Assembly: GCA_947466585.1 (NCBI GenBank)
Contig: CANIEU010000001.1
Span: forward strand, 298,414-362,413
Direction of reading: 5' to 3'
DNA length: 64,000 nt
Source: Fibrobacterota bacterium
GTDB lineage: Bacteria > Fibrobacterota > Fibrobacteria > UBA11236
This document shows positions 1 to 64,000 of the stretch, one piece after another (within the stretch, counting starts at the first letter, position 1; the number at the start of each line of letters is the position of its first letter). The position numbers and the translations under genes are program-made. The notes under the pieces are model-generated. The model did not search any database, was not told the DNA's origin, and saw only the letters and a program-made list of their open reading frames with translations.

Positions 1-2
1 TC

Positions 3-317
3 GGGGGATTATCGGGACAACAAGGCGCGCTCCGCAGCGCGTTTCTGATGCGCGCGGGACTTTCGAAACAGGGCTATATCGGAACCGGAGTGGCGTTGGC
101 GTGCCTCGTCGATCTTACGCGCCTGCCAGTCTACGCCGGGCACCTTGCCCGCGTGGGTGAAAAGGCGGGGCTTGTGGTCGCGGCCATTCTCTTTGCGTGG
201 GCCGGTGCGTTTTTCGGTGCGCGTATGCTCCAAAAGGTCACCGATGCGGCGGTGCAGCGCATCGTGGCGGCCCTTTTGATCCTTGTGGGAATCCTGATGG
301 GCGCGGGGATTATTTAG
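3..317 (+). CDS. Sulfite exporter TauE/SafE family protein, C-terminal part
   Basis: This is the end of an integral membrane protein whose start lies before the window. The open frame begins at base 3 with G-G-L-S-G-x-Q-G-A-L-R-S-A-F, a typical conserved motif of the second half of TauE/SafE (DUF81) proteins. Two or three hydrophobic helices follow, the last ending in an AGII tail. The family is thought to move sulfite, sulfonates or related anions across the inner membrane. It converges on a sulfate-uptake operon, which supports a sulfur role, but the substrate cannot be read from the sequence. Confidence 0.85.
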   Translation, partial: GGLSGQQGALRSAFLMRAGLSKQGYIGTGVALACLVDLTRLPVYAGHLARVGEKAGLVVAAILFAWAGAFFGARMLQKVTDAAVQRIVAALLILVGILMGAGII

Positions 318-374
318 GTCGGGAACGATTCTGCAGCCCGTTCCCTGTTCGGGAACCGGTGCAAAGTCAGGTCC

Positions 375-1469
375 CTAAATTTCCCACGCCGGAGTTTCCA
401 CTGCGACGGGCGCTTTCGAAAAAACCTGAACATGCCGCGGTTTGAGGAACAGTTTTGCCCCCACCCCCACCCGTAAGGCGCGGAAGCGCTCCTTCTCCAG
501 CTCCACACGCACCGGCTCTTCGCGGCCTGCAACGCGGAACGACAAACGCACAATGTTGCCGACCGTCTGCGACAAGGCAAGCTCCGCTGCCAGCCAATCT
601 TCCCCGTCGGCCTGCGGGCTCACTTCGAAATCATACGGGCGCACGTACGCGTATGCGCCGCCCTTGTCGTCGAGCCCGGATTCTTCGGTGATCTTAATGT
701 TGCGCCCGGCAGCCAAAACTTCCTGACGCAGATTTCCGGTGAACAGGTTGGTGAGGCCGAGGAACTCGTGGACGAACGGCGACGCGGGCGCGTCGTACAC
801 TTCTTCGGGCGTGCCGACCTGTTCGATGCGACCCTGATTGAGGATCACCACGCGGTCGGAGACCTCCATGGCCTCTTCCTGATCGTGCGTGACGAACACG
901 CTGGTGATGCCCAGATCATCGTGCAGCCGGCGCAGCCAATGACGGAGCTCGAGGCGCACCTTGGCGTCGAGTGCGCCGAAAGGTTCATCGAGCAAGAGAA
1001 GCTTGGGCTCGACGGCGAGTGCGCGCGCCAGCGCGATGCGCTGGCGCTGACCGCCGGAGAGTTGATTCGGATAGCGATCGCCCAACCAATCCAATTGGAC
1101 CAGCTTGAGAAGATCGTTGACGCGATCGTTGATGTACGAATCGGCCGGGCGGCTCGCCTTGGGCTTGACGCGCAGACCGTAGGCCACGTTCTCAAAAATG
1201 GTGAGGTGACGGAACAAGGCGTAATGCTGGAAGACGAATCCGACCTGGCGCTCACGCACATGGTCGTTGGTAGCGTCGCGTCCCTCGAACAGAATGCGGC
1301 CGGAATCCGGCGCTTCGAGGCCAGCGAGAATACGGAGCAACGTGGTCTTGCCAGAGCCCGAGGGGCCAAGCAGTGCCACAAGCTCTCCGGAGGGAATATC
1401 CAGGCTCACACCAGCCAGTGCTTCAAAGGTGCCGAAGTTCTTGCGAACATTGTCGATATGGATACTCAT
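375..1469 (-). CDS. cysA: Sulfate/thiosulfate ABC transporter ATPase CysA
   Basis: This is the ATP-binding subunit that powers sulfate or thiosulfate import through the CysT-CysW channel on the cytoplasmic face. At 364 aa it has the usual CysA length. Walker A (GPSGSGKT) is at residues 35-42, the signature LSGGQRQR at 137-144 and Walker B (LLLLDEP) at 157-163. About 120 further residues form the TOBE-like regulatory domain typical of CysA and MalK. It is the last gene of the minus-strand cluster and starts two bases after cysW stops, so it is very likely co-translated. Family knowledge and gene order both point to sulfate; molybdate ATPases are shorter and have other neighbours. Confidence 0.95.
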
Positions 1470-1471
1470 GA

Positions 1472-2419
1472 CTAAACCGCTCCCTCTTTGGATGCCCGGA
1501 TTTCCTGGATTTCGGAGCGCACGCCTCGCTCCAAAACTTTTTTAACGATCAACGTGATCACGGCGAGAAACGCGAGCAGCGACGCGACGGCAAAGGCGCC
1601 GGTGAAGTCGTACTCGTTGTACAAGATTTCGACGTGCAAGGGCAGGGTGTTGGTCTCGCCACGAATGTGACCCGACACGACCGATACCGCGCCGAACTCG
1701 CCCATGGCGCGCGCGTTGCAAAGCACGACGCCATAGAGCAAGCCCCATTTGATATTGGGCAAGGTGATGCGCCAAAAAGTCTGCCATCCGTTCGCGCCCA
1801 GTGTGATCGAAGCTTCCTCCTCTTCGGTGCCTTGCGCCTGCATGACCGGAATCAGCTCGCGCGCCACGAAGGGGAAGGTGACGAAAATAGTGGCAAGCAC
1901 GATGGCCGGCACCGCAAACAGGATGCGGATGCCATGGTCGATGAAAAATTCTCCAAACCAGCCCTGCGCACCGAAGAGCAGCACGAAGACGAGGCCCGAA
2001 ATGACGGGCGAAATACTGAAAGGCAGATCGATCAAGGTGATCAGGAAGTTCTTGCCTTTGAAATCGAACTTGGCGATGCACCAGGCCGCAGCCACACCGA
2101 ACACCACGTTGAAGGGCACCGCGATGCCGCAAGCGATGAGCGTCAGCTTGACGGCAGACCAGGTGTCGGGCGAAGAGATTGCTTCCCAATAGCCTGAGAA
2201 TCCCTTGGCAAACGCCTGATGAAAGACGGCGGCCAACGGAACCAACAAAATCAGGGCGATAAAGAAGAGCGCCAGACCGATGAGCAGTCGGCGCACCCAC
2301 GTCGGCTCTCCGACGGCTTGACGTAGCCGGCCGGAAGGCGTGTTGGCGACTTCCTCCGCCCGCGCACGTGCGGCGGCAGCAGAGGGGGAGTCCGGGGTTG
2401 AAAAAACGGAGGGAGACAT
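1472..2419 (-). CDS. cysW: Sulfate ABC transporter permease CysW
   Basis: This is one of the two inner-membrane permeases of the sulfate importer. The 315 aa protein has a polar N-terminal extension of about 45 residues, then about six hydrophobic segments. The EAA loop that docks on CysA is visible as [16 protein letters not shown] followed by WRITLP. It lies 16 bases after cysT and 2 bases before cysA, so the three genes form one translational block. The long Ala/Arg-rich N-terminus could mean that the true start is a little further in, but no better ribosome-binding site was seen. Confidence 0.93.
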
Positions 2420-2435
2420 GCGTGGCGCTCCGGGT

Positions 2436-3317
2436 TTACAGCGAGTAGCGGCGGCGGTTGCGCCACTGCACGTAGTTGATGAGGAAAAGCAGTGCGAAGG
2501 AGATCGTAAGCGTCACCGCCGCGATGGCAGTGGCTTCAGCGTACTGGTACTGCTCCAGCTTGGTGATGATGAGCAGTGGCGTAATCTCGGTCTTCATGGG
2601 CATGTTGCCGGCGATGAAGACGATAGAGCCGTACTCTCCGAGCGCGCGGGCGAAGCCAAGCGCGAAGCCGGTAAACAACGACGGCGCGAGCACCGGAAAA
2701 ATCACATGGCGGAAGGTCTGCCAACGGTTGGCTCCCAGGGTGGCGGACGCTTCTTCGAGCTCCTTCTCCAAATCCTCGAGTACGGGCTGCACGGTACGCA
2801 CCTGAAACGGCAGGCTGATGAACACCATGGCGACGATGATTCCGATGGGCGTGTAGGCCACCTTGATGCCCAACTCGGCAAGAGGCGCACCCAGCCAGCC
2901 GTTCACGGAAAACACCGTGGTCAGGGCGATGCCGGCCACGGCAGTGGGCAGGGCGAAGGGAAGGTCGACCAATGCGTCGAGAATGCTCTTGCCTTTGAAT
3001 TCGTACCGAGCCAAAACCCAGGCGATCAGAAGACCGACGAAGAGATTGATGACGGCGGCGATGAAGGCGGCGCCGAAGGTGATGCGGTACGAGGCGAGCA
3101 CGCGCGGTGCGGTGACTGTGGCCCAGATATCTGGAAGGGAAAGCGTGAAGGCTTTCAGGAAGAGGGCGCCCAGAGGGATGAGAACAATCAGCGACAGATA
3201 AAATATCGTGTAGCCGAACGTCAACCCGAACCCGGGCAATACGCTGCGCTTTTTAAAAGGCCCCTTGAAGGGCCTCGTGAGCGAGGTGCGGATTGAGCTC
3301 TGTGACGATGCGGACAT
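2436..3317 (-). CDS. cysT: Sulfate ABC transporter permease CysT
   Basis: This is the partner permease of CysW, also called CysU, in the sulfate/thiosulfate importer. The 293 aa protein has about six transmembrane segments and an EAA loop with [15 protein letters not shown]. Its beginning, [20 protein letters not shown], matches the first helix of the CysT subfamily. It is the first gene after the terminator that follows the sulfate-binding protein gene. Its messenger probably comes from read-through of that terminator or from a weak promoter in the 124-base gap. Confidence 0.93.
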
Positions 3318-3406
3318 TTCGGTTTCCTTACGTAATCACTCAAGTCAGCGGGGCAATCGTAGGCCGGACAGAACGGGTCCAAACGAATTTGGACAGGGCA
3401 GAAAAA

Positions 3407-3432
3407 GGTAGGAACCCTGCCGGGTTCCTACC
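3407..3432 (-). terminator. Intrinsic terminator after the sulfate-binding protein gene
   Basis: An 11-bp perfect stem (GGTAGGAACCC / GGGTTCCTACC) with a four-base loop is followed on the minus strand by TTTTTC. It starts 9 bases after the sbp stop codon and lies between sbp and cysT. It would keep the binding protein at a higher level than the membrane complex. A second small hairpin, GTCCAAA / TTTGGAC at 3377-3394, sits between this terminator and cysT. Confidence 0.85.
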
Positions 3433-3440
3433 ATGAACAG

Positions 3441-4466
3441 TTAGGGTACGTAGATCTTGTCGAATTCGCCGCCGTCGTCGAAATGGGTCTTCTGGGCCTT
3501 GGCCCAGCCGCCGAACACTTCGTCGATGGTGAACAGGTTTAGGTCGGGGAAGTTCGCCTTGTACTTGGCCAGCGCCGCCGCCGAACGGGGACGGTAGTAG
3601 TTCTTGCCGGCGATATCCTGACCTTGCTCAGTGTAGAGGAAGTTGAGGTATTCCTTCGCAATTTCCGTCGTGCCCTTGCGCTTGGCGTTCTTTTCCACCA
3701 CCGCCACCGACGGTTCGGCGAGAATGCTGACACTGGGGTAGATGATCTCGAACTTATCGGGGCCGAGTTCGTTGATGGCCAGATGGGCCTCGTTCTCCCA
3801 GCTAAGGAACACGTCGCCGATACCGCGCTGCACGAAGGTGGTGGTGGCACCGCGGGCGCCGGCGTCGAGCACGGGCACGTTCTTGTAAAGCTTCTTCACG
3901 AAGTCGCGGGCCTTGGCCTCGTTGCCGCCCGGCAGGCGCAGGGCGTAGCCCCAGGCCGCGAGGTAGTTCCAGCGTGCGCCGCCCGAAGTCTTCGGGTTCG
4001 GCGTGATGATTGAGACACCCGGCTTGATGAGGTCGCCCCAGTCCTTGATCTTCTTCGGGTTGCCCTTACGGACGAGGAAGACGATGGTGGAGGTGTAGGG
4101 CGCGCTGTTGTTGGCCAGCTTCTTGTCCCAATCCTTCGGGATCAGATGGGCGACGCTGTACAATACGTCCACGTCGTAATGGAGCGCGAGCGTGACCACG
4201 TCGGCCTGCAGGCCGTCGATGACCGCGCGCGCCTGCTTGCCGCTGCCGCCGTGGCTCTGCTGAATGTTCAGCTTGTCGCCGGCGTGCTTGGCTTCCCACT
4301 GCTTGATGAAGGCCGCATTGACGTCCTTGTAAAGCTCGCGGGTCGGATCGTACGACACGTTGAGGAGGTTGTAGGTCTTGGCCGAAGCGGCCCCTGCCAG
4401 CGCAAGCGAAATAACGAGCGGAAGGCCCAGCGCGACGGTACGAAGAGAAGAGGTCGAGAATTTCAT
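3441..4466 (-). CDS. sbp: Periplasmic sulfate-binding protein
   Basis: This is the solute-binding protein that captures sulfate in the periplasm and delivers it to CysTWA. The 341 aa protein starts with a clear signal peptide (about residues 1-29, ending AGAASA). It carries the family marks [11 protein letters not shown] near the mature N-terminus, [10 protein letters not shown], and [10 protein letters not shown], which contribute to anion binding in Sbp/CysP proteins. The distinction between Sbp (sulfate) and CysP (thiosulfate) is not safe from sequence alone. It lies 66 bases downstream of the porin gene. Confidence 0.93.
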
Positions 4467-4532
4467 GTGAATAGATCCTTGTTTTCCTTGAGTGTTCGTT
4501 GAGTTGAATTAAAATCCGGAGTCGGCGCGGCC

Positions 4533-6119
4533 TTAGAAGGCCACGTTGAAGGAGGCGGTGACGACCTGTTCGGCGTCGCGGTCTTTGACCACGGGTGCCG
4601 CGGTGGAGGCCGGTGTCGTGGAGGTCTTGGCCGAGACGCCCGCGCCGCCGGTGAAGTCGGTGCGTTCGTAGCTGGCGAAAATCTTGACGTTGTTGTTCAG
4701 GTACCAGCCGAGGGCCAAGCCGTAACCGAGGGCCGCACTCGCGCTCTTGGCCGGATCGGCGTAGCGCTGGCCGAGGTTCGTGCTGAGGGCTTTGAACGCC
4801 TTGTCGTCGATCTTGATGCTGTGCACGCGGCCGAGGATTTCCACCGCGCCCAAACCTTCGAGGGTCGGGAAAGTGTTGGCGGTCTTGACCTTGATGCTCT
4901 TGTAGGCGTTCTTTTCACCGGTCAAGAAGTAGCTCCCCGTCAACGCCCAAGCCGTGTTGGTCAAATCGTTGCTGAAGGCAGCGAGGCGCACCGTCTGCGT
5001 GGTCTGGGTGTATTCCGCGATCAAGCCGAGCGGGCCGTAGTAGTAGGACGCCTGCGGTGAAAGGCGCGTGAGCAGGCCCTCAGAGGTGTCGTCGGTGTTG
5101 TTGTAGGAGAAGAAGGTCTGACGGCCGGTGGAATAGCTGGCGATGCCGTTGGTCACCGAAGGCGTCACCGTGACGGAGATCGTGCCGCTGATGGCGTTGC
5201 TCGAACTGCCGACCACCGCACGTACCGCAGGGCTGTTGTAGTCGTTGTGGTAGCCGCGCGATCCCGAGACGCCGACGCTGAATCCGCGCAGCAGGTCGAT
5301 GTCGGTGCGGGCGAACGGATTCGAAAACAGGCGCACATAGAGGTCTTTATCGTTGTTGTTGTCGGTGGTGTTGTTCTGGCCGTCGCGGGCGCCGTCGAAC
5401 AAGCCGGCCTGGTATTCCACCAGTCCCTGACCCCCGTTTTTTCCGAACAACTCGCCGAACAGCTGGATGCCGAGATCACGGTTGGGCTGCAACGCAGTGA
5501 CGAAGGAGCCCTCGACGAAGGGCGCGCGCGGCGTCGCCAACAGCCGCTCCAGGCCCGTGGGCGGCTTGAACTTACCCACCCGCAGGTTCAGCTCGGGACG
5601 GATCTTCCAGTCGAGGTTCACGTCGAGCAGGTCGACCGTACCGGCGGCAAGGTTCACCTGCACGCGCCAATCGAACTGCTTGCCGAGCGCGCCGGAGAAG
5701 TCCGGCTGCAGACGCTTGATCGTATAGGCGCCCACGGGCTCAATGCTGCGGGTGTTATCGGGGTTGGTGGAAGGCACCGACGCCGATTGGGAAACGGTAC
5801 CGGCATTTCCCTTGAAGTACTGGCCCTGCGACTGCACGAACCCGCGGAACTTCAGGGTGCATGCGCCGTCGGCGCTGCTGAGGGAGAAGCCGCCTTCGCC
5901 GGCGAAGGCCTTGCCCGCTTTGGCCGCAGCAGCCTTCGCGTCTTCCTGTGCGATTTCATTCAATCGAGCGACCACCCGGATCTGCTGGTCGAGCGCGTCG
6001 AGGCGCTGCGTCAGCGAATCGTTACTCTGGGCGTGTGCGACCACCAGAGTACCGGACAGGGCGACGACCGCGGAAAGCGTTCCCGACCAAATCTTGAATT
6101 GCGAGTTGTACTTGTTCAT
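4533..6119 (-). CDS. Outer-membrane porin, phosphate-selective porin O/P-like
   Basis: This is a predicted outer-membrane channel. The start at 6119 is preferred because AAGAGGAAG lies just upstream and the protein then begins with a signal peptide (residues 1-30, ending VVAHA). A short coiled-coil-like segment (QRLDALDQQIRVVARLNEI) follows, as in many OprO/OprP-type trimeric porins, then a long stretch of alternating polar and hydrophobic residues ending in aromatic Phe (ASFNVAF), the usual C-terminal barrel signature. Length is 528 aa. Its place between the YezD-like peptide and sbp suggests that it admits sulfate or sulfonates under sulfur limitation; the ion preference is inference. Confidence 0.85.
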   Translation of the reverse strand: MNKYNSQFKIWSGTLSAVVALSGTLVVAHAQSNDSLTQRLDALDQQIRVVARLNEIAQEDAKAAAAKAGKAFAGEGGFSLSSADGACTLKFRGFVQSQGQYFKGNAGTVSQSASVPSTNPDNTRSIEPVGAYTIKRLQPDFSGALGKQFDWRVQVNLAAGTVDLLDVNLDWKIRPELNLRVGKFKPPTGLERLLATPRAPFVEGSFVTALQPNRDLGIQLFGELFGKNGGQGLVEYQAGLFDGARDGQNNTTDNNNDKDLYVRLFSNPFARTDIDLLRGFSVGVSGSRGYHNDYNSPAVRAVVGSSSNAISGTISVTVTPSVTNGIASYSTGRQTFFSYNNTDDTSEGLLTRLSPQASYYYGPLGLIAEYTQTTQTVRLAAFSNDLTNTAWALTGSYFLTGEKNAYKSIKVKTANTFPTLEGLGAVEILGRVHSIKIDDKAFKALSTNLGQRYADPAKSASAALGYGLALGWYLNNNVKIFASYERTDFTGGAGVSAKTSTTPASTAAPVVKDRDAEQVVTASFNVAF

Positions 6120-6223
6120 GATCTTCCTCTTGGATTCCTTCGCGCCGGTTCGTTGTTGTTGGGGCGCATGATGAGCGGGTCTTCGGTGTTCCGATGGAGC
6201 AGCCCGTGGTTTGGTGGGGACTG

Positions 6224-6391
6224 TTAGTCCGGCCTCCCGATGTGGGTGGGCTCTGGTCGAATTTTCTCGCGCTTTTCGATTTGGGTGACCTTGCCCTCGT
6301 GGACAACGACCACCACCGAACCGAAACGCAGGGAACGAATGGCCGCATTGACCGCATCTTCCCATTTCTCGTGTTGTAGAGTCTCGCTCAT
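6224..6391 (-). CDS. YezD-like (DUF2292) small protein
   Basis: This is a 55-aa protein. It reads MSETLQHEKWEDAVNAAI, then R-S-L-R-F-G-S-V-V-V-V-V-H-E-G-K-V-T-Q-I-E-K-R-E-K-I-R. The pattern [IL]R-x-[ILF]-x-[FY]-G-[ST]-V-x-[IV]-[IV]-[IV]-H-[DE]-G-[KR]-[VI]-x-Q-[IL]-E is that of the DUF2292 (YezD) family. Members are often encoded beside sulfate or sulfonate uptake genes, but their molecular role is unknown. It is the first structural gene after the Rrf2 regulator and ends 104 bases before the porin start. Assignment rests on motif memory. Confidence 0.8.
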   Translation of the reverse strand: MSETLQHEKWEDAVNAAIRSLRFGSVVVVVHEGKVTQIEKREKIRPEPTHIGRPD

Positions 6392-6397
6392 ATCCAA

Positions 6398-6426
6398 GTT
6401 ATCCTATTAACATAGTGGAGTATTAG
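6398..6426 (-). promoter_or_regulatory. Candidate Rrf2 box upstream of the yezD-porin-sulfate operon
   Basis: On the minus strand this reads ATACTCCA, seven bases, then AATAGGA. The same two words (ATACTCCA, five bases, AATAGG) stand upstream of the rrf2 gene. A CTAT-TAAC-ATAG inverted repeat lies inside. The box sits directly before the yezD start and probably overlaps its promoter. Binding by the neighbouring Rrf2 protein is inference. Confidence 0.5.
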
Positions 6427-6458
6427 CTCAAAAAAAGGGTGTTGGGTGGTTTGGAGTT

Positions 6459-6923
6459 TCAGATCACGTAATCGAGGACGTTTGCCTGGGCAAGGAGAGT
6501 GGCTTCATGCACGCGCGCTTCGACATCCGCCAGCGTGGTGCTGTCGAGGATCTCCGCCGTTCTATCGCGCACGTCTTTCATGATCATCCTCAGCCCGCAG
6601 GTTTGCTCATCCACACACTCGTCGCACCGCCGGTACGCCGTTTGACTCACGCAGGGAAGCAGCGCCAGCGGCCCTTCCATCTTGCGCACCACGGCCCCGA
6701 GAGTGATCCCCTCCGCCGGGCGGCCGAGGAAGTATCCCCCGCCCTTACCCTTGCGGCTCTCCAGAAACCCTTCCTTTTTCAGCTCCAGAAGAATCGCCTC
6801 CAGGAACTTTTGGGGAATCCCCTCGTTCCGGGCGATCTCGGCGATGAGCACCGGTCCGCGGTCTTTCGCCCGGGCCAGATACTGCAACGCCTTGAGAGCG
6901 TACTTGGTTTTCTTGGAAAGCAT
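6459..6923 (-). CDS. Rrf2-family transcriptional regulator, probable sulfur regulator
   Basis: This is a 154-aa winged-helix repressor of the Rrf2 family, which includes IscR, CymR and NsrR. It begins with KTKYALKALQYLA and has the recognition region GIPQKFLEAILLELKKEGF followed by the wing SRKGKGGGY. Four cysteines (C91, C100, C103, C109; spacing C-x8-C-x2-C-x5-C) could hold an iron-sulfur cluster or act as thiol sensors; this spacing differs from classical IscR. It stands at the head of the sulfate-uptake genes in the same direction, so control of sulfate uptake, as by CymR-type relatives, is the simplest reading. Its own promoter carries a related box, which suggests autoregulation. Confidence 0.9.
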   Translation of the reverse strand: MLSKKTKYALKALQYLARAKDRGPVLIAEIARNEGIPQKFLEAILLELKKEGFLESRKGKGGGYFLGRPAEGITLGAVVRKMEGPLALLPCVSQTAYRRCDECVDEQTCGLRMIMKDVRDRTAEILDSTTLADVEARVHEATLLAQANVLDYVI

Positions 6924-6928
6924 TAGCC

Positions 6929-6975
6929 CCTATTTCCTATGGAGTATAGGTAGAATCGAGTTTTCACCACGTCAA
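6929..6975 (-). promoter_or_regulatory. Promoter and operator region of the rrf2 gene
   Basis: An inverted repeat CCTAT ... ATAGG spans 6929-6950 and contains the minus-strand words ATACTCCA and AATAGG that recur before yezD. TATACT (6943-6948) could be a -10 box inside it. TTGACG (6970-6975) resembles a -35 box, although the 21-base spacing is longer than usual. The layout fits autorepression. Bases 6976-7110 hold nothing else recognisable. Confidence 0.45.
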
Positions 6976-7110
6976 GGGATGAATCAAGAAAATTTTTGAA
7001 GGTCGGAAAGATCCGGAAAATGATCGATTTTCTGCGAAATTTCACGGTTTTTCGGGTTTTTGTCGGGTTGCAGAAAGTTTCTGGGCAGTACTTCGAAGGT
7101 ACGACGAAAT

Positions 7111-7225
7111 CATCACAACATCACAACAATAAAGCACCTGATCAATTCGCTGTCTTCGGACTGTCCCGCTGTTCCGAATTTCTGCGCCTGTGTTCTATTG
7201 CTGTGTTGCTGTGATGTTGTGCTGT
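7111..7225. repeat. Inverted short-word tandem repeat element A
   Basis: The left arm at 7111-7130 repeats CATCACAA. The right arm at 7197-7225 repeats TTGCTGTG and ATGTTGTG, its near reverse complement, with a period of 8. The arms are 66 bases apart. The right arm overlaps the end of the DUF6629 gene, so its last residues H-N-I-T-A-T-Q-Q are repeat-encoded. Confidence 0.7.
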
Positions 7226-7854
7226 ACTCTCCTCTGTCGTTTCGATCTCTTCCGCTGCACGAACAAGAAAAACATCCCACTCACAATCGCGGCGAAAAAG
7301 CACCAGACCGAAATGAAGTTGTGGTGGTACACATAGCCCGCGATCGCCGCCAAAAGAAAAATGATCCCGCCGAACCATCGGAATACTGGGCGACTCGAAA
7401 ATAGAAAGGGTCCCAGAATCGCCACCAGATAGAGCGCGGCGACGAACCACTGTCCGGGAAGATGAAAGGTGTAGTTCACGCAGCTCGAACGTTCGCGAAT
7501 GCGCAACGGTTGCGTCGCCAACACGACGACGAAGTACGCAGAGACCAGGCAGCCCACAGCGAGGAACCAGCGCGACGCCTTTTCCCGCTTGGTGTCGAGC
7601 AGCGCGACAAAGGCTGGTACATACACGGGCCAGATGATGAAGGCGAAGAACAGAAATCCGTAACCGGCGATGGACGAAGTGGAGCCGCGATCGAGATACA
7701 ACCACTGCACGCCCTCGAATGCTTGTTGAATCCCGAACAACATCGGAATGGCGATCAGGATCTTGTCTTTTTTCTGTGCGACGGAATAGGTTGCCGCACT
7801 GAGGAGAAGAAGGCCGCCACTGGCGATGAAACTGGCGGTAGCCGAGAAACACAT
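7195..7854 (-). CDS. DUF6629-family multi-pass membrane protein
   Basis: This is a 219-aa inner-membrane protein with about seven hydrophobic helices. It opens with MCFSATASFIASGGLLL, the N-terminus typical of the DUF6629 family, whose function is not known. An HN-type loop (YHHNFISVWCFFAAI) precedes the last helix. The basic tail after the last helix (QRKRSKRQRR) and the final eight codons run into repeat element A, so the C-terminus differs from what a family-wide end would look like. No operon partner is evident; the gene is followed on the same strand by rrf2 at some distance. Confidence 0.7.
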   Translation of the reverse strand: MCFSATASFIASGGLLLLSAATYSVAQKKDKILIAIPMLFGIQQAFEGVQWLYLDRGSTSSIAGYGFLFFAFIIWPVYVPAFVALLDTKREKASRWFLAVGCLVSAYFVVVLATQPLRIRERSSCVNYTFHLPGQWFVAALYLVAILGPFLFSSRPVFRWFGGIIFLLAAIAGYVYHHNFISVWCFFAAIVSGMFFLFVQRKRSKRQRRVQHNITATQQ

Positions 7855-7890
7855 GGGAGGAGTTTACATTAACCCGCTCGTTGTCGGCGT

Positions 7891-8652
7891 TTATTTCTGG
7901 GGTATCGCTCTACCCATCGCCAAATAGGCTTTGCGCGCCTTCTCAGGGAACTTCTCAATCGCGTAACGCAGCATGGTGCGTGGCATGGTGGCGGCGTGAC
8001 GTTCGAGAAACGCGCGCAACGGCGCCACGTCCTTCTTCCCCATCTCACGCAACATCCAGCCCGTGGCTTTGTGGATCAGGTCTTCACGATCACCCAGCAG
8101 CGCTTCGGCGATGCGAAGGGTTTCACCGTAAGAACTCTTGCGGATGAAGTGATGCGTGGCTACGATGCCCACACGGCGGCGCCACAGGTTTTTGTCACGC
8201 GCAAGCTTGTCTAGGATCGTAGTGTCGTCTCCTCCGTATTCGGCGAGATGACCGCCCACCAAATAGGCCGCGCTGGTATCGACCAAGTCCCAATTGTTCA
8301 CGCGCATCGCGATACGCGACATGTAGTGCTTATGGATTTCGGCTCGAACGGCAGGGTTGCCCTTCGCATATTGGTCGATCAACAAAAACAGCGCAACCAG
8401 CCTGTCTTCGTGCCACTCCGATTCGAGCAGCGCGGCTGCGTCGTCGAAGGAAAGATGGCGATAGGACTTCGCGAGCGCGCGCTGTGCGGGCACCGTAATG
8501 CCGCGGAAGCGATCGCCCGCGGCGTATTGGCCGGGACCGGTTTTGAAAAATCCCTGGAGGAAGGCTGCCTTGGGAGGATCGTTGCGGCGGACCAGTTCTT
8601 TGCGGAGCGTCGCGAGTGAAGGCTGCGAAGTCTGTGAAAGCAATACGGTCAT
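7891..8652 (-). CDS. DNA alkylation repair protein, AlkD-like glycosylase
   Basis: This is a HEAT-repeat DNA glycosylase that removes N3- and N7-alkylated purines. The 253-aa length and all-helical repeat pattern fit the AlkD family. The conserved segment VNNWDLVD lies at residues 118-125, with the catalytic-site Trp and Asp, and a second conserved Trp is in the TGWMLRE segment (about residue 200). It is a single gene on the minus strand, ending 36 bases upstream of the DUF6629 start. No regulatory sequence was identified. Confidence 0.9.
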   Translation of the reverse strand: MTVLLSQTSQPSLATLRKELVRRNDPPKAAFLQGFFKTGPGQYAAGDRFRGITVPAQRALAKSYRHLSFDDAAALLESEWHEDRLVALFLLIDQYAKGNPAVRAEIHKHYMSRIAMRVNNWDLVDTSAAYLVGGHLAEYGGDDTTILDKLARDKNLWRRRVGIVATHHFIRKSSYGETLRIAEALLGDREDLIHKATGWMLREMGKKDVAPLRAFLERHAATMPRTMLRYAIEKFPEKARKAYLAMGRAIPQK

Positions 8653-8745
8653 ACCCTTAAAATTTGCGTTTTTAAAATATTCGTTGGAAGATATTTTTGT
8701 CGGAATAGTCGTAGATTATTGACTCACACGAACCCGGGAGTTCTC

Positions 8746-8949
8746 ATGTCCAGCAAAATCACCGTTCTCAACCACGGTCCCCTTCAGGTCGAAGCCGGTG
8801 CCCAGGTCTGCGACGCGGCCGGTAAGATTTTCACCAGCACCGAAGGCAAGCCGATCTTTCTCTGCCGCTGCGGCCAGAGCGCGAACAAGCCCTTCTGCGA
8901 CGGCGCCCACCGCAAGGCGGAGTTCAAATCGGAAGTCGCCGCGAGCTAA
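8746..8949 (+). CDS. CDGSH-type iron-sulfur protein
   Basis: This is a 67-aa protein with one CDGSH iron-sulfur domain. The cluster motif CRCGQSANKPFCDGAH supplies ligands C40, C42, C51 and H55 for a [2Fe-2S] cluster. The start at 8746 is chosen because GGGAG lies six bases upstream; a start at 8719 would add nine residues without a binding site. Bacterial members of this type are small soluble electron-transfer or redox-sensing proteins. It is followed 10 bases later by the TfoX-like gene and the two are probably co-transcribed. Confidence 0.9.
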   Translation: MSSKITVLNHGPLQVEAGAQVCDAAGKIFTSTEGKPIFLCRCGQSANKPFCDGAHRKAEFKSEVAAS

Positions 8950-8959
8950 ATTACCGGCC

Positions 8960-9358
8960 ATGCCTCCTAAACCCGCACGCGTCCTTCCGGAATCCGTGAG
9001 CCGTCTGGCTGCGGTTTTTCCGATCGAGACGCGCTCGATGTTCGGGGGCATGGGGATCTACAGCCAAGGTATTTTCTTTGCGTTGCTCTCCTCGCAGGGA
9101 TTGCTGTACTTCCGCGTGAGCGAATCGAACCGTGCCGACTTTGAAAAGGCGGACTCGGAACCGTTCATGCCCTACAGCCGCGTGAAAAGCCGCGCGGGCG
9201 AGCGCATCGTGATGCCCTACTATCTCGTCCCGGAAAAGGTTTTGGCACGGCCGACGACCTTGCGCAAGTGGGCCGAAAAAGCGGTGGATGCCGCGATGGA
9301 AGCGCGCAAAAACAAAAAGGTCAGGTCAACCGTAGCGCGGCCCCGCGCAACCCGTTAA
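8960..9358 (+). CDS. TfoX N-terminal domain protein
   Basis: This is a 132-aa protein with the TfoX/Sxy N-terminal fold: RSMFGGMGIYSQGIFFALL, then LYFRVSESNRADFEKA, and a PYYLVPEKVL segment. Stand-alone proteins with this domain are common and mostly uncharacterised. Only full-length TfoX of gamma-proteobacteria is tied to competence, so no such role is claimed. The start at 8960 has no clear ribosome-binding site and may depend on coupling to the CDGSH gene. Its last 38 bases overlap the end of fmt on the other strand. Confidence 0.8.
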   Translation: MPPKPARVLPESVSRLAAVFPIETRSMFGGMGIYSQGIFFALLSSQGLLYFRVSESNRADFEKADSEPFMPYSRVKSRAGERIVMPYYLVPEKVLARPTTLRKWAEKAVDAAMEARKNKKVRSTVARPRATR

Positions 9359-10247
9359 CGAGATCGCGCCCCGAGATGCGCGGCTTGCCTTCCCACTGCA
9401 CCTCCACGAGCTGAAGGCGCCCGACTCCAGTGCCGACGAAGGCTTCTCCGCCCTCGATTTCCACCACACCCGCAGTTCCTGTTCCGGAAGCAACCCGCGA
9501 GCGATGCACGCGCAAGGTGCGCACCGCGCCATCGGACGCGACTTCCACGGTATGACACCCCGGCGCCGGGTTGAATCCGCGCACGCGGTCGTGAATCGCC
9601 TGCGCCGATTTCGTCCAATCGATACGCCCGTCTTCCTTGTGGATCTTAGGCGCGGGCGAAGCCTGGGAATGATTCTGCTCGCTCGGCACCGTGGTTCCCG
9701 CCTCGATCTCTTCCAAGGTCTTCAGCAACAAGTCGCGGCCCATGACACTGAGGCGTTCGAACAACTCTCCGGCGGTTTCTTCGGGGCCGATGGGTGTTTT
9801 CACTTGTGCCAACACGCCGCCGTGATCGATTTCCGCATCAAGTTTGAAGATCGTCACACCCGTTTCCGCATCGCCGCACGCCACCGCCCATTGGATGGGC
9901 GCCGCGCCGCGATACTTGGGTAGCAGAGAACCGTGGATGTTGACTGCGCCGAAGCGCGCCAGCGGAAAGAGCGTCGCCGGCAAAATGCGGAAGGCCACTA
10001 CGACGAGAACATCAGCTTTTTGCGTGGCGATGAGATCGTGGAATTCGGGAGTCTTGAGAGACTCAGGTTGCGCGACGGGGATCCCAAGATCTTGCGCCTT
10101 GAGTTTCACGGGTGAGGCGGCAAGCTGTTGCCCGCGCCCTTTCGGCTTGTCGGGTTGCGTGACCACCAGCGACACCTGGTGGCGCACCGCGAGGGCTTCC
10201 AACACCGGCACCGCAAAGGCAGGCGTTCCCATAAAGACGAGGTTCAT
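9321..10247 (-). CDS. fmt: Methionyl-tRNA formyltransferase
   Basis: This enzyme formylates initiator Met-tRNA using 10-formyltetrahydrofolate. The start at 10247 gives 308 aa beginning MNLVFMGTPAFAVPVLEAL, the family N-terminus; its A is shared with the TGA stop of rfbB, so the two genes are translationally coupled. The catalytic triad N103, H105 and D141 is present in AVNIHGSLLPKYRGAAPI and EIDHGG. A C-terminal OB-type tRNA-binding domain follows. Unusually for fmt, no def (peptide deformylase) gene is beside it. Confidence 0.96.
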   Translation of the reverse strand: MNLVFMGTPAFAVPVLEALAVRHQVSLVVTQPDKPKGRGQQLAASPVKLKAQDLGIPVAQPESLKTPEFHDLIATQKADVLVVVAFRILPATLFPLARFGAVNIHGSLLPKYRGAAPIQWAVACGDAETGVTIFKLDAEIDHGGVLAQVKTPIGPEETAGELFERLSVMGRDLLLKTLEEIEAGTTVPSEQNHSQASPAPKIHKEDGRIDWTKSAQAIHDRVRGFNPAPGCHTVEVASDGAVRTLRVHRSRVASGTGTAGVVEIEGGEAFVGTGVGRLQLVEVQWEGKPRISGRDLVNGLRGAALRLT

Positions 10248-11215
10248 CACTTCTTCTTCAACGGTCGCCACCAAGCTTCATGGGACTGGTACCACGCCAC
10301 CGTCGCCGGCAGACCGGTGTCGAAGGTATGGCGCGGCTCCCAGCCGAGTTCGGCGCGGATCTTGTCAGCGTCGATCGCGTACCGTTTATCGTGACCGAGA
10401 CGATCCTCCACATAACGGATCGACGACTCATCCTTGCTCATGAGCTTCAGGATGCCGCGCGCAATTTCCATATTCGTGCGCTCGTTGCGCCCGCCGATGT
10501 TGTAGGTCTCTCCCGCGCGCCCCTTCTCAAGCGCCAGCAGAATGCCGCGGCAATGGTCTTCCACATGCAGCCAGTCGCGCACATTGAGCCCGTCGCCGTA
10601 AATCGGAATTTGCAATCCATCCATCAGGTTCGTGATCAGCAGCGGAATCAACTTCTCGGGATATTGATAGGGCCCGTAATTGTTGGAGCAATTCGTGATC
10701 ACCGTATCCATGCCGAAGGTGTGATGGTAGGCGCGAACGAGGAGGTCGGACCCTGCCTTGCTGGCAGAATAGGGCGAGTTCGGTGCGTACGGCGTGGTTT
10801 CGGTAAACAGCCCGGTCGCGCCGAGGGATCCGTACACTTCGTCGGTGGAGACGTGCAGAAAACGGCCGACGCCGGATTGACGAGCGAATTCGAGCAGGTT
10901 CTGGGTGCCAAGCACATTGGTGATGACGAAGATCTCGGGACCGGTGATGGAGCGGTCGACATGGGATTCGGCGGCAAAGTGCGCCACGGCGTCGGGCTTG
11001 GTCGCAAAGACCTCGGCCATGGCCGTCTTGTCGCAGATATCCGCGTGTACGAATCGGTAGTTCAGATTCGACTCGACGTCAGCCAGACTCGCGCGATTTC
11101 CCGCGTAAGTGAGTTTGTCGATGTTGGTGACGCGCCAGTCAGGCCGCTCGGCCAGAATCATGCGTACGAAATTGCTGCCGATGAAGCCGCAGCCGCCGGT
11201 GACGAGAAGATGCAT
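10247..11215 (-). CDS. rfbB: dTDP-glucose 4,6-dehydratase
   Basis: This NAD-dependent short-chain dehydrogenase makes dTDP-4-keto-6-deoxyglucose, the precursor of rhamnose and other surface sugars. The 322-aa protein has the Rossmann motif TGGCGFIGSN at the N-terminus, the DE pair in STDEVYG (D125, E126) that drives dehydration, and Y149-x3-K153 in PYSASKAG. The long NNYGPYQYPEKLIP motif is typical of RfbB. The partners rfbA, rfbC and rfbD are not next to it. Its 3' end is coupled to fmt; its 5' side abuts repeat element B. Confidence 0.93.
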   Translation of the reverse strand: MHLLVTGGCGFIGSNFVRMILAERPDWRVTNIDKLTYAGNRASLADVESNLNYRFVHADICDKTAMAEVFATKPDAVAHFAAESHVDRSITGPEIFVITNVLGTQNLLEFARQSGVGRFLHVSTDEVYGSLGATGLFTETTPYAPNSPYSASKAGSDLLVRAYHHTFGMDTVITNCSNNYGPYQYPEKLIPLLITNLMDGLQIPIYGDGLNVRDWLHVEDHCRGILLALEKGRAGETYNIGGRNERTNMEIARGILKLMSKDESSIRYVEDRLGHDKRYAIDADKIRAELGWEPRHTFDTGLPATVAWYQSHEAWWRPLKKK

Positions 11216-11220
11216 GGGGA

Positions 11221-11336
11221 GATAAGATAGTAGGTAGACGGTAGTAGGTAGACGGTAGGGAGAACCGGGATTTGGATGTTTTCGTGGTCCGAATTTTCCT
11301 TTTTCGCTACCGTCTACCGCCTACCGACTACCGACC
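11221..11336. repeat. Inverted heptamer-repeat element B
   Basis: The left arm (11229-11261) is a run of GTAGACG and GTAGTAG heptamers. The right arm (11307-11336) is a run of CTACCGT, CTACCGC and CTACCGA heptamers, so the arms pair as TAGGTAG/CTACC words. The spacer is about 45 bases. The right arm carries the stop codon and last four codons (V-G-S-R) of the histidine kinase gene. Confidence 0.8.
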
Positions 11337-13105
11337 AAAATTTCGACGGGGACTTCGACGGAAAAAACACTGCCTTCCCCCAATCGGCTTTCGGCCGAAA
11401 CGTTGATACCGTAGCGCTGCGCGGCGTGCTTGACGATGGCGAGGCCCAGGCCGGTCCCTTCGTTGCTGGCGCGCGCCATGCCGCCGCGGTAAAAGCGTTC
11501 GAAGATGCGCGGCAAGGCCTCGGCGGGAATGCCCGCGCCCGTATCACGCAAGCCGAGCACGCGGGACCCGGCTTCCCAGTCGACCCGCACCTTACCCGCC
11601 GGAGCATTGTACTTCACGGCATTCCCGATCAAATTCCCCAGGATCAGGTCGAGATCGCGAGGCTCCATGTTCCACGCCAGATCGGGGGGCACGCGGTTTT
11701 CGAAGCGGATGCCATGATTCTCGGCAGCCGTGCGATGCTGATTCCACGCGGCCTGAATGAAATCGTGCACTAAGAGCGGCTCCGCATGTTGCGGAACGAT
11801 CTGACTTTCCGCTTGGGAGAGATTCAACAGGTCCTGCACGAGGCTTTGTAGGCGTTTGGCGTTGGAGAGAATTTTCTGGAGGAACGGTCCGCGCGCGGCC
11901 GGGTTGTCTTGCGCGCCGTCGAGCAAGGTTTCGGCATACCCGAGAATGGAAGAGAGCGGCGTCTTAAGTTCGTGCGAGGCGTTCGCAACGAAATCGGTTT
12001 TGGCGCGATCCAGATTTCGAAAACTAGTGACGTCGACCAAGGTCAGCAAAACTTCTTCTTCGGCGCCTGCGGGCTGAAGGACGCGCAGGTGACAGAGTAG
12101 GTCGACCGGGCTGTCGGTCGCCAGGTCTCCCTTTTCCACCTGATACACGCCTTCGCGCTGCGCGCCGGGTCGGGTCTCGGTTGCCCACCGTCCCAAGCCT
12201 TCATGACGGACGGCATCGCGGAAAAACATTCCGGAAAGGGCCCCCCCATCGGGGCGCAACGGTAGCAAGCGCCGCGCGGATTCGTTGACGGCGCGGATGC
12301 TGCCCCACCGGTCAAGCAACACCACGCCTTCCTCAAGGCGGTCGAGCAAAGCCAGCAGGCGGTCGCGTTCCTGCCTGACTTCGGCTGCGAGCTTTTGCAC
12401 GGCATCGGAATACTCGGTGAAGGCATCGTTGAGGATTTCGGCCTCGCGAAAAGGCGCTTCCCAATGCAGCGGTTTCGAAACGTCGCGGGCCTCGCCGCGC
12501 AACCGCAACAACGGACGGCTGATGCGGCGCGAGACCCACAGCGCGATCACCGCCGCCGCGATAAGAAACAGCAGCAAGGCCAAGCTGGCCGTGCGCCGTG
12601 CAGCGGTCCGAAAATCATCGAGGGTCGCGGGGCCGGCGGAAATACGCAGCACGGGAGCCTGCGGCCCCAGTGATTTGGCCTCGTACATCATGATCTGATG
12701 GATGGACGTAGAATATCGAAATGCCTGCCCCATGCCGGTTACGGGGTCCCGCCGGGCCTGCAAGACTTCGGGCCGGGTTGCATGATTCTGCAAGGTGGCG
12801 AGGCTGTCGCGCGGCACGTGGGAGTCTCCGAGAACGCGCCCGTCGGGTGCGATGATCGTGACGCGATAGCCCTTGTAACGCGAAACGGCACGGGCCAATG
12901 AATCGGCGCGCGCGCCCTGCAGCAACCCCGGGTCGCGGCGCGCAAGATCCGCCATCCACTCCAGATCTCCGACGAGCTCTTTTCGCAATTCGCGGGTGAA
13001 GATGGTTTCGGTGGCGCGGTACAAATAGCCCGCCAAAAGGAGGAAACCCAAGCCGAGCAATCCGAGCAGCAGGTACAGGCGCGAGAGGAGGGAGGGACGG
13101 GACAT
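11321..13105 (-). CDS. PhoR-like sensor histidine kinase
   Basis: This is a membrane sensor kinase paired with the PhoB-like regulator just upstream. From the ATG at 13105 (594 aa) there is a helix at about residues 8-29, a periplasmic region of about 130 residues, a second helix near 165-185, a HAMP-like stretch, a PAS domain, then HisKA (NASHELKTPLSSILGYAE) and HATPase_c (NLIGNAVKYN, DTGAGIP, GTGLGLAIVK). A TTG start seven codons upstream is possible but less likely. This architecture matches PhoR-type phosphate sensors, but the signal is not established and no pst genes are in view. The last codons lie inside repeat element B. Confidence 0.88.
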   Translation of the reverse strand: MSRPSLLSRLYLLLGLLGLGFLLLAGYLYRATETIFTRELRKELVGDLEWMADLARRDPGLLQGARADSLARAVSRYKGYRVTIIAPDGRVLGDSHVPRDSLATLQNHATRPEVLQARRDPVTGMGQAFRYSTSIHQIMMYEAKSLGPQAPVLRISAGPATLDDFRTAARRTASLALLLFLIAAAVIALWVSRRISRPLLRLRGEARDVSKPLHWEAPFREAEILNDAFTEYSDAVQKLAAEVRQERDRLLALLDRLEEGVVLLDRWGSIRAVNESARRLLPLRPDGGALSGMFFRDAVRHEGLGRWATETRPGAQREGVYQVEKGDLATDSPVDLLCHLRVLQPAGAEEEVLLTLVDVTSFRNLDRAKTDFVANASHELKTPLSSILGYAETLLDGAQDNPAARGPFLQKILSNAKRLQSLVQDLLNLSQAESQIVPQHAEPLLVHDFIQAAWNQHRTAAENHGIRFENRVPPDLAWNMEPRDLDLILGNLIGNAVKYNAPAGKVRVDWEAGSRVLGLRDTGAGIPAEALPRIFERFYRGGMARASNEGTGLGLAIVKHAAQRYGINVSAESRLGEGSVFSVEVPVEILVGSR

Positions 13106-13134
13106 GGAGCGGAAATTAGAAAGCAATACTTCTC

Positions 13135-13284
13135 AAATCAGAAATATGAAATCAGAAATCAGAAAAAGAGGAAGGAAATGGACGTCTATTTGGATCCAGA
13201 AAGAAATTTCGAACGCAACTCAATTCTCAACTCAGGCCAGATAGCTTTTTTCGCTTTCTGATTTCTGATTTCATATTTCCGATT
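13135..13284. repeat. Inverted heptamer-repeat element C
   Basis: Two 31-base arms, 13135-13165 and 13254-13284, are reverse complements with a single mismatch. Each is built of ATTTCTG / ATTTCAT / ATTTCCG heptamers (AGAAATC-type on the other strand). The 88-base spacer holds no gene. The element fills almost the whole gap between the kinase start and the response-regulator stop. Confidence 0.88.
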
Positions 13285-13289
13285 TCTCT

Positions 13290-13979
13290 TCATGCCCCTG
13301 TAAACCCGTCCACGTCCCACTGGTAGCCAAAGCCGGTCACCGTGCGGACGCAAGAGCCGTAGGGCTTGATCTTTTCGCGCAGCCGCGTGACGGCCACGTC
13401 GACGCTGCGCAAGCCCGCCTTCGCATCCATGCCCCAGCCGCGCTCGAGCAGGGTGCCGCGATCTACGGTTTTAGGCTTGGCCTCGAGCAAAACCTTGAGC
13501 AGCGAGAACTCGCGTGGCGAAAGATGCACGCGCGTGCCGTCGATCTCGACGCGGTGGCTGTCGAGGGTCACGCGTAATCCACGGAACACGTAGTCATCGC
13601 CGCCGCGCACCCGGCGGATAAGGGCCTGCACGCGCGCACTCAGTTCCTTGGGCGAAAACGGTTTGGTCACATAATCATCGGCGCCGACCTTGAAGCCCAC
13701 GAGCTTGTCGGCCTCCTCGTTGCGCGCGGTGAGGAAAATCACGGGAATGCGCTCGAGGCGTTCGTCACGTTTCATGCGGCGGCAGATTTCGGTGCCGCTC
13801 ATGTCGGGGAGCATCACGTCGAGCACGGCAAGGTCAACGCTTTCGTCGCTGAGGATCGACAGCGCCTCTTGTCCCGTCTTGGCCGGGTAAACCCGAAACC
13901 CTTCGGCTTCCAGAGCGTATGTCACCAGCTCCAGGATATCGGCATCGTCTTCGGTGACCAGTACAGAAGTTCCGTCCAC
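13290..13979 (-). CDS. PhoB/OmpR-family response regulator
   Basis: This is a two-domain DNA-binding response regulator, probably the partner of the PhoR-like kinase that follows it. A GTG start at 13979 is preferred: GGAG lies six bases upstream and it gives 229 aa, the classical PhoB length. Upstream in-frame codons would only add low-complexity residues. The receiver has the acidic pair D11-D12, phospho-acceptor D54 (AVLDVMLPDMSG), T84 and K107 (TKPFSP). The C-terminal winged helix ends in VRTVTGFGYQWD. Repeat element C separates it from the kinase gene. Confidence 0.92.
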   Translation of the reverse strand: MDGTSVLVTEDDADILELVTYALEAEGFRVYPAKTGQEALSILSDESVDLAVLDVMLPDMSGTEICRRMKRDERLERIPVIFLTARNEEADKLVGFKVGADDYVTKPFSPKELSARVQALIRRVRGGDDYVFRGLRVTLDSHRVEIDGTRVHLSPREFSLLKVLLEAKPKTVDRGTLLERGWGMDAKAGLRSVDVAVTRLREKIKPYGSCVRTVTGFGYQWDVDGFTGA

Positions 13980-14150
13980 AAGTACTCCGTTCGGGAAGGG
14001 GATGTACCGCAGCGTTGAAACACGCGTCCGAAATCCCATTGACCACGTTTCAAAGGTACCGCCATCGAGAGGGTGCCCCAAGGTAAATCCCGTTTCAATT
14101 GTGTTACCAGTCTCGTCACGATCGGGAGACCATCGGTGTAAATTTGCCCC

Positions 14151-14960
14151 ATGAGCAAAAAAACAGCGTATCCGGGACCCGACAGCCTGCTGGAAGTCCG
14201 CGGCGCAACCTTGGCGCGTGGGGACATTCTGGCACTCGACAACCTGTCCTGGTCGCTGCGACGCGGCGAGCATTGGGCTGTGCTGGGTCCCAACGGCTCG
14301 GGCAAGAGTACGCTCGTGCAAATGCTGCAAGGACGCCTGTGGCCGCAGGAGGGAGACCTCTCGGTGTTCGGACGCTTGTTCGGCGAAGATGACGTGGACG
14401 AACTGCGCCGTCACGTCGCGTGGGTCGGCAACGAGGTCGAACCCGAATTCCCCGCGTGGCAGACCGTGGGAGACGTCGCCGCATCGGGTGCGCTGGGAAC
14501 GCTCGGCATCCAGTTCGAACCTCCTGGTAAACGCGAGCGCCTCGAAGCCGCGCGCGCTTTGCGACTGCTCGGCATCGGACATCTCGCCAAACGCCCTTTC
14601 GGCCGCCTCAGTCAAGGGCAACGCCGCCGCGCCGTGATCGCCCGCGCCTTGGCCATGAAGCCCGATCTGCTCCTACTCGATGAAGCGTGCAACGGCCTCG
14701 ATCCCGTGTCGCGTGAATCCTTTCTGGAAGGGCTCGCAAAACTGCTGCATCCCGATTCGAGACCCGCCGTGATTTACATCACGCATCACACCGAAGAGAT
14801 TCTGCCCGCGTTCACGCATGTGTTGCTTCTACGCGAGGGCAAGGTCGTCGCGGCGGGTCCGAAGGCGAAAGTGCTCACGCCGGCATTGCTCGAAAAGACG
14901 TTTGGGGCGAAGTTGAAGATCACCCGTCAAGGTGGTCGTGTTTGGTTGCGAGCGGGGTAG
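14151..14960 (+). CDS. Stand-alone ABC transporter ATPase
   Basis: This is a 269-aa ABC ATPase domain with Walker A GPNGSGKS (46-53), a signature LSQGQRRR and Walker B LLLLDEACNGLD. The Cys after EA replaces the usual Pro of DEP. It resembles the single-domain, ModF/YfeI-like ATPases that are encoded without a permease, and no membrane partner is nearby. The substrate is unknown. It is transcribed away from the phoB-like gene; the 171-base gap holds both promoters. No ribosome-binding site precedes the ATG, so translation may be leaderless or weak. Confidence 0.82.
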   Translation: MSKKTAYPGPDSLLEVRGATLARGDILALDNLSWSLRRGEHWAVLGPNGSGKSTLVQMLQGRLWPQEGDLSVFGRLFGEDDVDELRRHVAWVGNEVEPEFPAWQTVGDVAASGALGTLGIQFEPPGKRERLEAARALRLLGIGHLAKRPFGRLSQGQRRRAVIARALAMKPDLLLLDEACNGLDPVSRESFLEGLAKLLHPDSRPAVIYITHHTEEILPAFTHVLLLREGKVVAAGPKAKVLTPALLEKTFGAKLKITRQGGRVWLRAG

Positions 14961-14992
14961 GTACGGAAGACGGGCCCTTTTTGTCCAGCCTG

Positions 14993-15010
14993 CCCCCGCG
15001 TAGGCGGGGG
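14993..15010. repeat. GC-rich hairpin
   Basis: CCCCCGC and GCGGGGG form a seven-pair stem around GTAG, 33 bases after the ABC ATPase stop. A similar GC-rich hairpin (CCCCGGC-GGAG-GCCGGGG) lies at 16030-16047 upstream of the NamZ-like gene. Neither has a T-run, so they are not convincing terminators. They may be small dispersed repeats. Confidence 0.45.
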
Positions 15011-15041
15011 GGCGGGGCGTACGAACCGCGCCACGCATTTT

Positions 15042-15444
15042 GGTCGTTTTCCGGCAGATTTCATGTTTCAGTTGGGGCTGGAAGAGGGTCAAATCTTTGA
15101 GGTCACAATTTGTGACCTCAAAGATGTTGGGCATAACGGTTTCTCAAAATGACCGCTGGGGAGGACGACGTTCCCCACCCTACGCCTTTACCGAACACGG
15201 CGTCGCGATGCTGTCATCGGTGCTGAAAAGTGAGCGGGCGATCCAGGTGAACATCGCCATCATCCGGGCCTTCACACGCTTGCGGGAATTCCTCGCGACA
15301 CACCAAGATTTGGCGCGCAAGCTGGAAGATTTGGAGGTGAAGTACGACGACCAATTCAGAGAAGTGTTCGAAGCGATCTGGGCGCTCATGGATGTGCGAG
15401 AGGAGAAGAACGAACGGAAGATGGGATTTGTGACGGATGACTAA
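15042..15444 (+). pseudogene. ORF6N-domain protein remnant
   Basis: This is a broken gene for an ORF6N DNA-binding protein, a family common in phages and mobile regions. One frame begins with RFPADFMFQLGLEEG; another continues with SLRSQFVTSK, then PYAFTEHGVAMLSSVLKSER and AIQVNIAIIRAFTRLREFL. Together these are the normal order of the family, so a frameshift lies between about 15075 and 15095. The first 40 or so residues (the helix-rich start with the DLAELYGV-like segment) are missing. The C-terminal coiled coil up to VTDD is intact. It is likely inactive, a decayed accessory gene. Confidence 0.75.
15095..15123. repeat. Perfect 12-bp palindrome in the ORF6N remnant
   Basis: CTTTGAGGTCAC and GTGACCTCAAAG are exact inverted copies separated by AATTT. 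The palindrome encodes the conserved segment SLRSQFVTSK. It is long enough to form a cruciform or a binding site for a dimeric protein. Confidence 0.85.
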
Positions 15445-15452
15445 AAAAAGAA

Positions 15453-15476
15453 ACCCCGCCTCTTGCGAGGCGGGGT
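15453..15476 (-). terminator. Terminator after ssb, possibly bidirectional
   Basis: ACCCCGCCTC and GAGGCGGGGT form a perfect ten-pair stem around TTGC. On the minus strand it is followed by TTTCTTTTTTT, an excellent rho-independent terminator for ssb. It also lies directly after the ORF6N remnant on the plus strand, where the T-run is short. Confidence 0.9.
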
Positions 15477-15488
15477 CCCTGTTTTGAT

Positions 15489-15525
15489 GGTTCACTGATT
15501 ACTGTAAACCGTGAACTGTTTACTC
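15489..15525. repeat. Heptamer-repeat element D
   Basis: Five consecutive 7-base words (GGTTCAC, TGATTAC, TGTAAAC, CGTGAAC, TGTTTAC) occupy 15489-15523. GTTCAC pairs with GTGAAC and GTAAAC with GTTTAC, so it can fold on itself. It lies between the ssb stop and its terminator and uses the same word family as element I at 49575. Confidence 0.6.
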
Positions 15526-16013
15526 TAAAATGGCAGATCATCTTCCGGCGCGGGAGGCATGCTCGAGCCGCCCGACGAACCGCCGGACGACTTCGAATAC
15601 CCGCCGCCACCTTCGGAACGGCCACCGCCGTAGGACGAGCCGCCTTCGGAATCACCACCGCCGAAACCGCCGCCGCCGTCTTTGCGGCCGCCGAGCATGA
15701 CCATGTTATCGGCCATGATCTCGGTCATGTATTTCTTGACTCCGTTCTGGTCGTCCCAGGAGCGGGTCTGCAACTTGCCTTCGATGAAGACGGCGTTGCC
15801 CTTCTTCAAATACTTCTCCGCAACCTCGGCGAGGCCGCGCCACATCACGATATTGTGCCACTCGGTCTTCTCGACGCGATTACCGTCCTTGCCGGTATAG
15901 CTCTCGGAAGTGGCGATTGAAAAGTTCGCCACCTTTACGCCCGAGGGAATCGTGCGCACTTCAGGGTCTTTGCCCAGGTTGCCGATCAGCATGACTTTAT
16001 TGAGGGATGCCAT
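15525..16013 (-). CDS. ssb: Single-stranded DNA-binding protein
   Basis: This is SSB of 162 aa, which coats single-stranded DNA in replication and repair. It starts [20 protein letters not shown] and contains the OB-fold with TEWHNIVMW and [17 protein letters not shown] Gly/Ser-rich linker of about 45 residues ([13 protein letters not shown] and so on) follows, then the acidic C-terminal tip DDLPF that recruits partner proteins. The low-complexity linker is long relative to the family. The gene ends inside repeat element D and is followed by a strong terminator. Confidence 0.97.
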
Positions 16014-16167
16014 TGTCTTGTCCTTTTCTCCCCGGCGGAGGCCGGGGGCACTTGTTGAAGATTCTTCCCGGCGACCCCGTCAATGGTTTGGGGCAACGCG
16101 TACGAAGAACCGGTGGCCTCTTCCCCGTGCCGATTTACCTTTTTCGGAAAACCGGGAGAAGCAAGCC

Positions 16168-17310
16168 GTGGCCAAAGATAATCGCGTCATACTACCGCTG
16201 GATCGTCTTTCGAAACTTTGGCCGAAAGTGCTGAAAGGCGCGAAAATCGGTGCCGTTTTGCACCCTGCCTCGGTTTCGGCCACGCTCGTTCATACGGCGG
16301 ACGTGCTGAAATCCCACGACGGCGACCTGTTCCGTCTCGCCGCCCTTTTCGGACCCCAGCATGGGTATCTCGGGCAGACGCAAGACAACATGATCGAGTG
16401 GGCGGGCTATTTGCATCCGCAGTGGGGTATCCCCGTGCACAGCCTCTACGGCGAGCACCGTGAACCCACCCCCACCATGCTCGCCGGCCTCGATGCACTC
16501 GTCGTCGATCTGCAGGATGTTGGCGCACGCTATTATACCTTCATCTGGACGCTCTTTCTCTGCATGAAGGCCTGCCGTCGTCAAGGAGGAGCCGGGATTC
16601 CGGTTGTTGTTTTGGATCGACCAAATCCCATCGGCAATGCGGTGGAGGGGCCTGTCCTCGACCCGAACTACCGCAGCTTCGTGGGACTCCATCCCATTCC
16701 CGTGCGGCACGGCAAGACCATCGGCGAACTCGCCCTGCAGTTTCAGGCGGAAGCGTTTCCCGATTGCGAGGTGATCGTATTGGCGATGGAAAGCCACGAT
16801 CCCGAAGTCTACTTCGAAGATACGGGACTCCCCTGGGTATTGCCTTCGCCGAACATGCCGACGGTCGACACCGCCGTGGTCTATCCCGGCATGTGCCTCT
16901 TCGAGGCCACCAACGTCTCGGAGGCGCGCGGCACCACCAAGCCCTTCGAACTCTTCGGGGCGCCGTGGGTCGATGCGCGCGACCTCTGCGCCAAGCTCAA
17001 CAAGGAAGGCCTGCCCGGCGTGTATTTCCGCGAGGCCTACTTCCAGCCCACCTTCCACAAGTTCGCGGGGCAGCTGTGCGGCGGTGCGCAATTCCACGTA
17101 ACCGACCGCAAGAGCTTTCTCCCGTGGTGGTCGACCCTCGCCATCCTCAACCAACTGCGCGAAGACTATAGCGAATTTTTCCTTTGGAAGGAACCGCCGT
17201 ATGAATACGAGCACGATAAAATGCCGATCGAGATTCTCATCGGAGGCAAACTGGACAGCATTTTTCCGGCGATCCTTCCGGGGAACGAGCCGAAGCAACG
17301 GGCTTTGTGA
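16168..17310 (+). CDS. NamZ-like exo-beta-N-acetylmuramidase (DUF1343)
   Basis: This is a DUF1343 protein; characterised NamZ members release N-acetylmuramic acid from the non-reducing end of peptidoglycan fragments. A GTG start at 16168 with GGGAGAA eight bases upstream gives 380 aa and no signal peptide, so the enzyme is predicted to be cytoplasmic. Family segments seen are LFGPQHGYLGQ, the SLYG...PTPTMLAGLDALVVDLQDVG stretch, VLDRPNPIGN and GTTKPFELFGAPWV. After MPIEILIGG the usual final 40 or so residues are replaced by about 20 unrelated ones, then repeat element E. The next gene encodes a sugar nucleotidyltransferase, which suggests a cell-wall recycling pair. Confidence 0.82.
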   Translation: MAKDNRVILPLDRLSKLWPKVLKGAKIGAVLHPASVSATLVHTADVLKSHDGDLFRLAALFGPQHGYLGQTQDNMIEWAGYLHPQWGIPVHSLYGEHREPTPTMLAGLDALVVDLQDVGARYYTFIWTLFLCMKACRRQGGAGIPVVVLDRPNPIGNAVEGPVLDPNYRSFVGLHPIPVRHGKTIGELALQFQAEAFPDCEVIVLAMESHDPEVYFEDTGLPWVLPSPNMPTVDTAVVYPGMCLFEATNVSEARGTTKPFELFGAPWVDARDLCAKLNKEGLPGVYFREAYFQPTFHKFAGQLCGGAQFHVTDRKSFLPWWSTLAILNQLREDYSEFFLWKEPPYEYEHDKMPIEILIGGKLDSIFPAILPGNEPKQRAL

Positions 17311-17317
17311 GCAATTC

Positions 17318-17406
17318 AATGAGAAATAAAACGCACAAACGAGAACCGGTTTTCCTAAAGACTTCCTTGCTAAGGTTTTCTCATTTCTCATTTCTCATTT
17401 CTCATT
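17318..17406. repeat. Inverted heptamer-repeat element E
   Basis: The right arm (17376-17406) contains four tandem TTTCTCA heptamers; the left arm (17318-17331, AATGAGAAATAAAA) is its shorter reverse complement. The spacer is 44 bases. The right arm ends one base before the ATG of the nucleotidyltransferase gene and takes the place of a ribosome-binding site. Confidence 0.8.
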
Positions 17407-17407
17407 C

Positions 17408-18298
17408 ATGTCTTTAACAGCCTTCTTCCTCTGCGCCGGCTATGGCACGCGACTCCGACCCTATACCGACCGCGTTCCCAAACCCTGCATTCCCTTTCTC
17501 GGCCAAAGCGCGTTGGAGCTCAACGTGCGCGCCACAGACGCGGCTCTCAAGCCCGATCGCCGCATCGCGAACGCCCATCATCTTCCCGATGCCGTGCGCG
17601 CGACCGCGAACCCGTTGGGTCTCGACGTGATTTTCGAGCCGGAGATTCTGGGCACGGGAGGCGGCCTCGCAAACGCTGCGCACATCCTGCGCGACACCGA
17701 CCACTTTCTCGTTCACAACGCCGACCTGATTCACTCCATCGACCTTGCCGCGCTGTATCGCGACCACCTGGATTCGGGAGCGATGGCCACGTTGGCTGCG
17801 CTCTCGGTGGAGCGCGGCGCGAACACGCTGTCGGTTTCACTCGAAAGGGATTTGCTTGGTGTGCACGGCTATGACGGCTTCGGCGGAGACTCTCACGAAG
17901 CGAAACGTCTGACCTTCGCGGGCATCGCGTTTTATCGGCGCGACGCACTGGCCTTTATCGCAGACGGCGCATCCGACATCAAGCCGGGATGGATGGCCAC
18001 CTTGCGCGGCGGCGGAAAGATCCGGGTCGTGGATGTTACCGGGGTTCCGTGGTACGACTTCGGCACCCCGCAGGGATTATGGGAAGCGCTCAAGTACCGC
18101 ATGGAGAGCGCGGGTGACTTTGCCTACGGCTATACGGCCGCCGCTGGAATGCAGCCGCGTGTCGACAACGAAGCGGGCATCGATCTTCCCGAGGGCCTGA
18201 AAAACGTGGCGGTCTACGAAGCCCCGCGCATTCCGCTCGAGGCAGGCACCACCAACCTGCTCACCGGATTCGACTTCGACTGGAAAGTGCGCCCCTAG
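17408..18298 (+). CDS. Sugar-phosphate nucleotidyltransferase, MurU-like
   Basis: This is a 296-aa enzyme of the NTP-transferase family. The signature CAGYGTRLRPYTDRVPKP binds the nucleotide, GTGGGLANA contributes to substrate binding and VHNADL carries the metal-binding Asp. It lacks the hexapeptide repeat domain of GlmU. The sequence is compatible with MurNAc-1-phosphate uridylyltransferase (MurU) or mannose-1-phosphate guanylyltransferase. The NamZ-like neighbour favours the first; gmd downstream, which needs GDP-mannose, favours the second. No kinase (AmgK) is next to it. It starts right after repeat element E without a Shine-Dalgarno sequence. Confidence 0.75.
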   Translation: MSLTAFFLCAGYGTRLRPYTDRVPKPCIPFLGQSALELNVRATDAALKPDRRIANAHHLPDAVRATANPLGLDVIFEPEILGTGGGLANAAHILRDTDHFLVHNADLIHSIDLAALYRDHLDSGAMATLAALSVERGANTLSVSLERDLLGVHGYDGFGGDSHEAKRLTFAGIAFYRRDALAFIADGASDIKPGWMATLRGGGKIRVVDVTGVPWYDFGTPQGLWEALKYRMESAGDFAYGYTAAAGMQPRVDNEAGIDLPEGLKNVAVYEAPRIPLEAGTTNLLTGFDFDWKVRP

Positions 18299-18300
18299 GG

Positions 18301-18360
18301 CAATGATCAATGAACGCAGGGCATTCGTCTTTGAGCATTGTTCATTGTTCACTGTTCATT
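18301..18360. repeat. Inverted heptamer-repeat element F
   Basis: The left arm (18301-18315, CAATGATCAATGAAC) pairs with the right arm (18336-18360), which reads TTGTTCA, TTGTTCA, CTGTTCA in steps of seven. The spacer is 20 bases. The element begins three bases after the stop of the nucleotidyltransferase gene. Confidence 0.7.
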
Positions 18361-18479
18361 CCATTTGTCCCCGGGATTGAACCCCTGTTTTTCTCCGAAT
18401 TTGAGCCCCGGCAGGGTCTCGAACAGGGCAAAAAACCGGAAAATACCCCGCCCGGTTGCTAATTTATCCCCCTCACCTG

Positions 18480-18501
18480 CTTTCGCAAAATTATGCGAAA
18501 G
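18480..18501. promoter_or_regulatory. Palindrome upstream of gmd
   Basis: CTTTCGCA and TGCGAAAG are exact inverted copies around AAATTA, 36 bases before the gmd start. It may be an operator or a 5' untranslated hairpin. The rest of 18361-18536 holds no recognisable signal apart from A-rich patches. Confidence 0.4.
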
Positions 18502-18536
18502 CGCATGCAGACGATCCAAGGACGGACAGGACGGAC

Positions 18537-19577
18537 ATGACCAAGAAAATTGCGCTGATCACGGGCATCACCGGACAAGACGGTTCTTACCTCGCCGAAA
18601 TCCTGATCGAAAAGGGATACGAGGTGCACGGCATTGTGCGTCGAACCTCGCTGTTCAACCGCACCCGCATCGAGGACGCGATGTCCGCCGCGCGTAAGGC
18701 CGGCAAGGTCTACGAACTGCATTACGGCGACATGTCGGATTCCAGCAGCCTGAACCGCATTCTGGCCCTCGTCCGCCCCACCGAAGTCTACAACCTCGCG
18801 GCGCAGAGCCACGTGCGCGTGTCGTTCGATTCGCCCGAATCCACCGCTGATGTGGACGCTACCGGCGTGCTGCGCCTGCTCGAAGGCATCCGCAGCAACA
18901 AGCTCGATACGCGCTTCTACCAGGCTTCCACTTCCGAACTGTACGGCAAGGTGGTCGAAACCCCGCAAACCGAAAACACGCCGTTCTACCCGCGCTCGCC
19001 GTATGGTGTCGCCAAGCTGTACGGCTTCTGGATCACCAAGAACTATCGCGAAGCCTACGACATGCATGCCAGCAACGGCATTCTGTTCAACCACGAGTCG
19101 CCGCGCCGCGGCGAGAACTTCGTGACCCGCAAGATCACGCTCACGCTGGCGAAGATCAAGGCTGGCAAGGGTGAGACGCTGCGCCTCGGCAACATGGACG
19201 CCAAGCGCGACTGGGGTTACGCCGGCGACTACGCCGAAATGATGTGGATGATGTTGCAGCAGCCCAAGGCCGACGATTACGTGGCCGCCACCGGCGAAAT
19301 GCACACCGTCCGCGAGTTCGTGGAAAAATCGGCTGCGATCTGCGATTGGGACATCGTGTGGGACGGAACGGGTGAAAACGAAAAAGGCCGCGACCGCAAA
19401 ACCGGGAAGATCCTCGTCGAAGTAGACCCGAAATTCTACCGCCCGGCCGAAGTGGAACTGCTGCTCGGCAACCCAGCCAAGGCCATGAGCCAGCTCGGGT
19501 GGAAGCCCAAGGTCAAGTTCGAAGGCCTCGTCGAAATGATGATGAAGGCCGACTTGAAGGAACAGGGCCTCGGCTAG
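18537..19577 (+). CDS. gmd: GDP-mannose 4,6-dehydratase
   Basis: This enzyme makes GDP-4-keto-6-deoxymannose from GDP-mannose, the first step to GDP-fucose, GDP-rhamnose or GDP-perosamine. The 346-aa protein begins [20 protein letters not shown], contains the family block STSELYGKV and the Y-x3-K motif in SPYGVAKLY, and ends with the family-typical [17 protein letters not shown]. The ATG at 18537 is preferred over earlier in-frame codons because the Gmd N-terminus begins there. No fcl, rmd or per gene follows, so the final sugar is unknown. The stop codon abuts repeat element G. Confidence 0.95.
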
Positions 19578-19724
19578 AAATATGAAATTGGAAATATGTG
19601 CCGCTTGAATGAGGTCGCGAAGCGAACGAATCAGTATGAAAGGAACGCCAAGTCAGAGCGCTGTTTCTGATTTGGGCACGCATCTTCCCCGATTTCTGAT
19701 TTCTAATTTCATATCTCTGATTTC
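19576..19724. repeat. Inverted heptamer-repeat element G
   Basis: The left arm (19576-19598) has GAAATATGAAATTGGAAAT; the right arm (19691-19724) has ATTTCTG, ATTTCTA and ATTTCAT words. About 19 of 23 positions pair. The word set is nearly that of element C, 6 kb away. The left arm overlaps the gmd stop codon, and the right arm ends three bases before the next ATG. Confidence 0.75.
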
Positions 19725-19727
19725 CCC

Positions 19728-20915
19728 ATGTACTCCCTCTACAACTATTTCCTGAACCGCAAATGGTCGGGACCGGTTTGGGGCACAGCGTTCCGTTTCG
19801 GGTTGCGACTGCGGGCCGCGTTTCATGCGGCGCGCGATCTGCAAGGAAGCCTATTCTCCCGCGCGCCGCGCGCGCCCGTTCACGGCGAGGCCGCACTCCG
19901 TAAAATCCTCATCGTGCGTATAGACCGCGTGGGCGATATCGTACTCTCCACGCCTGCATTGCGGGCTCTGCGGCGCGCGCTCCCCGATGCCGAAATCGAT
20001 TATCTCGTACAGGCCAAATACTCTGGCTTGTTGAACAACTACGCAGGCTGGACACGCGCAATAGGCTGGAAAGACATCGATGATGCGTCCGAGCGGGCGC
20101 GCCTTTCGGAACAACTCCGCGCGCACGGTTACGATGCGGCGATCATCGGCAGCACCGCGACCGCGGGATACCGCCTCGCCCGCGAGGCCGGCATTCCCGT
20201 CCGCATCGGATGGCGTGCGAAGGGCTTCGGCCACACGCTCACCGCCGCCCTACGCGATGACCGCGCCACGGCCGATCGTCATCAGGTCGAAAACAACCTG
20301 CGCCTGCTTGAGCCCCTCGGCATCACCGACCCGCACCCTGTGTTTCCAGGAATTGAAACGGAGTCGGGCAAGGCCCAGCGCGCCCGTTTTCTTGCCGAGC
20401 ACGGCATCGCCCCCGAGGAAAAAATCCTCGTGCTGCATCCGGGATCCTTCTCTCCCCGCGTGCGCTGGGCCCCAGAGAAATTCGCCGAGCTGGCGGAGCG
20501 CGCTGCCGAAGCCGGCATGCGTATCGTGCTGCTCGGATCGGGCGCCACCGAACGCGACCTTGTCGGCCACATCTGGGATCTCTCCGGCCGCCGTGCTGTG
20601 AAAGCCCTCGATGCCTTCGACCTCGAAGGTCTGTTCAGCTTCCTTGCCCACACCCAGGTTTTCGTGGGCAATTCCACGGGGCCCATGCACGTGGCCGCCA
20701 GCGCGGGCGCCTGGACGATCGCCGTTTTCGGAAGCCGCTATCCCCTCGACCGGCACGAACTCTGGCGCCCGTGGGGCCCCAAGGGGATCGTGATCGAAAG
20801 CAAAACCGCCACCTGCTGCGGCATGCCGTGGACCTGCCGCGACATGCCCTGTCTTCGAGAGATTCCCGCACAACAGGTTTGGGATGCCGTACAGGGTGCT
20901 TGGACAGGTTCCTAA
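19728..20915 (+). CDS. Glycosyltransferase family 9 (heptosyltransferase-like)
   Basis: This is a 395-aa GT9 enzyme, the family of ADP-heptose:LPS heptosyltransferases. The first Rossmann half shows ILIVRIDRVGDIVLSTPALR and ALPDAEIDYLV. The second shows the nucleotide-sugar site HPGSFSPRVRWAPEKFAEL and FVGNSTGPMHVAASAGAWTI. A Cys-rich tail (CCGMPWTCRDMPC) is a common feature of the family. About 50 residues precede the core. It probably transfers heptose to a core oligosaccharide on the cytoplasmic side. There is no ribosome-binding site, since repeat element G reaches to the start codon. Confidence 0.88.
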   Translation: MYSLYNYFLNRKWSGPVWGTAFRFGLRLRAAFHAARDLQGSLFSRAPRAPVHGEAALRKILIVRIDRVGDIVLSTPALRALRRALPDAEIDYLVQAKYSGLLNNYAGWTRAIGWKDIDDASERARLSEQLRAHGYDAAIIGSTATAGYRLAREAGIPVRIGWRAKGFGHTLTAALRDDRATADRHQVENNLRLLEPLGITDPHPVFPGIETESGKAQRARFLAEHGIAPEEKILVLHPGSFSPRVRWAPEKFAELAERAAEAGMRIVLLGSGATERDLVGHIWDLSGRRAVKALDAFDLEGLFSFLAHTQVFVGNSTGPMHVAASAGAWTIAVFGSRYPLDRHELWRPWGPKGIVIESKTATCCGMPWTCRDMPCLREIPAQQVWDAVQGAWTGS

Positions 20916-20973
20916 AGGGATATTGAAGGGATCCTGAGGGAATCCTGAAGGGCTCAAACAGGGATCAAGTAGG

Positions 20974-20979
20974 TATAAT
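20974..20979 (+). promoter_or_regulatory. Candidate -10 box upstream of the rfbFG operon
   Basis: TATAAT followed by TGG stands 90 bases before the rfbF start; no good -35 hexamer is visible at the normal distance. The gap 20916-21068 also contains loosely repeated GGGAT...TGAA words and, before rfbF, a clear GCGGAGG binding site. It would begin the long co-directional run from rfbF to the glycosyltransferase gene. Confidence 0.35.
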
Positions 20980-21068
20980 TGGGGCCCTTACTTAGCCAAG
21001 TATTGAGCCATTGACCGGGGCCTGATTTCAGCAATGGGCACGCACGGATTTTAGCGGAGGACGCTTCC

Positions 21069-21836
21069 ATGAAAGTCGTGATGCTGGCGGGCGGATTCGG
21101 CAGCCGCCTTAGCGAGGAAACCCACCTCAAGCCCAAGCCCATGGTCGAAATCGGCGGGCGTCCCATCCTCTGGCACATCATGAAGCTGTACGCCGCCGCC
21201 GGCCACACCGAATTCATCATTTGCTGCGGCTACAAGGGATACGTTATCAAGGAGTATTTCGCCAATTACTTCCTGCATCATGGCGACGTCACCTTCGACC
21301 TCGCCAAAGGCAGTATGGAGGTTCACCAAAACGGTGCGGAGCCCTGGAAGGTCACGTTGGTGGAAACCGGCGAAAACACCATGACGGGCGGACGTCTGCG
21401 CCGCGTGCGTCATCACCTGGATGGCGGCACCTTTGCGTTTACCTACGGCGACGGCGTCAGCGACGTCGATCTGAACGCCTTGCTGAAATTCCATAAGGCC
21501 CACGGCCGCAAGGCCACCCTCACCTCGGTGCAACCCCCGGGCCGTTTCGGCGCCATCGACATGGACGGCGATGCGGTCACGCGCTTTCACGAGAAGCCGC
21601 AGGGAGAAGGCGGTTGGGTCAACGGCGGCTTCTTTCTGCTCGAGCCCTCCGTCATCGACACCATCGACGGCGACGATACCGTGTTCGAAAAACACCCGCT
21701 CGAAACCCTCGCCGCCACCGATCAACTCCGCGCCTTCAAACACAGCGGATTCTGGCAGCCGATGGATACCCTTCGCGATAAACAACACCTCGAAGACCTC
21801 TGGACGCGCGGCGAAGCGCCCTGGAAAACCTGGTAA
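21069..21836 (+). CDS. rfbF: Glucose-1-phosphate cytidylyltransferase
   Basis: This enzyme converts glucose-1-phosphate and CTP to CDP-glucose, the entry step for CDP-linked deoxysugars. The 255-aa protein begins MKVVMLAGGFGSRLSEET and continues KPKPMVEIGGRPILWHIMK, the signature of RfbF. The family block TGGRLRRV and the WQPMDTLRD region near the C-terminus are present. A GCGGAGGA site precedes the ATG. It is followed eight bases later by the CDP-glucose dehydratase, which confirms the pathway. Confidence 0.96.
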   Translation: MKVVMLAGGFGSRLSEETHLKPKPMVEIGGRPILWHIMKLYAAAGHTEFIICCGYKGYVIKEYFANYFLHHGDVTFDLAKGSMEVHQNGAEPWKVTLVETGENTMTGGRLRRVRHHLDGGTFAFTYGDGVSDVDLNALLKFHKAHGRKATLTSVQPPGRFGAIDMDGDAVTRFHEKPQGEGGWVNGGFFLLEPSVIDTIDGDDTVFEKHPLETLAATDQLRAFKHSGFWQPMDTLRDKQHLEDLWTRGEAPWKTW

Positions 21837-21844
21837 CGGGTTCC

Positions 21845-22981
21845 ATGAATCCTGCGTTCTGGAAAAACCGCCGCGTTCTCGTGACAGGCCACACGGGCTT
21901 CAAAGGCTCCTGGCTCACGCTGTGGTTGCGTGAGGTCGAGGCTCTCACCGCGGGCTACTCGCTGGCGGTACCCCCCAGCAAACCCGATTTGTTCGCGCTC
22001 GGTAAGCTCGCGCAAGACTGCACGCTCGACGCGCGCGGAGATGTCGGAGACCGGGCCGCGCTCCGCGCCGCCTTCGCCGAAGCCAAACCCGAAATCGTTT
22101 TCCATCTCGCGGCGCAACCGCTCGTGCGCGCCTCTTACCGCGACCCCGCCGAAACCTGGCGTGTCAATGTGCAGGGAACCCTCGCGGTGCTCGAAGCCTG
22201 TCGAGACTGCGACTCCGTAAAAACCATCGTGGTGATCACCACCGACAAGGTGTACGAAAACCCCGAGAGCGGGCATCCCTTCCGTGAAGACAGCCCGCTC
22301 GGAGGCTACGACCCTTACTCGGCGAGCAAGGCCGCCTGCGAGATCCTGTGCGCTTCGTGGCGGCGCAGCTTCCTTGCCGCCTCCACGGACAACGGCTCGA
22401 CCGAGCGTGGGGTCGGTCTCGCCACCGCGCGTGCGGGAAACGTGATCGGCGGGGGCGACTTCGCAGAAGACCGCCTCGTACCCGACCTGGTGCGCGCCCA
22501 CATCGCGAACTCGATCACGTCCTTACGCTACCCCGAGGCCGTGCGCCCCTGGCAGCACGTGTTGGAGCCCCTTGCCGGCTATCTGTTGCTGGCCGAAAAA
22601 CTTCACGCCGATCCCGTGACGTACGCAACGGCGTTCAATTTCGGACCCGACAAAAACGACTTCCGTCCCGTGCGCAACGTCGCCGACGGCATCTGCGCGG
22701 TATTGAGATCCCGGTGGGAACACCAACAATCGCCGCAGCCGCACGAGGCAGGCCTGCTCCGGCTCGACAGCTCGCGCGCCGAAACGCTGCTCGACTGGAA
22801 ACCGCAACTCCCGTTCGCCGAAACGCTGCGCTGGACCGCAGACTGGTACGCCGGATGGCTGCAAGACGGCGACGCCGCGGCCCGAGGACTTACGCTCGAT
22901 CAAATCCGAAACTATGCGCGTCTCGTTTCAAAAATGGCAGCACCTTCCGCTTTAGAAAATCAAGGAACCGCAGCACCATGA
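21845..22981 (+). CDS. rfbG: CDP-glucose 4,6-dehydratase
   Basis: This NAD-dependent dehydratase makes CDP-4-keto-6-deoxyglucose. It is 378 aa and begins MNPAFWKNRRVLVTGHTGFK, followed by GSWL, a typical RfbG start with the Rossmann motif GHTGFKG. The Y-x3-K motif lies in DPYSASKAA, and ARAGNVIGGGD is a subfamily mark. The stop TGA overlaps the ATG of the following methyltransferase, so they are coupled. The product is the branch point for the modification steps encoded next. Confidence 0.96.
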   Translation: MNPAFWKNRRVLVTGHTGFKGSWLTLWLREVEALTAGYSLAVPPSKPDLFALGKLAQDCTLDARGDVGDRAALRAAFAEAKPEIVFHLAAQPLVRASYRDPAETWRVNVQGTLAVLEACRDCDSVKTIVVITTDKVYENPESGHPFREDSPLGGYDPYSASKAACEILCASWRRSFLAASTDNGSTERGVGLATARAGNVIGGGDFAEDRLVPDLVRAHIANSITSLRYPEAVRPWQHVLEPLAGYLLLAEKLHADPVTYATAFNFGPDKNDFRPVRNVADGICAVLRSRWEHQQSPQPHEAGLLRLDSSRAETLLDWKPQLPFAETLRWTADWYAGWLQDGDAAARGLTLDQIRNYARLVSKMAAPSALENQGTAAP

Positions 22982-24213
22982 CCGCTATCGACCTCGCCTG
23001 CCGCTTTTGCGGCACGCCCCTGAAGCAATCCCTGGCGGATCTAGGCTCCACTCCGCTGTCGAACTCCTACCTGCGCGCCGAAGATCTGGAACGCATGGAG
23101 CCCACCTATCCGCTGCACGCCCGCGTCTGCGGGAGCTGCTTTCTCGTGCAGCTCGAGTCCTTCGAAAGCCCGCAGCACATCTTCAGCGAATACGCGTATT
23201 TCTCCTCCTACTCCGACTCTTGGCTGAAACACGCCAAGGCCTACGCCGAAATGGCGGCCATGCGCTTCGATCTGAATGCGAAGAGTCATGTGGTGGAGAT
23301 CGCCAGCAACGACGGCTACCTGCTGCGCTGGTTCAAGGATCTGGGCATTCCCGTACTGGGCATCGAGCCCGCCGCCAACGTGGCCAAGGTCGCCGAGGCG
23401 AACGGCATTCCCTCGCGCGTGCTGTTCTTCGGGCGCGAAACCGCCCGCGGACTTGTGGCCAACGGCGAATCCGCCGACCTGACCGCCGCCAACAACGTGC
23501 TCGCGCACGTGCCCGACATCAACGACTTCGTCGCGGGATTCTCCATTCTTCTCAAGCCCGAGGGCGTGTCCACGTTCGAGTTTCCGCATCTGTTGCAACT
23601 GATGGAAAAGCGCCAGTTCGATACGATCTATCACGAGCACTTCTCCTACCTCTCGCTCACCACCGTGCAGAAGATTTTCGGCACCCACGGCCTGCGCGTG
23701 TTCGACGTGCAGGAGATCCCCACGCACGGCGGCTCGTTGCGCGTGTTCGCCTGCCGCACCGACGCACAACATGCCGAGACGCCCGCTGTGGCCGAACTGC
23801 TCGAGCGCGAAAAAGCATTCGGCCTGACTGATCTGAAGCGCTATGCCGCCTTCCAAGAAGAGGTCAAGTCTCTCAAACGCGATCTCTTGTCGTTCCTCAT
23901 CGAGGCCAAGCGCGCGGGTAAGAGCGTTGCAGGCTACGGTGCGCCCGCCAAGGGCAACACCTTGCTGAACTACTGCGGCGTGCGCGGCGATTTCCTCGAC
24001 TTCACCGTGGACCGCAGCCCGCACAAGCAGGGTACCTGGCTGCCCGGAACGCGCATTCCCGTATACGCGCCTGAAAAAATCCGCGAAGAGAAACCCGACT
24101 ATCTGCTCATCCTTCCTTGGAACATCCGCGAAGAAGTGGTGGAACAGATGTCCCACATCCGGGAATGGGGCGGCCGCTTCGTTGTGCCCATCCCCGAAGT
24201 CAAGGTGCTTTGA
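22978..24213 (+). CDS. Zinc-binding sugar C-methyltransferase
   Basis: This is a 411-aa SAM-dependent methyltransferase of the type that adds a methyl group to C3 of NDP-4-keto-6-deoxysugars, as TylC3 and EvaC do. It has an N-terminal zinc domain (CRFCGTP ... CGSC), a SAM domain (VVEIASNDGYLL), and a C-terminal domain with HEHFSYLSL, THGGSLRVFA and the VAGYGAPAKGNT segment. Overlap with rfbG and the CDP-glucose context suggest a CDP-3-C-methyl-6-deoxyhexose (compare yersiniose- and virenose-type routes). No 3-deoxygenation genes (ddhC-like) are present. A second, distant member lies at 27604-28884. Confidence 0.85.
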   Translation: MTAIDLACRFCGTPLKQSLADLGSTPLSNSYLRAEDLERMEPTYPLHARVCGSCFLVQLESFESPQHIFSEYAYFSSYSDSWLKHAKAYAEMAAMRFDLNAKSHVVEIASNDGYLLRWFKDLGIPVLGIEPAANVAKVAEANGIPSRVLFFGRETARGLVANGESADLTAANNVLAHVPDINDFVAGFSILLKPEGVSTFEFPHLLQLMEKRQFDTIYHEHFSYLSLTTVQKIFGTHGLRVFDVQEIPTHGGSLRVFACRTDAQHAETPAVAELLEREKAFGLTDLKRYAAFQEEVKSLKRDLLSFLIEAKRAGKSVAGYGAPAKGNTLLNYCGVRGDFLDFTVDRSPHKQGTWLPGTRIPVYAPEKIREEKPDYLLILPWNIREEVVEQMSHIREWGGRFVVPIPEVKVL

Positions 24214-24241
24214 TACCGGTTCTGGATTTCGGGAATCACGC

Positions 24242-24781
24242 ATGTATTTCGAACCGCTGAAACTCTCCGGCGCCTTCCGCGTGTTACCCGACCGCAAGGC
24301 GGACGTGCGCGGCCACTTCGCCCGTACCTTCTGCGCCCGCGAGTTCGCGGAGCACGGACTCGCCTCGGAGCTCGTGCAATGCAGCGTTTCCTTCAATGAG
24401 AAGCGGGGCACGCTGCGCGGTCTGCATTGGCAGGCCGATTGGCACGCCGAAGACAAGCTCGTGCGCGTCACACGCGGCGCGATCTGGGATGTGCTCGTGG
24501 ACCTGCGTCTTGATTCGCCCACCTTCCGGCAATGGCACGGCGAGACGCTCAGTGCTGAAAACGGAGTCGGGCTTTACATTCCGCACGGCTTCGCCCATGG
24601 TTTCGTCACCCTCGAGGACGCTTCCGAAGTGTTCTACCAGATGTCGGAGTTCTTCGCCCCCGAATCAGCGCGAGGCGCACGCTACGACGATCCCGCCTTC
24701 GGCATCGACTGGCCCGAAATCGGCGCCCTCACCCTCTCGGATCGCGACCTCGCCTTCCCACCCTTCCAAATCGAATCATGA
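24242..24781 (+). CDS. dTDP-4-dehydrorhamnose 3,5-epimerase-like protein
   Basis: This is a 179-aa cupin epimerase of the RmlC family. It retains RGHFARTFC, QCSVSFNEKRGTLRGLHWQ with the catalytic-region His, and FIPHGFAHGF-like IPHGFAHGF. In this operon it probably acts on a CDP-4-keto-6-deoxysugar, before or after C-methylation, rather than on dTDP-sugars. It starts 28 bases after the methyltransferase and its last bases overlap the ATG of the next epimerase, so the genes are coupled. Confidence 0.88.
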   Translation: MYFEPLKLSGAFRVLPDRKADVRGHFARTFCAREFAEHGLASELVQCSVSFNEKRGTLRGLHWQADWHAEDKLVRVTRGAIWDVLVDLRLDSPTFRQWHGETLSAENGVGLYIPHGFAHGFVTLEDASEVFYQMSEFFAPESARGARYDDPAFGIDWPEIGALTLSDRDLAFPPFQIES

Positions 24782-25713
24782 CCACCGCCGCGCACGAAAC
24801 CGGGGCGCGCCGCGTGCTCGTAACCGGAGCCACCGGTTTCATCGGGCGGCATGCGCTCACCCCGCTCCGGAACCTCGGCTTCGAGGTACACGCTACCGCG
24901 CGCAGTGTTCCCGAGGATTCGCCCGCAGAAATCCATTGGCATGCCGTTGATCTTTTCGCGCCCGATGCGGTTGACGCTTTGTTGGCGATCATACGCCCGA
25001 CGCACCTGTTGCATTTCGCATGGTACGCCGAGCACGGGAAATTCTGGGAGAGTCCCTACAATCTGGATTGGCTCGGTGCCTCGGTGACTCTGCTTCGGGC
25101 CTTCGCCGAATCAGGTGGCAAGCGCTTCGTCGGCGCGGGCACCTGCGCAGAATACGACTGGACCGAAGCCGGGTCGGCAGCCGCGTACCGATTCGATGAG
25201 GATCGGACTCCCTTGCGACCGACCACACTTTATGGTGCGGCCAAGGCTTCGACCTTTCTCACCGGCTCCGCCTACGCCCGCAACACCGGCCTTTCCTTTG
25301 CCTGGGGGCGCGTCTTTCATCTCTTCGGCCCCGGCGAAGCCCCGGCGCGCATCGTACCAGCCTTGGCACGCGCCCATGCGCTCAAGGAGCGATTAGAATG
25401 CGGACCCGAAACGCAAACGCGCGACTTTTTGCCGGCTTTCGCGGTCGGAGAAGCTTTCGCCCACCTGTGCGCCTCCGAGGCGCAAGGACCGGTCAACATC
25501 GGTTCGGGCAGGGAGAGGACGTTGGGCGAGCTTTCTACCGCTATCGCCTCGCTGGCCGGTACTCAAGGCGACATCCGCTTCGGTGTTTTACCGGGCTCGG
25601 GTCCCGAACGGCTCGTTCCGCTCGTTCGCCGGCTGACCGCCGAAACCGGCTGGATTCCTCCGGTCGATCCCGACGCCGGATTGCGGGAAATGCTGCCGAA
25701 GATTTTATTTTAA
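24778..25713 (+). CDS. NAD-dependent epimerase/dehydratase, sugar 4-ketoreductase-like
   Basis: This is a 311-aa extended short-chain dehydrogenase with RVLVTGATGFIGRHALTPL at the start and a Y-x3-K motif in LYGAAKAS. The ATG overlaps the previous stop by four bases. In related CDP-sugar operons the last gene of this family is the 4-ketoreductase that yields the final sugar. An SVP-rich start and GTCAEYDWTE block are compatible with that role. The stereochemistry of the product cannot be read from sequence. Confidence 0.82.
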   Translation: MTTAAHETGARRVLVTGATGFIGRHALTPLRNLGFEVHATARSVPEDSPAEIHWHAVDLFAPDAVDALLAIIRPTHLLHFAWYAEHGKFWESPYNLDWLGASVTLLRAFAESGGKRFVGAGTCAEYDWTEAGSAAAYRFDEDRTPLRPTTLYGAAKASTFLTGSAYARNTGLSFAWGRVFHLFGPGEAPARIVPALARAHALKERLECGPETQTRDFLPAFAVGEAFAHLCASEAQGPVNIGSGRERTLGELSTAIASLAGTQGDIRFGVLPGSGPERLVPLVRRLTAETGWIPPVDPDAGLREMLPKILF

Positions 25714-25717
25714 CCCG

Positions 25718-26476
25718 ATGGCTCCTCCCACACATAACGCACTCCTCCGGTTCAAGATCCGCCTCACCAAGTGGATCTCCAAACGCGCTCCGGCCTGGTT
25801 GGTATACCGCATCCTCGTGCGCACTTCGACGATCCCGGACCAGGCGATTTTCCAAGAGGCCTTCCGTATTGCGGATCCGACCAAAACCGCGCTGGATATT
25901 GGTGCGAATCGTGGCATCGTTTCCTATTACATCGCCCGACGTTTTGCGAAGGTGCACAGTTTCGAACCCAACGCGGATCTGGCATCCTTTCTCAAAAAGG
26001 TGCTCCCTTCCAACTGCACCCTGCATCACTGCGCGCTCTCCGATACGCCGGGAGAGCATGAGCTCTCCGTCGTGCTTGAATCCGGTATTCCGATTCACGG
26101 CAAAGGCCGCATCCTCGAAACCTCGGGGTCTCCCGAAGCCTACGCCATTCAGAAGATCAAGCTTGAGACACTCGATGATCAGCGGATCGACAACATCGGT
26201 TTCATCAAAATCGATGTAGAAGGCCATGAAGACAAAGCGATCCAAGGCGGACTCGAGACGCTGCGCGCCAATAAACCCGTGCTCGTGATCGAAATCGAGA
26301 AGCGCCACACCGGCAAATCGCCGATGGAAACCATCACCCGGCTCGAAGCCTTGGGTTACGACGCGTTTTTCTTCGAGAACGGAACCAAACGACCGGTGAG
26401 TGCCTTCGAAGACCGTATGCAGGATCCGGATTACCCGTTGTATATCAACGATTTTCTTTTTGTTCCAAAAGCCTGA
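25718..26476 (+). CDS. FkbM-family methyltransferase
   Basis: This is a 252-aa SAM-dependent methyltransferase of the FkbM family. The SAM motif ALDIGANRGIVSYYIA and the acidic loop VHSFEPNADL are present, and the family mark GFIKIDVEGHEDKAIQGG is intact. Such enzymes usually O-methylate sugars in surface polysaccharides. It starts four bases after the preceding epimerase and ends one base before the glycosyltransferase start, so it belongs to this operon. Confidence 0.88.
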   Translation: MAPPTHNALLRFKIRLTKWISKRAPAWLVYRILVRTSTIPDQAIFQEAFRIADPTKTALDIGANRGIVSYYIARRFAKVHSFEPNADLASFLKKVLPSNCTLHHCALSDTPGEHELSVVLESGIPIHGKGRILETSGSPEAYAIQKIKLETLDDQRIDNIGFIKIDVEGHEDKAIQGGLETLRANKPVLVIEIEKRHTGKSPMETITRLEALGYDAFFFENGTKRPVSAFEDRMQDPDYPLYINDFLFVPKA

Positions 26477-26477
26477 A

Positions 26478-27542
26478 ATGAAGATCGCCGTTCTCTCGAG
26501 TTTTCCTCCAAAAAAATGCGGGATCGCGCACCTTAACCGCAATCTGTTCGACGCGCTGCGGGCGCAAGGCCACGAACTCGTCACCTTCGGCATGGACGAT
26601 TCGGAAAGCCAATACCCCATCGACAACCGCTCGTTCTTTGGTCTGCAAAAGACCGCCGCGATCATCAAGCGCGAGAACATTCGTCATGTCTCGATGCAGT
26701 TCATCATCAACTTTTACGGTAAGCGTTTCCTGGGGTTGAACGTTCTGCTGTTTTTGTGGACCCTCCGCGACCGCCGTGTGATTGTGACCCTGCACGAGCT
26801 GCACCATATACGCAGCATCAGCCAGGTCTTCCGCAAGCCGCGTGACCTGTATCATCTGTTTCTCGAAGTCCTGATCGCCCGCTTTGCGACGGGCGTTATT
26901 TTGCACTCGGACGCGCAAGTGGCCGACATCCGCAAATACGGCGTCCGCAACGCCCGCCGCGTTTACCTCGGCATCGAAACCCGCGACGTCCCGCGCACGC
27001 GCACGGCCCCCGCCGAGTTGAAGCGCGCATTGTTTTTCGGAAAACTGGCCCATTTCAAGGGCGCGCACCTTTTCCCCGCCATCGCGCGCGCCTGCCCCGA
27101 CATCCATTTCGTGGTGGCAGGTTCTACCGGTTCGGGCGGTGAGGCCTACACCGCAGAACTGCGCCGGCTCTTCACCGGCGTTCCCAACATCGAGTTCGTA
27201 TTCAAAGATTGGTTCGGCGACGCCGAAAAAGAGGCCCTGTATCGCGACGCCGATGTGCTGGTGTTGCCGTACATCGACACCTTTTACCAGTCGGGCGTGG
27301 TGTCGGAGGCGGGTGTTTACAACATCCCGGTAGTGGTACCGCGACTGGGGCCGTTGGCCGAGACCGTGGATGCGTTCGGCATCGGCGAAGGTGTCGCCGC
27401 GGCGGATCCCACGCTCATCGCCGCCGCCATTCGTACCATACTGGGGAACTATCCCGTTTATCTGGAAGGAATCAAACGCTATCGCGCGGCGGCCAACTGG
27501 AATGAAGCCGCCGCGGGTTACGCGCGCTTTTTACAGGGCTGA
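26478..27542 (+). CDS. Glycosyltransferase family 4
   Basis: This is a 354-aa GT-B glycosyltransferase. The N-terminal half carries MKIAVLSSFPPKKCGIAHLN and VTLHELHH. The C-terminal half has the donor site LFFGKLAHFKGAHLF, ADVLVLPYIDTFYQSGVV and SEAGVYNIPVV with the Glu of the E-x7-E-type motif. It is the last gene of the rfbF operon and probably transfers one of the sugars made upstream. It converges on a methyltransferase gene with a 61-base gap and no clear terminator. Confidence 0.88.
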   Translation: MKIAVLSSFPPKKCGIAHLNRNLFDALRAQGHELVTFGMDDSESQYPIDNRSFFGLQKTAAIIKRENIRHVSMQFIINFYGKRFLGLNVLLFLWTLRDRRVIVTLHELHHIRSISQVFRKPRDLYHLFLEVLIARFATGVILHSDAQVADIRKYGVRNARRVYLGIETRDVPRTRTAPAELKRALFFGKLAHFKGAHLFPAIARACPDIHFVVAGSTGSGGEAYTAELRRLFTGVPNIEFVFKDWFGDAEKEALYRDADVLVLPYIDTFYQSGVVSEAGVYNIPVVVPRLGPLAETVDAFGIGEGVAAADPTLIAAAIRTILGNYPVYLEGIKRYRAAANWNEAAAGYARFLQG

Positions 27543-27603
27543 AGCCCCGCAAAAACACGGCGCGGACTCATGTTTCTGCGCGACCAGAATCAATAGGAAC
27601 CGA

Positions 27604-28884
27604 TCACTTCGAAACGATTTCGAGTGAGGGTAGCGGAAAGATCAACTTGCCCCCCGCCGCGAGATATTTCTGCACATGCGGTAGCTTCAGGAGAAAATCC
27701 TTGAAGTGGTACGGACCCACGACGAGGTAGTCCGGGTTTTCCGCGAACACCTCCGCTTCGGATACGATGGGTATCAGGCTTCCGGGCGTGGTGCAACCGA
27801 ACTTGTCGGGATTGACTTCACCGATCTTCGGCAACAGTTCGGGCGTGATCTCGCAATATTGCAGAACGGCGTTGAACTTGGTGGAGGCGCCGAGCCCCTG
27901 CACCTTTTGGCCGCGGGCCTTGATATCTTGCAGGAGTTTGCGGAACTCCTGCTTGTGCGTTTTCGCGCTGCTCTCGAAATTCCGGTAAATGGCGAGATCG
28001 TTGATGCCGAGGATCTGTTCCAGGTTCTGCAACAAAGCCACCGAAGGGTGCGACGAGGGCTTGCCTGCATGCCCCGCGACTACCCGGAAGCTGCCGCCGT
28101 TGCAATCGTTGAGCTCGACCTGACGCACGGCGAGTCCAGCTTCCGATAAGATGCGCTCGATCTGTGTCAGCGAATAGTATTCGATATGCTCCTGCACTGC
28201 GGTGTCGTACATGTTCTTCGCCAACATGAGTACCGAATAACTCTGCTCAAAGACCCATACCCCGTCCGGATGCAAAACACTTTGTACATCCCGGGCGAAG
28301 GCGACCGGATTCTCAAGATCGTAGAAACACGAAATCGATGTGACGATGCGCGCCTTGCGTTCCGACGAACCCAGCTCTTTGACGAAGGTGGCCGCCGAGA
28401 AAAAATCGGCAATCGCCTTCACGCCTTCGGGATAATATTTGCCGAACTTGCGGATGGTCGGATCCATGCCCACCAGCGAAACGCCCATGGGAACGGAACC
28501 GTCACCAGTCTGCCGTTCGAGATAGGAGCGCAGCAAGGTGCCGTCGTTGCTGCCGATGTCGAGAATGGTGTCACCGGCCTCCAGCTGCACGAGTCCGGTG
28601 CAGAAGAGGGAAAGCCCTTTGAGATGTTCGACCATCGAGCGGTTCAGGCCCGAACGGTATCCGTAGTTGTCGCCGTACATCTGTTCGAGCGAAACGCTGT
28701 GCAGAATCTGCACCAGACCGCAGGCCCCTTCGCCATGGCACTTCACCAGCACCACGGGGGTTTCTTCGACGTATTCGCCCGGTTTGGGAAACACGCCGGT
28801 CAACGCCTGCATTCCCAGATCCAGAATCGGTTCCAGACGGGTGTTCCCGCAAATGCGACACTGGCGAACTTCTTGATACGACAT
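27604..28884 (-). CDS. Second zinc-binding C-methyltransferase-type protein
   Basis: This is a 426-aa protein with the same plan as the methyltransferase at 22978: N-terminal CRICGNT...C...C zinc-type domain, SAM domain with ILDIGSNDGTLL, and a C-terminal domain with EHIEYYSLTQIERIL and GLGASTKFN. It is clearly a different subfamily, with little similarity outside the motifs. It may methylate a second sugar or a different position. It ends the minus-strand run that starts at rlmN, separated from the glycosyltransferase by 76 bases. Confidence 0.82.
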   Translation of the reverse strand: MSYQEVRQCRICGNTRLEPILDLGMQALTGVFPKPGEYVEETPVVLVKCHGEGACGLVQILHSVSLEQMYGDNYGYRSGLNRSMVEHLKGLSLFCTGLVQLEAGDTILDIGSNDGTLLRSYLERQTGDGSVPMGVSLVGMDPTIRKFGKYYPEGVKAIADFFSAATFVKELGSSERKARIVTSISCFYDLENPVAFARDVQSVLHPDGVWVFEQSYSVLMLAKNMYDTAVQEHIEYYSLTQIERILSEAGLAVRQVELNDCNGGSFRVVAGHAGKPSSHPSVALLQNLEQILGINDLAIYRNFESSAKTHKQEFRKLLQDIKARGQKVQGLGASTKFNAVLQYCEITPELLPKIGEVNPDKFGCTTPGSLIPIVSEAEVFAENPDYLVVGPYHFKDFLLKLPHVQKYLAAGGKLIFPLPSLEIVSK

Positions 28885-28960
28885 GTACTACCTCCGAAAA
28901 ATCCCGTTCACCCTGAAGGGCGCGTGGGACGCAAAATAGACCACAAAATACCGAAAAAAC

Positions 28961-29965
28961 CTAACGGACGGGCCGTCGTTTGTAAAAACGTCCCCAAAAA
29001 CCGTGAAACGGGGCGCTGATCAGTCCCAGTTCCTCCAATTGGCGATCGGAGAGTACGCGGGTTCGTTGCACCACACCACGCTTGGACAAAGGGATTCCGA
29101 TATGGTAGAAGGCCGCCGCCAGTGCCGATACTTCGGCGATGGCATTACGGACTTTACCGCGCACCAGATTTCCGAAAATGCTTCCCAGAGCGATAACCAG
29201 ATAGACGGGGAGAAAACAGGCCAGCATTCCGGGCCCTGCATTCTTGAAATAGGCCCAGACGCGGTTGCGGCGCCCCCGAAAGCGGTTCCACAAAAAACCG
29301 TGGCTCAGGGTAGACCCTTGCCCGACATGATACACCGTCGCACGTGGCGCGTAACCGATGCGGTACCCGCGCAGTGCCATTCGCCAACAAAAGTCGATAT
29401 CTTCGAAATACATACGGAAGTCGCTGTCGAGACCGCCGAGCTCTTCGAATACATCACGACGGATGGCCATACCGCAGCCTCCGGTCACGAGGGTCGGCTC
29501 TGGTGCATTTGCCTGCATGCAGGTATAGTGCAATAGTCCGAAGGTATCGAGTGAGAAAACATGATTGCCGGCCTGTTCGGGATGGGACATTTCCCGGACA
29601 TCCGCAGTCATGCCCTCGAATCCGGTCTCACGCAGCCGCGCATCGATCTCCTCGAGCCAGCCGGGTACCACGCGCGTGTCGGCATTGAGCATCACGACGT
29701 AATCACCCCGTGCATGCGCAGCCAGATAGTTGATGCCGCCTGCGAAAAAGCGGGTGTTGGGAACCTGAAACACACGCAGACGCGGATCGGGGAGGTTCCG
29801 GGCGATCCATTCCGCTTCGGGTTCCGGTGATCCGTTTTCCAGAAAAAGCAGCTCGAACGAAGGACCGGTAGATCTCAGCACGGAGCCGAGGCACTCTTGT
29901 AGAAAGCGCAGGCTGCGATAGCTTGTGATCAGAACCGAAAAACGGGGCACGGAGAATTCTGTCAC
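28961..29965 (-). CDS. Glycosyltransferase family 2
   Basis: This is a 334-aa GT2 enzyme, rhamnosyltransferase-like. It begins with the GT-A fold FSVLITSYRSLRFLQECLGS, has the metal-binding motif MLNADTRVVP and the acceptor region LVTGGCGMAIRRDVFEELGG, then DFCWRMALRG. A hydrophobic helix (LACFLPVYLVIALGSIFG) near residue 245 may anchor it to the membrane. Its ATG overlaps the TGA of the flippase gene by four bases. It probably adds a sugar during polysaccharide assembly. Confidence 0.9.
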   Translation of the reverse strand: MTEFSVPRFSVLITSYRSLRFLQECLGSVLRSTGPSFELLFLENGSPEPEAEWIARNLPDPRLRVFQVPNTRFFAGGINYLAAHARGDYVVMLNADTRVVPGWLEEIDARLRETGFEGMTADVREMSHPEQAGNHVFSLDTFGLLHYTCMQANAPEPTLVTGGCGMAIRRDVFEELGGLDSDFRMYFEDIDFCWRMALRGYRIGYAPRATVYHVGQGSTLSHGFLWNRFRGRRNRVWAYFKNAGPGMLACFLPVYLVIALGSIFGNLVRGKVRNAIAEVSALAAAFYHIGIPLSKRGVVQRTRVLSDRQLEELGLISAPFHGFWGRFYKRRPVR

Positions 29966-31467
29966 ACCGCTTCTCCGCGCTTCAGGATGCGCAGCACCGT
30001 TTGCTTGTCACGCTCTTCGAGAACAAGGCTCCAGGCCACAATCAAATAGCCGAGCAAGGTGACGATCGTCAAAACGCCTTTCAGCGGCAGCCCCATGGGT
30101 ATATGAAAGGCCAGCAGCACCGCGGAAGCGATGCCGATGGGCGAGAGCATACGCAGGTAATCCCCCGAGCGCAGCGCCATCAACTTGCCTGAAGAATGGA
30201 GATTTCCCAAGAAGTCGAGCAGAATGCGGAGCACGCAGGCAATGGCGGCGCCGCGGATGCCGTCGAGGTGGATCAACAGGTAAAGCATGCCCGCATGCGC
30301 GGGCAGCTCGATCAGGTGCATGCGGGCCGACAGATCGGGTCGGCCTACGCCTTGCAGAAACACCAGGGGTACCAAGGCCGCACCGGTGAGGAACACGAAC
30401 AATGCAAGCCACTGCAGCACCGGAGCGCTCTGAGCCGCGAAGGCGGGGTTGAGCCACAGGGTCAGGCCTTCGCGTGCCCAAGCGGTGGCCACCAAAGCGA
30501 AGGGAAAGAGCAGGGTCAACAAATATTTGAGACCGCGTTCGAAGAGGATCGCCGCTTCCCGTTGGCTTTTTTGCAAACGCGAGGCGAATTCGGGGAACAT
30601 GGCACCGCCCACGCTGCCCGACAAAATTCCGAGCCGCACTACCACCTCGTAAGGCGTGGTGTAGTAGGCGACCATCGAAACGGAAAGAAAGCGCCCGATG
30701 AAAAACCGGTCAAGGCTGTCGATCACCGGCGCGACGATGTTCGATACCGTGTACCATCCCCCGAAACGGAGAATGTTCCAGATTTCTCCGGGCGTCCAAC
30801 CTTTCATCGAGCCGACGTGCGGCATGATGCGGAACACCATCACGAGGTTCATCGCCCAGGCGAGCATGCGCCCTACCAGCACGACGGCGACCACCACCGC
30901 CACGTTGTGCGAGAAGGGAAGCACGAGGACGGGCGCCCCGAAGGTGAACACACCGGCGGGAATGCGGACCAGATTTGAGAGATCGAAACGACGACGCGCT
31001 TCTAAAACTCCGCGCAACGCCAGACTGTGGAGCAAAAACGGCAGCGCCAGACCGAGTTCACGCAATGCCATCACGGTTTCGCCCGCCAATGGGCCCTTTA
31101 CGCGCAGCAACGTGGAAACGAGGAAGGGAGAAAGGAGGAACACCACCAGCGCCAGCACCGCACCCAAGGCCACCAGGATCGCGGACACCGTCCAGATCAG
31201 CGTTGCTTCTTTCGGCTTGTCGTCGCGCGCGGGGCCCGCCAGCAACTGGGTCAGCGCGCGGCCGATCCCCAAATCGAAAAAACCGAAGTAGTTGAGAAAC
31301 GCGAGGATCAGCGTGAGAACGCCGAAACGGTCCGCGCCCATTCCGAGGATGAGCCGCGGAATGAACAGAAACGCCAGAGCCAGGGGTAACCCGAGCCCGA
31401 AAAGATTCCAGAGCGCGTTCCGGCGCACCAGCGTTTCAGGGCTGGGCGCGCGAAACAGTTTACGCAT
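29962..31467 (-). CDS. Polysaccharide flippase (Wzx-like)
   Basis: This is a 501-aa MATE-like membrane protein with about 12-14 helices, of the type that flips undecaprenyl-linked oligosaccharides. The ATG at 31467 is chosen over an upstream codon because it gives a family-like start (MRKLFRAPSPETLVRRNALW). Features include FGFFDLGIGRALTQLLAG in the first third and DRFFIGRFLSVSMVAYYTTPYE-type segments. It overlaps the YfhO-like gene by eight bases and the glycosyltransferase by four, so the three form a translational unit. Confidence 0.88.
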   Translation of the reverse strand: MRKLFRAPSPETLVRRNALWNLFGLGLPLALAFLFIPRLILGMGADRFGVLTLILAFLNYFGFFDLGIGRALTQLLAGPARDDKPKEATLIWTVSAILVALGAVLALVVFLLSPFLVSTLLRVKGPLAGETVMALRELGLALPFLLHSLALRGVLEARRRFDLSNLVRIPAGVFTFGAPVLVLPFSHNVAVVVAVVLVGRMLAWAMNLVMVFRIMPHVGSMKGWTPGEIWNILRFGGWYTVSNIVAPVIDSLDRFFIGRFLSVSMVAYYTTPYEVVVRLGILSGSVGGAMFPEFASRLQKSQREAAILFERGLKYLLTLLFPFALVATAWAREGLTLWLNPAFAAQSAPVLQWLALFVFLTGAALVPLVFLQGVGRPDLSARMHLIELPAHAGMLYLLIHLDGIRGAAIACVLRILLDFLGNLHSSGKLMALRSGDYLRMLSPIGIASAVLLAFHIPMGLPLKGVLTIVTLLGYLIVAWSLVLEERDKQTVLRILKRGEAV

Positions 31468-33862
31468 GCGCCGAGGAGGAGTTGCGCCGGGTAAACCAGC
31501 GGAAGCCGAAAAGGAACAGCGCCAGTAACACCGCCGAGAGCAGCGAGAGCAACGCACCGGTCTTGAGCCAAGGCGAATCGTAATAGAACTCGATCGTGTG
31601 CGAACCCGGTTGCAACATCACGCTGCGGAAGGTGAAGTTCGTCCGCATTACCGGCGCGGGCTTGCCGTCGACGCGCGCCTTCCAGTGCGGGAACCAGATC
31701 TCCGACATCACCAGCAAACCGGGCGATGGCGCGTTCACCGTATAGGTCTGACGATTGTAACGACGCACCGTCTCGTTGACCGGAACCGCCGCCGCCGCCG
31801 AGGAGTCGGCGGGATTGCCGCCCGAGGTCAGACCGGGCGCGGTAACATAGGCCACGGCATGCGGATCGAAACCGGGTTCGCGGATCCCGTTCCAAGCGCC
31901 CGTATCCGAGACGGCCTGCCATGCGGGCACGAAGCGCGCGCGCGGCAGAACGCTGGAATTCATCACCAGCTTGAGCCCGGGATCATTGGGAACCCGGAAA
32001 GCGATGTACTTCACGTTGAGCATGTCGAGAAACACGCTGCCGGATACCGTGCCGTCGGGATGTTGCACCAGACCCGTCATGAAGGTGGGGTTGTTCTGCG
32101 GATCGTTGCCCCGGTACAAGCGATAGTGGCGCATTTCGTGGTCGGCGCGATCTCCCACCGTTTCGATCCCGTTGTAACGCGTATTGATACCGCCTTCAAA
32201 GGCACCGGGCACCCCGTAGACGCGGAACCGCGATGTATCGGTCTTCAGATAATCTACCGCCGGATCCTGATGCAGAATACGGTCGACGGGAATACCCTGG
32301 ATGAAATTCGAGTCCACCCAATAGAGGTCGGTCACCGTCACCGCTAGGGCGATCAGACCGAAGGCGGCGGGACGTCGCGATTTCAATAGGAAGGTCGCCA
32401 CCGCCCAGGTGAGAATCGCCGTCAACACCGCGGCGCGCAAAGCGCCGGTGGAAAAGGCGTGCGCGGCCCCGCCTTGGTGGGTGAAGTTCATGATTTGGGA
32501 CGCATCGGTCAGCATGTTCCAAATCCCGTAAGCCATGTCGGGAAACAACCCGAGCACCGCAAGAACGCCGGCGGTGGTATAACCGGCGATCGCGAGTTTT
32601 TTAAGAATGCGGGCGCGGGTCGCATCCGACAGCGCACCCTCCCCCACTGCGGTCAGACGTCGCAGCGTCTCGCCGCTCATCAGAAGCAGCGAGGCCGCGA
32701 GCCAGAGAAGCATCATGCTGGGTGCGCGGAAATTTTTCACGCCAGGAGCGAACTCATAGAACAACCGGAAAAAGGGCGTGTGCGCCCCGAGTCCGTACAG
32801 AATCGCGCAAAGCCCCACCGTTCCCCACGCCCAGTACCAACGGGTACGGAAGGCGAAAAGCCCCAACAAACCGAGGAACCACACCGTCAAACCGGGGTAT
32901 TCTGAATTCAGCTTGAAATAATTGCGGCCCCAGTACTGCTCGTTGATGCCGCCGAATTCGGGAACCAGCAGCGAGGCGGTTTCCTCCGGATGCATCGACC
33001 ATGAAGTCGCGTATTCGTAGGTCATGCGCGGAGCGGCGCCGCGGATGCTGAATTCTTTGTTGTACTGGTACGGCGGATACACCATGAAGAAAATCAAACC
33101 GATGCCGAGCAAAAGCGGAACCCATAAGCGGATCACCAGCGAACCGGCTTCGCCGAAGCGGCGGGCCCGCAAGGCGGGCACGAGGAAGAAGAGCCAGGCC
33201 AGCACGACGCCCATGATCACGTAATACGTGAACTGTAAATGCGAGGTGGTGATGAACACCGCGATCGTCAGCGCGAATCCGAGCAAGTGCTTCCACGAGG
33301 CGCGCGGGCCAATGCCCTGCAACAGGAAATACAACGCCAGCGGCATCCACGTCAGAATGTGGAACTTGCCGTCATGCCCGCCGAAGATGAGCGAGATGAA
33401 GTTCGTATTCAACATGTAAGCCGTGGCCAGCGCCGTGGCGATCCAGCGTTCCAGCTTGAAATAACGCTGCATCAGGATGTACGCAGTCACGCCGGCGATC
33501 AGCGTGTGCAGCACGAAATCGTACGTGATGAAATGCGTCACCGGAAGCAGGAAACCAAGAATCAGAATCGGAAGGTAAAGCGCCGAGCCCGCGTTGGCGT
33601 CGAAGCTCGGCATGCCGCCCACGAAATACGGATCCCACAACGCGAATTCGCCGCGGCGCAAACCGTCGAAGTACCACTTCCATGCGGGCGAACCCATTTG
33701 GTCGGAGGCGAAGAGGATTTGTCCGGAGAACAGCACAGACAGAAACGGAATCAACCCCAACACCAGAACCACGGTCAGGGGTAGCCAGTTCTGCGACCAC
33801 CAGGATTGAGGCCTAGGTTTCTGATGTGCGGAAGCGGACGCGGTCTTTGCGGTTGCCGTCAT
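31460..33862 (-). CDS. YfhO-family membrane protein
   Basis: This is an 800-aa protein with about 12 or more transmembrane helices and a large extracytoplasmic C-terminal part, matching the YfhO family, which is related to GT-C glycosyltransferases and involved in glycosylating cell-envelope polymers in Gram-positives. Marks are GGMPSFDANAGSALY, ITTSHLQFTYYVIMGVVLAW, MLLWLAASLLLMSGE and HPDGTVSGSVFLDMLNVKYI, with the PHWKARVDGKPAPVMR segment near the end. Its role in this organism is probably polysaccharide decoration. It leads the minus-strand block. Confidence 0.85.
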   Translation of the reverse strand: MTATAKTASASAHQKPRPQSWWSQNWLPLTVVLVLGLIPFLSVLFSGQILFASDQMGSPAWKWYFDGLRRGEFALWDPYFVGGMPSFDANAGSALYLPILILGFLLPVTHFITYDFVLHTLIAGVTAYILMQRYFKLERWIATALATAYMLNTNFISLIFGGHDGKFHILTWMPLALYFLLQGIGPRASWKHLLGFALTIAVFITTSHLQFTYYVIMGVVLAWLFFLVPALRARRFGEAGSLVIRLWVPLLLGIGLIFFMVYPPYQYNKEFSIRGAAPRMTYEYATSWSMHPEETASLLVPEFGGINEQYWGRNYFKLNSEYPGLTVWFLGLLGLFAFRTRWYWAWGTVGLCAILYGLGAHTPFFRLFYEFAPGVKNFRAPSMMLLWLAASLLLMSGETLRRLTAVGEGALSDATRARILKKLAIAGYTTAGVLAVLGLFPDMAYGIWNMLTDASQIMNFTHQGGAAHAFSTGALRAAVLTAILTWAVATFLLKSRRPAAFGLIALAVTVTDLYWVDSNFIQGIPVDRILHQDPAVDYLKTDTSRFRVYGVPGAFEGGINTRYNGIETVGDRADHEMRHYRLYRGNDPQNNPTFMTGLVQHPDGTVSGSVFLDMLNVKYIAFRVPNDPGLKLVMNSSVLPRARFVPAWQAVSDTGAWNGIREPGFDPHAVAYVTAPGLTSGGNPADSSAAAAVPVNETVRRYNRQTYTVNAPSPGLLVMSEIWFPHWKARVDGKPAPVMRTNFTFRSVMLQPGSHTIEFYYDSPWLKTGALLSLLSAVLLALFLFGFRWFTRRNSSSAHA

Positions 33863-33877
33863 GGTATCCTCGTTGCG

Positions 33878-34645
33878 CTAAGGGATGGGCCCCGTGTAAT
33901 AGTCCGTCTCGAAGCGGCGACTCCGCAGCACCTCGACAAATAAACCCGCCTTGTCCGTCCGACGCAGGCGAAAGAAAACCGCCGTCGCCAGACCCGGGAA
34001 CAACCGGGCGAGAACCCGGCTCAAACCCGCCGGGAAAGGATAGAAAGCACTTCCCCGAAAACCGTCCAAACGGAAGTAGCCATCGCACTCGGCGAACTTG
34101 CGGAACCCCTCGGGGGTGAACCCGCGCACATGCGGCCCAAGCACCTTCATGCCCGAAGGCTGGCGCCCGAGCAGCAGCAACAGACGTTCGTGCCAAGCCG
34201 CCAGGTTCGGCACGCCCAAGAGAAACGCACCGTCCGGTTTCAGCACGCGCGAAACCTCGGAGAAGATGAAAAAGATGTCCTTGGTGTGCTCGAGCACCTG
34301 ATTCATGAGCACAACATCTAGAGAAGCATCCGGGAACGGAAGCGGATCGCGTTCTACGTTGATCGCAAAGGTTTCGATTCCCTTCGAGGCGCAGATTTCC
34401 CGGTAGGGCGCATAGCCCTCCAGCCCGAGCAGTTCGCACTTGCGGTCCACGGTTTGGGCCAGCAGTTCCAGATCGGCGCCCTGCCCGCAGCCGAGGTCGA
34501 GTACACGCGGCACCGTACCTTGCGGCAATCCGCGCACCTGCTCCGCCGCCCACCCGGCCAGGATGGGACGCCCATACGACAAATACTCCGTGCCGCCCTT
34601 GAGCCGCACGAAGAAGTCGTTCACGGAATCGAGGACGCCGGCCAC
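33878..34645 (-). CDS. Class I SAM-dependent methyltransferase
   Basis: This is a 255-aa Rossmann-type methyltransferase. RVLDLGCGQGADLELLAQ is the SAM motif and DVVLMNQVLEHTKDIFFIFS is the Methyltransf_11 hallmark. Its last part is basic (LRSRRFETDYYTG). The neighbours are polysaccharide genes, so the substrate is likely a sugar or lipid precursor, but nothing defines it further. It lies 15 bases upstream of yfhO and 7 bases downstream of the next methyltransferase gene. Confidence 0.82.
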   Translation of the reverse strand: MAGVLDSVNDFFVRLKGGTEYLSYGRPILAGWAAEQVRGLPQGTVPRVLDLGCGQGADLELLAQTVDRKCELLGLEGYAPYREICASKGIETFAINVERDPLPFPDASLDVVLMNQVLEHTKDIFFIFSEVSRVLKPDGAFLLGVPNLAAWHERLLLLLGRQPSGMKVLGPHVRGFTPEGFRKFAECDGYFRLDGFRGSAFYPFPAGLSRVLARLFPGLATAVFFRLRRTDKAGLFVEVLRSRRFETDYYTGPIP

Positions 34646-34652
34646 GTTTTTG

Positions 34653-35264
34653 TTACCGCTTGGCCTTGCGCAGCAGCCAGATCTCTTCCTTGCCGGCGCG
34701 TTCGGGAACGCTCTTCTTCGGGACGATACGTTCCTCGAGCTCGAGCACGCTGTCGAGGCGGGCCATGAGCTCGCCTTCGGAGGTCGGGTGCGGCGGACCT
34801 TCGAGCGAGGTCGTCTTGATCAAGGGATAGAAGATCGCGATCACGAGGCCGCCCGGGCGCAGCATCTTGTCCCACACCTCGAAGTATTCGTCGCGGCGGC
34901 CGGGATGAATGGCGCTGAAGCAGCCGTACTCGTAAATGATGTCGAATGGATCCGTGCTCTTGGGCATCATCTCGAAGAGGTCGATGTTGAGCACCGAAAG
35001 CTTTGGATTTTTCTCGGCAAGTCCCGAAAGCGCGGTCATCGCGCTTTGCGCGAAGTCCACCGCCACGGTCTCATGACCGCGCTGCGCCCATGCGGCGGCG
35101 TCCCAGCCGCGACCCGCACCCGGCACCAGCACGCGGCCCTTCTTCGGGCAAAGCGGGCTTTTGAAGAACTCCGTAAGCACCGGGTTCACCTTGCCCAGAT
35201 CCCACGTGTCCTTCTTCCCCTGGTACAGCGATTCCCAATATTCCGGCAGATTTTGCGTAAGCAT
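34653..35264 (-). CDS. Methyltransferase, TPMT (thiopurine S-methyltransferase) family
   Basis: This is a 203-aa SAM-dependent methyltransferase. It shows YWESLYQGKKDTWDLGKVNP at the start, then RVLVPGAGRGWDAAAWA and AVDFAQSAMTAL; the sequence DIIYEYGCFSAIHPGRR resembles the TPMT superfamily, which in bacteria includes thiol, arsenic or selenium methylators. Its start lies one base from the rlmN stop, so the two genes may be co-transcribed. Neither a metal-resistance operon nor a polysaccharide function is proven. Confidence 0.8.
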   Translation of the reverse strand: MLTQNLPEYWESLYQGKKDTWDLGKVNPVLTEFFKSPLCPKKGRVLVPGAGRGWDAAAWAQRGHETVAVDFAQSAMTALSGLAEKNPKLSVLNIDLFEMMPKSTDPFDIIYEYGCFSAIHPGRRDEYFEVWDKMLRPGGLVIAIFYPLIKTTSLEGPPHPTSEGELMARLDSVLELEERIVPKKSVPERAGKEEIWLLRKAKR

Positions 35265-35265
35265 G

Positions 35266-36333
35266 TTAAGCGACTTTCTTCAGAGGTATGGCCAATTGAC
35301 CGCATGCAGCCAGAATATCTGGCCCGCGCGGCCTGCGCCGCAGCACTTCGAAATCCCCTTGGCGGAGAACGGCCTCAAAGGCCCGGATCTCTTCCTCGGA
35401 TGGTGGCTGCAGTGCGGGATCTTCCCCCCTGTTCAGGGGGATGAGATTGATTTTGCAATTCCGTTGCGAAGCGATGCGCCGCAGTTCGCGGGCCGCTTCG
35501 GGGGTGCAGGTCTTGCCCTGGATCAGGATGTACTCGAAGGTGAGTTTCTGTCCCGTCAGGTGGATGTATTCGTCTGCGGCGGCGAGCAGGTTCTCGATGT
35601 TCCAGCGGCGGTTCACCGGCATCAGCGACGAGCGCATGGCATCGTTGCTGCCGTTGAGGCTGATCGCCAGCTTGAAGTCGGGCGCGCGCTCGGCCCACTC
35701 GCGGATCTTGGGAACCACACCCGAAGTCGAAACCGTGATATGCGACTTGCCGATGCCGAATCCGTCTTCGGCGTTCAGCACGCCGCATGCCGCGGCTACA
35801 TTTTCGAGGTTGTGGAGCGGCTCTCCCATGCCCATGAAGATCACGTTGCTGAGGCGGGAGCCGTCTTCCTCGCGCAGAAACCGGGAAACGAAGTGCACCT
35901 GTTCGAGAATCTCACCCAAGGTCAGATTACGGATAAATCCCATGGTAGCGGTGCGGCAGAAGGTGCAACCCATGGCGCAACCCACCTGCGACGATACGCA
36001 AATCGAACGGCGGTTCTCGGACGGGATCATCACGGTTTCAAAAACGTGGCCGTCGTGGGTCTCAAACGCCCATTTCCGGGTGCCGTCGATACTGTCTTGA
36101 CGCAATTTTACCTGAAGCACCGAAATTTCGGCGCTCTCTTCCAATTTTTCTATCAATTTCTTTGGAAGGTTGGTCATCTGACGGAAAGCCGTTTCGCCAC
36201 CTGCAAGATGCCGGAAGATCCACTCCTGAATCTGGCGCGCACGAAAACGCGGCTCACCCAGATTGGCCACCAAATCGGCCAAGGCATCCTCTAAGGCCCG
36301 AAGGTCGAGGCTTAATAGGTGTAGCTTGGCCAT
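35266..36333 (-). CDS. rlmN: 23S rRNA/tRNA (adenine-C2)-methyltransferase RlmN
   Basis: This radical-SAM enzyme methylates C2 of A2503 in 23S rRNA and of A37 in some tRNAs. The [4Fe-4S] motif C119-x3-C123-x2-C126 lies in VGCAMGCTFC. The catalytic C-terminal Cys is C344 in ILAACGQLA. The usual FMGMGEPLHN block is also present. Length (355 aa) is normal. It is divergently transcribed from the Nudix gene across a 75-base gap that must hold two promoters. Confidence 0.96.
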   Translation of the reverse strand: MAKLHLLSLDLRALEDALADLVANLGEPRFRARQIQEWIFRHLAGGETAFRQMTNLPKKLIEKLEESAEISVLQVKLRQDSIDGTRKWAFETHDGHVFETVMIPSENRRSICVSSQVGCAMGCTFCRTATMGFIRNLTLGEILEQVHFVSRFLREEDGSRLSNVIFMGMGEPLHNLENVAAACGVLNAEDGFGIGKSHITVSTSGVVPKIREWAERAPDFKLAISLNGSNDAMRSSLMPVNRRWNIENLLAAADEYIHLTGQKLTFEYILIQGKTCTPEAARELRRIASQRNCKINLIPLNRGEDPALQPPSEEEIRAFEAVLRQGDFEVLRRRPRGPDILAACGQLAIPLKKVA

Positions 36334-36408
36334 AGATACGCAAATCTAACAAATTCAGGGAGTTGTGAAAACGGCACATGCGGGCAATGCCTTTTTTGAG
36401 GTCGGTCC

Positions 36409-37002
36409 GTGACCCGATCCATCCCATTTCGAGGTGCTCCCGGGAGCCATCCGCCGCCTCCTGACCTACCCTCTCTCCACCCGAAATCCCGCCCCATGGA
36501 AGCCGCCGTCGCCGTAATTCGCATAAAATTCCCCGAAACCCGCTATCTCATCATACGCCGGGCCGACGATCCCCGGGACCCGTGGTCGGGTCACTTTTCC
36601 TTTCCCGGAGGACGGCGCGACCCTCAGGACCTCGACCTACTCGCTGCCTGTTTGCGGGAGACTTTTGAGGAGTGTGGCATCGTGCTCCCCCCGGACTCCC
36701 TGGTGCGACCGCTGGCGCTGACCGAGGCCGGCAACGCACTCAACCGCCCCATTCCGGTGACACCCTTTTTGTTCGAACTGACCGAGGCGCCGGCTGTCTT
36801 GTTGGACGCGACCGAATGCGCCGACCATCACTGGGTCTCCGAGAGCCACCTGCGCGACCCCGCACTGCAAACCTGGATCACGCCACTCGCGGATCCGGAT
36901 CGCCGTTTCCCGGCCGTGCGCCTCGGCGACGGCCACCTGTGGGGTTTCACCTACCACGTGCTTGCCGAGCTGCTGGACCTACCAGGCCGCGCGCACGGAT
37001 AA
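36409..37002 (+). CDS. Nudix hydrolase, CoA pyrophosphatase-like
   Basis: This is a Nudix protein with the pyrophosphatase motif GGRRDPQDLDLLAACLRETF followed by EECGI (G-x5-E-x7-R-E-x2-E-E-x-G-I pattern, with Asp-rich variant of the first Glu). The RRADDPRDPWSGHFSFPGG stretch is typical of NudL-type CoA diphosphatases. A GTG start at 36409 with GAGG upstream gives 197 aa; an ATG at 36496 lacks any binding site but would also leave the whole Nudix domain. The last 24 bases overlap the convergent outer-membrane protein gene. In the cell it would cleave coenzyme A to 4'-phosphopantetheine; the substrate is inferred. Confidence 0.85.
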   Translation: MTRSIPFRGAPGSHPPPPDLPSLHPKSRPMEAAVAVIRIKFPETRYLIIRRADDPRDPWSGHFSFPGGRRDPQDLDLLAACLRETFEECGIVLPPDSLVRPLALTEAGNALNRPIPVTPFLFELTEAPAVLLDATECADHHWVSESHLRDPALQTWITPLADPDRRFPAVRLGDGHLWGFTYHVLAELLDLPGRAHG

Positions 37003-37875
37003 ACCGAGTTCGGCCTCGGAGCGACGTGCGGAGGTCACGGGCACGTGAGCCAAGGTCTGTAATCCAAGGATATGCGTGAGGGCCAGATCCCAGGAAAGGC
37101 CGGCGCGCGCATAATATTCGGCGTGCGATATCCCTTCCGAGATGTCCGATTGACCCAGCGCAAACACTTCGGCAGTGGAGCGATTCCAAACGCGGGACAA
37201 ACCGAGACGCCATTGGATTTCGCGGTCTCCGTGCGGATTGACGTAAACCGGCGCGGCGCCTGCGCCGTGGTCCACGCCGTTGTGGGCCGTTTTGGAGAGT
37301 GCGGCGGACTTGGCGAGTGCGGGCGCGGAAATATCGGCAACGGCCGCACTCCCGGTTTCGATGGCATGGCTGACGCCGAGCAGGCCGGACATTTGCCATG
37401 CGTCACCGAGATCACGGCGTACTCCGATCCAAGGCAAAAGCATGACATGATCGTCGGCCAGGCTGTGATCCGTTTCACCGAAGGGGAGTTCGAGCTGCAT
37501 CCCGGCCTCCCCGCTCCAGGTTTCAGAAAACCGGCGGCCGTAGAGAGCGGTCAACAACGGGTTGGACAAACCGGTATGCACTTCGTCCCCCGCATCGAGC
37601 CGCGTGACGGGCACCTCCACGCCCACGGTCCACCGGGAGAAGGGACGCCACAACAGGCGGGTCGAGAGCACGGTGTACGACCCGGAAACACTGTCGGCAT
37701 CGAAAGCGACCCAGCGCGTACGCACTTCGGCCTGCCAGGTTGAGGCATCGCTCTCATGGGCCGGGCGCGGGCACGATTGCAGGCCGCAATTCGCCTGCAC
37801 GGCGAAGGGGAAAAGGATTGTCAAAAAAAGGCTGGTGGCGACCGGAAAATTCCAGAAAAAGGGTTTTTGCAGCAT
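36979..37875 (-). CDS. Predicted outer-membrane beta-barrel protein
   Basis: This is a 298-aa exported protein. The ATG at 37875 gives a signal peptide (residues 1-28, ending FAVQA); the mature part starts NCGLQSCPRPAHE. The rest alternates polar and aromatic residues with repeated W, Y and F ends and finishes in LSVRAAW, as outer-membrane barrels do. It recalls the phenol-degradation MetA-like/transporter barrel family, but the similarity is weak. A Cys pair near the N-terminus and a His/Asp-containing loop (SKTAHNGVDHGAGAAPVY) might bind metal; this is speculation. It shares its 3' end with the Nudix gene. Confidence 0.6.
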   Translation of the reverse strand: MLQKPFFWNFPVATSLFLTILFPFAVQANCGLQSCPRPAHESDASTWQAEVRTRWVAFDADSVSGSYTVLSTRLLWRPFSRWTVGVEVPVTRLDAGDEVHTGLSNPLLTALYGRRFSETWSGEAGMQLELPFGETDHSLADDHVMLLPWIGVRRDLGDAWQMSGLLGVSHAIETGSAAVADISAPALAKSAALSKTAHNGVDHGAGAAPVYVNPHGDREIQWRLGLSRVWNRSTAEVFALGQSDISEGISHAEYYARAGLSWDLALTHILGLQTLAHVPVTSARRSEAELGLSVRAAW

Positions 37876-37946
37876 GATCGAATGGTAGCTAAGAGGGCCC
37901 GTGCGGGAATGCCTCGGATTGTGGCACCCCCTGCTATCTTTCGAAC

Positions 37947-38618
37947 ATGCGCAATTTTCTCGCACCCAGCATTTTGAACAGTGATTTCGCCCGGTTGGGC
38001 GAGGCGGTGGAAGCCGTGGAACGAGGCGGCGCCGACTGGCTGCATCTGGATGTGATGGACGGTCACTTCGTGCCGAATCTGACCATCGGCCCGGTGGTGG
38101 TCGAAGCCTTGCGTAAGGTCACCCAACTGCCGCTCGACTGCCACCTGATGGTGAACGAGCCAGAAAAAATGGTGCCGTGGTTCGCCGAAGCGGGCGCCGA
38201 CTCGATCACCATCCATGCCGAGGCGACCGAGCATCTGCCCGCGCTCGTGCGTCTCATTCACGCCAGCGGCAAAAACGGAAAGCGCATTCGCGCCGGCGTC
38301 AGTCTGCGCCCCAACACCGGGCTCGAAGCGTTGGAACCGGTGTTGGCGGAAATCGATATGGTGCTGTTGATGTCGGTGCACCCCGGCTTCGGCGGCCAGA
38401 AGTTCATGCCCGAAGCGCTGGTGAGGGCGCGCGCTTTGCGCGATCGCTGCGACGCGCTCGGCCTGAATACCGATATCGAAATGGATGGCGGTATCGGCGC
38501 GTCGAACGTGGAGGCGGTACGCGATGCGGGCGTGAACGCCTTTGTGATCGGCACCGCGATTTTCCGCGCGCCCGACATTGGGCAGGCTACGCGCGATCTG
38601 AAAACCTTGCTGGGTTAA
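37947..38618 (+). CDS. rpe: Ribulose-phosphate 3-epimerase
   Basis: This enzyme interconverts ribulose-5-phosphate and xylulose-5-phosphate in the pentose phosphate pathway. The 223-aa TIM barrel carries SILNSDFARLGEAVEAVE, WLHLDVMDGHFVPNLTIGP with the catalytic Asp, LMVNEPEKM, VHPGFGGQKF and the second catalytic Asp in EMDGGIG. It diverges from the outer-membrane protein gene and its stop overlaps that of pdxA by four bases (convergent). Confidence 0.96.
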   Translation: MRNFLAPSILNSDFARLGEAVEAVERGGADWLHLDVMDGHFVPNLTIGPVVVEALRKVTQLPLDCHLMVNEPEKMVPWFAEAGADSITIHAEATEHLPALVRLIHASGKNGKRIRAGVSLRPNTGLEALEPVLAEIDMVLLMSVHPGFGGQKFMPEALVRARALRDRCDALGLNTDIEMDGGIGASNVEAVRDAGVNAFVIGTAIFRAPDIGQATRDLKTLLG

Positions 38619-39598
38619 TTCTCCAGAAACCCAACCGCGAGATTCCACGCGGCGATCATCGAATCAGGTTCGGCAATGCCCTGCCCCGCTATTTCGAACG
38701 CGGTACCGTGATCGGGCGAGGTGCGCACGAACGGCAACCCCAGCGTGGCGTTGACACCGTTGGCGAAATCCAGAGTCTTCATGGGGCCGAATCCTTGGTC
38801 GTGGTACATCGCGATCACCGCGTCGTAGCGGCCGCGTAGCGCCTGCAGAAACACCGTGTCGCCCGGAAAAGGACCGAGGGTCACGATGCCCGCGCGGGCG
38901 AGTGCTTCCATCGCCGGCCGCAGAATCTCGATCTCCTCGCGTCCGAACAGGCCGTTCTCGCCCGCGTGCGGATTCACCCCCGCGAGCGCGATGCGCGGCG
39001 ATGCGACTCCCGAGCGGACGAGCGCCGCGTGGGTGAGCGTGACGACATGTACGATGCGCGGCACAGAAATAGCGTCTAGGGCGGCGCGCAAGGGCAAGTG
39101 GTCGGTGACGTGGGCCACCACCACCTTGGGGTGCCAGAGCGCCATCACGGGGCCTGCGGCGCCCGTCATAAATTCGAGGATGTCGGTATGGCCCACGAAG
39201 GCGTGGCCGCCGAGATTCATGGCTTCCTTATTGAGCGGCGCGGTGACAATGGCTTCGGCACTCCCGGCGAGACATTCCTCCACGGCGTAGGCGAAATAGC
39301 GAAAGGCCGCATCTCCGCAGGCGGCGAAGAGTTGACCGGGCACGAAATCGCCCGTCTGTAAAAGCCCGAGCGACCGCACCGCTACGGCACCGGATCTCGA
39401 TCCGCCCTCTTTCTCCGCGCCCTCTTCGCAAAACGATACGGGTAATCCCAAAGCGGTAGCGGTATCGCGCAAGATGCCGAGTTCGCCAACCACGACGGCA
39501 CGGATCCCCACGGGGAACCGCACTGCGTTCAACAGTTTGACGATGACTTCGGGACCGATGCCGGCGGCATCACCCATGGAGATGAGGACGGTTTTCAC
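38615..39598 (-). CDS. pdxA: 4-hydroxythreonine-4-phosphate dehydrogenase
   Basis: This NAD-dependent, zinc-requiring enzyme of pyridoxal 5'-phosphate synthesis oxidises 4-phosphohydroxy-threonine. The 327-aa protein starts at a GTG with ISMGDAAGIGPEVIVKLL, followed by APLNKEAMNLGGHAFVGHTD and the metal-binding segments including His in YHDQGFGPMKTL. It has no pdxB, pdxJ or serC neighbour. The length is normal. Confidence 0.95.
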   Translation of the reverse strand: MKTVLISMGDAAGIGPEVIVKLLNAVRFPVGIRAVVVGELGILRDTATALGLPVSFCEEGAEKEGGSRSGAVAVRSLGLLQTGDFVPGQLFAACGDAAFRYFAYAVEECLAGSAEAIVTAPLNKEAMNLGGHAFVGHTDILEFMTGAAGPVMALWHPKVVVAHVTDHLPLRAALDAISVPRIVHVVTLTHAALVRSGVASPRIALAGVNPHAGENGLFGREEIEILRPAMEALARAGIVTLGPFPGDTVFLQALRGRYDAVIAMYHDQGFGPMKTLDFANGVNATLGLPFVRTSPDHGTAFEIAGQGIAEPDSMIAAWNLAVGFLEN

Positions 39599-39645
39599 GG
39601 AGTGAAAATTACATCGTCCGAGAGTGCACCCCTAATGCCCCGAAA

Positions 39646-40655
39646 TCAGGGTGTACAGACGGCCCCACCGTATCCGCAGCGCGTGAGGCCGTAGTTGATG
39701 GTTGAGTCCTGACCGGCACCCACAGTGAGTGTGAAAGAGGTCTGGTAACCTCTCAAAGGCGAATCGCGATCGATGGCCTGAATGAGAATCGTGTTGGAAG
39801 CGCCCGGCTTGAGGTACTTGTAGGTCAGCAACTCGTCGAAGAGTTTGGCGCCGCTGGTTTTGACCGACCAGGTGGTGGTCGGTGTGTTGGGCGTGCGCAC
39901 TACGACTTCGTTGGCTCCCGTGGCCCAGCAATAATCGGTGGATGCTTGGCACTGCACAGAACGCAGGCTTTCGGTCGTGCCACTACCGAGCGCCACGGTG
40001 AGATCCGCGAGGGTGGTCGCCGGGCGCACCACGCCTGAGTCGCCCGACGCATAAATTCTTGCGGACGAAACCCAGACGCTGTAGAGGTCTTGGGAAGTTC
40101 CGCTGCTGCGCACGGTCCAAGCGGAGGTGTGCGTCGCGTTCGAAGTCGTTAGATAGGTTCCACCGTTTCCGACCGTGTAGACGTTGTTGCCAGAGGGTGA
40201 GATAAAAACGGACCGATGTTGCCGTAATGGATGACGCTGTCGTATTGATCGTGCGTCTTCACCTCGATGTTCCACCAGCGTAGCGGAGCCAATTCCACAT
40301 TCACCAGGATGGACTGGTCTTGGGCAGGATTGATTCCTCCCAGTCCCGAACCCACATTCGAGTACACCGTATCCCAAACAGTGTCCTTTAGGTTCGAGGT
40401 AAAACGCAGCACCATGTTTTGCAGTTTGATGGTTTCGATGGGCGCTTCGGTGGAGGTTTTGCTGAACACCCCGCCTTCAACCGGCGCGGCGGCATCCACC
40501 CGCCCCAAACGGATTTGCAGAGTCAATGTGGCAAGTTCGGTTTCGGGAAGGTTGGTCAAACTGCCGCCGCCCCCGAGACAACCCGAGAACACAAGGGATG
40601 CCGACGCCAACAGGGCGCCCAAGCACAACCTTCTCAGGAATCTGTCATTCACCAC
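39646..40655 (-). pseudogene. Frameshifted lipoprotein with YCF48-like repeats
   Basis: Two overlapping frames together make one exported protein. The first starts near a GTG at 40655 with a lipoprotein signal (VVNDRFLRRLCLGALLASA, then SLVFSGC) and reaches IHYGNIGP around 40200. The second continues with VFISPSGNNVYTVGNGGTYL. The join is at a run of five T (GTTTTTAT on the coding strand), so one base is lost or gained. The second part has W-S-V-K-T-S-G and L-x-S-V repeats like YCF48-type beta-propellers. The C-terminus is rich in Thr/Gly and contains CGYGGAVC. Whether this is a real inactivation or an assembly error cannot be decided here. Confidence 0.65.
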
Positions 40656-40747
40656 ACGAATCTCCGTTGGTGCGGACTGGAACTTCCGGCACTGTGCAAA
40701 CTTAGAGCCAAAGGCATGCCAAGGGAAAACCTCGAACACGGAGGCCA

Positions 40748-40753
40748 ATTATA
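40748..40753 (-). promoter_or_regulatory. Candidate -10 box of the lipoprotein gene
   Basis: TATAAT followed by TGG on the minus strand lies 93 bases before the GTG start; the same TATAATTGG word occurs before rfbF. No convincing -35 hexamer was found. Apart from this and the HU terminator, the 313-base gap 40656-40968 contains nothing else recognisable. Confidence 0.35.
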
Positions 40754-40914
40754 TCGATTTCGCCCCTCTTGACCTGATTTTAAACGGCTAAATGTCATTG
40801 TGACAAAGATTTCGCGGCCTTCTGTCGTTTCGCCTAATTGGCGCGCTTTGCAAAAATGGCAATTGACACCAAAAAACTTACATCTTGAACCAAGGGCGTT
40901 CGCTGGAAATCAAC

Positions 40915-40938
40915 AAAAAAGGCGACCTTGCGGCCGCC
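40915..40938 (-). terminator. Intrinsic terminator after the HU gene
   Basis: On the minus strand GGCGGCC and GGTCGCC pair over seven positions (one G-T wobble) around a GCAA tetraloop, followed directly by TTTTTT. It lies 30 bases after the HU stop codon. Confidence 0.88.
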
Positions 40939-40968
40939 CTGTTTGAAATTCGAAGGTTGGTTCCGCTA

Positions 40969-41334
40969 TCAGACGCGCACGACCGACCCAAGATCCGGGG
41001 TTTCCTCGGCCTGAATCTGATGCGCGGCCAGGGCTTCCTGGAGTTCGGGCATTTCATGCACGTGCAGACGCACGTCCGGCGAGAATCGGAACAGGGCGAC
41101 CTTGCGCGTACCGAGGGGGCACACTTCACCGGTGCGGGGATTGCGGGCGGGACGGGGTTTCCGTTCCTTGGAGTAGAAGGTACCGAAGCCCCGGATTTCG
41201 ATCATCTTTCCGGATTCGAGCAAATCGGTGACAACGCGCATGAACTCTTCGACGACGCCGCGCGTTTCCGCTTGGGAGCGCCCGCTAGACCGGGACGCCT
41301 CTTGAATCAGGTCCTGCTTGGTGACATTCTTCAA
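40969..41334 (-). CDS. HU/IHF-family DNA-binding protein
   Basis: This is a small histone-like protein that bends DNA as a dimer. It begins with a TTG codon (coding M-K-N-V-T-K-Q-D-L-I) preceded by AGGAGGCAGGT, an excellent ribosome-binding site, so the rare start is well supported. The HU core has RGFGTFYSKERKPRPARNP, the DNA-binding arm with GEVCPLGTRKV, and then an extra 30-residue acidic C-terminal tail (PELQEALAAHQIQAEETPDL). A 10-base palindrome CAACATGTTG (41349-41358) lies just upstream and could be an operator. Confidence 0.92.
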   Translation of the reverse strand: MKNVTKQDLIQEASRSSGRSQAETRGVVEEFMRVVTDLLESGKMIEIRGFGTFYSKERKPRPARNPRTGEVCPLGTRKVALFRFSPDVRLHVHEMPELQEALAAHQIQAEETPDLGSVVRV

Positions 41335-41567
41335 ACCTGCCTCCTACCCAACATGTTGTGCTCAACGGGAATGAAAATAACAACAGGAGGTATTTCAAGG
41401 GTGCGGTTTTCAAAAAATCTTTAGGTGCACATGCGGTTTTTTAAAAAATTTCGAGGTCGAGTATCTGAAAGGCCACTCTACCGGTTGGGTTTCGGTGCAA
41501 AGACGACCACGACAGGATGTGTAGTCGCGTGAAACAGAGGACGCCGAACGGCCGTCCACTGTTACTT

Positions 41568-44009
41568 CTAGAACCGCATGATCATGCTGTAACGCACCTG
41601 ACCGTTGCGGATACCGTTGTCGAACGAGCGGATGAACGCACCGTCGATTTGCAGAATGTCGGAGAGCATGAATCCCAGGCCGATATCGAGCTCGCGGCGC
41701 TCGCCGGTGATGTCGAGCAGGTAACCGCCGCGCAAGGCCACCACGTTGGCGTAGACGTACTCGGCGCCGGTGTTGTACACGGTTTGACGGATGTTCTCCT
41801 GCAACATGGTGCCGCTTCCGCCCGGCGAGGCGATCGCCTTCCAGGAACCGATCCAGAACGGCTCGGCCTGATCGCTGCCCGGTTCGCGATAGAAGGCTTC
41901 GCGGTTCAGATCGGCGGCGAGGGTGAGACGATGGTTGGGACGATTGAGAACCGCGTACGCGAGGCCGAGCTTCCAGGTAAATGGAATGGGATCCGATTGC
42001 GCCTGATCGACATAAAACACAGCGGGACCCATGTTCTGCAACACGAGACCGAAGGCGAGCCCATCGAGGCCGAACAGGTTCTTTTGCAAAAAGCCCGCAT
42101 CCACCGCGTAGCTGGCGGCGATACCATCGGTATTCTCGCCGCTCGAGGTGACGCCGCGGCTGAGAGCGGAGTAGATGAACTTCGCGTTCAGGCCGATACC
42201 GGCGTCCTTGTTGAGCCGGGTGGCATAGGTGAGGCCGGCGACGAGTTCGTAGGCGTTGAAGGTGGACTGGCCGCCCGCTTCGCCCGTGGTGAGGTTCTTG
42301 CCAAAGGACACGTAGTTGACGAAGCCACCGACCGTGCCCCACTCTTCGATGGGAAAAGTGGCGGCCATGTAGGCGTGGTAAAGATCATTGAGGTTGAGCG
42401 CCGGCAACAACGTTTCGTAGAAGAAGCCAACCTGCGTTTTGGCGCCGTGATAGCGCTCCACGCCCGCACCGGTGAGGAACCAGACGTCGCTGCCTTCGGC
42501 CTGAACCGAAACCACGTCTTTGTCGTGCAATCCGTTGCCGGAGTGGAAGTGCTCCCACTCCCCGCCCATGCGCTCGTTCTTATTTTCGGCGGCGGGATCA
42601 CCCTTGCTCTTTTCTTCGTCGCGCCGGCCTTTGGGCGTGGCGTGCGTGGGCGTGAACTGCCACGCGCCCTCGGAAGTGGCCACCCACACGCGGCTCTTTT
42701 CATCGAGTGCGAGGCCGCGCACCTTCTGGCCGCGGAAGCGGATCTTTTCCCACGAGCGCAATGTGAAGTGTGAGACGCCGTCGGGATGCGCTGTGTAGGC
42801 GTGGCCGAAGCGATCGACAAGCACGTGACGGACATCGTCGTCGAGCAGGCCGTCGGTGGCGGCGGTGAACACGCGCCAGCGCGCGGCGCCGGTGCTCGTG
42901 CGCGGTGCGCGATAGCGTGCGACGCCATGCCCGTCGAGTCCGATGTAAACGTCTTCGACGGCATCGTTCAGAGCAATGGAAGTGATGCTTTGCGTGGGCA
43001 ACAGGTTTTGGCCGCGACGGTACATAGTGTTTTGGCGGTACTCGTACAAACCGTCGTTGGTGCCGATCCACAGCGTGGTGCCCTTGGCGGCCAGTGCGGT
43101 AACACCAAGACTGCGGAACGGACTTGCGGCGGAGTCGGTGGTGGCGGCGGTGTCGGAAGGGATCGGCGCTGCGGTGGCCAAGGTGTCGCCCGACTGCAAC
43201 TTGTCGGCGGCGCGTGAACTGTCGGTCTTGGAGACCGTTCCCTTGGGGAGATAGGTAAAGCCTTCTTCGCGATCGAAGATCTTCCACCCCTGTCCGTCGA
43301 AACGGTAGAGACCCTTGGGCGTTCCCACCCACAAACGATCGGTATTGTCAAGTGCGAGCGCGGTCACCGGCTGACCGGGGAAGAGCAGATCGTACGGAAT
43401 TTTCAGGGTGATGAGTTCTTCTTCATCCTGTTTGTTTTTGACGCCGTTGTAAGCGCGGACCTTGGCGGCGAGCGAATCGAGATTGCCGACGCCGCCGGTA
43501 TAGCGGCGCACCACGGCTTCGATCTTTTCACCTTCGTCGAGCACGTGTTCGTGATGGTCGCGCCAGCGACGGCCGTCATAAAAGGCGAGGCAGTCGTTTG
43601 CTCCGACCCACACGGCGGGGCGCACCAAGAATCCCGTGCGCGGACGCGTGGCAACGGCGGTGAACGCGCGAGGCGGCATGCCGTCGCGCGCGCCGGGCAA
43701 CATCAGTTCCCATTCGTTGGAAACCGGTCCGAAGGAAAGGCCGGCCGGGTTCCAAAAGGTGCCGTAAACGTCATCGGAAATCGCGGTGGCGGCTTCACCC
43801 ATGCCGAGCTGGCGGGCGCCCACGGGCATGACGAGCGTGATCACGGCGGCGCCGCCTTGCGCGCGCACGGGCGCAGGCAGCCAGACCGCCCCCAATATGG
43901 CGGAAACGATCAGCACTGCGCGCGCTGTGGAGAGCGCCGCAGAGCGGGACGCGGAGACAAAAAAGGCTTTCGGGGCGGGCAAAAAAACTCCCAGGCAACG
44001 TAGGGTCAA
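41568..44009 (-). CDS. PorV-like outer-membrane barrel with inserted beta-propeller
   Basis: This is an 813-aa exported protein. Residues 1 to about 50 form a signal peptide (ending PAPVRAQ). GARQLGMGEAATAISDDVYG and TFWNPAGLS are hallmarks of PorV/PorQ-type 14-strand barrels. Between about residue 130 and 480 the barrel is interrupted by propeller repeats of the W-x-G-T-x-x-G-L-Y/W type (LWIGTNDGLYEY, RVWVATSEGAW), like the sensors of hybrid two-component systems (Reg_prop). The barrel resumes with strands such as LVAGLTYATRLNKDAG and ends with GQVRYSMIMRF. It probably sits in the outer membrane with the propeller outside or in the periplasm. Confidence 0.8.
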   Translation of the reverse strand: MTLRCLGVFLPAPKAFFVSASRSAALSTARAVLIVSAILGAVWLPAPVRAQGGAAVITLVMPVGARQLGMGEAATAISDDVYGTFWNPAGLSFGPVSNEWELMLPGARDGMPPRAFTAVATRPRTGFLVRPAVWVGANDCLAFYDGRRWRDHHEHVLDEGEKIEAVVRRYTGGVGNLDSLAAKVRAYNGVKNKQDEEELITLKIPYDLLFPGQPVTALALDNTDRLWVGTPKGLYRFDGQGWKIFDREEGFTYLPKGTVSKTDSSRAADKLQSGDTLATAAPIPSDTAATTDSAASPFRSLGVTALAAKGTTLWIGTNDGLYEYRQNTMYRRGQNLLPTQSITSIALNDAVEDVYIGLDGHGVARYRAPRTSTGAARWRVFTAATDGLLDDDVRHVLVDRFGHAYTAHPDGVSHFTLRSWEKIRFRGQKVRGLALDEKSRVWVATSEGAWQFTPTHATPKGRRDEEKSKGDPAAENKNERMGGEWEHFHSGNGLHDKDVVSVQAEGSDVWFLTGAGVERYHGAKTQVGFFYETLLPALNLNDLYHAYMAATFPIEEWGTVGGFVNYVSFGKNLTTGEAGGQSTFNAYELVAGLTYATRLNKDAGIGLNAKFIYSALSRGVTSSGENTDGIAASYAVDAGFLQKNLFGLDGLAFGLVLQNMGPAVFYVDQAQSDPIPFTWKLGLAYAVLNRPNHRLTLAADLNREAFYREPGSDQAEPFWIGSWKAIASPGGSGTMLQENIRQTVYNTGAEYVYANVVALRGGYLLDITGERRELDIGLGFMLSDILQIDGAFIRSFDNGIRNGQVRYSMIMRF

Positions 44010-44135
44010 ACGGATGGAAACGATCCGGGCAAGATAGCGTTATTTATACAAACCTTCATCGTCACCTGCACAGCGCCCAAGCGTCGGTACTGCGGCAGCA
44101 CCGGATTCCGCTGTGGAAAAGGCTGTTACCAGACT

Positions 44136-44384
44136 TTAAATAAACAGGAGAATCGCGACCCAGAGCAGGGAAAGCACCGCAAACCACCCCGGAAAAAACA
44201 GGTTGAAGCGGCGCAGCCAGTACGCAAGGCCGCCCCCGATCAACAGCGAGATGAACACGACGGTTTCCACCGAACCGGCATGAAAGGCCACTTCGGGGTC
44301 GCCGAGGTTCAAATGCAGGAACAACATGCCCGCATCGGCGGCGAGCAGGAATATGATCGAGAGTACGGGGAGGAAGGGGTGCAC
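44136..44384 (-). CDS. Small hypothetical membrane protein
   Basis: This is an 82-aa protein with three hydrophobic segments (about residues 5-27, 38-54 and 66-82) and no recognised domain. It starts MHPFLPVLSIIFLLAADAG. It lies 40 bases from the LpxL-like gene on the same strand and may be co-transcribed. The codon pattern is as GC-rich as the neighbours and the hydrophobic layout is regular, so it is probably real. Confidence 0.5.
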   Translation of the reverse strand: MHPFLPVLSIIFLLAADAGMLFLHLNLGDPEVAFHAGSVETVVFISLLIGGGLAYWLRRFNLFFPGWFAVLSLLWVAILLFI

Positions 44385-44424
44385 GGGGGGGGAAAGTTAA
44401 CAGCTTGCGGTAGAAGGCTGTCTG

Positions 44425-45237
44425 CTAATTTCGATGACCCGGATAGGCGCCGAGTGTTTTGAAGCGCGCGTGCAGCACGCCGTGCCAGTGCGTGGGATGG
44501 CGGCGGATGAGGGTTTCGAGCACGCGGTGGTAGCGCCGCGCTAGAATCTCCTCCCGCGCTTCCCATCCCGCGCCCCCGATTTGACGGGCAGCGAGCAAGG
44601 GCACCAGCCGCAACGTGCCATCGGGAAGCAGCACGCCAAAGAACACCGGAGCGGGAACGCGCGCCAGCAAAAACCCGGGGAGCGGATTGAGTGACACTGG
44701 CTTGCCAAAGAATGTTCCCATACGCACGGCATCGGGCGCATGTTGATCCCACAGCAAGCCGAAGCAGCCGCCGGAGCGAAGATGGCGCAGCGCGGCGCGC
44801 GGCACGGCGGAGGTGACCACAGGGATGCCGTGACGCGCACGGAGTTTGGCCAGAAAAGATCGAGAGGCCGCCCCTTTCAGGGGCCGGGCCGCACCGAGGA
44901 GCGGGACTCCGTGTCGACCCCACGCGGCGGCCTGGGCTTCCCAATTGCCGATGTGGGCGGTCAGTAGGAGGGACCTGCCACCGCGCAGGGTGTCAAGCGC
45001 TGGCCTGGACCGCGGGTGAAGGCGCACATGGAATAAGAGGCGCGGGAGGGCGCCGGGCAAAATGAGGGTAAACAGGGCCCGGGCGAGGTTGAAACCGAGC
45101 TTAAAACGGAAATAACGGGGAACTGGCAGGCCCGTGAGAGCGAAATTGCGACGGATGATGCGACGGCGCATGCCGGACAAGGCAAAGAGGGTCGCCCCAA
45201 GAAGAGCGAGTGGGAGCGTGAAAAGGGTGGAAATCAC
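44425..45237 (-). CDS. Lysophospholipid/lipid A acyltransferase (LpxL/HtrB-like)
   Basis: This is a 270-aa enzyme of the HtrB/LpxL family that adds secondary acyl chains to lipid A in the inner membrane. The H-x4-E motif (H95-IGNW-E100) is catalytic, the hydrophobic N-terminus is a membrane anchor, and [20 protein letters not shown] matches the family. It is about 30-40 residues shorter than E. coli LpxL, losing mainly the C-terminus. It supports an LPS-bearing outer membrane. Confidence 0.85.
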
Positions 45238-45384
45238 GCACTAAAGATAGGGTGTCGGGGAAATACCCACGATTCCGGGGTTACCGCCGCAGAAAAGTCG
45301 GCCCTGTTTCTCGCCCATACCCTTGAATTTAAAGGGTTTGTGGATGTAAATTCAACTGCTCCTGTCCTTATTTGGGGTTCCATC

Positions 45385-45546
45385 ATGAAGAGAACGTATA
45401 ATCCCCGTAATCGCAAGCGTGTCAACAAGCACGGCTTCCGTGAACGCATGGCCACCAAAGACGGCCGCAAGATTCTGTCTGCGCGCCGCGCCAAGGGTCG
45501 CCACCGTTTGACGGTCAGCGATTCCATGGCTCACAAGGACATTTAA
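45385..45546 (+). CDS. rpmH: 50S ribosomal protein L34
   Basis: This is L34, 53 aa, a basic protein of the large ribosomal subunit. The ATG at 45385 gives [19 protein letters not shown], the universal start; the ORF also extends upstream, but no L34 protein begins there. [20 protein letters not shown] completes the family sequence. Seven extra residues (DSMAHKDI-like tail) follow the usual end. The upstream 147-base gap with a TTGAAT-like hexamer probably holds the promoter for the rpmH-rnpA-yidD-yidC group. Confidence 0.97.
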
Positions 45547-45559
45547 CCGCTCTTTCCGG

Positions 45560-46006
45560 GTGAATTCCGGCCTTACCCCGCCCAGCGGCTCCAGGGGAAC
45601 AGGCCGTCGAACTGACCGTCCGCGGAAGTTTCCACTCCGCGCCCGCAGGCTCGACTCGCCGGAAATGTACCGGCGGGTTAAAACGGAGGGGGCTGTGCTG
45701 CGAAAGTTCCCCCTATCGATGCGCACCTTGCAAGCCGATGATCTTCTCGAAAGCCGTATCGGCTTCGTGATCCGCAAGCGCACGGGCAATGCTCCGCTGC
45801 GCAATGCGATGCGGCGCATTCTCCGCGAACTTTTCAACAAGCATTCCGACTCCTTTGGCCGCCCTGTCTGGGTGGTGTTCGACGTTTCGGACAAAGCGGG
45901 CGAAGACACGCGCGCCGTGTTCCGCACCAAGGCCGAGGCACTTTTGGTCTCGCTGTGCCAAAGCACGGGACACACGCCTGCCCCTGTTGCACGAGGCGTG
46001 GCATGA
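45560..46006 (+). CDS. rnpA: Ribonuclease P protein component
   Basis: This is the protein subunit of RNase P, which matures tRNA 5' ends. A GTG at 45560 gives 148 aa with a 25-30-residue basic, Gly/Ser-rich extension before the core. The core shows ARRLDSPEMYRRVKTEG, RIGFVIRKRTGNAPLRNAMR and RRILREL, the RNR-type RNA-binding block. No Shine-Dalgarno sequence is visible, as is common after rpmH, so coupling is likely. The stop overlaps the ATG of yidD. Confidence 0.93.
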   Translation: MNSGLTPPSGSRGTGRRTDRPRKFPLRARRLDSPEMYRRVKTEGAVLRKFPLSMRTLQADDLLESRIGFVIRKRTGNAPLRNAMRRILRELFNKHSDSFGRPVWVVFDVSDKAGEDTRAVFRTKAEALLVSLCQSTGHTPAPVARGVA

Positions 46007-46305
46007 TCGGGCGCGTGCTTTCGGCCTTTCTGACTTTTCTGATCCGCGCCTATCAGAGCGTGCATATCGCGTTCTTCCGCGGCAGTTGCCGCTTTCACCC
46101 CACCTGCTCGCACTATGCGCTCGAGGCGATCTCGTTGCACGGGCCGGGGCGCGGAAGCCTTTTGGCCGCATGGCGCGTGCTGCGCTGCCAACCTTTTTGC
46201 CGCGGCGGGTTCGATCCCGTTCCGGAACCCAAAACAACTCAACAGATGAAAACGCACCCGGACGGTGACGCAGTGCAAGTGCCTGCGGTTCACAGCCCGG
46301 CGTAA
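46003..46305 (+). CDS. yidD: Membrane protein insertion efficiency factor YidD
   Basis: This is a 100-aa YidD protein, which helps membrane insertion by an unclear mechanism. Its ATG overlaps the rnpA stop by four bases. Family marks are FLIRAYQSVHIAFFRGSCRF followed by HPTCSHYALEAI and RCQPFCRGGFDPVPEP. An extra 25 residues at the end (MKTHPDGDAVQVPAVHSPA) exceed the usual family end. Confidence 0.94.
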   Translation: MIGRVLSAFLTFLIRAYQSVHIAFFRGSCRFHPTCSHYALEAISLHGPGRGSLLAAWRVLRCQPFCRGGFDPVPEPKTTQQMKTHPDGDAVQVPAVHSPA

Positions 46306-46317
46306 CAGGAGTCTACG

Positions 46318-48153
46318 ATGACGCGCAATATGATCATGGGCTGGGTACTCTTGATGGCCCTCTTCCTCGGTTGGACGCAGTACAAGGGCGCGCAAGTCCG
46401 CAAAGCGAAAGCGGAGCATGCGCAGCAATTGGCGGCCGATTCCTTAGCGAAGCTGGCGGCAAACCCCACCGGATCCGCAACCACCGCGACCATCGCCGGT
46501 GGCGGGGAAGCCTCCCTGTCGGCGGGCACTGCGAACACCGCAACGGCCTCGGCTGCGGCAACCACGGCGGTGACCTCTGTTCCCGCAGCGGAACACCGCA
46601 TCATCACCGTGCAGGCCTCGGGCTTTACGGCGGTGCTGGATGCGCGCGGCGCGCGCATTGCCGAGCTGCGCATCCCGTCGATCGGCGGGAAAACGCCGTA
46701 CAACCCGGTGCTCATCCGCCCCGAGAGCGAGGGTGCGCTGACGCTTTCACTGAACGGCATCGCGCTCGACAACGTGGTATGGAGCACGAGCACCACCGAG
46801 ACGTTCTTGCGCGCCGATCAAAAAGACGCGGCGCCGGTGACAGTCACCTTCTCGACCACGCTCCCGGGCGGTATTCCCGTTTCGCGCACATACACCTTCG
46901 AGCCCGGCAAATCGCTGATCCACCATAGCTTCACCGCACCCGACGGCGCGATCCGCAGCTACGGTCTGGACTGGAAGGGCGGCCTCGAAGAGACCGACCG
47001 CATCACGCAGGGCCAGGGCATCGGTCTGACGGCGACCTATTTCAGCGAGATCGTGTTCGACAACGGAACCAACGTGCAGCGCGAGAATTTCCGCGGCCAA
47101 AAATCGTTCAATGCCGAAAGCGGCGTGCTGCGCTGGGCCGGCATGCGGCGCAAGTACGTGGCCGTGATCATGGACTTCGGATCGCCGGTGCAGGACCGCC
47201 TCGACGCCGTGGGCATCGTGGACCCGGCCGCAGCCAAGAACGCGCCGCACCCCTTCAGCCTGCGCATCGCGGGCAACTCCGACGAGAAGGCCGCGCTCAA
47301 CTTCGACTTCCGCGTGATGCCGCTGCATTACACGACCATCCGCGCGCTCGACCGCAACTTCGAACAGATCCTATTCACCGGCTGGGAGCCGTTCTTCCGC
47401 GCCGACATCTGGTATGCAAAGCTGTGCGGGCTCGTGCTGAACCTGCTCAACTGGTTCTACAAATGGATCCCGAACTACGGCATCGCGATCATTTTGCTGA
47501 CCTTGCTGGTGCGACTCATCACGCTGCCGCTCTCGGTGAACCAGACCCGTCAGGCGGCCAAGATGGCCGTGCATCAGCCGGAAATCCGCAAGCTGCAGGA
47601 GAAGTACAAGGGCGAGCGTCAGAAGCTGCAGGCCGAGACGATGGAGTATTACCGGAAGCAGGGGATCAACCCGTTGGCGCCGGTGCTCGGCTGCTTCCCG
47701 CTGCTGTTGCAGATGCCGGTATTCATCGCTCTGTTCAACGTGCTCGGACGCGCGGTGGAATTGCATGAGACGCCGTTCTTCGGATGGATCCGCGATCTGT
47801 CGCGCCCCGACGTGGTGTGGGCCGGCCTCAAGATTCCGTACCTCTTCCCGATCGGCATCACGGTACTGCCCTTCTTCATGGCCGCCACCATGGCGGTGCA
47901 AATGAAGCTCACGATCAAGGACCCGAACCAGAAGGCGATGGTCTGGTTGATGCCGATCATCATGTTCGTGTTTTCGGGTTCGTTCCCCTCGGGCCTCGTA
48001 ATGTACTGGACGGTGTCGAACCTGTTCACCATCGCGCAAACCAAGGTGTTCGGTTCGGTGCCCATGCCTGCAACCGCAGGTTCGGGATCTCCCAAAGTGA
48101 CGATTTCTCCCGCGCCGTCGAAGATGAAGAAGGACGGGAAGAAGGGAAAGTAA
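46318..48153 (+). CDS. yidC: Membrane protein insertase YidC
   Basis: This is the insertase that places inner-membrane proteins independently of, or together with, SecYEG. It has 611 aa: an N-terminal helix (MIMGWVLLMALFLGWTQYKG), an Ala/Thr-rich linker, a periplasmic domain (about residues 90-350), then five core helices with PNYGIAIILLTLLVRLITLP and GWIRDLSRPD. A Lys-rich tail (KMKKDGKKGK) ends it. The Ala/Thr linker after helix 1 is unusually low in complexity. A 12-base gap follows yidD. Confidence 0.96.
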   Translation: MTRNMIMGWVLLMALFLGWTQYKGAQVRKAKAEHAQQLAADSLAKLAANPTGSATTATIAGGGEASLSAGTANTATASAAATTAVTSVPAAEHRIITVQASGFTAVLDARGARIAELRIPSIGGKTPYNPVLIRPESEGALTLSLNGIALDNVVWSTSTTETFLRADQKDAAPVTVTFSTTLPGGIPVSRTYTFEPGKSLIHHSFTAPDGAIRSYGLDWKGGLEETDRITQGQGIGLTATYFSEIVFDNGTNVQRENFRGQKSFNAESGVLRWAGMRRKYVAVIMDFGSPVQDRLDAVGIVDPAAAKNAPHPFSLRIAGNSDEKAALNFDFRVMPLHYTTIRALDRNFEQILFTGWEPFFRADIWYAKLCGLVLNLLNWFYKWIPNYGIAIILLTLLVRLITLPLSVNQTRQAAKMAVHQPEIRKLQEKYKGERQKLQAETMEYYRKQGINPLAPVLGCFPLLLQMPVFIALFNVLGRAVELHETPFFGWIRDLSRPDVVWAGLKIPYLFPIGITVLPFFMAATMAVQMKLTIKDPNQKAMVWLMPIIMFVFSGSFPSGLVMYWTVSNLFTIAQTKVFGSVPMPATAGSGSPKVTISPAPSKMKKDGKKGK

Positions 48154-48154
48154 T

Positions 48155-48229
48155 GAGTGGTTAGTGAATAGTGGCTAGTGAACCATTTTTTGCGGCTACT
48201 ATCCACTAACCACTAGCCACTAGTCACTC
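48155..48229. repeat. Inverted heptamer-repeat element H
   Basis: The right arm (48196-48229) consists of CCACTAN-type heptamers, for example CCACTAA and CCACTAG; the left arm (48155-48180) has TAGTGGC/TAGTGAA words. About 21 of 26 positions pair, with a short loop of 15 bases. The right arm ends one base before the ATG of mnmE, leaving no ribosome-binding site. It fills the yidC-mnmE gap. Confidence 0.82.
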
Positions 48230-48230
48230 T

Positions 48231-49562
48231 ATGTCTGAGACCATTGTCGCTCTCTCCACCCCTCCGGGGGTTTCGGGCCTCGCGGTGATCCGCCTCTCGG
48301 GTCCCGCGTGCACGGAGGCGGCGCGTGCGTGCCTGGGACGAACCGACTGGAAGCCGCGCATGCTGCACGCGGCCACATTCAAACATCCCGCATCTGCGGA
48401 GCCCCTCGATCAACTCGCCTTTCATATGCTTCCGGGTCCGGAATCGCCCACGGGTGAAGACGTTCTGGAAATCTTTCCGCATGGGAACCCGCTGCTGATC
48501 GAAACCCTGTTGCGTGCGCTGCTGCATGTGCCGGGAACGCGTATGGCGGAGGCGGGAGAATTCACCCGCCGCGCTTTCGAGAACGGCCGCATCGATCTGG
48601 TGCAAGCGGAGGCAGTGGGGGCGCTCATACACGCCCAAAGCGCGGCGGCCTTGCGGAACGCACGCCGATTGCTTGAAGGCGCGCTCTCGGCGGAGCTGCG
48701 GGATTTGCGCGACCAGTTGCTCGACCTTTCCGCACGACTGGAGCTCGACACTGATTTCTCGGAAGAGGAAGCCGACCCCGACCCCGCGTCGTGGCGCCCG
48801 CGGCTCGAAAGGGCGCGCACGGCTGTGGAAAAACTGTTGCGCGGTTTCGAGCGTGGACGCGACTGGAACCGTACGCCGCGCATCGTGGTGTTCGGCCCGC
48901 CGAATGCGGGAAAGTCGAGTCTGGTGAACGCGCTCATCGGGCGGGAACGATTGCTGGTTTCAGACATCGCCGGCACGACGCGCGATTTCGTGGAAGTGCC
49001 GCTGCGCATTGCGGGTGGTCTCGCCCAATTGGTGGATACCGCCGGGCTCGGCGAGGCGGTCGATGCGCTGGATGCGCTTGCAATGGAGAGGACGCGCGCA
49101 CAACTGGGTGATGCCGACGTGCTTTTGTGCGTGGCGGATGGCACGAGCCAATACATGCTGGATGCGAACGACCGCAATGAAGACCCCGCGGTACTGCGCG
49201 TGCTGACGAAAAGCGATCTTCCGGGATTCGTGGCGCCGCCTGCCGAAACGGGTTGGATCGGCGTTTCGAGTCGCACGGGCGTGGGTCTGGACACCTTGTT
49301 CGACGCGCTGGAACGGCGCCTGCGGGGGAGCGAAGAAACCGACGAAGGTCCGGTGGCGGTGACCGAGCGTCAACGCGAGGCGCTGGCGCGCGCGTGCGAC
49401 CGCTTGAGAGCGACCGAAGCCTTGCTTGATGGCAAGCCGGCGGTGGAGGTGGTCGCCTTTGAAGTGCGCGAGGCCTGCACGGCGCTGCGGGATTTGCTGG
49501 GTGAAGTTACGCCGGATGCGGTACTCCACCGACTGTTCGCCGGGTTCTGTATTGGGAAGTAG
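48231..49562 (+). CDS. mnmE: tRNA-modifying GTPase MnmE
   Basis: This GTPase works with MnmG to modify the wobble uridine of several tRNAs. The 443-aa protein has the N-terminal dimerisation domain (TIVALSTPPGVSGLAVIRLS), a G domain with VVFGPPNAGKSSLVNALIG, DIAGTTRDFVEVPL and DTAGLGEAVD, and the C-terminal CIGK with the catalytic Cys. Switch and NKxD-like TKSD are present. The start follows repeat element H directly. It completes the conserved rpmH-rnpA-yidD-yidC-mnmE order. Confidence 0.97.
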   Translation: MSETIVALSTPPGVSGLAVIRLSGPACTEAARACLGRTDWKPRMLHAATFKHPASAEPLDQLAFHMLPGPESPTGEDVLEIFPHGNPLLIETLLRALLHVPGTRMAEAGEFTRRAFENGRIDLVQAEAVGALIHAQSAAALRNARRLLEGALSAELRDLRDQLLDLSARLELDTDFSEEEADPDPASWRPRLERARTAVEKLLRGFERGRDWNRTPRIVVFGPPNAGKSSLVNALIGRERLLVSDIAGTTRDFVEVPLRIAGGLAQLVDTAGLGEAVDALDALAMERTRAQLGDADVLLCVADGTSQYMLDANDRNEDPAVLRVLTKSDLPGFVAPPAETGWIGVSSRTGVGLDTLFDALERRLRGSEETDEGPVAVTERQREALARACDRLRATEALLDGKPAVEVVAFEVREACTALRDLLGEVTPDAVLHRLFAGFCIGK

Positions 49563-49574
49563 AGGGAGAGTAGG

Positions 49575-49702
49575 AAGTTTACAGTTTACGGTTTACAGTA
49601 AACGCCAGACACGAAACAACACGTAAAAAGTTGATTCCGGCTTCTTCCCTAGCATTCCCCTTTTGCATTGTTCTATTCACTGTTAACTGTGAACTTTAAA
49701 CT
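49575..49702. repeat. Inverted heptamer-repeat element I
   Basis: The left arm (49575-49603) repeats AGTTTAC and GGTTTAC; the right arm (49676-49702) has TTCACTGTTAACTGTGAAC words. About 22 of 27 positions pair across a 72-base spacer. It starts 12 bases after the mnmE stop. The words are shared with element D. Confidence 0.72.
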
Positions 49703-49814
49703 CCACCGATTGGCCCGGAAAATATTTCTTCGGATCCCCGAACATTTTTCCCGTCGCAAACGTCCAAACCTTTCGCAATCCGATCGTGTATCGGATCGAG
49801 AGACGGAGGTTCCG

Positions 49815-50750
49815 ATGGCAGTGCATTCCCTACCCAAAATTTCGGCGGACCGGTTCGATTACGAGGCCGCGTCACGACACCCTTGGCGCCATTCGCTAGA
49901 ACCGAAATCCGGATTGCACGGATCCACCCCGTTCCGCTTACGTTCGGGTTTTGAAACGCTGCGCACGTTGCAAACCTTTGCTCCCGTCAGCGACGGGGAG
50001 CTACTGAAGTTCGCGGCGCTCGGCTTCGAACGGCGGGTGGAACAAGGAAGAACCATTCTCCCCGGCGGCGGAGATCGCTCCCTGCCGCAGTTGGCTCTGA
50101 TTCTGGAAGGTGAGGCGCAACTGGCGTGGGGCAACGGGCCCGAAGAGTTGCTGCTCCGCCTTTTGGAGCCGGGAGATTTGCTCGGCGAAGTCGAAATGTT
50201 CGACGGCGGAATGTTCCGGGAACGATACGACGGGCGGCTCGCCTGCGGCAGCACCGTCGTCCGCGCCCATACCACCTTGCGCCTGATGGAATGGGACCGG
50301 GAAAACGTGCGCGAAGCCCTGCGCCGCTGGCCCGATGTAGCCCTCTGTCTGCTCGGCGGCATGGCCCGTAGGCAGCGGGCCCTGCAACACCGCGTGGCCG
50401 GGATCTGCAACCAGCGCGCGCCCAGGCGGCTCGCACGCACACTGAACGCTTTGGCCGAGGAGCGCGGTTTGCTGCAACGTGACCCGGCGGGACGCTACCG
50501 TTTGCTGGTACGAGACCCGCCTTCAGGATTGCAGCTGGCGGAGCTGGCGGGCATGGCCCGCGAGACCGTGTCGCGGCTTCTGGCCGAGTGGGAACGGCGC
50601 GGGTGGATCGGCGGGCGGCGCGGAGGCGGATCCCTCATACTCGACCGGGAGCAACTCGCCCGCCTGGCTGGCGCTGAGGAGGGTCGGGTTTGGGATAAGA
50701 ATGGCGATGCAGGAACGGAGAAGACCGAAAATCCGGCAATTCTGCGGTGA
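49815..50750 (+). CDS. Crp/Fnr-family transcriptional regulator
   Basis: This is a 311-aa regulator. The ATG at 49815 has GGAGG in front (CGGAGGTTCCG). A cyclic-nucleotide-like domain occupies residues about 60-200 (LILEGEAQLAWGNGPEELLL, LEPGDLLGEVEMFDGGMFRE), then a dimerisation helix, then a winged helix with LQLAELAGMARETVSRLLAE and WERRGWIGG. It lacks the Cys set of Fnr and the full cAMP-contact motif, so the signal is unknown. A disordered N-terminal extension of about 50 residues precedes the core. Its target genes are not evident. Confidence 0.88.
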   Translation: MAVHSLPKISADRFDYEAASRHPWRHSLEPKSGLHGSTPFRLRSGFETLRTLQTFAPVSDGELLKFAALGFERRVEQGRTILPGGGDRSLPQLALILEGEAQLAWGNGPEELLLRLLEPGDLLGEVEMFDGGMFRERYDGRLACGSTVVRAHTTLRLMEWDRENVREALRRWPDVALCLLGGMARRQRALQHRVAGICNQRAPRRLARTLNALAEERGLLQRDPAGRYRLLVRDPPSGLQLAELAGMARETVSRLLAEWERRGWIGGRRGGGSLILDREQLARLAGAEEGRVWDKNGDAGTEKTENPAILR

Positions 50751-50836
50751 CCCGCACCTACGCCTCGCGGCCTGCCGGAAGTAGTTTTTCCCCTCCCCTT
50801 TTGCTCATCCTCCGGCTACCGATCAGGACACACACC

Positions 50837-52114
50837 ATGCCCAGCTCTATCCGCACCCTTGCAGGTCTCGAAATCGCCGCCCTCGCCGAAAAGCACGGGA
50901 CCCCGTTCTTCCTGTACGACCGTGCCGTGATCGAACAACGCGTGTCGGAACTGAAGGCTTTCGATGTGATCCGGTACGCCCAAAAGGCTTCGTCGAACAT
51001 CGCCCTGCTGTCGCTGATGCGCAAGCGCGGCGTGGTGGTGGACGCCGTGTCGGCGGGAGAGATCGAGCGCGCACTGCGCGCGGGGTACCGTCCCGAAGGT
51101 ACAGTGGCCCCGGGTGTTCCCGACATCGTCTTTACGGCTGACCTCTTTGATGCCGATGCGGTGGAAGCCATCCGCACCCATCGTGTGCCCGTGAACGTGG
51201 GTTCGCCTGATATGATCACCCAGCTTGGGAAGTTCTTCCCCGGTGCGCCAGTGACGCTGCGTCTCAACCCCGGTTTCGGCCACGGGCATTCGCGCAAGAC
51301 CAACACCGGTGGCGAATGGTCGAAGCACGGCATTTGGCATACGCAACTCGAAGAGTGCCTGCGTTTGGGCCTCGAGGCGGGAGTGAAGATCCACGGCTTG
51401 CATATGCATATCGGTTCGGGCACCGACTTCGAACACCTCGCGCAGGTGTGCGGCGCCATGGTGCGCGCGGCCAAAACGGTGGGACCGCAACTTGAAGTGA
51501 TCAGCGCGGGCGGCGGCCTGCCGATCCCGTACAAGAAGAATCAGGGACGCATCGACACCGCGGCCTACTACGCCCTGTGGGACAGCGCCCGCAAAGAAAT
51601 CGAAGCCGCCGTCGGCCATGCGGTGCGCCTCGAAGTGGAGCCCGGTCGTTACCTTGTCGCGGAATCGTGCGCACTGGTGACACAGATCCGCTCCATCAAG
51701 AAAGTGGATGGCAACCTGTTCTATCTGGTGGACGCGGGCTTCGATACGCTCGTTCGCCCCGCCATGTACGGCTCGTATCACGAGATCTCGATTTGCGCGG
51801 CCGGCGGACGCACCCTCGGCGCCGAACAGGACGTGGTGGTGGCCGGGCCATTGTGCGAGTCGGGCGACGTGTTCACGCAAGAAGAAGGCGGTGTGGTGGT
51901 CACCCGCAAGCTGCCAGAAGCCCAGGTGGGCGACTACCTGATCCTGCACGATGCCGGAGCCTACGGAGCGGCCATGTCGAGCAATTACAACACCCGCAAG
52001 CTGGCGACGGAGCTGCTGGTTTCAAACGGCAAGGCCGAGGTGATTCGGGAACGCCAGACCTACGACCACATTCTGCAATTCGAGCGGATTCCCGAGGACC
52101 TCAAAGGAAATTAG
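50837..52114 (+). CDS. lysA: Diaminopimelate decarboxylase
   Basis: This PLP enzyme makes lysine from meso-diaminopimelate. The 425-aa protein has the PLP lysine K50 in RYAQKASSN, the HIGSG phosphate-binding loop, SAGGGLPIPY and EPGRYLVAESCALVT, and the active-site block GPLCESGDVF near residue 340. The start codon was chosen at 50837 because the family sequence begins there. The order Crp-like regulator then lysA, 87 bases apart, may be co-transcribed. It shows that the diaminopimelate route is present. Confidence 0.93.
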   Translation: MPSSIRTLAGLEIAALAEKHGTPFFLYDRAVIEQRVSELKAFDVIRYAQKASSNIALLSLMRKRGVVVDAVSAGEIERALRAGYRPEGTVAPGVPDIVFTADLFDADAVEAIRTHRVPVNVGSPDMITQLGKFFPGAPVTLRLNPGFGHGHSRKTNTGGEWSKHGIWHTQLEECLRLGLEAGVKIHGLHMHIGSGTDFEHLAQVCGAMVRAAKTVGPQLEVISAGGGLPIPYKKNQGRIDTAAYYALWDSARKEIEAAVGHAVRLEVEPGRYLVAESCALVTQIRSIKKVDGNLFYLVDAGFDTLVRPAMYGSYHEISICAAGGRTLGAEQDVVVAGPLCESGDVFTQEEGGVVVTRKLPEAQVGDYLILHDAGAYGAAMSSNYNTRKLATELLVSNGKAEVIRERQTYDHILQFERIPEDLKGN

Positions 52115-52285
52115 GCGGGAAGGAGTCGAGGCCGGGGCGCGGTCGACAGGGAGTCTCGAAATACCTTGATTTTACAGGGCTATCGATCCTCGAATCGTTC
52201 TTGAAATCGCTCATGCGACGTTTCTGCGCAACTCCTGCCGGAACCGTGCGCATTCCGGGAAACCTATCAGTAAATTGGTAAAACT

Positions 52286-53695
52286 ATGCGCAAACACTTT
52301 CTGCTCGCCGGCCTCCTGCTTTCGCTTTCCCCTATTGCGGAGGTTCACGCCGCCCTACCCTATTCCGTGACGCTTCGGAATTATTTCGGCACGATGACTT
52401 TCCCGCGGTCGGTGCAGATGATTCCGTATCCCGGAGAAGACAGCGCCTTTGTAATCGTTCAACAGGCGGGCAAGCTCATGACGGTGCGCCGGGTGAATTC
52501 CGCTTGGGTTAAAACGGACTCGGCGTCCATCACCGTGCTGAACGGCAATAGCGGGACGAGCGAACAAGGGCTTCTCGGATTCACCTTTCATCCGAACTTC
52601 CGTCAGAACCGCAAGTACTACGCCTACTACATTGCGACGGGGGCGACCAACGGGTACGATCAACTCGTTGAGCGGACCATGGATTCCACACTGCGGCCTC
52701 ACAGTGGCGATGCACAGCGCACCATTCTCCGGCTTCTAGACCCCTACAACAACCACAACAGCGGTACCATCAAGTTCGGGTCGGACGGCTATCTCTATTT
52801 CGCCCTCGGCGACGGGGGAAGCGGCGGCGATCCGCAGAGCCGTGCACAGAATTTGGACAGTCTGTTCGGCAAATTCATGCGATTCGACGTCGATGGTGCG
52901 GATGCATTCCCCTCCGATTCGACGAAGAACTATGCCATTCCCGCCGACAATCCGTTTGTTGGTTCGGGCCGTCCCGAGATCTGGGCTTACGGTGTGCGCA
53001 ACCCGTTCCGCTGGACCTTTCATCCCGTGACAGGCGAAATCTGGGTGGGTGATGTGGGACAAGATTATCGCGAGGAAGTTTCCCATGTGACCAAGGGTGC
53101 CAACATGGGCTGGAAAATCATGGAGGCGAATACCTGCTACAACCCGGCGAGCGGAGGAAGCCCGTTGTCGAGTTGCAGCAATGCAGGCATGGTACTTCCG
53201 GTACTCACCACCTTGCGCGCGAAGGGGCAATCCATCACCGGCGGTGATTTCTTTTTCGGAAACCCGGCCTGCGCCTATCACGGCGTGTACTTCTACGGCG
53301 ACTATGCCTCCGACAGCCTCTGGGCTGCCCGCATCGTGAGCGATTCCGCTACCGAGAAGATTCGTATCGGTAGTTTGAATGGGGTCGCATCCTTCAACCT
53401 CGATAATCAGGGGCGCATCTTCGCCGTCAGCATGGACAACGGAACCATCAACATCCTAGAATCCCCTGACATGACTGCGGCACCGGTTTCGTTGCGCGCG
53501 AACAAACGCACCGGTTTTAGGCCGTTGCGCACAGAGGAACTGCTGCGGAATCCCGCAGCCTTTGAACTGCGCGGGCTCGACGGGCGCACGCTGCATGCGC
53601 CTGGGGCCGGTGCGGGTGCGGGAATACGCTCCGGTGTGGCTTGGGCCCGCAAAAAGAACAGCCAGGGTCCGGCACAATTGGTCGTGATTCCCTGA
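52286..53695 (+). CDS. Secreted PQQ-type sugar dehydrogenase, copy 1
   Basis: This is a 469-aa exported protein. A signal peptide (residues 1 to about 22, ending AEVHAA) precedes a six-bladed soluble glucose/sorbosone dehydrogenase fold: EQGLLGFTFHPNF, NNHNSGTIKFGSDGYLYFAL and GDGGSGGDPQSRAQN, then IWAYGVRNPFRWTFHP, GEIWVGDVGQD and GANMGWKIMEANTCY are the family blocks. These enzymes oxidise aldoses with PQQ. The last 90 residues are different: an RLR-rich linker, then FELRGLDGRTL and a basic end, which resembles a sorting domain. PQQ synthesis genes are not in view. Confidence 0.85.
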   Translation: MRKHFLLAGLLLSLSPIAEVHAALPYSVTLRNYFGTMTFPRSVQMIPYPGEDSAFVIVQQAGKLMTVRRVNSAWVKTDSASITVLNGNSGTSEQGLLGFTFHPNFRQNRKYYAYYIATGATNGYDQLVERTMDSTLRPHSGDAQRTILRLLDPYNNHNSGTIKFGSDGYLYFALGDGGSGGDPQSRAQNLDSLFGKFMRFDVDGADAFPSDSTKNYAIPADNPFVGSGRPEIWAYGVRNPFRWTFHPVTGEIWVGDVGQDYREEVSHVTKGANMGWKIMEANTCYNPASGGSPLSSCSNAGMVLPVLTTLRAKGQSITGGDFFFGNPACAYHGVYFYGDYASDSLWAARIVSDSATEKIRIGSLNGVASFNLDNQGRIFAVSMDNGTINILESPDMTAAPVSLRANKRTGFRPLRTEELLRNPAAFELRGLDGRTLHAPGAGAGAGIRSGVAWARKKNSQGPAQLVVIP

Positions 53696-53872
53696 ATCCC
53701 TGAGTTTTCCGGTAGATTACGACCATTTTTGTGCGTTTCGTCGGGGTCAACCGCATCTGTCCCCGCATTCGCTGTATTCCCACCATTATTTTGCCGGTTT
53801 CGGCCTTAGATTCCTAAAATCCCGAACCCCGGACGCCACCCCAGGCGCCCGGTTCCCTTATGGAGTGAACGC

Positions 53873-55363
53873 GTGATCTTATTCAAAACCGTTTCCCGCA
53901 GATTGCCGCGCACCTTGCCGCGTACATCATCTTGGATGGCCGCCTTGTTGCTGTGCACCGGAGTGTCGCTCCTGCCCGTGCCGTCCACGGCCGCGGCCGC
54001 GTTCCCGAACACCGTGACCTTGCGCAATTATTTCAAGGTCGGCACCGATTCGCTGACCTTCAACCGTCCCGTGTCGGTAAAGCCCTACCCGAACGAAGAC
54101 AGCGCCTTCATCGTGGTGCAACAGAGCGGGCAGATTCTCACCGTACGGTGGAACGGAACGGCTTGGAGGCGCACCGATACGGCCACGGTCACGGTGCTCG
54201 CCGGCACCAGCGGCATCGACGAGCAGGGACTGCTCGGATTCACCTTTCATCCCGACTTTCTCACGAATCACAAGTATTACATCTATTACGTGGGCGGCAC
54301 GGCCTCGGCCCGCGGCGATATCATCGCCGAGCGCACGGCGGGTTCGTCGCTGCGTCCCGCGACCTCAGACGCTCAGCGTACGATACTGCGAATCTCCGAC
54401 CCGTACGACAATCACAACTCGGGCACCATCCTGTTCGATCAGGAAGGTTACCTGTTGTTCGGTATCGGCGACGGAGGCACCACCAGCGGCGACCCGCAGA
54501 ACCGCGCGCAAAACACCGACAGTCTGCTCGGAAAATTTTTGCGGTTCGACGTGAACGGAGCGGACGCATTCCCTTCCGACACTGCTCGCAACTACGCCAT
54601 TCCCGCCACCAACCCCTTCGTCAATATGGCGGGGTACAAGCCCGAGATCTGGGCCTACGGCGCGCGCAATCCGTGGAAGTGGACGCTGAATCCCGAGACC
54701 GGTACTGTCTGGGTCGGCGACGTGGGTCAGGACACCTGGGAGAAAGTCACGCGGGTGCCCAAGGGCGCGAACCTCGGCTGGCGTTTCCGCGAGGGCCCCG
54801 TGTGCTTCAACCCCACTACCAATTGTCCGAGCGACGGGATACTCTTCCCCGATCTTTCGCTGCGGGATTCCATCGCCACCGCGATCATCGGAGGGACTTT
54901 CTTTCATGCGGTACCCGGCACTCCGTTCGCCGGCTCCTACATCTTCGGCGACCACGGCACGAGCCGCATTTGGGCGGTGCGCGTGGAGGGAGACAGCCTC
55001 ATCGACTCGACGCTGACGCGGATCGGTACGCTCAACAAGCCGGTCTCGTTCGACCGCGACCGCCAGGGACGGGTACTCGTCACCACCATCAGCCCTTCGG
55101 TGGGCTTCGGCATCTCGTCGAACGTGGGGCGCGTGCTGGTACTCGAGTCGCCGGATATGGTACCCACCGCATTGACCTATCGGCCACAGCGCTCCGCGGT
55201 AGGTTCCGGATCCTTCCGGATGGATGAACGGCGCTCGCATCCGGAGCGCTTCAGGATTTTTGGACTTGACGGGCGCGAGATCCTTGGAACGCCTGCGGGG
55301 ACCTTCCTCGTGATCGAAAAGGCGAACCCGGCCCACCGCACCTTAATGACGGCGCTCTGGTAG
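53873..55363 (+). CDS. Secreted PQQ-type sugar dehydrogenase, copy 2
   Basis: This is a 496-aa paralogue of the preceding gene. It starts at a GTG with GGAG eight bases upstream. The N-terminus is a signal peptide with a long hydrophobic stretch (WMAALLLCTGVSLLPVP). Family blocks seen are EQGLLGFTFHPDF, NHNSGTILFDQEGYLLFGIG, DGGTTSGDPQNRAQN, IWAYGARNPWKWTLNP and GTVWVGDVGQDTWEKVT. The C-terminus again has F-R-I-F-G-L-D-G-R-E-I-L, parallel to FELRGLDGRTL of copy 1. The two genes probably arose by tandem duplication; they are separated by 177 bases with no clear terminator. Confidence 0.85.
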   Translation: MILFKTVSRRLPRTLPRTSSWMAALLLCTGVSLLPVPSTAAAAFPNTVTLRNYFKVGTDSLTFNRPVSVKPYPNEDSAFIVVQQSGQILTVRWNGTAWRRTDTATVTVLAGTSGIDEQGLLGFTFHPDFLTNHKYYIYYVGGTASARGDIIAERTAGSSLRPATSDAQRTILRISDPYDNHNSGTILFDQEGYLLFGIGDGGTTSGDPQNRAQNTDSLLGKFLRFDVNGADAFPSDTARNYAIPATNPFVNMAGYKPEIWAYGARNPWKWTLNPETGTVWVGDVGQDTWEKVTRVPKGANLGWRFREGPVCFNPTTNCPSDGILFPDLSLRDSIATAIIGGTFFHAVPGTPFAGSYIFGDHGTSRIWAVRVEGDSLIDSTLTRIGTLNKPVSFDRDRQGRVLVTTISPSVGFGISSNVGRVLVLESPDMVPTALTYRPQRSAVGSGSFRMDERRSHPERFRIFGLDGREILGTPAGTFLVIEKANPAHRTLMTALW

Positions 55364-55366
55364 AAC

Positions 55367-56122
55367 TTAAGCCTTCAGCAAGGCGAGCGCTTCTTCCACG
55401 AGGTCGCGCGGCAACCCGAAAATTTCAACGGCCGCCGCGCGCACTTCTGCGGGCGTGAGCGCCCGCATCTCACCTGAGAGGGCGGTGCGCACCAGCAAAT
55501 TATTTTTCTGCAGATAATACTGCGTGCCGTCCACCACCCGGTTGAGCACGGGATAGCGCATCATAGGCCAATCGTACGAGGCCTCCCAGTGCCTTTGGAA
55601 TTCGGCCGCATCCACCGGCTGCTGGCGGAAGTCGAAGCGGTGCTTGAGCGCGCCTTGCGGCCCCGTCCACAATCGCCACACGTCTTCGCCCGCCCGCCCG
55701 CCACCGGGAACATCCTCGATGCGGATGGCGTTGGGCGAAAAGAACGCCTCCACCGACAAGCCGGCACGCGGCAATAGAACCGGATCAAATATCAGGTAGC
55801 CCGGGTCGAGCAGCCATTCCCGGCCCGCATGTTCGAGGATCAGCCCGCAGTGGATGTTCGCCTCGATGCGCTTGTCGGCCATCAGGTAGGCGGTGGAAAA
55901 CCCCAGCGCATCGAGCCGCAGCTTGAGCCAGTGGGTTAGGGCAAAGCAGGTGCCTCCCATACCAGAGCGGGCGTGGTCTTCGAGCCAGGAGGCGGAAAAG
56001 GAAAGCACGCCCTCGGGAGTTCGTCCTGTTTGACGCGCCACGATTTTGCTCAGGTTCTCGTAAGGCAAAGCCGAGAGCTCGAGAAGAAGCGCCTGTGCGG
56101 CAAGTGGGAATGACGAGGGCAT
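55367..56122 (-). CDS. Arylamine N-acetyltransferase-like protein
   Basis: This is a 251-aa protein with the catalytic triad of arylamine N-acetyltransferases: C59 (GGTCFALTHWL), H91 (NIHCGLIL) and D106 (WLLDPGYL). The preceding residues and the NLSKIVA segment agree with that fold. The preferred ATG is at 56122; a TTG start nine codons upstream is possible. Members transfer acetyl or acyl groups from CoA esters to amines, and some take part in natural-product assembly. Its 3' end is three bases from the convergent dehydrogenase gene. Confidence 0.82.
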   Translation of the reverse strand: MPSSFPLAAQALLLELSALPYENLSKIVARQTGRTPEGVLSFSASWLEDHARSGMGGTCFALTHWLKLRLDALGFSTAYLMADKRIEANIHCGLILEHAGREWLLDPGYLIFDPVLLPRAGLSVEAFFSPNAIRIEDVPGGGRAGEDVWRLWTGPQGALKHRFDFRQQPVDAAEFQRHWEASYDWPMMRYPVLNRVVDGTQYYLQKNNLLVRTALSGEMRALTPAEVRAAAVEIFGLPRDLVEEALALLKA

Positions 56123-56279
56123 GATGATAGAGACCGAGGGTCGCAGCAATGGTAAAACTAGATCCCGCCTATCCCGGTAAGCGAGTCGGGAGTGCGCTCG
56201 ATCTTGAAAGTTTGATCGGGCGGTGAGACTTTCGGAAGCGCGAAGCGGGCATACAACGAGGCGCCGATGACCGCGGACT

Positions 56280-57797
56280 TTACCGCCGCAATATCAGCCG
56301 GCGCAAGGTCGCGGTTTCGCTTTTGCCCACGGCACCGATACCGAAGGGCAACAAGACTCCCACCGCCAACAGGGCCGCGCGGAGAGGAAGATGCGCCCCT
56401 GTGTGCGCTTGCACCCAAAACCCGGCCGAAAAGCAGTAGGTAAGCCACAGCAGCACGGGAATCAGCTTGGGCCAATCGAGATCGATCCGGTACAACGATT
56501 GACTGCGACGCGTCATGAGCACCCCCATGACCACATAGCAGGCCACGGCAGCCCACACCGCGCCCCAAAGCCCGAGCGCCGGTACCAGCCACAAACTGAA
56601 GATCACGGTCACCACCGCGCCCGCACCGTTGATCCACACCAGCGAAGACGTTTTTTTGGCGATGTAAACGCCGAGGGTAAAGTGCACGCACCAGGCCTGC
56701 AGCGCATAGGCCAGCAAAATGCCCGGCACGATCGGAAGCCCCGGCCAGAAAGCGGGCGCGATCAGGGGCTTTCCCATCACCGGGAGCGCGACGAGTTTGT
56801 CGAGGAAAAGGGTGAGGGCCAAACCGGCCACGCCGATAAAGAGCAACAAGGCGCGCAACACGCGACCGAACAAAGCCGGCGCGTCGGCGTCGCTGTGATG
56901 CCGCAAAAAGAACGGCTGCCACGCGAGGCGGTACATCTGCACGAGCAACAGCCCGAACACGCCGAGTTTCCACGAAGCGGAAAAAACACCCGTGAGGTCG
57001 AGCGTGTTCCATCCGGTGCCCGGGTATAGGCGCGTCACATCGGACGGAGCCAAGCGGCTGAGGAACAAACGCCCGGCCATTTCGTTGACGATGCCGTATA
57101 AGCCGGCGGGGACGAAGGGCAACCCGAAGGCCAGCAGCGGCTTCAACCCGGAGAAATCGTAAGTGATGCGGAGGTTGGACAGCAGCACAGGTGCGAGTAG
57201 CACCAAGGTGAATGCGCTGGCGATCACGTTGGCGAGAAACACGCCTTGGAGGCCCTTGTGCAGCCAAAGCACGAACACCAGGTTACCCGCGATGTTCACC
57301 ACCACGTTACCCATACGGATGCCGGCGAACCAGAGCGCCTTGCGGCGGAAACGCAGATGGGCCATGGGCACTACGGCGAGTGCATCGAGGGCGAGGATCA
57401 CCGCCGCCAGACCGAACAACGAGCCGTACTGCACAGGGACGTTGAATGCCGCACTGATCCACGGGGCCGCTAGTAAAAACGGAACCGTGCAGGTGAGCGA
57501 CACTCCGGCCTGCGACCACAGAGCGGTGCTGAACAGCCGCCGCGTTTTCTCGGGGCCGGCCGCGCTCTCATCCTTGGAGGCATCGTGCGCCAACCGCAGA
57601 TAGGCCGAATCGAACCCGGCCTGATACACGATGTTGAGGAAGGCCACGATCGCGAACACGATGTTGCTCACGCCGAATTCCCCCGGCGTCAGCACATGGG
57701 TGTAAAACGGAACGAGGAGGAAGTTCAGAAACCGGCTCAGCAGGGACGATATCCCGTAAGCGAACGATTCCTTGGCGAGGGAGCGCAGGCGACTCAT
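56280..57797 (-). CDS. Second polysaccharide flippase (Wzx-like)
   Basis: This is a 505-aa membrane protein with about 14 helices, of the MATE-like oligosaccharide flippase family. The ATG at 57797 gives MSRLRSLAKESFAYGISS, then LLSRFLNFLLVPFYTHVLTP, GEFG, the typical start of such proteins. DSAYLRLAHD and LPFVPAGLYGIVNEMAGRLF are other family segments. It is 25 kb away from the first flippase at 29962-31467 and stands alone, without glycosyltransferases next to it. A possible small frame-shifted tail lies downstream at 56158-56279. Confidence 0.85.
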   Translation of the reverse strand: MSRLRSLAKESFAYGISSLLSRFLNFLLVPFYTHVLTPGEFGVSNIVFAIVAFLNIVYQAGFDSAYLRLAHDASKDESAAGPEKTRRLFSTALWSQAGVSLTCTVPFLLAAPWISAAFNVPVQYGSLFGLAAVILALDALAVVPMAHLRFRRKALWFAGIRMGNVVVNIAGNLVFVLWLHKGLQGVFLANVIASAFTLVLLAPVLLSNLRITYDFSGLKPLLAFGLPFVPAGLYGIVNEMAGRLFLSRLAPSDVTRLYPGTGWNTLDLTGVFSASWKLGVFGLLLVQMYRLAWQPFFLRHHSDADAPALFGRVLRALLLFIGVAGLALTLFLDKLVALPVMGKPLIAPAFWPGLPIVPGILLAYALQAWCVHFTLGVYIAKKTSSLVWINGAGAVVTVIFSLWLVPALGLWGAVWAAVACYVVMGVLMTRRSQSLYRIDLDWPKLIPVLLWLTYCFSAGFWVQAHTGAHLPLRAALLAVGVLLPFGIGAVGKSETATLRRLILRR

Positions 57798-57811
57798 GGG
57801 GGGGAAAGGTA

Positions 57812-57871
57812 GGTGATTGGAGGATGATGGGGAGGTCCCGAGAAGGAACTCCTCACCCCCTACCAATCACC
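57812..57871. repeat. Inverted short-word repeat element K
   Basis: The left arm (57812-57835) GGTGATTGGAGGATGATGG pairs with the right arm (57849-57871) CTCCTCACCCCCTACCAATC through GGTGATTGG and GGGGAGG-type words. The period is less regular than in the other elements. It sits between the flippase start and the end of the giant gene. Confidence 0.55.
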
Positions 57872-57884
57872 GTATACGGTTGGG

Positions 57885-60800
57885 TCAGGGCCCGAACCGG
57901 ACCGCTTTGTTGGTCACCGTGGCCGTTTTACCCGCTGCCGTTGCGGAGATGCGCACCATGTACATGCCGCCAGCTACCAGACGGCCGTTTTGATCGCGTC
58001 CATCCCAAGCCAGCTCACGCAGCTCCGTGCGCGGATCCACGCTTTGGCTCCAGACCGTACGGCCGGCAAGATCCGCAATCGTCACCACCACGTTCTCCGT
58101 GTTTGCATCCACCGTGGGCATGCGCAGGTTGTAGAGCGTCGTCCCGCCGGTTACCCGGAACGAGAAGGTGGCTTCCCCCGCAGGCTTTGCCATCGAGGTG
58201 ACGGCGACGCTCACCGTTTCGGTGTCGGACGAACCGGCCAGGCCGTTGGCCGTCACCATGTAGGTGCGCGGCGGCGAGAGATACACCGGAATACCCTGGA
58301 TCTTGCCCGTGATCGGACTGAACGTGAGTCCCGTATTCGCGGTGAGGCTGCTGCCGTTCGATCCGGGACCGATCAACCATCCGGTGATCGGGCCGCCGGC
58401 ATTGTCGGCGCGGAATGCTGTGACCGCCGCATTCTTCACGAACGTGTAGGGGCCGGCCGCGAAGCTCAGTACAGGCGGATTCGCCGTCGTCGCGATGTTC
58501 ACCGTGTCCTTGCCGATACCGCCGGGCCCTGTCGCCGTGATCACATAGTCGGTGGCGACCGTGACCACCGATGGCGTGCCGTTGATCTTGCCCGTGGTCG
58601 GATTGAACGTGAGACCCGCGGGCAAGGTGGGATTGATCGCGTAGCCGCTGACGATACCCGTCACGCCCGTTTTGGCCAGCGTGGAAATGAGTACCCCCAC
58701 AGGGTAAGCCATGGGGGTGTTGGGATAACTGACCGTGGGCGGGGGCGTGATCACCGCGATGTTGAGCGTATCCTTGCCGGTACCGCCGGGCCCCGTTGCG
58801 GTGACCACGTAATCGGTTGCAGCGGAAAGTATCGAAGGCGTACCGCCGATGGCGCCCGTCACCGTACTGAACACCAGACCAGCCGGAAGGGTCGGACTGA
58901 CCGTGTAGCCGGTGATGATGCCCGTCGCACCCGTCTTGGTCACCAATGCGATCGCAGCATTCAGCGGAAAGCTCAAGGGCGTGTTGCTGTAACTCACCGT
59001 GGGCGCCGGCGCAAAAGTGCGAATGTTGACGCTATCGCGCCCGGTGCCGCCGGGGCCCATCGCCGTGATGGTGTACCACATCGCCGGTTGCATGGCGGTG
59101 GGTGTCCCGCCGATCGCGCCTGTCACCGTGCTGAACATCAATCCCGACGGAAGTGCAGGCAAGATCGAGTATCCGCTGATGATCCCGCTGGCACTTGTTT
59201 TGGTGAGCGTTGGAATCGCGACACCCAGCAGATATTCGAGCGGTGTATGACCATAGTTGACTATGGGCGCCGGAGTCGAGGTGCGGATGCTGACGGTATC
59301 GCACCCCGTGCCTCCGGGGCCGGTGGCCGTAATGATGTAGTCCGTCGGCGGTGTGACCGTCGTGGGAGTGCCCTCGATACGTCCCGTGATCGTGCTGAAC
59401 CCGAGACCCTGCGGCAAAGCCGGGCTGATGGAATACCCGTTGATCATGCCCGTGGCAAACGTCTTGGAGAGCGGCGCTATCGCCACACCAAGGAGGTAGT
59501 TCTGCGGAGTGTTGTCGTAACTCACGGTGGGAGCTTGGGCGATGGTGGCGATGCGGACCACCGCTCCGCCCGAAGTTCCGCCGAAGCCTGTGGCCGTGAC
59601 GGTGTAATCGGTCGCAGAGGACAGATATACCGGCGTACCGGATATTTTCCCTGTCACGGTACTAAAAAATAAACCTGTGGCCGCATTGAGGTTCGGCGAG
59701 ATCGACCACCCGGAAACGCTTCCGCCCGCATTGACCGGACCCAAACCCGCGATCGCAGATCCGATCACGAAGGTGTGGGGCGAGGGATACGAGATCGCCG
59801 GCGGAACGGCCGAGGTCTCAATGTTCACGACGGTGCGATCCATGTGCCCGGCTTCATCTAGTGCCGTCACCACATAGTCCCGGGGAGGCGAAACGTAAAC
59901 GGGAGTTCCGACCAGACGCCCCGTGATGGTATTGATCAGCAACCCCGTGTAGGTCGTCAGGTTGGGTTCGATGCTCCAGATCATTCCGGGCGTACCGGTA
60001 TTGGTCGCCGGCAGGTTGACCGTGGAGCCCATGTCGAAGCGGAGTGGGCCTCCGGGATAACTCACCACCGGAGACGGCCCCGGGAAAACGGGTTCCGAAG
60101 CCGCCGAAGCGTCTCCCTCGCCGTTCAGATTGGCGGCGGCCACAGTAAACGTGTAGGGCGACCTGTTGGTGAGTCCTGTGATCGTGCACGAGTTGGGTGC
60201 CGTGATCGGAACATCGATCGGTACGCACTGTGCGCCCCCTGGCGATGCCGTTGCGCGATAACCCGTCACGGGTGAACCGCCGTCGCTCACCGGTGCGATC
60301 CAGGACAGGAATACTTTTCCGTCGCCCGCGCGCGCCAACAGATTGCGGGGCGGCCCCGGCGGACCTTGCGGAATCACCGATGACGAAGCGACCGAGGGTT
60401 TTCCCGCACCGGCCAGATTGCGTGCCATCACTTCGAAGCGGTATTCCACTCCGTTGCGGAGTCCGCTTACGGTGCAGATCAACGGTCCGCTGCTCCATAA
60501 GCACGTGGCGCTGTCGGGCAAAGAACGCACGATAAATTCCGTCACAGCTGCACCGCTATCGGAGACGGGAGGAGACCAGGTTACCTGAGCCGAACCGTTG
60601 CCGACAAGCGCGAAGACTCCGGTCGGCGGGCCGGGAGGTACGGCGACCGCCAATAGGAGCGTGTCGTAAGCGTTTCCGGAACCGTTTTGCGCCGAAACGA
60701 CATAAGCCGTGGCGGCTTTTGAAGCCAGCGGCGTCCCGGTAATCACACCCGTGTTGGGATTGAAGGTGAGCCCGGAGGGCAAAGCCGGAGTCACGGAAAA

Positions 60801-63800
60801 TTGGGTTACGAATCCGCTCACCGAAGGTGTGTTGGAGGCGATGGTCGTACCGCGCAGATAACTGGCGCTACGCACGGGGTAGACCAGGCTTGTAGGCGCA
60901 GCGGGCGGCGTGCGGATATTGGCGATCTCCCACACGGCGATGGAATCCTGCGCCAGTTCGGAGGGACCGCGCGCCGTTTTGCTGCAGGTGGAATACCCTT
61001 GGGGCGTGAGATTCTGCGCATCGCACGAGGTGACGAGCGAATCGTTGAAGGCCACGCGGATATAGGTGAGTACCGAGGCCAGATCTTCATTGGAGACACT
61101 GGCGCGATTGCTCATACTGCCGGTATACACTTGACCGTTGACGGTGATCGCGCCCGAAATGCCGTGCATCAATACGTCGGCGGGCCGCAGCCGGATCGCC
61201 ATGAACCAATCGGAATACGCCAACGGCGGACGGGCGCCCACACCGCCGGGTGCGCCGGCACCGGTCGATCCGTGACAACCGGAACAACGCAGGGTGTAAA
61301 CGTCGGCACCCCGCGCCAACAAATTCGCGCGCGGAATGTAGAGCGGATTGTAGTTCACCGCCATCACCACGGAGGCCGTGTCGAGGCCGCCAGGCCCTTG
61401 CGCCCGGATGCGATACGTTCCCGACGCGGCATAAGCCGTGGGTGTGCCGGTGATCGCACCGTTCGCCGTATTCAACGTCAACCCCGCCGGCAGTGCGTCG
61501 AGCGCGACGTAGTCCGTCACGGGCCCGCCCGTACTCTGGGGGCTCAGCGTCGCGATGGCCGTTCCGAGGGTGTAGGCGGCGGGGTTCGTATAGGCCACAA
61601 CCGGTACCGGCTCGGCCACGAGGATCTGCACCGAGAACGTATCCACCCCGGCCACATTGGTGGCGGTGACGCGATACCCGCTTTGCGCGGCTGCGGTGGT
61701 GGGGGTTCCGCTGAGTACGCCGGTGGAGGTATTGAGGTCGATGCCTGTGGGCAAAGCGTCCAATGCGGCATAGGACGATACGGGGCCTCCAGCTGAGACA
61801 GGTGCGAGCGGTGTGATGGCCGCACCCGAAGTCCAGGAAACGGGAGAGGAGTAGGTGATGTCGGGCGCGTTGATCACGGTGACCGCCAGGGTGGCCCCGG
61901 TCGACCACGAGCTGTCACTCCACGCGGTGACGGTCACAGCAAACGCGCCCGCGACCAACGGAGTACCGGTGATCGCGCCAGTGGACGCATTGAGGGAAAG
62001 GCCCGCGGGAAGACCCGTCGCCGTATAGCGCGAAGCTGTTCCCATCAGTGTGGCGGTGTTGGAGGTGACGGTCTTGCCCACACCGTAAACCGGTGCCGGA
62101 ACCGTATAGGCGAGATCGGTCAGCGGAATGTTGCCGGGCTTTTGGTTCTTGTAACCCAAACGCAGAAAATAGGCACTGCGCGGCACGGCGGATATGCGAA
62201 TCTCGTCCAGATCGCCGGACCAGTACCGGTGACTGGTGGTGCTGTTGTGAAAACGGCCCATGCTCCAGCCCGTTGCGGTGGCCGCCGGACCCGCCGCAGT
62301 AGTCGGGGAAGACGCGGCGATCTGCACGCCGTTGCGGTAAAGGCGCCAGGCCTTATTGGTATTGCTCACGCTGTCGTAAACACCCGCGAGATGCACCCAT
62401 TGCAGACTGTCCCCATAGGAGGCCGGCCCGCTGGGCGAAGCAGCGAGAACGTCCGCGCTCCCCGTGTATTTTCCCGTTTGGTAAAGATACGGCGAGGCGT
62501 TGTTGATGCGCAAAAACATTTCCGCCGTGTTTCCCGTAGTGCCGTTGCGTTGAATCACCGTGCGGTAGAAGCTGCTGCCGGTCGTCGGGCGGATGCGATT
62601 CCAACGTACCCACGACTCCATCGTGATGTTGCCCCCGATATTCAATGCGGAGGGGTTTCCGACGTTGATGAATTGCGCATTCGTCAAGGTGTTGTTCGCC
62701 GCGTTCGCTCCGGCGAAGTTGCGGGCGGGACCGGAAATACCGGTCGTAGTGGTAGTGCCGGTGTCGGTGCCGACGATAGCGTTCGAGGTGACATCCGTCA
62801 CGTTCCCGGAGGCTTCGGACATGTGCCAAACGGCGCGATACCCGTTCGCTGCCGTGAACACGCGCGACCCGTTCGATTCGCTCACGGCGGATGCATTGCC
62901 GTAGTGCAAACGTACCGGAGTTGCTGCCGCGCCGTACACCGTATCAAGCAACACCCACACCGCTGCGGTCTGCCCCGCCGTGTTCCAGGATTCGATCTCG
63001 TAATCGAGCGGCGAGCCGTCGGGTTTGGAGAAGCGCACATCGGCCCCGCCCGTTTTTGCGCCCGTGAAGATGGCTGCGTGCACCGAGGACAACCGGATCA
63101 ATACCGGAATTCTTCCCACGCCCGCCGCAACCCCCGCGCCGGTGGTGGTGGTATTCAGCTCGAAAGTTTTGGTATTCGTCCACGATGCATAGGGATTACT
63201 CACCACCACACCGTTCACCTTGAGGTTCACGGAGGCAGTCGTCGAACCCGTACCATTGGAGGCGGTAACCGTATAGTTCGTCGCGGGAGACGATCCGATG
63301 GGAGTACCCGAAATTATTCCAGTCACAGAATCCAGCACAATGCCAGAGGGCAACGACGGAGACACCGCGTAACGCGTGGGGACACCCGTAATACTGGGTG
63401 TATTGGCTGTGATGGTTACATTCACATCGTATACGGCGACGGGCTGGGAATACGACAGTGCCGAAGGCGCCATGGGCGCCACGACGATCGAAAGTGTGTC
63501 CGAGGCACTGGTGTCGGGAAAGGTAGCCGTGACCACGTAGGTATCCGAAACACTGGCGGTCAGGGGAGTACCGCCGATCACACCCGTGGTTGCGTTTAAG
63601 GAAATTCCGGATGGTAGCGGTTTGTTCAATGTGAAGCTGGTGGGAGTGCCTAATGCGGGGTTGAGGAAGGGAACGTTGGAAGGGATCGAGGTGCCCTGCG
63701 TGTAGCTCCCTGTTCGGCTCGGATACCGGACCGTAAAGTTGTCGGCGTTACAGTTTCCGATATAATCGACGCGTACGATGGCAGGGTTGTTGGCCGGGCT

Positions 63801-64000
63801 CGCGACGTACTGTCCCCCGCCGTAGTAGAGGAAATACAGCGCCCCGTCGGGGCCGTACTTCGCCTGCAGGGCGTTGCGCAGGGTTCCCACCGCCGAGAAC
63901 AGGCGACCCGTACCGTCGACCCGCTGTGTTCCCGAAAGCGTCACTGTCGTCGGATCGATACTGTGGATGTAGGCCTCGCCGCCCAACTCGCTGAACACCA
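57885..64000 (-). CDS. Giant secreted dehydrogenase-cytochrome-Ig repeat protein, C-terminal part
   Basis: The 2037+ aa frame continues beyond the window. Numbering from 63998: residues 1-84 end a sugar dehydrogenase (KYGPDGALYFLYYGGG). Two putative-Ig (He_PIG) repeats follow, then a DUF2341 domain (about 268-395), a LamG/concanavalin-like domain (to about 625) and three more Ig repeats. A cytochrome c-like segment has CSGCH at residues 905-909 (bases 61272-61286). Next come one Ig repeat, two fibronectin type III domains (about 1119-1310), seven Ig repeats of 80-95 aa, and a final 100 residues with VVVTIADLAGRTVWSQ and ELAWDGRDQNGRLVAGGMY, a FlgD-like or type IX sorting domain. The protein is probably surface-anchored and may oxidise sugars and pass electrons to haem. 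Confidence 0.85.
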   Translation of the reverse strand, partial: VFSELGGEAYIHSIDPTTVTLSGTQRVDGTGRLFSAVGTLRNALQAKYGPDGALYFLYYGGGQYVASPANNPAIVRVDYIGNCNADNFTVRYPSRTGSYTQGTSIPSNVPFLNPALGTPTSFTLNKPLPSGISLNATTGVIGGTPLTASVSDTYVVTATFPDTSASDTLSIVVAPMAPSALSYSQPVAVYDVNVTITANTPSITGVPTRYAVSPSLPSGIVLDSVTGIISGTPIGSSPATNYTVTASNGTGSTTASVNLKVNGVVVSNPYASWTNTKTFELNTTTTGAGVAAGVGRIPVLIRLSSVHAAIFTGAKTGGADVRFSKPDGSPLDYEIESWNTAGQTAAVWVLLDTVYGAAATPVRLHYGNASAVSESNGSRVFTAANGYRAVWHMSEASGNVTDVTSNAIVGTDTGTTTTTGISGPARNFAGANAANNTLTNAQFINVGNPSALNIGGNITMESWVRWNRIRPTTGSSFYRTVIQRNGTTGNTAEMFLRINNASPYLYQTGKYTGSADVLAASPSGPASYGDSLQWVHLAGVYDSVSNTNKAWRLYRNGVQIAASSPTTAAGPAATATGWSMGRFHNSTTSHRYWSGDLDEIRISAVPRSAYFLRLGYKNQKPGNIPLTDLAYTVPAPVYGVGKTVTSNTATLMGTASRYTATGLPAGLSLNASTGAITGTPLVAGAFAVTVTAWSDSSWSTGATLAVTVINAPDITYSSPVSWTSGAAITPLAPVSAGGPVSSYAALDALPTGIDLNTSTGVLSGTPTTAAAQSGYRVTATNVAGVDTFSVQILVAEPVPVVAYTNPAAYTLGTAIATLSPQSTGGPVTDYVALDALPAGLTLNTANGAITGTPTAYAASGTYRIRAQGPGGLDTASVVMAVNYNPLYIPRANLLARGADVYTLRCSGCHGSTGAGAPGGVGARPPLAYSDWFMAIRLRPADVLMHGISGAITVNGQVYTGSMSNRASVSNEDLASVLTYIRVAFNDSLVTSCDAQNLTPQGYSTCSKTARGPSELAQDSIAVWEIANIRTPPAAPTSLVYPVRSASYLRGTTIASNTPSVSGFVTQFSVTPALPSGLTFNPNTGVITGTPLASKAATAYVVSAQNGSGNAYDTLLLAVAVPPGPPTGVFALVGNGSAQVTWSPPVSDSGAAVTEFIVRSLPDSATCLWSSGPLICTVSGLRNGVEYRFEVMARNLAGAGKPSVASSSVIPQGPPGPPRNLLARAGDGKVFLSWIAPVSDGGSPVTGYRATASPGGAQCVPIDVPITAPNSCTITGLTNRSPYTFTVAAANLNGEGDASAASEPVFPGPSPVVSYPGGPLRFDMGSTVNLPATNTGTPGMIWSIEPNLTTYTGLLINTITGRLVGTPVYVSPPRDYVVTALDEAGHMDRTVVNIETSAVPPAISYPSPHTFVIGSAIAGLGPVNAGGSVSGWSISPNLNAATGLFFSTVTGKISGTPVYLSSATDYTVTATGFGGTSGGAVVRIATIAQAPTVSYDNTPQNYLLGVAIAPLSKTFATGMINGYSISPALPQGLGFSTITGRIEGTPTTVTPPTDYIITATGPGGTGCDTVSIRTSTPAPIVNYGHTPLEYLLGVAIPTLTKTSASGIISGYSILPALPSGLMFSTVTGAIGGTPTAMQPAMWYTITAMGPGGTGRDSVNIRTFAPAPTVSYSNTPLSFPLNAAIALVTKTGATGIITGYTVSPTLPAGLVFSTVTGAIGGTPSILSAATDYVVTATGPGGTGKDTLNIAVITPPPTVSYPNTPMAYPVGVLISTLAKTGVTGIVSGYAINPTLPAGLTFNPTTGKINGTPSVVTVATDYVITATGPGGIGKDTVNIATTANPPVLSFAAGPYTFVKNAAVTAFRADNAGGPITGWLIGPGSNGSSLTANTGLTFSPITGKIQGIPVYLSPPRTYMVTANGLAGSSDTETVSVAVTSMAKPAGEATFSFRVTGGTTLYNLRMPTVDANTENVVVTIADLAGRTVWSQSVDPRTELRELAWDGRDQNGRLVAGGMYMVRISATAAGKTATVTNKAVRFGP

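Follow-up and report, generated by a model that had tools for sequence, protein, structure and literature searches.

A giant Fibrobacterota protein joining a divergent GSDH propeller to a monohaem cytochrome c

Smaller natural fusions of GSDH domains to cytochromes are already present in the databases. The nearest known kind is a PQQ-dependent sugar dehydrogenase of Runella slithyformis (WP_013921610.1; 863 aa), with the order GSDH-PKD-cytochrome c-CBM6. A fungal counterpart is the quinohaemoprotein pyranose dehydrogenase of Coprinopsis cinerea (CAZy AA12; AA8-AA12-CBM1): this is a single secreted chain with a b-type AA8 haem at the N-terminus, a PQQ propeller and a carbohydrate-binding module (PMC4332668, PMC6881810). 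Further described proteins relevant here are: Cellvibrio japonicus Cbp2D, a large secreted bacterial protein with CBM2, YceI-like, fn3 and two c-type cytochrome domains (PMC8981238); the three-domain NirK-cytochrome c nitrite reductase (PDB 3ziy, 2zoo); and a PKD-domain protein of Leisingera sp. M527 (WP_260008609.1; 1813 aa), a giant protein in which GSDH is combined with Ig-like and LamG modules. The literature that we searched on PQQ sugar dehydrogenase-cytochrome-PKD proteins and on T9SS-sorted cytochromes yielded nothing useful. Such proteins bear on the open question of the means by which extracellular sugar oxidation is linked to electron carriers in bacteria.

Here we describe a giant protein encoded by a 2.24 Mb, 98% complete Fibrobacterota genome (G000). 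The window, i.e. the whole stretch of 64,000 nucleotides that was analysed (G000:C1:298414-362413), holds the 3' 82% of its gene.

Gene, domain architecture and export

A first-pass annotation of the window had recognized one frame of at least 6.1 kb and proposed reading the rest of the gene. Reading the contig to its end, beyond the window, yields a single unbroken minus-strand frame, with its true start 1.27 kb past the window edge, and recovers the N-terminal GSDH propeller. The first ATG of the frame (L002:13753) overlaps an intrinsic-terminator-like hairpin (CCCCGAG...CTCGGGG then T7) behind the tandem neighbour; the ATG at L002:13681, with GAGAGGG before it and a signal peptide after it, is the better start. 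Residues are numbered here from the first of these two ATGs, except where the 2460-aa length is meant. The features are as follows (window coordinates unless prefixed by L002):

L002:6299-13681, minus strand: full giant gene (2460 aa, counted from the ATG that GAGAGGG precedes), with signal peptide MTLMKRFLVLAAVVALGSATEVHAQ
57885..63998, minus strand: visible part of the giant gene, an open frame
63735..63998, minus strand: GSDH propeller, C-terminal end (residues ~448-535); its remainder, with the site residues His and Arg, falls outside the window
62847..63044, minus strand: DUF2341 (residues 765-830; Pfam 1.2e-11)
61995..62846, minus strand: LamG/ConA-like domain by similarity to L097, running at its end into the beginning of a He_PIG repeat
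60900..61337, minus strand: monohaem cytochrome c with a lineage-typical C-terminal extension (Pfam Cytochrom_C 26.0 bits, cut-off 21.3; residues 1342-1428)
61272..61286, minus strand: CSGCH haem attachment motif (residues 1352-1356)
61113..61115, minus strand: likely distal haem ligand Met (GSM)
60060..60608, minus strand: two fn3 domains (Pfam 3.4e-23, two stretches)
58158..60059, minus strand: C-terminal He_PIG array, seven of the 13 copies in the whole protein (Pfam, motif)
57888..58157, minus strand: FlgD_ig/T9SS-like tail (FlgD_ig residues 2408-2469)
52286..53695, plus strand: stand-alone GSDH protein (Pfam), a relative encoded apart from the giant gene, its His and Arg-Asn motifs intact
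53873..55363, plus strand: second stand-alone GSDH protein (Pfam), likewise a relative encoded apart from the giant gene, its His and Arg-Asn motifs intact

The order in the protein is thus signal peptide, N-terminal GSDH propeller, He_PIG repeats, DUF2341-LamG, three He_PIG repeats, cytochrome c, two fn3 domains, He_PIG array and FlgD_ig tail. The GSDH domain is detected by Pfam at residues 107-277 (PF07995; 48.7 bits, cut-off 25), and comparison with relatives extends the propeller to residue ~535. Pfam makes no LamG call in the giant protein itself; the LamG region together with DUF2341 matches the relative L097 (phmmer 2e-38), which is called Laminin_G_3 (2e-14). Hence the CSGCH motif, LamG-like domain, DUF2341 and pair of fibronectin domains listed in the first-pass annotation are all present, and its count of about 13 putative-Ig repeats corresponds to 13 He_PIG copies by motif and 11 significant Pfam stretches. 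Its assignment of the end of a PQQ-type dehydrogenase to the window stands for the GSDH family, with the qualification that just the last ~90 residues lie there and the catalytic part outside. Its placement of the haem near the dehydrogenase does not hold: ~820 residues (He_PIG, DUF2341-LamG and three further He_PIG repeats) separate the propeller from the haem motif. The two are non-adjacent in the chain, and contact between them could be made by the chain folding back. A chance open frame was ruled out, as seven domain families match in the one frame (Pfam).

Upstream of the giant gene and beyond the right edge of the window lies the C-terminus of a tandem paralogue (L002:13833-15347), with a He_PIG array and with a tail that is 74% identical to that of the giant. 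Its frame is truncated by the contig end, and the terminator-like hairpin stands between the two genes; contig C2 was considered as its continuation and rejected on inspection of the C2 start. The two stand-alone GSDH genes, earlier described as paralogues 3-5 kb upstream, read in the opposite direction and lie past the 3' end of the giant gene; they are related to its GSDH domain at the family level only. GSDH proteins are strongly expanded in this Fibrobacterota family (G155-G163), with 12-14 places per genome among the matches listed and, at first look, as many as 80 candidates in G157; some of these GSDHs are in far longer frames.

For the tail, FlgD_ig scores above its cut-off (32.3 vs 27 bits) and no T9SS sorting-domain profile does so; Por_Secre_tail (20 vs 23) and CHU_C (15.5 vs 27) appear below cut-off in the tandem paralogue only. 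About a dozen matches to this tail are found in the genome, mostly ending otherwise different frames, a placement that would resemble that of a sorting module. The sorting-type C-terminus proposed at first pass corresponds to this recurrent FlgD_ig tail, a putative sorting module. Of the T9SS core, SprA is encoded in the genome (TIGR04189; best stretch 465 bits), along with two cytochrome c assembly proteins (Cytochrom_C_asm, above cut-off), 19 cytochrome c places and two haem-copper oxidases (COX1). With SprA, assembly proteins and oxidases at hand, export and haem loading are feasible, and the giant protein is predicted to be exported and probably surface-attached. In the same genome, L146:2097-4349 (G000:C2) resembles a subtilase-type protease at its start, changes abruptly to He_PIG repeats with a FlgD-like tail, and is possibly a truncated mosaic.

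The haem site and the GSDH active site

The two cysteines and the histidine of CSGCH are invariant in the cytochrome alignment, and the Met is aligned in eight of the nine sequences. In the PDB the best matches are cytochromes that transfer electrons, namely the C-terminal one tethered to three-domain NirK (1e-14) and Thermus c552 (5e-11). We take the c-type haem site with its distal Met to be genuine on account of these ligands; the absence of haem ligands or maturation genes, named at first pass as evidence against electron transfer, is contradicted by CSGCH, the Met and the two assembly proteins. The domain groups with the lipoprotein-like, He_PIG-linked and NirK-linked cytochromes of its own lineage. 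NirK-cytochrome c fusions with the same cytochrome class occur in this genome and relatives (L098:16835-18412, L106:197-1696), and sister genomes encode lipoprotein-like proteins that join He_PIG to cytochrome c and lack GSDH (L093:8639-10066 of G161, L094:8676-9821 of G163). L101:3-710, at the start of G000:C24, couples an Ig-like domain to the same class, with the distal Met absent (GTSPAF).

In the literature, His144 of sGDH is discussed as the catalytic base, Arg228/Asn229 are placed around the PQQ ketones, and the Arg/Asx pair is conserved in ~94% of AA12 (PMC6881810). A profile of 31 relatives of the giant's GSDH domain aligns with Acinetobacter sGDH at 8e-19. The equivalents of His144 and Arg228 are invariant in all 31, i.e. 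two of the three catalytic residues are kept; at the Asn229 position, by contrast, the giant and its entire subclade (~46-56% identical) have Ser. Arg-Asn is retained in more distant GSDH paralogues and in both stand-alone genes of the window. The position of the Gly-Pro motif, which in sGDH we take to be near the Ca site and at which the Ca ligands are main-chain atoms, reads Asn-Tyr in the giant. The equivalents of Lys377, Arg406 and Arg408, presumably the basic PQQ contacts of sGDH, are not conserved in what is a weak part of the alignment; these comparisons, Gly-Pro included, are weaker than the 31-relative profile match. A missing dehydrogenase active site, the other objection foreseen at first pass, is thereby half borne out: His and Arg remain, Asn has become Ser, and other PQQ/Ca positions appear to diverge. 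The alignments do not support an intact canonical PQQ site in the giant: the active site is, by its predicted residues, partly altered. Catalysis by this domain is therefore uncertain, and surface sugar oxidation plausible, unproven.

PqqC was not found in this genome or its genus in a search over the phylum in which G158 gave a clear match as positive control, and PQQ would thus have to be scavenged. This is not fatal to the idea, because E. coli and fungi also use PQQ that they do not make. Among related genomes pqqC is clear in one only (L143, G158:C65:6771-7439), though all of them carry many GSDH proteins.

Distribution and possible functions of the fusion

Across 168 Fibrobacterota genomes, relatives of the giant's GSDH domain occur in a single family plus one additional genome from the same order. 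Apart from the giant, each is a stand-alone frame no longer than 733 aa, and no other GSDH-cytochrome fusion was seen in the frames of these genomes; CxxCH was absent from every GSDH frame inspected in the wider family search, which covered a subset of frames. A contig scan with the GSDH domain for its distribution outside Fibrobacterota gave one locus only. Gemmatirosa may have a similar protein, but there the GSDH part and the CLACH part fall in separate frames. The Runella GSDH is homologous end to end and of the same subfamily (29%, 4e-42). The Runella cytochrome falls outside the clade of the giant's and was not matched in a search with it. Since the cytochromes are of different classes and the giant's is of its own lineage, the two fusions look independently assembled. 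Such an apparently independent GSDH-Ig-cytochrome c fusion in another phylum argues for functional coupling, and this convergence is the best argument for it. What speaks most strongly against it is how freely He_PIG, LamG and tails are shuffled in this lineage: as He_PIG is joined to cytochromes without GSDH too, the giant's fusion may not mean coupling.

Our preferred reading, held tentatively and at somewhat less than even odds, is that the divergent GSDH propeller oxidises a sugar at the surface with scavenged PQQ and that the tethered haem relays the electrons to another surface carrier. The giant would then be a mosaic surface protein, Sec-exported and probably T9SS-delivered, whose propeller would act outside the outer membrane; the LamG-like and Ig/fn3 modules would bind it to carbohydrate and space its parts, and the monohaem cytochrome (NirK-tether/c552 class) would accept electrons, perhaps upon contact with the propeller, and pass them to a further surface redox partner. 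Surface sugar oxidation coupled to electron transfer had been suggested at first pass. It retains the exported multidomain protein, haem site, SprA, assembly genes, terminal oxidases and Runella fusion in its favour and loses haem proximity and a canonical PQQ site, coupling being what we infer from the remainder.

Nearly as likely is that the propeller is a non-catalytic binding module in a large adhesin, like the homologous propeller of hedgehog-interacting protein, which is among the solved-structure matches of the GSDH domain, and that the cytochrome was gained by domain shuffling. This would fit the half-lost Arg/Asx dyad across the subclade, the other, apparently changed PQQ/Ca positions, the ready exchange of DUF2341-LamG, He_PIG and FlgD tails in the lineage, and the PqqC search result in this genome. 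Against it, the general-base His and the Arg are invariant in the 31 relatives, beyond the need of a pure scaffold, and the cytochrome retains all its ligands.

It is unlikely that the cytochrome serves another partner (a surface nitrite reductase, other cytochromes, oxygen or metals) in place of the GSDH on its own chain. In its favour, cytochromes of the same class are tethered to NirK here and in related genomes, and others sit in GSDH-free proteins of the lipoprotein-like and He_PIG-cytochrome kinds; the sequence distance from haem to propeller is also large. Against it, Bacteroidota have a GSDH-cytochrome fusion too, one whose cytochrome belongs to a different class.

More speculatively still, and with a rather low probability, the Arg-Ser-Asn site may have been rebuilt in a lineage-specific GSDH subclade for a new cofactor geometry or substrate, and its fusion to a surface cytochrome, made independently in this species, would yield a bacterial protein, displayed through T9SS, that is analogous to the quinohaemoprotein dehydrogenases of fungi. 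Finally, that an assembly chimera fused separate genes is highly improbable: the fusion is present in this genome only, the gene has repeats and a contig end is nearby, but the 7.4 kb is a single open frame with even GC and GC3, and the cytochrome directly follows a He_PIG repeat likewise in two sister genomes.

Returning to the preferred reading, GSDH-cytochrome fusions, if independently assembled in two phyla, would be candidates for coupling extracellular sugar oxidation to electron carriers, testable by domain.

Comparison with known systems

The giant carries GSDH, an Ig-like spacer and cytochrome c on one chain, as in the Runella-type fusion. It shares with WP_013921610.1 an N-terminal GSDH of the same subfamily, the Ig-like spacer, a monohaem cytochrome c and a carbohydrate-binding module. 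The Runella protein differs in its canonical Arg-Asn dyad (Arg-Ser in the giant), in the class of its cytochrome and in its far shorter chain; its PKD and CBM6 domains are replaced by He_PIG, LamG, fn3 and a FlgD-like tail. The Coprinopsis enzyme is alike in module kinds, whereas it is fungal, has a b-type haem and belongs to a family in which the dyad half lost in the giant is largely conserved. Cbp2D likewise combines carbohydrate-binding, fn3 and cytochrome c modules; it is without a GSDH domain and its accessory domains differ. The NirK fusions have the same tethered cytochrome class, with copper nitrite reductase where the giant has GSDH, and the Leisingera protein matches it in giant size, GSDH, Ig-like and LamG modules and has no CxxCH.
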